Part shown: positions 1 through 33,440 of the stretch, piece by piece
How the letters are laid out: every line of letters begins with the position of its first letter
Position numbering within the stretch: the first letter of the stretch is position 1
NCBI GenBank assembly: GCA_009699605.1
Contig: WLNW01000016.1
Location: 1 to 33,440 of the forward strand
Direction of reading: 5' to 3'
Source of the DNA: Actinomycetota bacterium
GTDB lineage: Bacteria > Actinomycetota > Acidimicrobiia > Acidimicrobiales > WLNW01
Length of the DNA: 33,440 nt
Made by a program: the position numbers and the translations under genes
Notes under the pieces: model-generated
The model's input: the letters and a program-made list of their open reading frames with translations, nothing else
Databases searched by the model: none
Told to the model about the DNA's origin: nothing

Positions 1-255
1 CTTCTTGGCCGGAGCCTTCTTGGCAACTGCCTTCTTGGCCGGAGCCTTCTTGGCAACTGCCTTCTTGGCCGGAGCCTTCTTGGCAACTGCCTTCTTGGCC
101 GGAGCCTTCTTGGCAACTGCCTTCTTGGCAACTGCCTTCTTGGCCGGAGCCTTCTTCGCAACTGCCTTCTTGGCCGGAGCCTTCTTCGCAACTGCCTTCT
201 TGGCCGGAGCCTTCTTCGCAACTGCCTTCTTGGCCGGAGCCTTCTTCGCCGTCGC
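1..255. repeat. 30-bp tandem repeat encoding [10 protein letters not shown] units
   Basis: Four identical 30-base units occupy 1-120. A 15-base half unit lies at 121-135. Three units of a second variant follow at 136-225, in which one tgg is tcg (a synonymous change, GCC to GCG for Ala on the minus strand). A decaying unit follows at 226-255. On the minus strand each unit encodes ten residues, two Lys-Lys pairs separated by Ala-Pro and Ala-Val. The array continues off the left edge. Blocks of identical units suggest recent expansion of two sub-families by slippage or unequal exchange. Confidence 0.95.
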
Positions 256-1479
256 CTTCTTCGTTGCCACTGGTTCGCTTCTCCTTGTGGGCTGTTCACT
301 TCCTTCACTCGCGATGTCATCGAACACCGAGATCGATGACATGAACGATGAGGAAGCCCGCGCCGAAGCGTAGTACGCATCGCGCTCCTCAACGCGAACT
401 GCGCGCACGTCGATACCGCACGCGTCGTCGTCGTATCGATCTATCGCAACCAACGTTGGTTGGCCGAGTGTCAATACGTCGCGAGCGCGTGCTGGTGGTG
501 GATCACCGAGTGCTTTCGTCGGTACGTACACCTCGATGTCGTCGGTCTTTGCGTACGCGCCGTGGGAGGAGAACCGATCAACGATGACCTCGAGAATGGA
601 ACCGATCGGGTACTCGTCGCGAAACCCTTGATATGTATGGGTTTCATTGAACTTTCGATCGAACACGGGCTCGGTCGAACGAGCGATCTCGGCGCTTGAC
701 TTGCGGCCGCGACGCGACCGTCGCTTCGATGCCTTGTGCATGTCGGTCGCGGCATCCGAGTCGGTTGACTCGTCGTTCGCCTGACTCGCGTCTCTCGATG
801 CGATGTCGGATGTCGGCTGTGCGACCGACATCGCGACCGGCACGTCCACGCGACGTGCATCGTCGTCGCGCGTGCGTCCGCGACGCGAGGACGCACGACT
901 CTTCGTAGCGTCGCCGGCCATGTTCGCGTCATCGACAGTGAGCGCGTCGATCGCGTGGTCGGTGTCGCTTGCGCGACTGCGCGTCGTGTCGTGCTCGGTC
1001 GTCGCGCTGCTCGACGGGTCCTTCGCCTTCTTGACTGCTCGACGCGACGTGGGACCGCGCACCGGTGCACGCGACACGAACACCCAGCCGATGTGTGGCA
1101 CTGGCTTGCCGCCGAAGAGTCGACCTTCGTCGAACAACCACGTGTGCGTGCCGTGGAACTCCTGGAACGAGTCGTTCGAGAGAACCGTTGCACTGGCGCG
1201 GGTGGCGATCTGGAGGATGAACGCGTCGCCTCGGCCGATGGCGCCGGCGGGTGGAGTGATGATCTTGTTCGTGGCGACCAGTTCATCGAACCAGCGGCGC
1301 TCCTTGGGGGTGATGCGATGGCCGAACGTCGCATCGACGACGACGATCACGTTGTCGAACTTGGTCTCGGTCACGAAGGCGTCGACGGCCTCCTCGAGTT
1401 GGGTCAGGCTGGGCATCTGACGGCCCTCGGTCGCGATGTTCGAGCCGTCGACGACGAGGTGGGTTGGTGTCTTCTTCAC
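1..1479 (-). CDS. NYN/Zc3h12a-like RNase with S1-like domain and histone-H1-like Lys-Ala-Pro tail (3' end beyond window)
   Basis: One uninterrupted minus-strand frame of 493 codons runs from a GTG at 1479 to the left edge with no stop, so the C-terminus is missing. Residues 1-135 look like a PIN/NYN ribonuclease domain of the Zc3h12a type: VVDGSN gives Asp11, [10 protein letters not shown] gives Asp49, GRGDAF gives Asp85 and VLSNDSF gives Asp103, the acidic set expected to bind metal. Residues 136-270 are a charged, probably disordered linker rich in Arg, Asp and Ser. Residues about 290-362 resemble an S1/OB RNA-binding fold ([14 protein letters not shown], then [15 protein letters not shown]). 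From residue 404 the protein becomes a basic tail of repeated [14 protein letters not shown] lies four codons upstream of the GTG, which limits alternative starts. An RNA-cleaving or RNA-binding role with nucleic-acid tethering by the tail is inference. It is transcribed divergently from the HAD gene across 59 bases. Confidence 0.85.
268..286 (-). promoter_or_regulatory. Possible internal ribosome binding site and GTG start before the basic tail
   Basis: On the minus strand AAGGAG (281-286) is followed after ten bases by GTG (268-270), in frame with the large RNase gene, at exactly the point where the Lys-Ala-Pro tail begins ([10 protein letters not shown]). This could allow separate production of a small H1-like protein from the same frame. 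It may also be chance in an Arg/Lys-rich stretch; only the sequence match is seen. Confidence 0.35.
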
Positions 1480-1538
1480 GAACGACAGTCAATCAGCTCT
1501 GGTGCGCCGAGGGACGGAGCCGGCTGGCGGCATCTATC

Positions 1539-2162
1539 ATGCGCTTCGTGCGCGCGGTGCTGTTCGACATCGGTGGGGTACTCGTCGCGAGCCCTTTCGC
1601 CGGCTTCGCCTCGTATGAGCGATCAGTGGGTCTCCCCGCGGGATCGATACGACGTATCAATTCCACGAACCCCGATGACAATGCCTGGGCGCGCTTCGAG
1701 CGTGGGGGGATCGACCTCGAGGCGTTCTGTAATGCTTTCGAGCGTGAAGCGGCGACCCTCGGACTCACGGTGGACGCTCGGTCGGTGCTCGCTTCGATGC
1801 GTGGCGGTGTGGTCCCCGCTATGGTGCGCGCTCTCGGACGTGTGCACGCCACCTTGCTCACGGCTCTGCTCACGAACAACCTTGCGCCGATGGATCGAAC
1901 CGGCGAACTGGCGTCGGTGTTGCTCCCACACGTAGATGTCGTGATCGAATCCGCGGTCGTCGGGGTGCGAAAGCCCGACCCCGCGTTCTTTCGCCTCGCC
2001 TGCGACGCGCTCGAGGTCGAACCGGTCGACTGTGTGTTCCTCGACGACCTCGGAGTGAACTGTAAAGCCGCTCGCCAGCTCGGAATGCACACCATCAAGG
2101 TGGTCGAGTCCATCGACGCGCTGGCGGAGCTGGAGGACGTGCTCGGCCTTCAGCTCCGCTGA
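1539..2162 (+). CDS. HAD-superfamily hydrolase (HAD-IA, epoxide-hydrolase-N-like)
   Basis: A 207-residue haloacid dehalogenase-type hydrolase. Motif I is VLFDIGGV with nucleophile Asp10; the second Asp of the usual DxD is Gly, as in the FDxGGVL branch. Motif II is the Thr of LLTNN, motif III is the Lys of VRKPDPAFF, and motif IV is FLDDLG. The cap would be the helical segment between motifs I and II. Members use the Asp nucleophile on phosphate esters or, less often, halo-acids; the substrate here cannot be read. The ATG at 1539 starts two residues before the usual beta strand, and the frame is open further upstream, where the sequence does not look like this family. The gene converges on kgd with 28 bases between stop codons. 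Confidence 0.85.
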   Translation: MRFVRAVLFDIGGVLVASPFAGFASYERSVGLPAGSIRRINSTNPDDNAWARFERGGIDLEAFCNAFEREAATLGLTVDARSVLASMRGGVVPAMVRALGRVHATLLTALLTNNLAPMDRTGELASVLLPHVDVVIESAVVGVRKPDPAFFRLACDALEVEPVDCVFLDDLGVNCKAARQLGMHTIKVVESIDALAELEDVLGLQLR

Positions 2163-2190
2163 CGCGCTGTCGCGTAGTCGCTCGCTCGAT

Positions 2191-5100
2191 CTATTGCAGG
2201 AAGCTGAATGCCCGCTCGAGCAGTTCGGCCTGCTCCTGCGCATGGATCATCGACATGCCGGCAGCGGGGCTGCCCGACGCGTAGCGACTCACCCGCTGGA
2301 TGCGATGGGTACCTTCGTAGGGCTCGAACAGATGACCCTTCACGAAGTTCCACGGACCCATGTTCTCGGGCTCCTCCTGGAGCCAGAAGATCTCACGGGC
2401 GTTCGGGTAGCTGCGCACGATGCGGTCGAGCCTGTCGGCGGGCCACGGAAAGAGCTGTTCGATCCGCACGACTGCGGCAGGAGATCTCATCGCGTCGCGC
2501 TCGGCGGCGGCTTCGGCGCAGATCTTTCCAGAGCACAGCACGAGGCGGCGGACCGAGTCGCGATCGACGATCGATGAATCGTCGAGCACCTCCTCGAAGG
2601 TGCCCGTGATGAGCTCGGTGGTGGTCGAGCGCGTGGTCTTCGCGCGCAGTCCGGACTTCGGGGTGAACACCACGAGCGGCTTGCGGACCTGGCGCAACAT
2701 CTGGCGCCGGAAGAGGTGGAAGAACTGCGCGGCGGTGGTCGCGTTGACGATCTGGATGTTGTCCTCGGAGGCCAACGTCAGGAACCGCTCGATGCGCGCC
2801 GAGCTGTGCTCGGGCCCCTGGCCCTCGAATCCGTGCGGGAGCAACATCACGAGACCGGAGGTTTGGCCCCATTTGTCCTCGGCCGCCACAATGAACTGGT
2901 CGATAACGATCTGCGCGCCGTTCATGAAGTCGCCGAATTGCGCCTCCCAGATGACCAGTGCGTCCTTGTTGGTGACCGAGTAGCCGTACTCGAAGCCGAG
3001 CGCCGCGTACTCCGACAGCAGCGAGTCGTAGATCCACAGCTGTGAGCCGCCGGTGGCGAGTTTGGCGAGCGGCACGAACTCCTCGCCGGTCTCGTAGTCG
3101 ACGAGGGTCGAATGGCGATGCGAGAACGTGCCGCGGCGGCTGTCCTGGCCGGTGAGTCGCACGGCGCAGCCTTGGTCGAGCAGCGTGCCGAACGCGAGGG
3201 CCTCGGCCAAGGCCCAGTCGACCTCGCCGGAGCGGTACATCTCGTCGCGTGATTCGAACTGCTTGACGAGCTTGGGGTGAACGGTGAAGCCGGCGGGAGC
3301 AGAGCTGAGGGCCCCGTAGACGCGATCGAGGGTCTCCGGGGTGACAGCGGTGTGCGCGTGCGGCAACAGCCCCACGTGTTGCACCGGTGGCCGGGCCTTG
3401 AGGCCCTTGGGTGGTGCCGACTGCCGGGTCTCGTTGAGGGCGTGCTGCAGACGCTGCTGGAAGTCGTCGAGGGACCGCTCGGCCTCTTCGAGAGAGAGGT
3501 CACCGCGCTTCATGAGCGCTTCGGTGTAAAGCTTGCGGACCGATCGACGGTTCTCGATCTTCTTGTACATGAGCGGCAACGTGTAGCTCGGGTCGTCGCC
3601 CTCGTTGTGGCCATGGCGGCGGTAGCAGATCATGTCGATCACGACGTCGCGGTTGAAGGTCTGGCGGTAGTCGAACGCGAGCTTTGCGACCCGCACGCAT
3701 GCCTCGGGGTCGTCGCCGTTGACGTGGAAGATGGGCGCCTGGATCATCTTCGCCACGTCGGTGGAGTACACCGACGATCTTGCGGAGTCGGGGGTGGTGG
3801 TGAACCCGACCTGGTTGTCGATGACCACGTGCACCGTGCCACCGACGCGGTAGCCCTTGATCTGCGAGAGGTTCAGCGTCTCGGCTACGACGCCCTGCCC
3901 GGCGAACGCCGCGTCGCCGTGCAGGATGATGGGCAGCACCGGGTACCGCCCCGGGGGATCGATCTGGTCCATGCGAGCGCGGGCCATGCCGACCACCACC
4001 GGCGAGACGGCCTCGAGGTGCGACGGGTTCGCCGCGAGCTCGACCGGGATGACATTGCCCGAGCGCGAGGTGAACTTGCCCTGTTGGCCGAGGTGGTACT
4101 TCACGTCGCCCGAACCTTGGATGGAGTCCGGGGAGATGTTGCCGTCGAACTCGCGGAACAACTGGTCGTAGCTCTTGCCAACGATGTTGACGAGCACGTT
4201 GAGCCGGCCGCGGTGCGCCATGCCGATCACCGCGGAGTCCATGGCGGCGTCGGCTGCTTCGTTGAGGAGCTTGTCGAGGATCGCGATGGCGCTCTCGGCG
4301 CCTTCGATGCCGAAGCGCTTCTGGCCGACGTACTTGGTGGCGAGGAATCGTTCGAGCGCTTCGGCCGCAACCAGACGATCGAGGATGTGTCGCTGCTCGT
4401 CGGCGGTGACCGCGGAATCGACGCCTTCGACGTGGCGCTGGATCCATTCCTTCTCGGCCGGGTTCTGGATGTGCATGTAGTCGACGCCGATGGTGCGGCA
4501 GTACGCGTCGCGCAGCGAGTCAAGCAACCGATCGAGGGTCATGCGGCTCTGGCCGCCGAAACCGGTGTGTGCGCCGCCGGAGCTACCGGTGAGGAACTCG
4601 CGGTCGAGGTCCCAGATAGTGAGCCCGTAGTACGCGGGATCGAGCTCGGGGTGGGTGTTCGGTTCTTTCCACGCCAGCGGATCGAGATCGGCGATCAGGT
4701 GGCCGCGCACGCGGTATGTGTTGATGAGCGTGTTGACCTGCGTCTGCTTTTCGAGCATGACATCTTCGCGGCCGATCGGGTTGACGTCTTTGCGCCACTT
4801 CACCGCTTCATACGGCACGCCGACACTGCGGAACACATCGACGTAGAAGTCGTCCTCGCCGATGAGCAGCTCGTGGATCTTCTTGAGCAGCAGTCCGGAC
4901 TCGGCGCCTTGGATGATGCGATGGTCGTAGGTCGAGGAGATCGTGACGATCTTCGACACGCCGAGACCGGCGAGCGCGGCGGGGTCGGCCGCCGAGAACT
5001 CGGCCGGGTAGTCGATGGTGCCGACACCGATGATGCAACCCTGGCCCGGCATGAGGCGGGGTACGGATTGCACGGTGCCCACGGTGCCGGGGTTGGTGAG

Positions 5101-5850
5101 CGAGACCGTGGTGCCCGCGAGGTCGTCGGCCCCGAGCTTGTTGGAGCGCACCTTGCGCACGAGTTCCTCGTAGGCGTCGACGAAGCCCTGGAAGTCGAGC
5201 GTGTCGGCCTTCTTGATGGACGGGACCATGAGCGTGTGCGAGCCATCGCTCTTGGTGACGTCTACGGCGACGCCGAGGTTGATGTGCGGGTTGCGGAGCA
5301 CGCGGGGCCCGGACGGATCGGCCACGTAGGTGGAGTTCATCACGGGCAAGGCGTCGGCGATGGCGCGCACGATCGCGTAGCCGATGAGGTGCGTGAAGCT
5401 GATCTTGGTGCCACGGGTGCGTTGGAGGTAGCGGTTGATGATCGACCGATTGACCTCGAGCAGGCGCGCCGGAACCTCGCGAAAGCTCGTGGCCGTGGGG
5501 ACGCCCAGGCTCGATTCCATGTTGGTCACGATGCGCGACGCGGCACCGCGAATGGGCTCGCCTACGGGGGCCACCGGTGGCGTGACCGCAGCGCTTCCGA
5601 CCGCAGCGCTTCCGACCGCAGCGACGGGTGCTGTGGCCACGGGTGGTGCAGGCAGCGGCTTCGCGGTGATAACCGCCGACTTGTCGTTGCCGTAATCGGC
5701 GAAGAACTCCTGCCAACTGGCGCTCACCGACTGTGGGTCGGACTTGTACTGCTCGTACATCTCGTCGACGAGCCATGCGTTCTGGCCGACGAGAACCTTC
5801 GTTCGAGATCCATCGGTGTGGTTCTCGGCAGTGGGTACTTCTCCGGGCAT
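2191..5850 (-). CDS. kgd: Multifunctional 2-oxoglutarate metabolism enzyme (E2o-E1o fusion, Kgd type)
   Basis: A 1219-residue fusion, matching actinobacterial Kgd (about 1230). Residues 1-50 form the E1-type N-terminal helix region (AWLVDEMYEQYKSD). A low-complexity Ala/Pro/Val linker follows, without a lipoyl domain. Residues about 110-340 are the succinyltransferase (E2o) core with DHRIIQG, catalytic His310. The thiamine-diphosphate-dependent E1o part fills the rest, with GMAHRGRLNVL, ANPSHLEAV, HGDAAFAGQG (near 645) and IDNQVGFTT. Known enzymes of this type act as 2-oxoglutarate dehydrogenase E1, 2-oxoglutarate decarboxylase or hydroxy-oxoadipate synthase in the cytosol, linking the TCA cycle to nitrogen balance, and are controlled by an FHA protein (GarA). 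No garA is seen here. The start is the ATG at 5848-5850, preceded by GGAAG. The gene is divergent from xth across 96 bases. Confidence 0.96.
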   Translation of the reverse strand: MPGEVPTAENHTDGSRTKVLVGQNAWLVDEMYEQYKSDPQSVSASWQEFFADYGNDKSAVITAKPLPAPPVATAPVAAVGSAAVGSAAVTPPVAPVGEPIRGAASRIVTNMESSLGVPTATSFREVPARLLEVNRSIINRYLQRTRGTKISFTHLIGYAIVRAIADALPVMNSTYVADPSGPRVLRNPHINLGVAVDVTKSDGSHTLMVPSIKKADTLDFQGFVDAYEELVRKVRSNKLGADDLAGTTVSLTNPGTVGTVQSVPRLMPGQGCIIGVGTIDYPAEFSAADPAALAGLGVSKIVTISSTYDHRIIQGAESGLLLKKIHELLIGEDDFYVDVFRSVGVPYEAVKWRKDVNPIGREDVMLEKQTQVNTLINTYRVRGHLIADLDPLAWKEPNTHPELDPAYYGLTIWDLDREFLTGSSGGAHTGFGGQSRMTLDRLLDSLRDAYCRTIGVDYMHIQNPAEKEWIQRHVEGVDSAVTADEQRHILDRLVAAEALERFLATKYVGQKRFGIEGAESAIAILDKLLNEAADAAMDSAVIGMAHRGRLNVLVNIVGKSYDQLFREFDGNISPDSIQGSGDVKYHLGQQGKFTSRSGNVIPVELAANPSHLEAVSPVVVGMARARMDQIDPPGRYPVLPIILHGDAAFAGQGVVAETLNLSQIKGYRVGGTVHVVIDNQVGFTTTPDSARSSVYSTDVAKMIQAPIFHVNGDDPEACVRVAKLAFDYRQTFNRDVVIDMICYRRHGHNEGDDPSYTLPLMYKKIENRRSVRKLYTEALMKRGDLSLEEAERSLDDFQQRLQHALNETRQSAPPKGLKARPPVQHVGLLPHAHTAVTPETLDRVYGALSSAPAGFTVHPKLVKQFESRDEMYRSGEVDWALAEALAFGTLLDQGCAVRLTGQDSRRGTFSHRHSTLVDYETGEEFVPLAKLATGGSQLWIYDSLLSEYAALGFEYGYSVTNKDALVIWEAQFGDFMNGAQIVIDQFIVAAEDKWGQTSGLVMLLPHGFEGQGPEHSSARIERFLTLASEDNIQIVNATTAAQFFHLFRRQMLRQVRKPLVVFTPKSGLRAKTTRSTTTELITGTFEEVLDDSSIVDRDSVRRLVLCSGKICAEAAAERDAMRSPAAVVRIEQLFPWPADRLDRIVRSYPNAREIFWLQEEPENMGPWNFVKGHLFEPYEGTHRIQRVSRYASGSPAAGMSMIHAQEQAELLERAFSFLQ

Positions 5851-5946
5851 TGTGAGTTCTTCCGTCTCGGGTTCCGTGCCTTCGAGTCTACGGTCACCAC
5901 GGCGGTGGACCCGCGCAAGGCGGCGCGACGGGCGTAACGTGCCGCC

Positions 5947-6723
5947 GTGCGAATCGCGACGTGGAACGTCAACTCCCTCGGTGTGCGCCTGGGCCGCGTC
6001 GAGTCATGGCTGGCTGACTTCCAGCCGGATGTGCTGTGCATCCAGGAGACGAAGCTCGCCGATGATGCCTTCCCCGCACTGACCTTCCAGGCCCTCGGCT
6101 ACGAGTCGTTCCATCACGGGCAGGGCCAGTGGAACGGTGTCGCGATTCTTTCCCGAGTGGGCATCGAGGATCCGCAGGTGGGGTTTGCCGATGGCGGCGA
6201 TGCCGATCCCGAGGCGCGTGCCGTGTGGGCCACATGTGGTGGCGTGCGGGTCGCAAGCTTGTACGTGCCCAACGGACGCTCCCTCGACAACGACCACTAC
6301 CAGTACAAGCTCCGCTGGCTCGAACGCCTCCGCGTGCACCTGGCCACCTCGTGCGCGCCCACCGACGAGGTGTGCGTGGTCGGCGACTTCAATATCGCCC
6401 CCGATGATCGCGACGTCTGGGACCTCGCGAAGTTCGAAGGGGCCACGCACGTGAGCCAGGCTGAACGCGCTGCGCTCGGCGAGCTTCTCCAATGGGGCAT
6501 GACCGACGTGTTCCGCGCCAAGTACGTCGAAGACGGGCTGTATTCATGGTGGGACTACCGCGGTGGCAGCTTCCACAAACGCCAGGGTCTGCGCATCGAT
6601 CTCGTCCTGGCGACCGCGCCGCTCGCGGCACGCCTCGAGCACACTTTGATCGATCGCAGCGCGCGCAAGGGCGAGACGCCCAGCGATCATGCACCGGTCA
6701 TCGCGGACTTCGGCCCGCGCTGA
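5947..6723 (+). CDS. xth: Exodeoxyribonuclease III / AP endonuclease
   Basis: A 258-residue protein of the exonuclease III (EEP) family. The order of motifs is complete: ATWNVNSLGVR (Asn7, Asn9), IQETK with metal-binding Glu34, YVPNG, GDFNIAP with the catalytic Asp/Asn pair, and the terminal SDHAPVIADF with the catalytic Asp-His. Family members cleave DNA 5' to abasic sites and remove 3' blocking groups during base-excision repair. The start is GTG at 5947; the methionine-equivalent lies directly before the first conserved strand, as usual. It is divergent from kgd and converges on the uvrD2-type gene with about 200 bases between the stops. Confidence 0.95.
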   Translation: MRIATWNVNSLGVRLGRVESWLADFQPDVLCIQETKLADDAFPALTFQALGYESFHHGQGQWNGVAILSRVGIEDPQVGFADGGDADPEARAVWATCGGVRVASLYVPNGRSLDNDHYQYKLRWLERLRVHLATSCAPTDEVCVVGDFNIAPDDRDVWDLAKFEGATHVSQAERAALGELLQWGMTDVFRAKYVEDGLYSWWDYRGGSFHKRQGLRIDLVLATAPLAARLEHTLIDRSARKGETPSDHAPVIADFGPR

Positions 6724-6735
6724 GCGACGTGTGGG

Positions 6736-6924
6736 TCACACCCGCGAATCGACGAGCTCGCCGTCGTGCTCGAGAAGTTGGTCGTCCTGCGGCGGTGCGG
6801 CCGGCAATGCGAACGCCGTCTACTCGGGCTCCGTCGACAATGTCTGGCTGGTCTCCCACTTCTGCGGGGTCGACGCGCCGGTTTCGGGCCCATCCGTGAC
6901 ACCTTCGCCTGGTTGAACGGTGTT
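6736..6924 (-). other. Coding-like stretch in frame after the uvrD2 stop, broken by stops
   Basis: After the TGA that ends the helicase (6925-6927), the same frame stays open for 34 codons to a TAG at 6820-6822, then 27 more to a TGA at 6736-6738. Both segments have third-position GC clearly above first- and second-position GC, as in the real genes here, and read as an acidic, Pro/Thr/Glu-rich disordered sequence (for example PETGASTPQKWETS). No start codon with a ribosome binding site is visible. It may be an eroded C-terminal extension of the helicase, or chance; no function is proposed. Confidence 0.3.
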
Positions 6925-8958
6925 TCAGGTGTCGGTGTGCTCGCGGAGGATCTCCAGCAGTGCGGCGCCGTACCGCTCGACTTTGACCGGACCGATGCCG
7001 CTCAGGCGGAGCAGATCGTTGTGCGTGAGGGGCTTGGCCGCGGCGACGGCTTCGAGCGTGGCGTCGGCGAAGATCACGTAGGCGGGCACCTTGGCCCCTT
7101 TGGCGGTGGCTGTACGCCATTGCTTGAGTGCACCGAGCAGCGCAGAGTCGGGTGGACCGGCGCTGCGGCCAGCGCGGCGCGAGGGTCCGAGCGGGCTGCG
7201 CTCGCGGGCCCGGTTGGCCGCGGTGCGCGCCGCGATGAACTGGGGCGAGGCGTTGGCCAGCTCGACGTCGTCGATCCAGGAGGAGCGTGATCGGTTCATC
7301 GAGCGCGTGCCGAACGTGCGTTGTTCGGCCCAGCTGATGCGCAGTTCGTTCTCGGCGCGCGTGCACGCCACATAGAAAAGGCGACGCTCCTCGGCGAGCT
7401 CGCCGTCACGCTTGGCGTGGCCGATCGGCACGAGCCCGTCCTCGATGCCTGCGAGGTGGACCACCGGCCACTCGAGGCCTTTCGCCGCGTGGAAGGTCAA
7501 GATGTCGACCGCGTCGCCGCCGTGGCCGAATTGATCGGTGGCCGCCGACGCCCGGGCCCACTCGACGAACGAGCCGGCGGTGGCGCCTGGGTCGACGGCG
7601 AGGAGGTCGTGACCCAGGCGTACCAGCGCGCCAATGTTGGCCCGGCGGTCGGCCTCGGCTGCGGGTTGGTCGTCGTCGGTCTCGGTCATGAGTTCGAGGT
7701 CGACGAGCGCGGTGGCGAGCGGGGCTCGGCCGGACTCCAAGCCGGCCAACGCGTTCTTGATCTCGGGAAGCGCGAGCAACCCGCCGCCACGAGTGCGACA
7801 CGGGATGCCTGCCGCGCGGCATGCCTCTTCGAGGAGCGGGATTTGGGCGTTGGTGCGCACCAAAACCGCCTGGGCCGACCATCGCTGCCCGGGCCCGCGT
7901 GCGTCGCGCACCGCACGGGCGATGCCGACCGCTTCGTCCTTGTCGGTGCGAAATGCCCGGAGCCGCGGGGCCGGACCGCTCGGCCGCTCGGCGATCAGCT
8001 GCTGCCCGGCGAGGCGTCCCGAACCGAGCGCCGCACCGGCCGCGTTCAGGATCTCGGGGGTGGAGCGATAGTTGTGGCGTAGCTCGACGGTCTGGGCGCC
8101 GGCGAAGTGCCGATCGAACGACACGAGATAGTCGGCGTCGGCGCCGTTCCATGCATAGATCGCCTGGTTGGGGTCACCGACGACGCACAGGTCGTCGCGG
8201 TCGCCCATCCATGCGTTGAGCAACGAGAACTGCAGCGGGTTGACGTCTTGGAACTCGTCGACGAAGAAGTGCCGGAATCGCCACCGTTGCGCCGCCGAGA
8301 ACTCGGCATCGGCGCTGATTGCTCGACGACACAACGAGAGGAGATCGTCGAAGTCGACCATGCGCCGCCGCTTCTTGTCCTCTTCGTAACGCTCGAACAG
8401 CGTGGCGACGCGCGCCGCAGGGATGGAGCACTTGCGCGATGCCGCGGCACGCTCGTATCGATCGGGTGTGATGGCGCGCGCCTTGGCCCATTCGATCTCG
8501 CCCGCGAGGTCGAGGGCCTGGGTGTGGTCGGAGCCCGGGGGAAGCATGCGGCGGAGGAAGCCAAGTTTGCGGTCGAGGAGGACGGGCGGCTTGATGTTGC
8601 GGTCGGCCCAGCGACTGCGCAACTGCGCGTACGCGATGCCGTGGAAGGTGCCGGCCGCCACGGCATCGCGCAGGCCGAGCGCACGGAGCCGTGAGTTGAG
8701 CTCGCCGGCGGCCTTGCGGGTGAACGTGAGCGCGAGGACGTGACGAGGGTCTACGTCGTCGGTGACGACCCGATGGGCAATGCGGCGGGTGAGCACGCGG
8801 GTCTTGCCCGACCCAGCCCCGGCCAGGATGCGGAGCGGCGAATGAGGTGTGACGACTGCCTCGCGCTGCTCGGCGTTGAGTCCGTCGAGGAGGTCAGCCA
8901 CGCGGGAAGGATCTGGGCCGGTGGTCGAGGGCGGAAGACGAAACATCCTGTGCGACAC
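6925..8958 (-). CDS. uvrD2: ATP-dependent DNA helicase, UvrD2-like with HRDC domain
   Basis: A 677-residue superfamily 1A helicase. It shows the Q motif region (GLNAEQREAV), Walker A AGAGSGKT with Lys52, Walker B VDEFQD with Asp234-Glu235, motif III DPNQAIYAWNGA, motif IV ELRHNYRS, motif V TFHAAKGLEW and motif VI FYVACTRAENEL. The last 75 residues match an HRDC-like domain (LTHNDLLRLSGIGPVKVERYG), the layout of mycobacterial UvrD2 rather than UvrD1/PcrA. Such helicases unwind 3'-5' in DNA repair and replication. The start is GTG at 8958; an ATG four codons later (8946) is equally possible. It is divergent from the ACT-domain gene with 38 bases between starts, so promoters must overlap. Confidence 0.92.
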   Translation of the reverse strand: MSHRMFRLPPSTTGPDPSRVADLLDGLNAEQREAVVTPHSPLRILAGAGSGKTRVLTRRIAHRVVTDDVDPRHVLALTFTRKAAGELNSRLRALGLRDAVAAGTFHGIAYAQLRSRWADRNIKPPVLLDRKLGFLRRMLPPGSDHTQALDLAGEIEWAKARAITPDRYERAAASRKCSIPAARVATLFERYEEDKKRRRMVDFDDLLSLCRRAISADAEFSAAQRWRFRHFFVDEFQDVNPLQFSLLNAWMGDRDDLCVVGDPNQAIYAWNGADADYLVSFDRHFAGAQTVELRHNYRSTPEILNAAGAALGSGRLAGQQLIAERPSGPAPRLRAFRTDKDEAVGIARAVRDARGPGQRWSAQAVLVRTNAQIPLLEEACRAAGIPCRTRGGGLLALPEIKNALAGLESGRAPLATALVDLELMTETDDDQPAAEADRRANIGALVRLGHDLLAVDPGATAGSFVEWARASAATDQFGHGGDAVDILTFHAAKGLEWPVVHLAGIEDGLVPIGHAKRDGELAEERRLFYVACTRAENELRISWAEQRTFGTRSMNRSRSSWIDDVELANASPQFIAARTAANRARERSPLGPSRRAGRSAGPPDSALLGALKQWRTATAKGAKVPAYVIFADATLEAVAAAKPLTHNDLLRLSGIGPVKVERYGAALLEILREHTDT

Positions 8959-8985
8959 TATCGAGCCAGTGTGACAGCCATGCCC

Positions 8986-8992
8986 GGAGGAG
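8986..8992 (+). promoter_or_regulatory. Shine-Dalgarno site of the ACT-domain gene
   Basis: GGAGGAG lies four bases before the GTG at 8997 and selects that start. A nearby ATG at 8980 leads to a stop after six codons. Confidence 0.7.
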
Positions 8993-8996
8993 CCTC

Positions 8997-9533
8997 GTGA
9001 CCCGTCGATTCGTCATCACTGCAGTCGGTGACGACCGCCCTGGCATCGTGGCCGCGTTTACCGGGGCGCTGCTCGAGCTCGAGGCAAACCTCGAGGACAC
9101 GGCAATGACATTGCTCGAGGGCCAGTTCGCAATGGTGCTCGTGATCGCTGTGCCGATGGGCGAGGTAGCAGAGGTGCGCGACGCGCTTAGCGCGGTTTCC
9201 CGGTCCTTCGGGCTCATGGTCGATGTTCGCGAGCCGGGCTCTGCGGCCCTGGTGCCGACGGGCCGCCAGTTCTCGCTCACCGTGTACGGAGCGGATCATT
9301 CCGGCATCGTGCACCGCGTCGCTGCGGTTCTGGCCGGGCTCGACGTGAACGTCGTGGATCTCGCCACGCGGGTCATCGGGCGCGACAACGTCACGCCGGT
9401 CTATGCGATGCTGCTTGATCTCTGCGTACCCGACGCGGTAGGCGACGATGCGTTGCGCGCCGCGCTCGACGAGGTGGCCGGCGAGCTCGGGGTCGACTGC
9501 ACCTTGCGCGCGATCGACGCCGACATCTTCTGA
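8997..9533 (+). CDS. Tandem ACT-domain protein (GcvR-like)
   Basis: A 178-residue protein made of two ACT domains. The first spans about 5-78 with ITAVGDDRPGIVAAF, and the second about 92-170 with LTVYGADHSGIVHRV; both carry the Asp-x-x-Gly-Ile turn that contacts small-molecule ligands, usually amino acids. There is no enzymatic or DNA-binding domain. Length and arrangement match GcvR-like regulators, which act on the glycine cleavage pathway in enterobacteria, but no gcv gene is nearby, so the ligand is unknown. The gene ends seven bases before the def start and is probably cotranscribed with it. Confidence 0.85.
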   Translation: MTRRFVITAVGDDRPGIVAAFTGALLELEANLEDTAMTLLEGQFAMVLVIAVPMGEVAEVRDALSAVSRSFGLMVDVREPGSAALVPTGRQFSLTVYGADHSGIVHRVAAVLAGLDVNVVDLATRVIGRDNVTPVYAMLLDLCVPDAVGDDALRAALDEVAGELGVDCTLRAIDADIF

Positions 9534-9540
9534 GCGCACG

Positions 9541-10038
9541 ATGATTCGGCCCATCGTCCAACTCCCTGAGCGTGTGTTGAAGCGGCCGGCCGAGGTCGTG
9601 GTCGACTTCGACGACCATGTTCGAGGCGTGTGCGCCGATCTGGTCGACACGATGCGTTCGTCCGCGCACAGCGTCGGTGTTGCGGCACCGCAGATCGGTG
9701 TCGGACTGCGCATTTTCTGCGTCGACGTCACGGGCCATCGCAAGGCACGCAGCTGCCACGGGGAGATCGTGCTCGTGAACCCCGAGGTGGTGTTCGCGCA
9801 TGGTGTCGATGTCGGTCGCGAAGGCTGCATGAGCGTGCCGGACCTCACGGGCGACGTCGCGCGGCACACGCACCTCATCGTTCATGGCCGAACGCCCGCA
9901 GGTGTCGAGCGCGTCCTCGAGTGCGATGCCTTCGAAGCACGTGCCATCCAACACGAGCTCGATCATCTCGACGGCTTCGTGTTCCTCGACAGGGTCGTTG
10001 CAGCCGAGCGGGTGTTCCCGCGCAAGGTGTATCGCTGA
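9541..10038 (+). CDS. def: Peptide deformylase
   Basis: A 165-residue metalloenzyme that removes the formyl group from nascent protein N-termini at the ribosome exit. All three family motifs are present: motif 1 GVAAPQIG (46-53), motif 2 EGCMSVP with metal-binding Cys96, and motif 3 HELDH (138-142) with two metal-binding His and the catalytic Glu. Motif 1 has Val and motif 2 Met where many homologues have Leu, both conservative changes. The ATG at 9541 is chosen because the frame upstream overlaps the ACT gene without family similarity. It converges on the MFS gene, ten bases between the stops. Confidence 0.96.
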   Translation: MIRPIVQLPERVLKRPAEVVVDFDDHVRGVCADLVDTMRSSAHSVGVAAPQIGVGLRIFCVDVTGHRKARSCHGEIVLVNPEVVFAHGVDVGREGCMSVPDLTGDVARHTHLIVHGRTPAGVERVLECDAFEARAIQHELDHLDGFVFLDRVVAAERVFPRKVYR

Positions 10039-10048
10039 CCGGCGCGAG

Positions 10049-11299
10049 TCAGATGGTCACGGCAGGTGCAGTGTGTATCGACTCCGGGTCGAAGCGATTG
10101 CGGGCCCAACCCGCCGCGAGGATCGACGCGATCCCGCCCACCGCCATGGCTGCTCGAGCACTGAACCGCTCGGCGATCCAACCTACGAGCAGGGCACCGA
10201 CGGGCGTGGTTCCGAGCAACGCCATCGTGTAGAGCGACATAACGCGCCCGCGCATCTCGGCGACGGAGCGCAGCTGCAGCGTGGAGTTCATCAACACGAG
10301 GAAGTTCAGACTGGCCGCGCCGAGGAAGGGCAGCAGCAAGTACACGACGAGTCGGGTCGGCGAGAGCGACAGCATGGTGAGCGACGCGCCGAGGGCTGCG
10401 GTGCCGATGGTCAACGAGCGAGTCGTCGGCGCCGTGCGGGTCTTGCTGACGAGCGCGAACGCGATCGCACCGATGCCCATGGTGCTGAAGAAGGTGCCGT
10501 ACGCCTCCTTCGACATGTGGAAGGTCTGCTTGGCGAGAACCGGCAGGACCACGGGGAAGTTGTACGAGAGGCCACCGACCACGACCAACATCAAGAGCGC
10601 CGTGCGAATGGTCGGTTCGCCCTTGGCGTATCGAACGCCGGCGCGGATCATCCCCGGTTCGCGCGGCAGTTTTCTCGACGGCTGCAACTCGTTGCGGCGC
10701 ATGGCGGCAAGTGCGATCACTGCGCCGAGGAACGACAGCCCGTTCAATACGAACAACGTGCCGATGCTCGTGACGAACAGCAACAAGCCCGCCACGGCGG
10801 GGCCGATGACGCGTGCGGTGTTCATCGCGAGCATGTTCAGCCCCACTGCGTTGGTGAGCAATTCACCGCCGACCATCTCGTGAACGAGGGTCTGTCGGGC
10901 CGGGTTGTCGAACGCGTTGATCGCTCCTTGTGCGGCGGCCAGGATCATCACCGACATGAGCGTCACGCGATCGGTGATCACGAGCACGCCGAGCAGCCCG
11001 ACGACGACAGCGAACGAGATCTGCGTCGTGAGGACGATCCGCCACTTCGAGAACCGGTCGGTGGCGAGCCCGCCGAGCGGGCCGAGCACGATCACCGGTG
11101 TGTATAGCATCGCGGTGACCAGCCCGAGCACGGTGCCGCCGCGGTCGAGGTGGTCGAGCACCAGCGCGGCCAGCGCCACCGTCTGCATCCAGTTGCCGAT
11201 GACGGACACGAACTGGCCGAGGAAGAACAACCGGAAGTTCCGGACCCGTAACGCCGTGAACCGACCCACTGTGTCTGGTCGTGGTTCGGCGATGGTCAC
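10049..11299 (-). CDS. MFS transporter, EntS-like (MFS_3) exporter
   Basis: A 416-residue membrane protein with about twelve hydrophobic segments. It begins FTALRVRNFRLFFLGQFVSVIG, typical of the MFS_3 group. The loop between helices 2 and 3 carries GGLATDRFSKWRI, the major-facilitator signature, and NPARQTLVHEMV follows helix 4, as in EntS-type exporters. Relatives export siderophores, drugs or other small molecules by proton antiport; the substrate is not predictable. The start is GTG at 11299, close to the divergent PH-domain gene (68 bases), so the two may share a control region. Confidence 0.88.
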   Translation of the reverse strand: MTIAEPRPDTVGRFTALRVRNFRLFFLGQFVSVIGNWMQTVALAALVLDHLDRGGTVLGLVTAMLYTPVIVLGPLGGLATDRFSKWRIVLTTQISFAVVVGLLGVLVITDRVTLMSVMILAAAQGAINAFDNPARQTLVHEMVGGELLTNAVGLNMLAMNTARVIGPAVAGLLLFVTSIGTLFVLNGLSFLGAVIALAAMRRNELQPSRKLPREPGMIRAGVRYAKGEPTIRTALLMLVVVGGLSYNFPVVLPVLAKQTFHMSKEAYGTFFSTMGIGAIAFALVSKTRTAPTTRSLTIGTAALGASLTMLSLSPTRLVVYLLLPFLGAASLNFLVLMNSTLQLRSVAEMRGRVMSLYTMALLGTTPVGALLVGWIAERFSARAAMAVGGIASILAAGWARNRFDPESIHTAPAVTI

Positions 11300-11367
11300 T
11301 GGCGCGAGCGTAGCCCCCGCTGATCGCCAGCCCCGGCGAGCGACAAGGGCCTGACTATCATGGCCCG

Positions 11368-12027
11368 GTGTCGTTTCCGAAAGAGCTCCTGACCGACGAC
11401 GAAGAGATGGTCCTCGACCTTCGTCCCCACGTGTGGTTCCTCGTGCCAGCCGGCGCTTACCTCGCGATCGCGCTCATCGCAGGGCTCTACGTGTGGTTGG
11501 GGGGTGCCGACAACACCGCATGGAAGGCGCTCGGCTTGCTTGTGGCCGTCGGCATCCTCGTGGCCGTCGGTCACTTCGTGCAGCGCTACGCCCGCTGGAC
11601 CAGTACGAACTTCGTGGTGACGAACGAACGGCTCATCGCCCGCCGTGGCGTGGTGGCGAAGAAGGGTATCGAGATCCCGCTCGACCGGATCAACACGGTC
11701 TTCTTCAACCAGTCGTTCTTCGAACGGATCATCGGGGCCGGCGATCTGGGCATCGAGTCCGCGGGCGAAGGCGGCCGGGAGACCTTCTCCGACATCCGCA
11801 AACCCAGCATGGTGCAGCACGAGATCTACCGTCAGAAAGAGAACTTCGAGAAGCGGCGCATGGTGCAGATGGGCCAGACGTTCGCCTCGCACGTGCCGCA
11901 CGGGCCGACCAACACCGGACCATCCATCCCCGAACAGATCGAGCACCTCGATCGGTTGCGCCGGGCGGGCACCCTCACCGAGGACGAGTTCCAGGCCACG
12001 AAGACCGACCTCCTTCGCCGCATGTGA
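11368..12027 (+). CDS. Membrane protein with bacterial PH domain (bPH_2) and C-terminal SHOCT motif
   Basis: A 219-residue protein. Residues about 27-45 and 52-70 are two membrane helices. A bacterial pleckstrin-homology domain of the DUF304/bPH_2 type follows (TSTNFVVTNERLIARRG, IEIPLDRINTV, GAGDLGIESAG). The C-terminus, IPEQIEHLDRLRRAGTLTED onward to TDLLRRM, is a SHOCT short helical motif often found at protein ends and linked to oligomerisation. Such proteins sit in the inner membrane with the PH domain in the cytosol; no biochemical role is established. The start is GTG at 11368, shortly before SFPKELLTDDEEMVLDL. Confidence 0.9.
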   Translation: MSFPKELLTDDEEMVLDLRPHVWFLVPAGAYLAIALIAGLYVWLGGADNTAWKALGLLVAVGILVAVGHFVQRYARWTSTNFVVTNERLIARRGVVAKKGIEIPLDRINTVFFNQSFFERIIGAGDLGIESAGEGGRETFSDIRKPSMVQHEIYRQKENFEKRRMVQMGQTFASHVPHGPTNTGPSIPEQIEHLDRLRRAGTLTEDEFQATKTDLLRRM

Positions 12028-12107
12028 TCGAGGCGCGGCGCCGGCCAGCGTTCGGCGCGCCAGGGCGCGACGTGGGCCTGCCCAACTTGGATACCTTCGT
12101 AGTGATC

Positions 12108-12114
12108 GAGGAGG
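12108..12114 (+). promoter_or_regulatory. Shine-Dalgarno site of the alpha/beta hydrolase gene
   Basis: GAGGAGG lies five bases before the ATG at 12120, and sets the start there even though the reading frame is open much further upstream across the PH-domain gene. Confidence 0.75.
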
Positions 12115-12119
12115 TCGCT

Positions 12120-12947
12120 ATGTCCTTCGCCGCCAACGGCGAAATCCGCATCTGCTACGACACGATCGGTTACCCCGAGGATCCGCCGCTGCTGCTGATC
12201 GCGGGGCTCGGCAACCAGCTCGTGACCTGGCAGGACGAGTTCTGCGCGAGCCTCATCGACCGCGGGTTCTTCGTGATCCGGTTCGACAATCGCGATTGCG
12301 GGCTCAGTTCGGTCGTCACCGATCGCGACGGCTACACGCTCCATGACATGGCCGGCGATGCGCTGGCGGTGCTCGATGCGCTCGGCGTGGCGCGCGTACA
12401 CCTCTTCGGTCACTCGCTCGGCGGCATGATCGCGCAGGTCATGTCGATCGAGCACCCCGACCGCGTGGCGTCGATGACGGTGCTCAGTACGAGCACCGGC
12501 AACTGGGACCACGGCACGCCGTCGGACGAAGCGCTCGCCGCGATCTCGCGGCCCGTCACCGAAGATCGCGAGGAATCGTTCGAGCGCGACGTCGCGAACC
12601 GGCGTGTCTGGGCGAGCCCGTCCTGGTTCGACGAGGACCTCATCCGCGAACAGTTTCGCGTCGCGTACGACCGAGCGTTCACGCCGGGTGGGTCCGCGCG
12701 TCAGTACCTCGCGATCCTGCAAGCCCCCGAGCGCGAAGAAGCGCTGCGCACGCTCAACGTGCCCACGTTGGTGATGCACGGCACCCTCGATCCGCTCATC
12801 GCGATGGACGGCGGTCAACGTCTTGCATCGCTCGTGCCCGGTGCCCAGTTCATGGAGATTGAGGGACTGGCCCACGACCTGCCCATACAAGTCTGGCAAC
12901 AGGTCATCTCGGCCATCACCTCCCACGTGTCGCAGAACGCGTCCTGA
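12120..12947 (+). CDS. Alpha/beta-fold hydrolase
   Basis: A 275-residue serine hydrolase. The nucleophile elbow is LFGHSLGGM with Ser99, the acid is Asp224 in MHGTLDPLI, and the base is His252 in LAHDLP. The oxyanion region is LLIAGLGNQ, and RFDNRDCGLS is the conserved segment of the esterase/haloperoxidase-like group. The strong ribosome binding site fixes the start at 12120. A lid region spans about 125-190. Homologues hydrolyse esters or lactones, and several are called after aclacinomycin methylesterase (RdmC), but the real substrate is unknown. It lies 92 bases after the PH-domain gene and 45 bases before the PIG-L gene. Confidence 0.9.
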   Translation: MSFAANGEIRICYDTIGYPEDPPLLLIAGLGNQLVTWQDEFCASLIDRGFFVIRFDNRDCGLSSVVTDRDGYTLHDMAGDALAVLDALGVARVHLFGHSLGGMIAQVMSIEHPDRVASMTVLSTSTGNWDHGTPSDEALAAISRPVTEDREESFERDVANRRVWASPSWFDEDLIREQFRVAYDRAFTPGGSARQYLAILQAPEREEALRTLNVPTLVMHGTLDPLIAMDGGQRLASLVPGAQFMEIEGLAHDLPIQVWQQVISAITSHVSQNAS

Positions 12948-12992
12948 GTCGTCGGCTCGCGTCGCGAAAGCCCGTCGATAGCCTCGGCGCTT

Positions 12993-13793
12993 GTGGCAAC
13001 CGCAGTGTTCTTCCATGCACACCCTGACGACGAGGCGATCGCTTCGGGCGGGACCATGGCCCGGGCCCACGCCGCGGGTCATCGCGTAGTGCTCGTCCTT
13101 GCGACCCGTGGCGAGCTCGGCGAGCCGGTGCCCGGTGTGCTCCGCGAAGGCGAGGAGCTCTGGCAGCGGCGGGTCGAGGAGTCCTATCGTTCGGCCGAGA
13201 TCCTGGGCGCCGAGCGCGTCGAGTTCCTGGGCTATCGCGACTCCGGCATGATCGGCGAGCCCACCAACGACGATGAGCGCGCGTTCTGGCAGGCCGACCT
13301 CGACGTCGCCGCCGGACGCCTCGCGGCGATCCTCCGCGAGGAGGACGCCGACCTGATCTGCGTCTACGACGACCACGGCGGATACGGACACCCGGATCAC
13401 GTTCAGGTGCACCGCGTCGGCGTCCGGGCCGCCGAACTCGCCGGTGTGTCCAAGGTGTTCGAGATGACCATGAACCGCGACGCCATGTTGCGGCAGATGA
13501 AGTCGGGCGGGTTCCCGGGCGACGAGGACGGCGACTTCGAGAATCGTCGCCGTGCGATGAACATGGACGAGATGGGTTCGCCCGAGTCGATGATCACGCA
13601 CTCGATCGACGTAAACGACTACATCGACCGCAAACGCGAGGCGATGTTGGCCCACGCCAGCCAGATCGCCCCCGACTCGTTCTTCCTACAGATGTCGCAG
13701 GAGTACTTCATGCAGGCCTTCGGCTCGGAGTGGTTCATCGAGATCGGGCGCGAGCGCAACGGCGGCGCATTCCTCGACGACATCTTCGGGTGA
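12993..13793 (+). CDS. PIG-L/LmbE family zinc deacetylase (MshB/Mca-like)
   Basis: A 266-residue protein. The N-terminus has the zinc-site motif HAHPDDE (His10, Asp13, with Asp12 as catalytic base), and GGYGHPDHVQVH supplies the third ligand (His133/His136). Family members deacetylate N-acetyl-glucosaminyl compounds. In actinobacteria the best-known ones are MshB, which makes mycothiol, and Mca, which cleaves mycothiol conjugates. Neither can be assigned with confidence, and no other mycothiol gene is in view. The start is GTG at 12993, four residues before the first strand. It begins a closely packed run that continues with the histidine phosphatase and the MFS exporter, which fits a detoxification or export role by inference only. 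Confidence 0.88.
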   Translation: MATAVFFHAHPDDEAIASGGTMARAHAAGHRVVLVLATRGELGEPVPGVLREGEELWQRRVEESYRSAEILGAERVEFLGYRDSGMIGEPTNDDERAFWQADLDVAAGRLAAILREEDADLICVYDDHGGYGHPDHVQVHRVGVRAAELAGVSKVFEMTMNRDAMLRQMKSGGFPGDEDGDFENRRRAMNMDEMGSPESMITHSIDVNDYIDRKREAMLAHASQIAPDSFFLQMSQEYFMQAFGSEWFIEIGRERNGGAFLDDIFG

Positions 13794-13798
13794 GCGTG

Positions 13799-14338
13799 AT
13801 GTCCGCCAGCGTTTGGCTCGTGCGCCACGGTGAACCGGCCGAGGCCATCGGCGTCGACCCCGGGCTGAGCGCGCGAGGGCATGATCAGGCCGCGCTCCTC
13901 GCCCGACTCTCGCCCGCCTTGCTCGTGAGCAGCCCGCTGCGCCGGGCCCGCGAGACCGCTGCGCCGATCGAGGCCGCCTGGTCGGTCGCCGCGCGGGTCG
14001 ACTCCACCTATCGCGAGCTGCCGTCGGGCCACGTTGACTCGGGGGACCGACGAGCATGGCTGCGGGTCGCGCTCGCCGGTACCTTTGCCGAACTCGGGGA
14101 CGAGCAGCGGGCATGGCGCGACGCAATTGTGGCGGCGGTGCGCTCGTGTCGCGAGGACACGGTCATCACCACCCACGCGGTGGTCATCAACGCGGTCACC
14201 GGGTTCTCCCAGGGCGACGATGCGGTGCTCTCCTGGCTGCCGGCGCATGCCTCCGTGACCGAGATGCGCGTCGACGTCGACGGGACGCTCACGTTGGTCG
14301 CCCGCGGTGAAAGAAGCCCGGGCGGCCTCGTTGTGTGA
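13799..14338 (+). CDS. Histidine phosphatase family protein
   Basis: A 179-residue protein of the phosphoglycerate-mutase-like histidine phosphatase superfamily. It has WLVRHGEP with phospho-accepting His10 and Arg9, SSPLRRARETA with the second Arg, an acidic YRELPSG and the second catalytic His in VITTHAVVINAV. It is shorter than true phosphoglycerate mutase, so a phosphatase is more likely; the substrate is unknown. The ATG at 13799 gives the usual short N-terminus. A GTG at 13790 that overlaps the previous stop by three bases, and another at 13796, are alternatives. It sits in the run with the deacetylase upstream and MFS exporter 12 bases downstream. Confidence 0.86.
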   Translation: MSASVWLVRHGEPAEAIGVDPGLSARGHDQAALLARLSPALLVSSPLRRARETAAPIEAAWSVAARVDSTYRELPSGHVDSGDRRAWLRVALAGTFAELGDEQRAWRDAIVAAVRSCREDTVITTHAVVINAVTGFSQGDDAVLSWLPAHASVTEMRVDVDGTLTLVARGERSPGGLVV

Positions 14339-14350
14339 ATATGGGCCGCG

Positions 14351-15652
14351 ATGGCTTCGGCAGACGTCCCTGGTAGCACCGCCCGCAAGCGGATAGGCAT
14401 CGATCTCCGGCCACTGGCCGAGTCGCGCACGTTCCGGTTCATCTGGTTCGGCAGCTTGATGTCGGGCATCGGTAGTCGCTTCACGACGATCGCAATGGTG
14501 TGGCAGGTCAAAGACCTCACCGACCAGAACGCCGGAAAGCTTGCGTTGATCGGCCTCTGCTACGCGGTACCGCTGCTGGTGCTATCGACCTTCGGCGGGG
14601 CCATCGCCGACCAGCACGACCGCCGCACGATCCTCGTGTTGAGCAATCTCGTCGGCATCGTGACCTCGGGGGCGTTGGCCGTGAACGCGTTCGCCGACCA
14701 CCCCCATCTGGGTCTCATCTACCTGATGGCCGTATGCAAGGCGACGCAGCAGGCGATCGCCGGGCCGGCGCGCATGTCGCTGTCTCGTCTGCTCGTGCGC
14801 CAAGAGCTCTTGGGTTCCGCCGCTGCGCTTGATCAGGTGTCGTTCAATATCTCGTTCGTCGGCGGGCCGCTGCTCGCCGGGATCGTCATTGGTACCTCGG
14901 GGGTGGGGTGGGCGTTCCTCCTCGACATGGTCAGCGTGGTCGTCGCGCTGGTGCTCATCGTGGCGGCCGGCACGTTGCCGCGCGTCGATGTGCAAGGCCG
15001 AACCCTCGCGAACATCGTCGAAGGGCTTGTGTACATCCGTAGCCGCGGCGAGCTCATGGCGTCGTTCCTCGCCGACATCATCGCGATGGTGTTCGGCTAT
15101 CCGTCGGTGCTCATGACGCTGGTGGTTGCCGAGCGTTACCACGACAACCCAACCGCGCTGGGCGGACTTCTCGCCGCGGTGCCCGCGGGGATGTTGCTGA
15201 GCGCCATCACCAGCGGTTGGACCGCTCGCATTCATCACCACGGCGTCGGGGTGATCTGGGCGATCACCCTTTGGGGCGTGGCGATCGCGATGTTCGCGTT
15301 CACCGGTCCGTTCATCCTGAGCTTCGCGGTGCTCGCGCTCGCTGGGGTCGGTGACTCGATCTCCGGTGTGTTTCGCATGTCGATCCTTCAGACCGGAACG
15401 CCGCCCGAGATGATGGGACGCATCATGGGCGTCGGGATGAGCGTGTGGGCCGCGGGTCCTCAACTTGGCGATTTCGAGGCCGGCGCGGTCGCGGCGCTCA
15501 CCACGGTGAACACATCGATCTTCGTGGGTGGTGCCGCGTCGGTGGCCGGCGTGTGGCTGCTCGCGTACAAGTGGCCGGCCTTTCGCAACTACGACGTGCG
15601 CGAGCATCGCGCTCGACTTGCTGCGGCCCACGATCCTGCCGGGCACGCGTGA
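14351..15652 (+). CDS. MFS transporter, EntS-like (MFS_3) exporter
   Basis: A 433-residue membrane protein with about twelve hydrophobic segments, same subfamily as the minus-strand exporter at 10049-11299 but clearly different in sequence. It starts ESRTFRFIWFGSLMSGIGSRF and has FGGAIADQHDRRTI between helices 2 and 3 and AGPARMSLSRLLVRQELL after helix 4. The C-terminus ends in a charged cytosolic tail. The substrate is unknown. The ATG at 14351 follows the phosphatase stop by 12 bases, and its stop overlaps the next gene start by four bases, so translation is probably coupled. Confidence 0.88.
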   Translation: MASADVPGSTARKRIGIDLRPLAESRTFRFIWFGSLMSGIGSRFTTIAMVWQVKDLTDQNAGKLALIGLCYAVPLLVLSTFGGAIADQHDRRTILVLSNLVGIVTSGALAVNAFADHPHLGLIYLMAVCKATQQAIAGPARMSLSRLLVRQELLGSAAALDQVSFNISFVGGPLLAGIVIGTSGVGWAFLLDMVSVVVALVLIVAAGTLPRVDVQGRTLANIVEGLVYIRSRGELMASFLADIIAMVFGYPSVLMTLVVAERYHDNPTALGGLLAAVPAGMLLSAITSGWTARIHHHGVGVIWAITLWGVAIAMFAFTGPFILSFAVLALAGVGDSISGVFRMSILQTGTPPEMMGRIMGVGMSVWAAGPQLGDFEAGAVAALTTVNTSIFVGGAASVAGVWLLAYKWPAFRNYDVREHRARLAAAHDPAGHA

Positions 15653-16059
15653 GCGACCCAGCGTTCGACGACGACCATCGAGCGCACCTCGCGCGCGCGA
15701 TGCGTTCGTTCCTGTTCGCGAACCGCCGCGACGGGTCGTTGACCGGCTGGCCGATGACCCCGCTCTGGCGTGACGACGCGTACGTGTACTTCAACACGTA
15801 TCGCTCGAGCGCCAAGGCTCGGGTGCTGGTGCGCGATGCCCGGGTCGGGCTGCTCGTCGTGCACGGCGACCGCGCACTCGCGGTCACCGGTGACGCGCAG
15901 ATGGTCGATCAGGCCGAGGCCGCACCCATGTTCCCGTCGATGGTGCGCACCGATGGCTTCGTGTCACCCGACCAGGCAGCGCGCACCGTGCAACGCCTGG
16001 TGGAGGGCAAGCGCTGCCTCTTCCGCATCGTCGCCCGCTCGGTCCGGTGGGAGCGATGA
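15649..16059 (+). CDS. Pyridoxamine 5'-phosphate oxidase-like (split-barrel flavin-binding) protein
   Basis: A 136-residue protein resembling the PNPOx-like split beta-barrel: ANRRDGSLTGWPMTPLW, YVYFNTYRSSAKARVLVRD, then VGLLVVHGDRALAVTGDAQ. In this superfamily FMN or the deazaflavin F420 binds at a dimer interface, and the Ser-x-Lys-x-Arg segment is where the phosphate is usually held. F420-dependent members are common in actinobacteria, so either cofactor is possible. The start is GTG at 15649, inside the stop of the MFS gene (GTGA overlap). Its own stop overlaps the next start (ATGA). Reaction and substrate are unknown. Confidence 0.8.
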   Translation: MSDPAFDDDHRAHLARAMRSFLFANRRDGSLTGWPMTPLWRDDAYVYFNTYRSSAKARVLVRDARVGLLVVHGDRALAVTGDAQMVDQAEAAPMFPSMVRTDGFVSPDQAARTVQRLVEGKRCLFRIVARSVRWER

Positions 16060-16388
16060 GCGAGCGACCCGATCTCGAGTTGGGTGCAGCCGAGCGAGCG
16101 GCCTTTCTCGGCGAGGTACTGGAGGGCGGCGCTCCCGTGGCGTACTCGATCGCTGGTCGTGACGGATACCCCCTCGTCGGCTTGGTTGACGCGACCTTCG
16201 TCGATGGGGTGCTGGTGCTCGACGGCGAGGAGCCGCTCGACGGCAAGGACGCATGCGTCATCGTCGAACGAGGGGCCACCTATGACGACATCACTGCGGT
16301 GATCGCTCGTGGGGTCATCCGTGGGCGAGCCATGCCCCTCGATGATCTCATGTCGTTCGCGTTCGCGAAGCTCGGTCGCCGGCCGTGA
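16056..16388 (+). CDS. Small protein, possibly a second split-barrel (PNPOx-like) protein
   Basis: A 110-residue protein starting at an ATG that overlaps the preceding stop by four bases. It has alternating short beta-strand-like segments (PVAYSIAGRDGYPLVGLVDA, VLVLDGEEPLDGKDACVIVER), reminiscent of a split barrel with the usual pattern of reading a substrate and comparing it to a flavin site. The C-terminal third is helical (DDITAVIARGVIRGRAMP). I do not recognise a definite family. Because it is coupled to a PNPOx-like gene, a heterodimer or shared pathway is a reasonable inference. Confidence 0.7.
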   Translation: MSERPDLELGAAERAAFLGEVLEGGAPVAYSIAGRDGYPLVGLVDATFVDGVLVLDGEEPLDGKDACVIVERGATYDDITAVIARGVIRGRAMPLDDLMSFAFAKLGRRP

Positions 16389-16452
16389 GGTATCCCTGGC
16401 ATCTTGCGGTGCCGCGTTGCGCGTCGTGGGTCGCGCCGACGACGATGGTCCC

Positions 16453-16497
16453 ATGACCGTCATCAAGATCAACGCGAATCACTGTTCTCGCTGAGCA
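16453..16497 (+). pseudogene. Degraded copy of the start of the downstream ABM-domain gene
   Basis: Reading from the ATG at 16453 gives MTVIKINANHCSR and then a stop. The same first eight residues begin the intact gene at 17567 (MTVIKINAITVPAEHG). The nucleotide match covers about 44 bases with one inserted G, which shifts the frame, and a few substitutions. Beyond the repeat the sequences diverge completely. It has no ribosome binding site of its own. It is a fragment left by duplication or insertion, not a functional gene. Confidence 0.8.
16454..16497. repeat. Direct repeat copy A (start of ABM gene)
   Basis: Left copy of a direct repeat of about 44 bases; the partner is at 17568-17610. 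The two copies differ by one inserted base and a few substitutions. They enclose about 1.07 kb that holds only the lipoprotein gene and its upstream region. Confidence 0.85.
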
Positions 16498-16551
16498 ATG
16501 GCGCTGGGCCGGGACAGGCCAGATCGGCAGCTCCGGCTGGCTGTCGTCCGA

Positions 16552-17256
16552 CTACTCGGGATCACCCCGCTGACAGCGGACCGTACTGGGTGCGACAGAT
16601 TCGAAACCGCGCTCCGGCAAGACCCGCCAAGCAAGAATTGCGCGCATGGAGCCCGGCGTGGGATCGCTGGAGTCCGCGACCGCTGCGTACACGAACCCGT
16701 CCCCCGGCTCGGTTTGATCCACCGACTCTTTGGTGAAGCACTGCAGATGGACGAACTCCGAGCCATGCAGCGCAGGCAACGCCACAAACTCGACCAGTCG
16801 CCAGACCTGGTGATTGCCTTCGTATCGGACGGGCACGTTCATCGTCAACATCCGGCAGTCTCTGTACTCATGGACCAGTGCGCCTACGGCGCCGTTGCCG
16901 CCGGCTTCGCGCCCACCTTCTACCGGCGTCGATCCCCCGATGTACTCAGCACCGATACGCGATCGCACCTGCGCCACGAGGTCCGCCGGGCAATCGGCGA
17001 TGGTCGCCGATGGTCTTGTCGTGGTAGTTCGTTCAGTAGTCGACGAGCGCGGCGCTTGTGTAGTCGCGATTCCGTCGAACGACGTCGTTGTTGTCACGGT
17101 GGTGGACGTTGACGGTCCTGCAACCGCCGACGAGGTAGTCGCCTCTACTCCAGAACCAGCGTTGTCGGTCGATGATGGATCGCCACACGCGGTCAGCGCC
17201 ATCGACGCGCCGATCGTTACGCAAACCACACCGCATAACCGACGGACGATCTTCAC
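16552..17256 (-). CDS. Orphan secreted lipoprotein with Thr/Ser-rich linker
   Basis: A 234-residue protein starting at GTG 17256. Residues 1-24 form a lipoprotein signal peptide (basic n-region, hydrophobic core, lipobox L-T-A-C with Cys24), so the mature protein should be lipid-anchored outside the membrane. Residues about 28-88 are low-complexity Thr/Ser/Ala, a typical spacer through the wall. The C-terminal 145 residues (from IADCPADLVAQVRSRIGAEY) form a compact domain with Cys pairs (DCP, DCR, QCF, RCQ) that could make disulfides. I do not recognise the family. The gene is on the opposite strand to its neighbours and lies exactly between two copies of the ABM gene start, which suggests that it arrived by insertion. 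Confidence 0.8.
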   Translation of the reverse strand: MKIVRRLCGVVCVTIGASMALTACGDPSSTDNAGSGVEATTSSAVAGPSTSTTVTTTTSFDGIATTQAPRSSTTERTTTTRPSATIADCPADLVAQVRSRIGAEYIGGSTPVEGGREAGGNGAVGALVHEYRDCRMLTMNVPVRYEGNHQVWRLVEFVALPALHGSEFVHLQCFTKESVDQTEPGDGFVYAAVADSSDPTPGSMRAILAWRVLPERGFESVAPSTVRCQRGDPE

Positions 17257-17566
17257 GAGTCACCCGACACATCTCGACAAGTCACCAGGGCCTCCGCTCC
17301 GTCCAACGCTCACACACAACACTTCGCGCTGCGGATCAAGCCGTTACCTAGACCCGGCCAGCCTGCGAACACAACAGACGACCCGCGTCCAGAATGCCCG
17401 TTCTGGTGCTCCGGGGCCAGCTGCGTTGAGCCCTGATGCACACGCCTACCAAACCCCTCGGTGAGCGCCTACATCGCTCGCCGGTGAGACCTTCATCCCG
17501 AGGGCGAAGGTAGCGTTCATCCAACGGCCGCACCTGGTCGACCGGGGAGAGTAAGGTGTTCCACAA
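17257..17566. other. Non-coding region between the lipoprotein gene and the ABM gene
   Basis: A gap of 310 bases between divergent genes, with no reading frame that looks coding. It should hold the promoters of both. The only structure I see is a short inverted repeat, CCAGAA at 17389-17394 and TTCTGG at 17401-17406 with a six-base loop, which could be an operator half-site pair. AAGGTG at 17553-17558 lies eight bases before the GTG at 17567 and is its likely ribosome binding site. Confidence 0.5.
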
Positions 17567-17971
17567 GTGACCGTCATCAAGATCAACGCAATCACTGTTC
17601 CGGCTGAGCACGGCGAGGAAGTCGCCCGCCGGTTCGCGGCCCGCATCGGGGCCGTCGATTCGCAGGCCGGCTTCGAGGGCTTCGAGTTGCTCCGCCCCAC
17701 CGACGATCGCACCACGTGGCTCGTCGTGTCGCGCTGGGCCGACCAGGAGACCTTCGATGCATGGCTGGCATCGCCCTCGTTCGCGCACGGCCATCGTGGC
17801 GTGCAGCCGGGTGGGGCGCATCCCGGTGCCGAGGGTGGGGCGCATCCCGGTGCCGAGGGTGGGGCGCATCCCGGTGCCGAGGGTGGGGCGCCGGCCGGCG
17901 AACGCCCGCTGTCCATGACCGCCGAGCTGTGGTCCTACGAGATCGCGACCGCAGCCACCCCGCAGTCCTGA
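17567..17971 (+). CDS. Antibiotic biosynthesis monooxygenase (ABM)-domain protein with internal repeat insertion
   Basis: A 134-residue protein of the dimeric alpha/beta-barrel ABM family. The N-terminus MTVIKINAITVPAEHGEEV, the core GFEGFELLRPTDDRTTWLVV and WADQETFDAWLASPSF match the family, and the last strand is SMTAELWSYEI. Relatives include heme-degrading monooxygenases (MhuD/IsdG type) and quinol-type monooxygenases. The usual loop before the last strand is enlarged by three GGAHPGAE repeats. A heme role is plausible because actinobacterial relatives of this kind are often annotated so, but the heme-ligand His cannot be assigned by eye. One base separates its stop from the membrane-protein start, so the two are probably cotranscribed. 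Confidence 0.85.
   Translation: MTVIKINAITVPAEHGEEVARRFAARIGAVDSQAGFEGFELLRPTDDRTTWLVVSRWADQETFDAWLASPSFAHGHRGVQPGGAHPGAEGGAHPGAEGGAHPGAEGGAPAGERPLSMTAELWSYEIATAATPQS
17568..17610. repeat. Direct repeat copy B (within intact ABM gene)
   Basis: Right copy of the direct repeat described at 16454-16497, here forming codons 1-15 of the intact gene. It is in frame, so this is the functional version. Confidence 0.85.
17810..17891. repeat. 24-bp tandem repeat inside the ABM gene
   Basis: Three identical 24-base units begin at 17810, 17834 and 17858, followed by a partial fourth to 17891. Being a multiple of three they keep the frame and encode repeated GGAHPGAE in a loop of the ABM fold. Identity at every base indicates recent expansion. 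Copy number probably varies among strains. Confidence 0.95.
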
Positions 17972-17972
17972 C

Positions 17973-18347
17973 ATGTTCGCCACCACCGTGCTCGAGTTCC
18001 ACGAATCGTTCGCGTGGTTCGTCATCATCGGCAACGGGCTCGCCGGTCTCTGGGCGCTTGCCGCACACCAGTGGCCCGCAGTGCGTTCTCGGGCGCTGTG
18101 GTGGTTCACGCTCGTGGCCCAGCTGTCGATCTTCGTTCAGGTCACGATCGGCGTTACGATGGTGTCGCACCAGAAGCTCAAGGCGCCGCAGTTCCACATG
18201 TTTTACGGTTTCGTCGCGATCTTCGCGGTGGCCATCATCTACAGCTACCGCCATCAGCTCGAGAAGTACCGCTACCTGCTCTACGGCGGTGGCGGGCTGT
18301 TCTTGATGGGGCTCGGCATCCGGGCGATGCTCGTCGGCAAGACCTGA
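17973..18347 (+). CDS. Small integral membrane protein with four helices
   Basis: A 124-residue hydrophobic protein with likely helices at about 12-31, 42-64, 74-92 and 102-120. His10, His32, His66, His75 and His94 lie near helix ends, which would suit heme or metal binding, though this is only inference. I do not recognise the family. The start is the ATG one base after the ABM stop. The stop TGA (18345-18347) is directly followed by the reverse-strand stop of the DUF1214 gene, making the six-base palindrome TGATCA. The tight pairing with a possible heme monooxygenase makes a membrane heme or redox role worth testing. Confidence 0.75.
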   Translation: MFATTVLEFHESFAWFVIIGNGLAGLWALAAHQWPAVRSRALWWFTLVAQLSIFVQVTIGVTMVSHQKLKAPQFHMFYGFVAIFAVAIIYSYRHQLEKYRYLLYGGGGLFLMGLGIRAMLVGKT

Positions 18348-19541
18348 TCAGTTCCGAAAGCGTCGGGCCACGTGCTGTTGGCGCACCGCGATCTGCGCCG
18401 CACGGTCGGCCGCGCTGAACGGCGGCGTGGTTGCCGGCAGCGCCGCACGCACGGCGTCGATCGGTACGACGGTGCAATGCGGTACCGGACTGTTCGTCGT
18501 GCGGATGAAGCGATAGGCCACCATTGCCTGGCTCAGCCCTGTCGTGTCGAGCCAGTTCTGCACGCCCGGATCCTCGTGCGCAACCACGATGCGGTAGCGC
18601 CCGTCGTCGTCGATGTGGAGCTGGGTGCGGTTGAGGCTCGTCGTGCGATTCGCGAAGTCGAGCGACTCGAACCATCCCAAGTTGTAGAGCATGAAGTTCC
18701 ACGTCCACGCGTCGGGCGCGTCGCCCTCGATGATCATCGCTTCGCGCGGGCCGAGGTCAGCGAACCCTGAGCCGTACGCGATGCCGTTCGACCCTCCAGC
18801 CACCGAACCGGGCGCGACGATGTTGTTGAAGCCGCAGCGCTCGAGGGCTGCGTCGATGTACCGGTTCCAATAGCGCAGCGACGCTTCGATCCACGCGGTC
18901 GCGTCGTCGAGCCTCCCCGCGAGTTGCGCTGCATCGAGCGGCGGCGGCGCGCCTTCGGCGCCGACGCGTTCGATGCGGAACGTGCCTGGGATGTGCTGTG
19001 CCCAGTCGTCGAAGTACTGCCGGATGGTCACGTTGGTGGTGTTGGGGTGCAAGGGCATCCAATTGCCGGTGCGCTCGGGACCGCCGATCGTGAGCGTGAA
19101 GTCGCCGTTCGGTTCGCGACGCAGATCGTCGTGCCAGCGCTCGGCGTAGACGCCGTACTGCTCGAGATGCATGTCGCCCTCGTGGGTGGAGATCACAAAC
19201 CCGTGGGTCGTCGCACCATTGCCCGTGAGTCGATACACCGCGTCGCCGCGGACGCGGGCGCGCACGTAGGTGTTGTCGACGTTCGGGCCGCCCCACTTCG
19301 TGACGTCATCGTCGTGCCGGTAGAAGGCCGGGAAGTCGGGGTCTCCGAACTCGACGCACCATTGCAGGCCCAGCGCGACGATGCGCGACAGGTAGCGGAT
19401 GCCGTCGACAGCGGCGCGCTCGCCGGTGGGGTAGGGCGGCCGCGTGAGCTCGGCCCCGAGCCCGCCCAACCGTTCGAGCAGGGCCGGCCACCGCACACGG
19501 GCCAGCTCGGCCGCATCGATCGGACCTTTGTCGTCGCCCAT
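18348..19541 (-). CDS. DUF1214-domain protein
   Basis: A 397-residue protein with no signal peptide. The N-terminal half includes PDFPAFYRHDDDVTKWGGPN and DNTYVRARVRG. The C-terminal half carries the DUF1214-type core (DAWTWNFMLYNLGW, LNRTQLHIDDDGRYRIVVA, then GVQNWLDTTGLSQAMVAYR). Proteins of the DUF1254/DUF1214 group are widespread and their function is not established. I chose the ATG at 19541 because the 32 residues of a longer version from a GTG at 19637 (MPWFFARNRS) look unlike the family and the upstream bases are only weakly Shine-Dalgarno-like. It is last in the minus-strand series that runs from pckG, 197 bases after the cupin gene. Confidence 0.8.
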   Translation of the reverse strand: MGDDKGPIDAAELARVRWPALLERLGGLGAELTRPPYPTGERAAVDGIRYLSRIVALGLQWCVEFGDPDFPAFYRHDDDVTKWGGPNVDNTYVRARVRGDAVYRLTGNGATTHGFVISTHEGDMHLEQYGVYAERWHDDLRREPNGDFTLTIGGPERTGNWMPLHPNTTNVTIRQYFDDWAQHIPGTFRIERVGAEGAPPPLDAAQLAGRLDDATAWIEASLRYWNRYIDAALERCGFNNIVAPGSVAGGSNGIAYGSGFADLGPREAMIIEGDAPDAWTWNFMLYNLGWFESLDFANRTTSLNRTQLHIDDDGRYRIVVAHEDPGVQNWLDTTGLSQAMVAYRFIRTTNSPVPHCTVVPIDAVRAALPATTPPFSAADRAAQIAVRQQHVARRFRN

Positions 19542-19738
19542 CAGACACCCCGTCGCCGACCGTACGGCCGCTGGGTCGTCCCGGTCAACAGCGGTGGCGG
19601 TAGCGAGGGAGCGGTTGCGCGCGAAAAACCAGGGCACCAGCCGCGTTCGCAGTGCCTGGCCGATGCCGACCGGCCGCCGGTTCGGTCGCGGGCGCGTGGC
19701 TCAATGGTGCCCGAGGTTGGCTCCGCCCGGCGAGCGGA

Positions 19739-20197
19739 TCAGTTGAAGAGTTGGTTCAGTGTCCCGGAGGAGATCTCGGTGCCGTCCTCGTACTTCATGC
19801 GGGGCGGCCAGTCGTCGACCTTGCCGGCGACGTCGATGAAGCGTGCCAGGTCGGCGCCGACGTTCGCGAACGAGTACGTAGTGTTCGGGGGGAAGTAGAG
19901 CATGTCGCCCGGTGCGAGTCGATGGATCACGCCCTCGACGTCCCACTCGACCGTCCCGGCCAACTGGTACAGCACGTGGTCGCCGGTGAACTGGCGTTTG
20001 GGACTGCTCTGTCCGGGCGGCATCTCGAGCACGTTCACCATGGCGCTCGTGGTGGCGAACCCATTGGCGACGCCGCGTCGTGTTCCGTCGGTTTCACCTC
20101 CGGGCAAGACGTTGTAGCGCACGACTTGCGCGCTCGCCGGTAGGTGCATCGGCCCGGCGGGCACCGCAGCTGCACCGGCTCCTGTTTCTCGACTCAT
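19739..20197 (-). CDS. Cupin-domain protein
   Basis: A 152-residue single-domain cupin. The two motifs are partly recognisable: motif 1 region PPGQSSPKRQFTGDHVLYQL and motif 2 region RLAPGDMLYFPPNTTYSF. The usual metal-binding His-x-His-Glu set is incomplete (one His in GDHVLY), so metal-dependent catalysis is uncertain and it may be a binding protein. The ATG at 20197 overlaps the stop of the acyl-CoA ligase remnant by four bases (ATGA), suggesting an ancestral coupled operon. The substrate is unknown. Confidence 0.8.
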   Translation of the reverse strand: MSRETGAGAAAVPAGPMHLPASAQVVRYNVLPGGETDGTRRGVANGFATTSAMVNVLEMPPGQSSPKRQFTGDHVLYQLAGTVEWDVEGVIHRLAPGDMLYFPPNTTYSFANVGADLARFIDVAGKVDDWPPRMKYEDGTEISSGTLNQLFN

Positions 20198-20472
20198 GGG
20201 GCTCTCCGCTCGTCGGCCATCTCGCGCAGCTCGCTCTTCGCCACCTTGTCGAGCGTGGCGCCGGGCAACTGGTCGACAACGTAGACCGCGCGAGGTTCGC
20301 TGAAGTCAGCGAGGCGTTGGCGGCGCAACTGGATGATCTGCGTCGTGGGTGTGTCGTCGTCGAGCGCGTCCGGCGCCTTCATCACGAAAACCGCCACGAC
20401 CTGATCGAGCATCTCGTGGCTCTGCCCTACCGCAGCGATCTTGGTGATGCCGGGCGCATGGCGACACGGCAC
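20194..20472 (-). pseudogene. C-terminal remnant of an acyl-CoA ligase (AMP-binding enzyme)
   Basis: A 92-residue frame from a GTG at 20472 matches the C-terminal lid of ANL-type acyl-CoA synthetases: GITKIAAVGQSHEMLDQVVA, then RLADFSEPRAVYVVDQLPGA and TLDKVAKSELRE, in the position of the catalytic Lys of that family (usually in TGKxxK). The adenylation domain (about 400 residues) is absent: upstream the frame leads into an 18-bp palindrome and the preceding gene. It is therefore a truncated remnant, although the frame and its ATGA overlap with the cupin gene are intact. A stand-alone lid domain that still functions is possible but unlikely. Confidence 0.75.
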
Positions 20473-20498
20473 TCGGGTCCCCGTGCAGCTCGTCGAAC

Positions 20499-20516
20499 CG
20501 CCCGCGGCCGCGGGCG
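20499..20516. repeat. 18-bp perfect GC-only palindrome
   Basis: The sequence CGCCCGCGGCCGCGGGCG reads the same on both strands. It lies six bases after the stop of the AsnC-type gene and just before the ligase remnant. Without a T tract it is a poor intrinsic terminator. It may mark the deletion junction that removed the ligase N-terminus, or act as a hairpin in the mRNA. Confidence 0.8.
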
Positions 20517-20521
20517 AACCC

Positions 20522-20758
20522 TCAGAGATGTACCACGATGCAGGTAGTGGTGCGCGTGACTCCGGCGATCATCTGCATGCGGCCGGCGACGAGCCGACCG
20601 AGCTCATCGATCGATTCGGCGTGACACTGCGTGATGACGTCGTAGGGACCGATCACGTCATCGGCGGCGACGACGCCCGGTAGCTTGCGGATCTCTTCGG
20701 CGACGCTCGCCGCGGTGCCGACCTCGGTCTGGATGAGGATGTATCCGCTGATGCTCAC
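20522..20758 (-). CDS. Stand-alone AsnC/Lrp-type ligand-binding (RAM) domain protein
   Basis: A 78-residue protein with the fold pattern of the RAM domain of AsnC/Lrp regulators (YILIQTEVGTAASVAEEIRK, GPYDVITQCHAESIDELGR, TCIVVHL), but without the DNA-binding helix-turn-helix. Such single-domain versions bind amino acids or related effectors and form large rings. The GTG at 20758 is chosen because it leads directly into the first strand; it lies 22 bases after the pckG stop, so cotranscription with pckG is likely. A regulatory partner could be elsewhere; none is in view. Confidence 0.85.
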   Translation of the reverse strand: MSISGYILIQTEVGTAASVAEEIRKLPGVVAADDVIGPYDVITQCHAESIDELGRLVAGRMQMIAGVTRTTTCIVVHL

Positions 20759-20780
20759 CCGGCGAGTGTAAACACGGGCG

Positions 20781-22577
20781 TCAGCCGGCGAGTCGCTTGC
20801 TGAGGGCGTCGAGCTGGGTGGACATTTCGGCCGGGAGGCGCTCGCCGATGGATGCGAAGTGCGCCTCGATGAGCTCGACCTCACGTTGCCACGACAGATC
20901 GTCGACCTCGACAAGACGAGCCATGGTGGCATCGTCGATGTCGAGCCCGGTGCGATCGATCGCACCGACCGTCGGGACGAGGCCGATGGTGGTTTCGGTG
21001 GCCTCGCCGGTGCCGACGACCCGCTCGAGCACCCACTTGAGCACTCGGGAGTTGTCGCCGTAGCCCGGCCACAGGAACTTGCCGTTCTCGTCCTTGCGGA
21101 ACCAGTTGACCCAGAACATCTGGGGCAGCTTCGCCGGATCGGCCTTGGCGCCGACATCCAGCCAGTGGGCGAGGTAGTCGCCGACGTTGTAGCCACAGAA
21201 CGGCAGCATCGCGAATGGATCGAAGCGCACCTCGCCGACTGTGCCGGCGGCCGCCGCGGTCTTCTCGGAGGACATGATCGAGCCGAGGAACACGCCGTGG
21301 TTCCAGTCGCGGGCCTGGGTGACGAGCGGGACGTTCGTGGCGCGTCGGCCGCCGAACAAGATGGCCGAGATCGGCACGCCGTGTGGGTCCTGCCACTCGG
21401 GGGCGATCGACGGGCACTGCGACGCCGGGACGGTGAACCGTGCGTTCGGGTGCGATGCCGATGTAGTGGACTCGGGGGTCCAGGGCTGACCGCGCCAGTC
21501 GGTGAGCCGCGGCGGCTTCTCGTCGGTCATCTCTTCCCACCACACGTCGCCATCGGGCGTCTTCGCGACGTTGGTGTAGATCGCGTTGCCCCACAGGGTT
21601 TCCATGGCGTTGCGATTGGTCTTGTCGGAGGTGCCGGGGGCGACGCCGAAGAAGCCGGCCTCGGGGTTGATGGCGTAGAGGCGGCCATCGTCGCCGAACT
21701 TCATCCATGCGATGTCGTCGCCGATGGTCTCGACGGTCCAACCGGGAAGCGTGGGGATGAGCATGGCCATGTTGGTCTTGCCGCACGCGGAGGGGAACGC
21801 CGCCGCGATGTACTTCTTCTCGCCCTGGGGGGGCGTGATGCCGAGGATGAGCATGTGCTCGGCGAGCCAGCCGTGGTCGCGGGCCATGCTTGACGCGATG
21901 CGCAGGGCGAAGCACTTCTTACCGAGCAGGGCGTTGCCGCCGTAGCCCGAGCCGAAGGACCAGATCTCGCGGGTCTCGGGGAAGTGCGCGATGTACTTGT
22001 TGTCGGGATTGCACGGCCACGCGACATCGGCCTGACCGGGTGAGACGGGCGCACCTACCGAGTGCACGCAAGGCACGAAGTCGGGCGAATCGCCGAGCAC
22101 GTCGAGCGCGGGCTGGCCCATGCGGGTCATGGTGCGCATGGACACGGCCACGTAGGCGGAGTCGGTGAGCTCGACGCCGATGTGGGAGATGTTGGACCCA
22201 AGCGGGCCCATTGAGAAGGGCACCACGAAAAGGGTGCGGCCTCTCATGGCGCCGCGGTACAGGGTGAGCATCTCGTCGCGGAGCGCGCCTGGTTCACGCC
22301 AGTTGTTCGTAAAGCCGGCGTCGACCTCGTTCTCGCAGGCGATGAACGTGCGATCCTCGACCCGGGCGACGTCGGCCGGGTCGGACAGGGCCAGATAGCT
22401 GTTCGGCCGCTTCTCGTTGTCGAGGCGCTCGAAGGTGCCCGACTCGACGAGCTGGGCGCACAACTGGTCGTATTCTTCTGCGGAGCCGTCGCACCAGTAC
22501 ACGGTGTCCGGGGTCAGGATCGACGTCCATTCGTCGACCCACTCCTGCAACTTGCGATTGGTTGTGTGAGCGCTCAT
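20781..22577 (-). CDS. pckG: Phosphoenolpyruvate carboxykinase (GTP)
   Basis: A 598-residue GTP-dependent enzyme that converts oxaloacetate to phosphoenolpyruvate, the entry to gluconeogenesis. The GTP-type hallmarks are present: the kinase P-loop [13 protein letters not shown] with Lys267 (with the Cys of this class), GDDIAWMKF for metal binding, [13 protein letters not shown], and [12 protein letters not shown]. Size is as expected (about 600). GGAG five bases before the ATG at 22577 supports that start. It is followed by the AsnC-type gene, while the cold-shock-like gene lies upstream by 82 bases on the same strand. Confidence 0.97.
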
Positions 22578-22659
22578 CCTGTCTCCGGGGAGGCCAACGG
22601 GGAATTGGGCAAAGGTGCGAAACTGAATGGGCCGGCGATAGGGCCGAACGGCCGCAAGT

Positions 22660-22893
22660 TCAGCGCAGGCTCGGAATGTCGGGCATGCCCATGTCGACTT
22701 CGGAGCCTAGGCGGAGTGCCGTGGCGTGACCGTGCTCGTCGACTTGGAACAACACGCGCTGACCTTGGCGAAGCATGCGAAAGATCGAGCCGACCAGCGC
22801 ATCGGCGGCCAGTTCGTAGTCGGCGAAGTCGGTGTCGGAGACCACGACGCCATCGTGGGTGATGGGGTCGTACGACTTGATCACACCTTGCAT
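22660..22893 (-). CDS. Cold-shock-like (CSD/OB-fold) small protein
   Basis: A 77-residue protein. The beginning [20 protein letters not shown] and the end of the fold [18 protein letters not shown] match the outline of cold-shock domains (M-x-G-x-I, then VxFxVDxxGxAxxLxLG). The aromatic RNP1/RNP2 motifs that contact RNA (KGFGFI, VFVHF) are not conserved, so binding strength or target may differ from CspA. A purine-rich GGGGGG precedes the ATG at 22893. It sits between pckG and rpmB. Function is inferred from fold only. Confidence 0.8.
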
Positions 22894-22933
22894 CGTGATA
22901 CCCCCCGGTTCGTCCTCATTGGACGGCCCGTCC

Positions 22934-23128
22934 TCAGCGGACGGCCTTCACTACCTTGCCCGACTTGATGCAACCCGTGCAGGCGTTGACCCGCTTGGGG
23001 GAACCGGAGACCAACGCGCGCACGCGTTGGATGTTCGGGTTCCAACGGCGCTTGGTGCGCCGATGGGAGTGCGACAACGACATGCCGAAGTTCGGCTTCT
23101 TCCCACAGATTTCGCACACCGATGCCAT
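22934..23128 (-). CDS. rpmB: 50S ribosomal protein L28
   Basis: A 64-residue ribosomal protein, normal length for L28. It has the zinc-type (C+) layout with Cys-x-x-Cys near the N-terminus (CEICGKKP) and another near the C-terminus ([11 protein letters not shown]), and the conserved core [17 protein letters not shown]. It is divergent from the fakA-like gene, the arrangement common in many bacteria, with about 200 bases between them. Confidence 0.97.
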
Positions 23129-23329
23129 GACGGACTACCTCGAGAACTCGGACGGGGCCTAGGCGCCCGGTGCGTCCGACAAGATCCGGAGCAACATCCA
23201 CCGGCGCCACCGGCAGGAGCCAAGGGTACAGGGAGAAGTCCCGCCTACCAATCTCGGTCGGGAACGTCCGTCACCTCCCGGTGTCGCCCGGGTCACGAAT
23301 CGTCCGCCGGTGGCCATTACCATCGCGGC

Positions 23330-24967
23330 GTGCCCGAAACGCGTGCCTGCCTCGACGTCGACGCGCTGCGCGCCGTGTTCGCTACCTTCGCCGGTGGGCT
23401 GGCCGAGCACCGCGCCGGCATCAACCGGCTGAACGTCTACCCGGTCCCCGACGGCGACACCGGCACAAACATGTCGCTCACCCTCACGTCGGTGATGGCT
23501 GAGGTCGAACGCGCCGGGCCGGGCACCATGGCCGAGTTGTGCGATGCACTGGCCCACGGCTCGCTCATGGGGGCGCGTGGCAATTCGGGCGTCATCCTCA
23601 GCCAGATCATCCGCGGGATGTGCGAGGTGATCCGGGCGCAGCCCGTCGTCGATGCGGCCCTCCTGGCCCGCTCGCTCGACGCTGCAGCCGTCGCGGCCTA
23701 CGGGGCGGTGATGCGCCCGGTGGAAGGGACCATCCTCACCGTCATCCGCGAGATCGCCGGGGCCGCCGTTCGCGCCGCCGATTCCGGCGCCGACCTGTTG
23801 GGCATCGCCACCGAGGCGGTTCGACAGGGCCGCGAGACGCTCGCATCGACCCCTGACCTCCTCGCAGTGCTGCGCGACGCCGGCGTGGTCGACGCGGGTG
23901 GGGCCGGCCTGCTCCTGTTCTTCGATGCGCTGCTCACGGTGATCGACGGCCGTCCGATGCCCGAGGCCGATCCCACGGGCACCGACGACTTGCCGCTCGT
24001 GACCTCGTCGAACGCGGGCGACATCGCGTCGCTTCGGTACGAGGTCATGTACTTCCTGCACGCCGACGACTCGGCCGTCGCCGAGTTCAAGGATGCGTGG
24101 ATGCGCATCGGCGATTCCATCGTCGTGGTGGGGGGCAACGGCCTCTACAACTGCCATATCCACACCCACGACATCGGGGCCGCCATCGAGGCCGGCATCG
24201 TCGCCGGTCGACCGAGCAAGATCAGGGTCACCGACCTGCTCGACGAGGTCGAGGAGCGTGCGTGGGTCCGCGATGCAGCCGCCGCTGCGCCGGCGACTCT
24301 CGCCGAGCGGGTCACCACCGGTGTGGTCGCCGTCGGAGTCGGCGCCGGCGTCATCGCGCTGTTCCGATCACTCGGCGTGCACGAGATCGTCACGGGCGGC
24401 CAGTCGATGAACCCGTCCACCGCGGAGCTTCTCGAAGCGGTCGAGGGGTGCCCGGCCGACGGCGTGGTGATCCTGCCGAACAACAAGAACATCATCCCGG
24501 TGGCCTTGCAGGTCGGCGCGCACACCACCAAGACGGTCAGTGTTGTCCCCACCCGCAACGTGGCCGAGGCGCTTGCCTCGCTCGTCGACTACGACCCCGA
24601 GGCCACCGTCGACGAGAACGCCACCGCCATGGCTCGCGCGGCAGCCGCCGTGGTCGCGGGTGAGGTCACACAGGCGGTCCGCGACGCGAACAGCGCTGCT
24701 GGCCCCGTGCACGCCGGCGACTATCTCGGCATCGACAGCGAGGGCATCGCCGTCATCTCCCAGTCCGTCACCGGCGCGTCCGTAGGCCTTCTCGCCCGCC
24801 TCGTCGACGGCGATCACGAGATCGTCACCATCATCACGGGGCTCGACGCGACAGCCGAGCAGACGGCCGAGATCGAAGCCTGGCTCGAAGGCGAGCACCC
24901 CGAGGTCGATGTCGAGGTGCATCACGGTGGTCAGCCGCTCTACCCCTACTACTTCGGGGTGGAATGA
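23330..24967 (+). CDS. FakA/YloV-like dihydroxyacetone-kinase-fold protein (DAK phosphatase domain plus EDD/DegV-type C-terminus)
   Basis: A 545-residue protein of the YloV/FakA type. The N-terminal DhaL-like domain has INRLNVYPVPDGDTGTNMSL (the ATP-binding DGDTG motif, Asp41) and ARGNSGVILSQIIRG. The C-terminal region includes SIVVVGGNGLYNCHIHTHD, GGQSMNPSTAEL and LPNNKNI, as in fatty-acid kinase A. In Gram-positive bacteria FakA uses ATP to phosphorylate fatty acids bound by a FakB (DegV) partner. No degV gene is visible here. The start is GTG at 23330; the frame is open upstream but does not resemble the family there. Its stop overlaps the recG start by four bases, so the two are likely coupled. 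Confidence 0.92.
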   Translation: MPETRACLDVDALRAVFATFAGGLAEHRAGINRLNVYPVPDGDTGTNMSLTLTSVMAEVERAGPGTMAELCDALAHGSLMGARGNSGVILSQIIRGMCEVIRAQPVVDAALLARSLDAAAVAAYGAVMRPVEGTILTVIREIAGAAVRAADSGADLLGIATEAVRQGRETLASTPDLLAVLRDAGVVDAGGAGLLLFFDALLTVIDGRPMPEADPTGTDDLPLVTSSNAGDIASLRYEVMYFLHADDSAVAEFKDAWMRIGDSIVVVGGNGLYNCHIHTHDIGAAIEAGIVAGRPSKIRVTDLLDEVEERAWVRDAAAAAPATLAERVTTGVVAVGVGAGVIALFRSLGVHEIVTGGQSMNPSTAELLEAVEGCPADGVVILPNNKNIIPVALQVGAHTTKTVSVVPTRNVAEALASLVDYDPEATVDENATAMARAAAAVVAGEVTQAVRDANSAAGPVHAGDYLGIDSEGIAVISQSVTGASVGLLARLVDGDHEIVTIITGLDATAEQTAEIEAWLEGEHPEVDVEVHHGGQPLYPYYFGVE

Positions 24968-27123
24968 GCTCGCCCGACGAGCAGGGCGCCGCGGCTGAAG
25001 CACCGCTCACGCTCGCGGCCTTCGCCCGCATGCCGATCACGCGCCTCAAGGGCGTCGGGGAAAAGCGCGAGAAGGCGTTCGCCGCGTTGGGCATCGACAA
25101 CGTGCTCGATCTGTTGATGCACTACCCGCGTCGCTACATCGACCGCACCAACGAAGCGTCGATCACCGATCTCGTACCGGGGGAGGAAGCAATGGTGCTC
25201 GCGCGGGTCGAGCGCGTCTCGAGCCGGAAGACCAAGAACCGCCGCACGCTTACCACGGTCACGGTTCGTGATCGCACCGCCCAGCTCACGTGTACGTTCT
25301 TCAATCAGCCGTGGCGCGAACGCCAGCTGCAACCGGGCACCGAAGCGGTGTTCTTCGGCAAGGTCGACATCTTCCGCAACGCGCGCCAGATGACGAACCC
25401 GGTGGTCGACCTCGTCGGCGACAAGACTGGGCGCATCGTGCCGGTGTACCCGCAGTCCGAGAAGGCGGGCGTCGTCACGTGGGAGATCGGCGGCGCCGTC
25501 GAGGAGGTGCTGCGGCGCTCCGCGTCGCGCGGTATCGCCGACCCTGTTCCCGCTGACGTTCGCTCGCAGTATCGGCTCGTGACGCGCAGTGACGCGATCC
25601 TCGGCATCCACGCGCCCGAGTCGATGGGCCAGATGGTCGAGGCGCGCAAGCGGCTCGTGTTCGACGAACTGCTTCGCGTGCAGCTCGCGCTGGTGCTGCG
25701 AAAGCGGGCGCTCGAGGCGGTGTCGCAGGGCATCCCGCACGACTCCGGCCGTGGGCTCGTCCAGCGCTTCCACGCGAACCTGCCGTTCGCCCTCACCGGC
25801 GCGCAGCAGCGGGCCATCGCCGAGATCGACGCCGATCTCGCGAAGCCCGTGCCTATGCACCGGCTGCTGCAGGGCGACGTCGGTGCCGGCAAGACGCTCG
25901 TTGCGTTGAGCGCCTTGCTCGTCGGCGTACAGGGCCGCTACCAGGGCGCGTTGATGGCCCCGACCGAGGTTCTGGCCGAGCAGCACTACATCGGCATACG
26001 AGCGCTCGTCGCCGACCTGATCATCCCCGACGACGCGACGCTGCTCGGCGAGCGTCCGGTTCGCGTCGAGCTGTTGACGAACCGCACCACGCAGTCCGAA
26101 CGCAAACGGCTCGCCGCTGATCTGGCGAGCGGTGCGGTCGACCTGCTCGTGGGCACGCATGCGCTCATCCAGGACAGCGTGGCGTTCCGCTCGCTCGGTG
26201 TGGTCGTCATCGACGAGCAGCATCGCTTCGGCGTCGAGCAGCGGGCTGCGCTCCGCGACAAGAGTGCGAACGATGCTGCGCCCGATGTGTTGGTCATGAC
26301 GGCGACCCCGATCCCGCGCACGGCCGCCATGACCGTCTACGGCGATCTCGACGTCTCGGTGCTCGACGAGCTCCCACCGGGGCGTACCCCCATCGAAACC
26401 CAGTGGTCCCGCACCGAGGCGGACGAGGCCGCCGTGTGGCAGCTCGTGCGCGACGAGGTCGCAGCCGGCCGACAGGCCTACATCGTGTGCCCGCTCATCG
26501 ATGAGAGCGAGACCCTCGAGGTACGCAGCGCGCAGGAGACCTACGACGAGCTCGCGCACGGCGAGTTGGCATCGCTCCGCTTGGGCCTACTGCACGGCCG
26601 CATGCCGTCGGCGGACAAGGAGCAGACGATGCGGGCGTTCCGCGAGCGCGAGCTTGAGGTGCTCGTCGCGACCACGGTCATCGAAGTCGGCGTCGATGTA
26701 CCCAACGCGACGGTGATGGTCATCCTCGATGCGGCCCGCTTCGGCATTGCCCAGCTTCACCAGTTGCGCGGCCGCGTCGGCCGCGGCGTGCACATCTCCT
26801 ATTGCCGACTGGTCGGTGAGGCGAACACGCCCGACGGCGAGGCTCGCCTCGAGGCGCTGGTGCGCACCACTGACGGATTCGAGCTGGCCGAGATCGATCT
26901 CGACCTGCGGGGCGAGGGAACGATCATGGGCGAACGTCAGAAAGGTCGTAACGATCTACGACTCGCATCGCTTCGTCGAGATCGCGACTGGGTCGAGCGT
27001 GCCCGCGAGGCGGCGTTCGCGTTGGTCGATGCCGACCCCGGACTCGCCGCGCACGAGCAGTTGCGCGTCGAGATGGAGCTGATCCTCGGCGACAACGACA
27101 CCGAGTTCCTACTCAAGTCTTGA
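24964..27123 (+). CDS. recG: ATP-dependent DNA helicase RecG
   Basis: A 719-residue monomeric helicase that remodels stalled forks and branched DNA. The N-terminal wedge domain spans about 15-200 (LKGVGEKREKAF, MHYPRRYIDRT, TAQLTCTFFNQPW). The helicase core follows: Walker A GDVGAGKT (304-311), DEQH box (417-420) in VIDEQHRFGVEQR, MTATPIPRTAAM, and C-terminal VIEVGVDVPNATVM and QLRGRVGRG. The end of the protein has LRGEGTIMGERQKGRNDLRL. Length is normal for the family. The ATG at 24964 overlaps the fakA-like stop (ATGA). Confidence 0.97.
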   Translation: MSSPDEQGAAAEAPLTLAAFARMPITRLKGVGEKREKAFAALGIDNVLDLLMHYPRRYIDRTNEASITDLVPGEEAMVLARVERVSSRKTKNRRTLTTVTVRDRTAQLTCTFFNQPWRERQLQPGTEAVFFGKVDIFRNARQMTNPVVDLVGDKTGRIVPVYPQSEKAGVVTWEIGGAVEEVLRRSASRGIADPVPADVRSQYRLVTRSDAILGIHAPESMGQMVEARKRLVFDELLRVQLALVLRKRALEAVSQGIPHDSGRGLVQRFHANLPFALTGAQQRAIAEIDADLAKPVPMHRLLQGDVGAGKTLVALSALLVGVQGRYQGALMAPTEVLAEQHYIGIRALVADLIIPDDATLLGERPVRVELLTNRTTQSERKRLAADLASGAVDLLVGTHALIQDSVAFRSLGVVVIDEQHRFGVEQRAALRDKSANDAAPDVLVMTATPIPRTAAMTVYGDLDVSVLDELPPGRTPIETQWSRTEADEAAVWQLVRDEVAAGRQAYIVCPLIDESETLEVRSAQETYDELAHGELASLRLGLLHGRMPSADKEQTMRAFRERELEVLVATTVIEVGVDVPNATVMVILDAARFGIAQLHQLRGRVGRGVHISYCRLVGEANTPDGEARLEALVRTTDGFELAEIDLDLRGEGTIMGERQKGRNDLRLASLRRDRDWVERAREAAFALVDADPGLAAHEQLRVEMELILGDNDTEFLLKS

Positions 27124-27361
27124 GGAATGCACCTGCACTGCGATGACCTGCGGAAACCCCTCCGGGCCTGACAGCGCAGCAGGCAACGCAGGACCGCCTC
27201 CCGGTTTGTGCCCGGATGCATCGGATCGGGGTGTGTTTCTTCTGGCTTCACGTGTTCTTCGAGTTCTTCGTCGTCGCAGCTCATCTCGCTGCTTGGGGGC
27301 GCTACGCGCGGCTGGACGCGCCAGCGCTCGTCCTGGCTCCGTCGCCGGGTGCTCATGTGGG

Positions 27362-27844
27362 CTAACGCCCGAGCGCGGTCGTCTGCTCCTTCCAGACCAG
27401 CTTGGCGCCCGAATGACCGGCGAGCACGACGGAGCCGGTGGATCCTGCCGCTCCGGCGATCGCGAGCACTGCGATCGCCAACGTCGCCCACGTCGGTACG
27501 CGCCTCATGCGGGGGTGCGCCTTCCAGCGGTCGACGGCATAGAGCACCGCCACCAGCGCGAACAGGACGAGCGTGAGGTTGCGGGCGAGCTCGCCGTAGT
27601 CGCCGTGATCACCGATGGTGCGAAGGCGTCTGGACTCCTGCAACGACTCGCCCGACATGGTGGCCAGCTGCGCGCCGACGGCCCCGATCGCCGCGAGCAC
27701 CACCACGATCGGACCGTAGGCGCTACGCCACCTGGGGCGGAGCGCGATCGCGACGGCCCCGATCGAAGCGAGTGGGATGCACACGACGGGAATGTGCACG
27801 AGCAGTGGATGCGCGGGCAGATTGAGGAGCGAATCGAAGGCCAT
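27362..27844 (-). CDS. DUF2231-type membrane protein
   Basis: A 160-residue membrane protein with four hydrophobic segments. The N-terminal LPAHPLLVHIPVVCIPLAS carries the conserved HP and H of DUF2231 proteins. These are small integral proteins, several linked to heme or redox chains, but their role is not established. The ATG at 27844 is used because upstream in-frame sequence is Arg-rich without membrane character. It converges on recG with a gap of 238 bases, where I find no gene, and is divergent from the small membrane protein at 27947. Confidence 0.8.
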   Translation of the reverse strand: MAFDSLLNLPAHPLLVHIPVVCIPLASIGAVAIALRPRWRSAYGPIVVVLAAIGAVGAQLATMSGESLQESRRLRTIGDHGDYGELARNLTLVLFALVAVLYAVDRWKAHPRMRRVPTWATLAIAVLAIAGAAGSTGSVVLAGHSGAKLVWKEQTTALGR

Positions 27845-27946
27845 ATCCGGACGGTAGGCCCGAGCGTGCCGACCCGACCGTGCATCGCTCGCCAAGAATC
27901 GACCAAGAACGTCAAACCACGAACCGAAACCACTGACGGAGATCAC

Positions 27947-28186
27947 ATGAAGGGCTATGACCCCAATGACAGCCCAGCGGCGATGGCACCGAACTGGCGG
28001 CGGGTGATCCTCGTCGATGGATTGCTCGGCATCGTGGTGGCGATCGTGGGGATCGTGCTCGCGATCACCTGGTCGAGCTTCGGTGGCGCGGTGATCGCCG
28101 CGTTTGGCGTGCTCTACCTCTTCGCGGTGATCCGCCGCTTCCGCGGGTTTGGCGATCGGCGCCGCGCGGCCGGCCTCGATGACTGA
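27947..28186 (+). CDS. Small two-helix membrane protein
   Basis: A 79-residue protein with two hydrophobic helices (about 23-41 and 45-62: LGIVVAIVGIVLAI, then GGAVIAAFGVLYLFAVI) and a basic C-terminus (RRFRGFGDRRR). GGAG lies six bases before the ATG. No known family is recognised. Its last eight bases overlap the start of the acetyltransferase gene, so the two are probably cotranscribed. Confidence 0.7.
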   Translation: MKGYDPNDSPAAMAPNWRRVILVDGLLGIVVAIVGIVLAITWSSFGGAVIAAFGVLYLFAVIRRFRGFGDRRRAAGLDD

Positions 28187-28796
28187 GTCCGATCGCGAGG
28201 CAATCGCGACCCTCACCGCAGCGTTCGTCGATGACCCACTCATGGGTTGGATATTCGACGACCCCTTGACCCGCCCGGAGCTCTTGGGCACATGGTGGAC
28301 CTGGATGCTCGTCCACCGCCCCGGCCACGCTCGTGTCCTCGCCACCGACGACCGTCACTCGGCCGCGCTCTGGTACGGGCCCGATCCGGTCGGCGACGAT
28401 GCGCAGCGCGACTTTCCGGCGTTGCTCGTGTCGTTGCTGGGTGAGGCGCAAGCCCACGAGAAGCTTCGTGGGCTCGCGGTGATACCGGCCGCCCATCCCC
28501 GCGACGAGCGGCACTGGTACCTGGCGGCGGTCGGCACCCGGCCCGGGGCGCAAGGCCAGGGGAGCGCGCTTCGGGTACTCACGCCAGTGCTCGCCGAGGC
28601 CGACGAGCTCGGGGTCGGGGCCTACCTCGAGTCCTCCAATGTCCGCAACGTGGCGTTCTACGAGCGCTTGGGCTTCGTCGCCACCGGCACCATCCGGATT
28701 CCGGGTGGGCCGTTCCTCACGCCGATGTGGCGGTCAGCGCCGGGTCGCGGCGGTCACCGTGAGCGGAGGGGACGGGGAACCCCACCGCGTGGGTAG
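28179..28796 (+). CDS. GNAT family N-acetyltransferase
   Basis: A 205-residue acetyltransferase. Motif A is VGTRPGAQGQGSALRVL, which binds the acetyl-CoA pyrophosphate, and the C-terminal ESSNVRNVAFYERLGFV is the typical motif B segment. The N-terminal part has PLMGWIFDDPLTRPELLG and WWTWMLVHR, as in the group of GNAT proteins related to the puromycin acetyltransferase type. Substrate cannot be deduced. The ATG at 28179 is used; an upstream in-frame GTG would overlap the membrane-protein gene much more. About 180 bases downstream, to 28980, contain no gene I can support. Confidence 0.85.
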   Translation: MTESDREAIATLTAAFVDDPLMGWIFDDPLTRPELLGTWWTWMLVHRPGHARVLATDDRHSAALWYGPDPVGDDAQRDFPALLVSLLGEAQAHEKLRGLAVIPAAHPRDERHWYLAAVGTRPGAQGQGSALRVLTPVLAEADELGVGAYLESSNVRNVAFYERLGFVATGTIRIPGGPFLTPMWRSAPGRGGHRERRGRGTPPRG

Positions 28797-28980
28797 TGCC
28801 AGTTTCTTGCCGGGGTCACTCCGATCGGGCGGGCGTCGTTGCCGCATCCGATCGATGGGACTGGGTCAGGCTCCCGTTTCGCGCAATGCATAGGCCAGGT
28901 GGCAAGCAAAACGAACCAACCGGGTCGTTCCGTGATCGCAGTCGCTCATGTGGCAGCTGGGCGTGTTTCGGGGCGCGGGT

Positions 28981-29496
28981 TCAGCCCGCGGTCGGCGTGC
29001 CCGGATAGGCAGGCGGGTCACCCGCGGCGGGCACGTTCGGGCGTGACCAGCTCGTGAGCCGGGTCAGGTCCTCGCACAGCGCCCGCCACTCCTCGGGTAC
29101 CCATCCTTCGGCTGCGCCGAGCAGCGAGCCATCCTGGCGCACGACGACGAGGGCAGGAAGCACGGTGAGCGAAAGGCTCTTGACGACCGCCCGATCGGGA
29201 TCAGCGAAGGCGAGGAACTCGTCGGCCAGCGACCCGAGGAACTGCAACGATCCGGCCGCGTCGGCGGTGGCCAGGAACGCAACGCGGCAATCGGCACCGG
29301 CGTAGTTCTCGAGGACGCGCTGCGCCGTCTTGAGGATCCACGCGCTCTCATGGGTGTATGGATCGACGACGACCAGGACGAGCGGGAACGTCGTGAGCCA
29401 ATTCCCGAAGGGACGCGCTTCGCCGCGAACTGACGCGAGCTCCACGTCAATCGAAGGTGCCGTTGCCACGACCGCGAACCGTAGCGCACCGGCCAT
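28981..29496 (-). CDS. Thioredoxin-fold protein without the CxxC motif
   Basis: A 171-residue protein with thioredoxin-like order: a first strand LVLVVVDPYTHESAW where CxxC would follow the strand, then a helix, CRVAFLATADAAG, and SLTVLPALVVVRQDGSLL, where the Pro after VL is the cis-Pro of the fold and a following VxxDG turn is typical. The redox Cys pair is missing (one Cys at DCRVAF), so it is not a standard oxidoreductase; it may be a binding or structural protein. The ATG at 29496 is used; GTG at 29469 is an alternative. A six-base stem (28974-28979 with 28985-28990) surrounds the stop codon. Confidence 0.75.
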   Translation of the reverse strand: MAGALRFAVVATAPSIDVELASVRGEARPFGNWLTTFPLVLVVVDPYTHESAWILKTAQRVLENYAGADCRVAFLATADAAGSLQFLGSLADEFLAFADPDRAVVKSLSLTVLPALVVVRQDGSLLGAAEGWVPEEWRALCEDLTRLTSWSRPNVPAAGDPPAYPGTPTAG

Positions 29497-29523
29497 CGTG
29501 TGGGACGAACTGGGCGGTCCCTC

Positions 29524-29561
29524 TGCACGCCTCGACGCAACCGGTAGCGTCGAGGCGTGCA
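29524..29561. promoter_or_regulatory. 38-bp near-perfect palindrome over the start codon of the eIF-2B-like gene
   Basis: The sequence from 29524 to 29561 is palindromic with a single mismatched pair (29539 and 29546). Arms of 15 bases (29524-29538 and 29547-29561) flank an eight-base centre that itself contains ACCGGT. The right arm covers the GTG start at 29557-29559. The left edge is 27 bases from the start of the divergent thioredoxin-fold gene. It could be a binding site for a dimeric or tetrameric regulator of the pair, or form an mRNA hairpin that hides the start codon. Confidence 0.75.
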
Positions 29562-30366
29562 CCCCATCGAACGGCTTCGCTACGTGGCCCGGGCGAGCGG
29601 TGTGTCCCACGCACTCGCCGTGCGAGAGAGCGCGTCGGCCATGCGGTCGTTCGTCCGCGAGCCGCACGCGCTCGTCACCGCGTGTCGCCGCATGATCGAC
29701 CGCCAGCCGGCGATCGCGCCCCTGTGGTGGCTCGGTGCGCGGTTGCTCACCGCACCCGATCCCGCAGTCGAGATCGAGCGGGTCCTCGCGGAGCTCGCCG
29801 ATGACTCCACCGTGCGTGAGCTTGAGTTTGCGGTGCCCGCCAACTCGTCGGTGTGCGTGATCGGCTGGCCCGACCTGGTAGGCGAGGCGTTGCTCCGCCG
29901 GGGCGACCTCCGCGTGCTCGTCGTCGATGTCCGCCGCGAGGGCTCGGGGTTCGTAGCGCGACTCATGCAGGCCGACGTCGACTGCGACGACGTCCCCGTC
30001 GAAGGTATGGCGCAGGCCATTGCTGCGAGCGATCTGGTGATCCTCGAGGCGTCGGCGGCCTGCCCCACCGAGGTGCTCGCGGTCTCGGGCTCCTACGCCG
30101 CCGCGGTCATCGCCCGGCGGCTCGAGGTCCCCGTGTGGCTCGGGATGGGTGTCGGGCGCCTGCTCCCCGCCAACATGTATGCGGCGCTCGTCGAACGGGC
30201 CGGTCTCGACAACGAGCCGTGGCATCAGGACAACGAACGCCTGCCGGCCGACCTCGTCGATGTCGTTATCGGCAGTGCCGGCGTACGCGATGCGGCGGTG
30301 GCCCTGCGCGACGTCACGTGTCCGGTCGCCCCAGAGCTCATGAAGGACCGCAGAGACATCGACTGA
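29557..30366 (+). CDS. eIF-2B-alpha-like (IF-2B/MtnA superfamily) protein
   Basis: A 269-residue protein. The C-terminal two thirds resemble the Rossmann-like fold of the eIF-2B alpha/beta/delta and methylthioribose-1-phosphate isomerase superfamily: SSVCVIGWPDLVGEALL, LRVLVVDVRREGSGFVARL, then AIAASDLVILEASAACPTEV, AVIARRLEVPVWLGMGVGR. The Cys and Asp that act in the MtnA isomerase are not clearly found, so isomerase activity is uncertain. The start is GTG at 29557, inside the palindrome; only a poor ribosome binding site (GAGG one base away) is present, so a later start cannot be excluded. It is divergent from the thioredoxin-fold gene and converges on the acyl-CoA dehydrogenase gene. Confidence 0.75.
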   Translation: MHPIERLRYVARASGVSHALAVRESASAMRSFVREPHALVTACRRMIDRQPAIAPLWWLGARLLTAPDPAVEIERVLAELADDSTVRELEFAVPANSSVCVIGWPDLVGEALLRRGDLRVLVVDVRREGSGFVARLMQADVDCDDVPVEGMAQAIAASDLVILEASAACPTEVLAVSGSYAAAVIARRLEVPVWLGMGVGRLLPANMYAALVERAGLDNEPWHQDNERLPADLVDVVIGSAGVRDAAVALRDVTCPVAPELMKDRRDID

Positions 30367-30376
30367 GATCGCACTG

Positions 30377-30419
30377 ACCCACCGCTCGTGTGGCTGCGCG
30401 CGATGTCGGCGGGGTGGGT
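30377..30419. terminator. Possible bidirectional stem between convergent genes
   Basis: ACCCACC at 30377-30383 can pair with GGTGGGT at 30413-30419 across a 29-base loop in the 58-base gap between two convergent stops. No T tract is present, so this is only a weak candidate for a transcription end. Confidence 0.25.
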
Positions 30420-30424
30420 GGGGA

Positions 30425-32017
30425 CTACTGGCGGGCGTCGAGCAGCCGGCGTGCGATGACCTTGAGGCAGAGCGTCTCGTCGGCGCCCTCGAAGATCGAC
30501 AGCACGCGTGCATCGACGTAGTAGCGGCTTACCGCGTACTCCTCGGCGTAGCCCATGCCGCCATGGATCTGCAGCGCTTCGCGGGTGACCCATTCGGCGG
30601 CGCGACAAACGTAGGCCTTCACCATCGAAGCCTCGAGCATTCCCTCGCCTCGCGACATGAGATCCGACACGTGGTACGCGAACTGGCGCGCCGCGGTGAT
30701 GAGGAACGCCATGCGGCCGAGCTTGGCGCGGGTGAGCTCGAACTCGGCGATGGCCTTGCCGAAGACCACACGATCGGCGGCGTAGGCGCATGCTGCTTCG
30801 TATGCCGCTTGCATCAGGCCGACCGCGCGCGCTGCGGTCTGCAACCGGCCGTTCTCGAATCCTTCCATCTGCAAGTAGAAGCCGCGGCCGATGCCCGCCT
30901 CGTTCCCGATGAGGTTGTCGCTCGAGACCCACCAGTTGTCGAACGCGATCTCGTAGGAGTGCATGCCGCGATAGCCGATGGTGTCGATCGCTCGACCTTG
31001 CATCGCACCCCCACCAGGTGCGCCTCCGTCGTCGCCCGGTTGCTGCGCGAACGAGAATCCGTGACCGTCCCCGGGCGGCTTGGGCACGATGAAGCACGAC
31101 AAGCCCTTGTGGTTCGTGGTCGAGGGGTCGGTGCGCGCGAGCAGCATCAGCACATCGGCGCGCGCCGCGAACGTGCACCACGTCTTGGTTCCGTTGATAC
31201 GCCAGCCGTTCGCGTCGCGTACCGCAGAGACGCGCACGCCCGCGACGTCGCTGCCGTAGTCGGGCTCGGTGACCGCCACGGCGACGAGCGTTTCGCCACT
31301 GGCGAGCTGCGGGAGCCAGTGCGACTTCTGCTCGGGGGTCCCGCCGCGCACGAGCGCTCTCGTGAGGATCTCGGGGCGCGTTATGAGCGAACCGCCGATG
31401 CCCAGCGAGCCGCGTGAGAGCTCCTCGGTCGCGATGACCATCGCGAGGTAGTCGTTCGCCTCGCCGATGGCCCCGCCGCCATACTCCTCGGGTATCGAGA
31501 GGCCGAATCCGCCGAGATCCGCCAGCCCCGACAAGATCGATTCCGGAACGTCGGCGTTGGTGCGGTGCACGTGTTCGGCAACAGGCTTGATCTTGTCGTC
31601 GGAGAAGCGGCGGAACGAGTCGCGCACCAGCTCGAAGAAGTCGTCGAGGTGTCGCGGCCCGTCGACACCCGCGAGGGACGCGACGAACGAGGGTGCGCGG
31701 TACGTGCTGACGAACTGATGGGCGGGGTCGAGCGCGCCGCGGCCGACGCCCCACAGTTCCTCGCGTCCGAGCACGCGCGTGGCGATGTCGTGGATCGCGT
31801 CGGCGATGAACGCGCACGCAAGGCGTGCCTCGAGATCGCCGCGCGTCCCGTAGTCGAGAAGTACACGTGCCGTGGCCACCGCCGAGGCGGCGTGCGCGAC
31901 GTCGTAGGCCAGGACCTGATCTTCGTCGACCGACCGAATCGACGCGAGACCGGCGTCGACGGTCTGGGCGGCTACATGCACGGCGACGGCGGCTTCGGCG
32001 AGATCGATCGAGGGCAT
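30425..32017 (-). CDS. Acyl-CoA dehydrogenase family protein with N-terminal extension
   Basis: A 530-residue flavoprotein. Residues from about 140 onward are the typical FAD-dependent acyl-CoA dehydrogenase: GFGLSIPEEYGGG, VAVTEPDYGSDVAG, INGTKTWCT, VFGKAIAEFELTRAKLG, LQIHGGMGYAEE and SIFEGADETLCL, in which Glu510 sits at the position of the catalytic base. The first 140 residues are an additional Ala-rich helical domain, which makes the protein longer than standard members (about 380-400). Known long members act on larger or unusual acyl chains; the substrate here is unknown. The ATG at 32017 is used. It is divergent from the SnoaL-like gene across 66 bases. Confidence 0.92.
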   Translation of the reverse strand: MPSIDLAEAAVAVHVAAQTVDAGLASIRSVDEDQVLAYDVAHAASAVATARVLLDYGTRGDLEARLACAFIADAIHDIATRVLGREELWGVGRGALDPAHQFVSTYRAPSFVASLAGVDGPRHLDDFFELVRDSFRRFSDDKIKPVAEHVHRTNADVPESILSGLADLGGFGLSIPEEYGGGAIGEANDYLAMVIATEELSRGSLGIGGSLITRPEILTRALVRGGTPEQKSHWLPQLASGETLVAVAVTEPDYGSDVAGVRVSAVRDANGWRINGTKTWCTFAARADVLMLLARTDPSTTNHKGLSCFIVPKPPGDGHGFSFAQQPGDDGGAPGGGAMQGRAIDTIGYRGMHSYEIAFDNWWVSSDNLIGNEAGIGRGFYLQMEGFENGRLQTAARAVGLMQAAYEAACAYAADRVVFGKAIAEFELTRAKLGRMAFLITAARQFAYHVSDLMSRGEGMLEASMVKAYVCRAAEWVTREALQIHGGMGYAEEYAVSRYYVDARVLSIFEGADETLCLKVIARRLLDARQ

Positions 32018-32083
32018 GAGGGGAGGCTACGTGACCGCACACGCCACAGAAAACGTGTGCCGGGCAGGGCTAGCGTGAGGCAT

Positions 32084-32590
32084 ATGACTGATATCGACGA
32101 CGTGTCGGGCCTGGCAGCGAAGGTCGATCTTCTGCTCGCGCATCGCGAGATCGAGCAGAAGATCTACCGCATGGGCTATGCCCTCGAGGGCGGCGACTTC
32201 GAGATGGTCGGCTCGCTGTTGCGGCACGCGACGTTCGGCGCCGACATGATCGGACGCAAGGTCTTCACGGGGCAGGCCGAGATCACCGCGCAATACGCCC
32301 GCACCAACATCACCTATCCGGGCAAGGGACGCGCCACGCGCGAGATGTACGACAACGTCGTCGTCGATATCGATCTCGCCACCGGCACCGCACGTTCCAC
32401 CACGATGTACACCGTGGCGCAGCAGATCCCTGGAACCGATGCGCCGTTCGCGCTGCTGGTGGCGGGCCGCTACGTCGACGAGTGGGCGTGCATCGAAGGC
32501 GAGTGGCACTTCACCGACCGGTTCATCGAGGTGCAGTTCAAGAACAACCTCAACAGCCACATGCACACCGGCAGTCAGCCCTACAACTGA
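32084..32590 (+). CDS. SnoaL-like / NTF2-fold protein
   Basis: A 168-residue protein of the NTF2-like SnoaL_4 type: HREIEQKIYRMGYALEGGDF at the N-terminus, then AQYARTNITYPGKGRATREM and ARSTTMYTVAQQI, ending GEWHFTDRFIEVQF. Relatives catalyse hydrations, cyclisations or dehydratase-type reactions on cyclic or lipid substrates, or only bind ligands, so the role is not predictable. The ATG at 32084 is chosen, with the weak GTGAGG eight bases upstream. The mutY start follows the stop by five bases, so they may be cotranscribed although the functions look unrelated. Confidence 0.85.
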   Translation: MTDIDDVSGLAAKVDLLLAHREIEQKIYRMGYALEGGDFEMVGSLLRHATFGADMIGRKVFTGQAEITAQYARTNITYPGKGRATREMYDNVVVDIDLATGTARSTTMYTVAQQIPGTDAPFALLVAGRYVDEWACIEGEWHFTDRFIEVQFKNNLNSHMHTGSQPYN

Positions 32591-32595
32591 CGGCG

Positions 32596-33440
32596 GTGAC
32601 GTTTCAAGGCGCGCTCGAATCCTGGGCGGCATCATTGCCGCGCTCCATGCCGTGGCGAGACACACGCGACCCGTGGGCAATCCTCGTCAGCGAGACGATG
32701 CTGCAGCAGACCCAGGTGGCACGCGTTCTTCCGAAGTACGTCGCGTTTCTCGAACGGTTCCCCGACGTGTCGGCGGCTGCCTCGGCTCCCGTGGGCGCGA
32801 TCGTTGATGCTTGGTCCGGACTCGGCTACAACCGTCGGGCGGTCCTCCTGCACGCCGCGGCGCACGCGGTCGTCCGTGATCACGAGGGAACATTTCCGGC
32901 CTCGCTCGCGGCGCTGCTCGCGCTGCCGGGCGTCGGGCCTTACACCGCCCGCGCAATCTTGGCGTTCGCGTTCGAGCACGACGCCGCGGTACTCGACACC
33001 AACGTGGCGCGCGTACTCGCTCGCCAGCACGGGCGGTCGCTCCGCGCCCGAGAGGCACAGGCCCTCGCCGATGCGTTGGTGCCGCCGGGCCGCGGATGGT
33101 GGTGGAACCAGGCGATGCTCGATCTCGGCGCGCTCGTGTGCACCAAGCGCGCGCCGTGCTGCGGCGGGTGTCCGGTGCGGGGCACGTGTGTCTGGCAAGG
33201 CGAGGGTGTCGATCCGGCGATCGGCTCGGCCGGCGTGAGCGCCCCGCAGTCCCCCTTTGCCGGATCCGATCGTCAAGGGCGCGGCCGGTTGGTCGACGCC
33301 CTGCGGCGCGGGCCGGTCCATGGCGCCGACCTTGCGGTCGTCATGGGATGGCCCGACGATGCCGTGCGTGCCGGCCGCGTTGCCGCAACGGTGGTGACCG
33401 ACGGGCTGGCGATGTACGCCGAGGAGACCTATTTGCTCCC
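32596..33440 (+). CDS. mutY: A/G-specific adenine glycosylase (partial, cut by the right edge)
   Basis: The first 281 residues of MutY. Catalytic Glu33 lies in ILVSETMLQQTQV, the helix-hairpin-helix is LPGVGPYTARAIL, and Asp134 is in VLDTNVARVL. The [4Fe-4S] cluster Cys are at 182, 189, 192 and 198 (C-x6-C-x2-C-x5-C), all present. The enzyme removes A mispaired with 8-oxo-guanine. The reading frame runs to the last base without a stop, so the C-terminal end is unseen. In this part I see no NUDIX-like domain, which fits the shorter actinobacterial form. The start is GTG at 32596, five bases after the preceding stop. Confidence 0.95.
   Translation, partial: MTFQGALESWAASLPRSMPWRDTRDPWAILVSETMLQQTQVARVLPKYVAFLERFPDVSAAASAPVGAIVDAWSGLGYNRRAVLLHAAAHAVVRDHEGTFPASLAALLALPGVGPYTARAILAFAFEHDAAVLDTNVARVLARQHGRSLRAREAQALADALVPPGRGWWWNQAMLDLGALVCTKRAPCCGGCPVRGTCVWQGEGVDPAIGSAGVSAPQSPFAGSDRQGRGRLVDALRRGPVHGADLAVVMGWPDDAVRAGRVAATVVTDGLAMYAEETYLL

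Follow-up and report, generated by a model that had tools for sequence, protein, structure and literature searches.

A 38-bp palindrome over a predicted leaderless start codon in an actinobacterial genome as a possible mirror copy of the promoter

A palindrome of 38 bp covers the start codon GTG 29557 of an eIF-2B-like gene in the window, i.e. the whole analysed stretch of 33,440 nucleotides, and we lean towards explaining it as a leaderless promoter that was copied in inverted orientation by template switching, with no need of a present function; both how the copy arose and that it has no function are what we infer here. We consider an accident of mutation more probable than a switch common to the eIF-2B-like gene and the divergent thioredoxin-fold-like gene, because one half of the palindrome is a conserved promoter with its start codon and the second looks like a mirror copy of recent date. 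A start codon can thus be overlain by a striking palindrome that represents a conserved promoter and its mirror copy, and not an operator. The comparison with homologues furthermore corrected the start of the neighbouring gene. The positions of the relevant features are given in Table 1.

Table 1. Features at and around the palindrome in the window.
Feature	Position	Strand	Description
Whole palindrome	29524..29561	.	-33 to +5 relative to GTG 29557
Left arm	29524..29542	-	Probable reverse-complement copy of the right arm, specific to the lineage
Right arm	29543..29561	+	Putative leaderless core promoter, conserved, with bases 1-5 of the eIF-2B-like gene
Candidate -10 element TAGCGT of the eIF-2B-like gene	29545..29550	+	TANNNT 6-9 nt before the start in 51/63 homologues
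eIF-2B-like gene	29557..30366	+	269 aa, predicted leaderless
Mismatch pair A29539/A29546	29539..29546	.	A of TANNNT on the + strand; T on the mirrored - strand (TTGCGT)
Candidate -10 element TACGGT of the thioredoxin-fold-like gene	29478..29483	-	Homologue comparison and sequence
Thioredoxin-fold-like gene, revised start GTG 29469	28981..29469	-	TANNNT spacing in homologues

The palindrome consists of TGCACGCCTCGACGCAACC followed directly by GGTAGCGTCGAGGCGTGCA. By inverted-repeat search the two arms of 19 nt each are joined with a spacer of 0 nt and are 95% complementary, with 18 of the 19 pairs matching, 15 perfect pairs in a row and A29539/A29546 as the sole mismatch pair. The initial annotation had described this structure as lying far beyond chance and covering the GTG, and both statements were borne out: by our own arithmetic, a G+C content of 67% gives an expectation of about 5e-5 palindromes of this kind for the window and of about 0.005 for the complete genome. 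When 1.30 Mb of the genome were imitated with a first-order Markov model, inverted repeats scored at most 13, while the palindrome scores 16. In the real genome 25 inverted repeats reach a score of at least 16 in 1.30 Mb, nearly all of them looped and many derived from one repeat family; the palindrome alone among them has no spacer and alone was flagged over a leaderless start. The genome is a draft in 277 contigs, of which 1.90 Mb (55%) were read in pieces. A search for the same palindrome near other genes, which the initial annotation had recommended, returned a single occurrence and no second copy when up to 3 mismatches were allowed across the assembly of 3.45 Mb. Likewise, no close copy of the paired half-sites was found elsewhere in the genome, where four looser pairs were detected, and the search for half-sites with up to 2 mismatches yielded 85 matches, the palindrome's own two arms counted in, versus 21 for the reversed pattern.

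The right arm carries, in this order, TAGCGT, CGAGGC and the GTG start codon, with 6 nt between the -10 element and the start. The homologues counted for this element in Table 1 are the 63 eIF-2B-like homologues with a usable start codon, the distance being taken from the last T of the motif, and across all 63 upstream stretches of 110 nt TANNNT turns up only 3 more times. A TANNNT motif with its last T 5-9 nt before the start codon, by which starts were classed as leaderless, precedes the eIF-2B-like gene; the gene looks leaderless, and its transcript is predicted to start at or near GTG 29557. This signature has been described for leaderless genes of Actinobacteria (PMC3160421, PMC3898074), and the promoter agrees with those promoters in a TANNNT at about -12 to -7, a start codon at or near the predicted transcription start and no recognisable -35 element, but differs from them in the near-perfect inverted promoter copy that stands directly upstream. 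At the locus in L003 (ggtagcgtcgtctcc followed by GTGCACCC), GGTAGCGTC...GTGCACCC is present without any palindrome. The family profile of the eIF-2B-like protein matches the eIF-2B beta structure 5b04 with an E value of 2e-4, and the single-sequence search against Pfam IF-2B stayed below the cut-off (E 0.0073).

The divergent thioredoxin-fold-like gene is predicted to be leaderless as well, with a -10 element of its own 40 bp outside the palindrome. Among 48 homologues, 31 have a TANNNT exactly 8 nt before the equivalent conserved start codon, and because the motif sits 8 nt before that codon, GTG 29469 and not ATG 29496 is probably the start. The distance of 27 bases between the palindrome and this gene in the initial annotation had been counted from ATG 29496 and has to be replaced by 54 bases from the revised start. 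Many relatives have the two genes in divergent orientation, spaced 16 bp to several hundred bp apart. The thioredoxin-fold assignment itself is weak (DsbE 3gl3, E 0.0034; Pfam Redoxin, E 0.015).

When homologous regions were compared in the same register, the right arm showed a mean agreement of 10.4/19 (best 16/19) and the left arm a mean of 8.0/19 (best 11/19). No inverted repeat with a score of at least 8 was present between -60 and +10 in any of 87 homologous upstream regions, for which shuffling predicts about 3, and many of these palindrome-free regions carry the same divergent gene pair. With up to 3 mismatches allowed, the whole palindrome was also not found in any of 396 other genomes of the order. 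Since the homologues match the right arm better and none has the palindrome, the left arm is most readily understood as a reverse-complement copy of the right arm that is specific to this lineage; that one arm appears ancestral and the other derived was judged on distant homologues only. The best homologue among 397 genomes of the order is 58% identical and none belongs to the same family, and a search of genome contigs for closer relatives gave 4 loci, all at most 48% identical. The mirrored -10 sequence TTGCGT on the - strand is predicted to be inactive, which would leave a one-way promoter, and a perfect mirror copy would have made a second -10 element firing into the divergent gene. The mismatch at the A of the -10 element, a single base, may be due to selection or to chance.

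The following course of events is proposed. The ancestral state would have been the conserved leaderless core promoter with its start codon, as in the right arm. DNA polymerase may have paused at the small central palindrome ACCGGT, which would have served as seed, and the paused polymerase may then have switched template and copied the nascent strand, thereby placing the left arm directly upstream. The eIF-2B-like gene would still be read from TAGCGT and the divergent gene from its own TACGGT. Template switching that perfects quasi-palindromes has been documented in E. coli (PMC7202029), and in yeast it has been linked to transcription (PMC3820800); the palindrome is like these mutations in that local mirror copying from a small seed would give a near-perfect inverted repeat, and unlike them in that the event is deduced here from distant homologues. 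In favour of a mirror copy is another start that has this geometry with an unrelated sequence (L106:9140-9178, see below), which fits a process and not the site of one protein. With 15 perfect pairs, either the origin must be recent or selection must have acted. Against a mirror copy counts the position exactly over the core promoter, where a repressor site would be placed as well.

Such a site would be an operator for the eIF-2B-like gene only, at which a dimeric or tetrameric repressor bound to both arms would occupy -33 to +5 and obstruct RNA polymerase. This explanation, which would account for a dyad exactly over the core promoter, for a palindrome far beyond chance and for perfect arms that suggest recent origin or selection, is nevertheless considered unlikely. 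The dyad is not conserved, as 0 of the 87 homologous promoter regions have it; no further copies stand at other promoters, although an operator with a single target is compatible with that; the Pfam scan detected no regulator-like DNA-binding domain among the six neighbouring genes; and the right arm is explained without an operator. The contact length of a typical dimeric regulator is exceeded by 15 consecutive perfect pairs. CIRCE/HrcA is a dimer operator covering a promoter, and the palindrome resembles it as a long dyad over the core promoter but has no spacer, another sequence, a single copy, no conservation and no linked regulator found. An operator common to both genes, as had been suggested from the initial annotation, does not hold up well because only the eIF-2B-like promoter is covered, while the -10 element of the other gene lies outside and none of the homologous regions is palindromic.

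A structural role of the palindrome was also weighed. If the promoter DNA formed a hairpin or cruciform, this would tune promoter opening or separate the two divergent promoters. Such a role agrees with the stable single-strand DNA fold (-21.7 kcal/mol, z -7.7) and with the second leaderless start of the same geometry and different sequence; it is rated improbable, as arms this long occur at only 2 of 439 candidate starts, the structure is not conserved in homologous regions and short cruciforms seldom extrude in vivo. It is very doubtful that longer transcripts form an RNA hairpin in which the start codon is concealed. The RNA of 29515-29600 does fold stably (-44.8 kcal/mol, z -3.3), but with two diverging genes predicted to be leaderless, whose transcript starts at 29557 and 29469 were placed from the -10 positions, no known transcript crosses the palindrome, and Rfam and terminator scans gave no match, a terminator-like T run being absent. 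A sigma-70 scan was empty as well. The hairpin blocking translation that had been envisaged earlier is unlikely for the same reason, because neither predicted leaderless mRNA would include the palindrome. With an RNA hairpin and a shared operator both unlikely, a mutational mirror copy is left, or an operator or structure serving one gene. Chance or an assembly artefact is hardly credible: the sequence does come from a draft and from the one genome of the species, but the number of such palindromes expected per genome is far below one, and an artefactual fold-back is not expected to stop at 38 bp with an internal mismatch.

Similar repeats were observed over other starts in this genome. At L106:9140-9178 (G000:C256:29140-29178) an inverted repeat with 15-bp arms extends from -33 to +6 over TAGGGT-GCGGCC-ATGAGC, where an O-methyltransferase-like gene appears to have its leaderless start; the repeat and the window palindrome have unrelated sequences. 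This repeat could instead be a terminator, as it lies just past the end of a same-strand upstream reading frame, and it is not visibly present in O-methyltransferase homologues. The common -33 to +6 geometry at a second leaderless start is suggestive only. Weaker repeats ending at +5 were seen at a purine nucleoside phosphorylase-like gene (L097) and at a divergent endonuclease III/acetyltransferase-like pair (L100:13731-13765), in which the leaderless -10 elements overlap and a symmetric CGATGTC stands at both starts. In the window, a further weaker repeat at 5914-5951 (score 8, -33 to +5) covers the start of an exonuclease III-like gene, which is leaderless with TAACGT and GTG 5947. The gene names at L097, L100 and window position 5947 were read by eye from the translations.

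Inverted repeats with a score of at least 15 were found at 2 of 439 candidate leaderless starts, versus 1 of 1756 shifted controls (scoring 23) and 0 of 2000 other start codons; at a score of at least 8 there was no clear excess over the 439 candidate starts compared with the controls. The enrichment at the extreme top rests on small numbers and is a lead, not a rule. That leaderless starts in this genome tend to undergo inverted duplication in a fixed frame (about -33 to +5/+6, centred near -14, with unrelated sequences), or exploit it, is regarded as quite unlikely. If true, it would point to RNA polymerase-guided template switching at the start site or to a structure-based control of leaderless promoters, and if the frame recurs at more starts, local inverted duplication would be tied to transcription initiation in bacteria.

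Other hairpin families were noticed in the genome (G000). A 48-bp hairpin, AACTGGTAGTTC-N24-GAACTACCAGTT, has 19 exact occurrences and 24 with 8-base ends, for example at L097:7794-7841, L106:2782-2829, L119:5645-5696 and L215:11404-11451; all are of one length although 16-40 had been permitted in the first search. Their inner stems vary and mostly stay complementary (CG, GC, AT and TA at one position), and the hairpins often lie near gene ends. None was found in 58 relatives, and the family is possibly a species-specific terminator or mobile repeat. A second family with the ends TTCTTCGGACA...TGTCCGAAGAA and partly different inner stems occurs at L131:2958-3006 and L191:998-1044, and two near-identical hairpins, CACTTCTGTCYGGTTTCGAC...GTCGAAACCRGACAGAAGTG, lie about 1 kb apart at L204:1589-1637 and L204:2606-2654.
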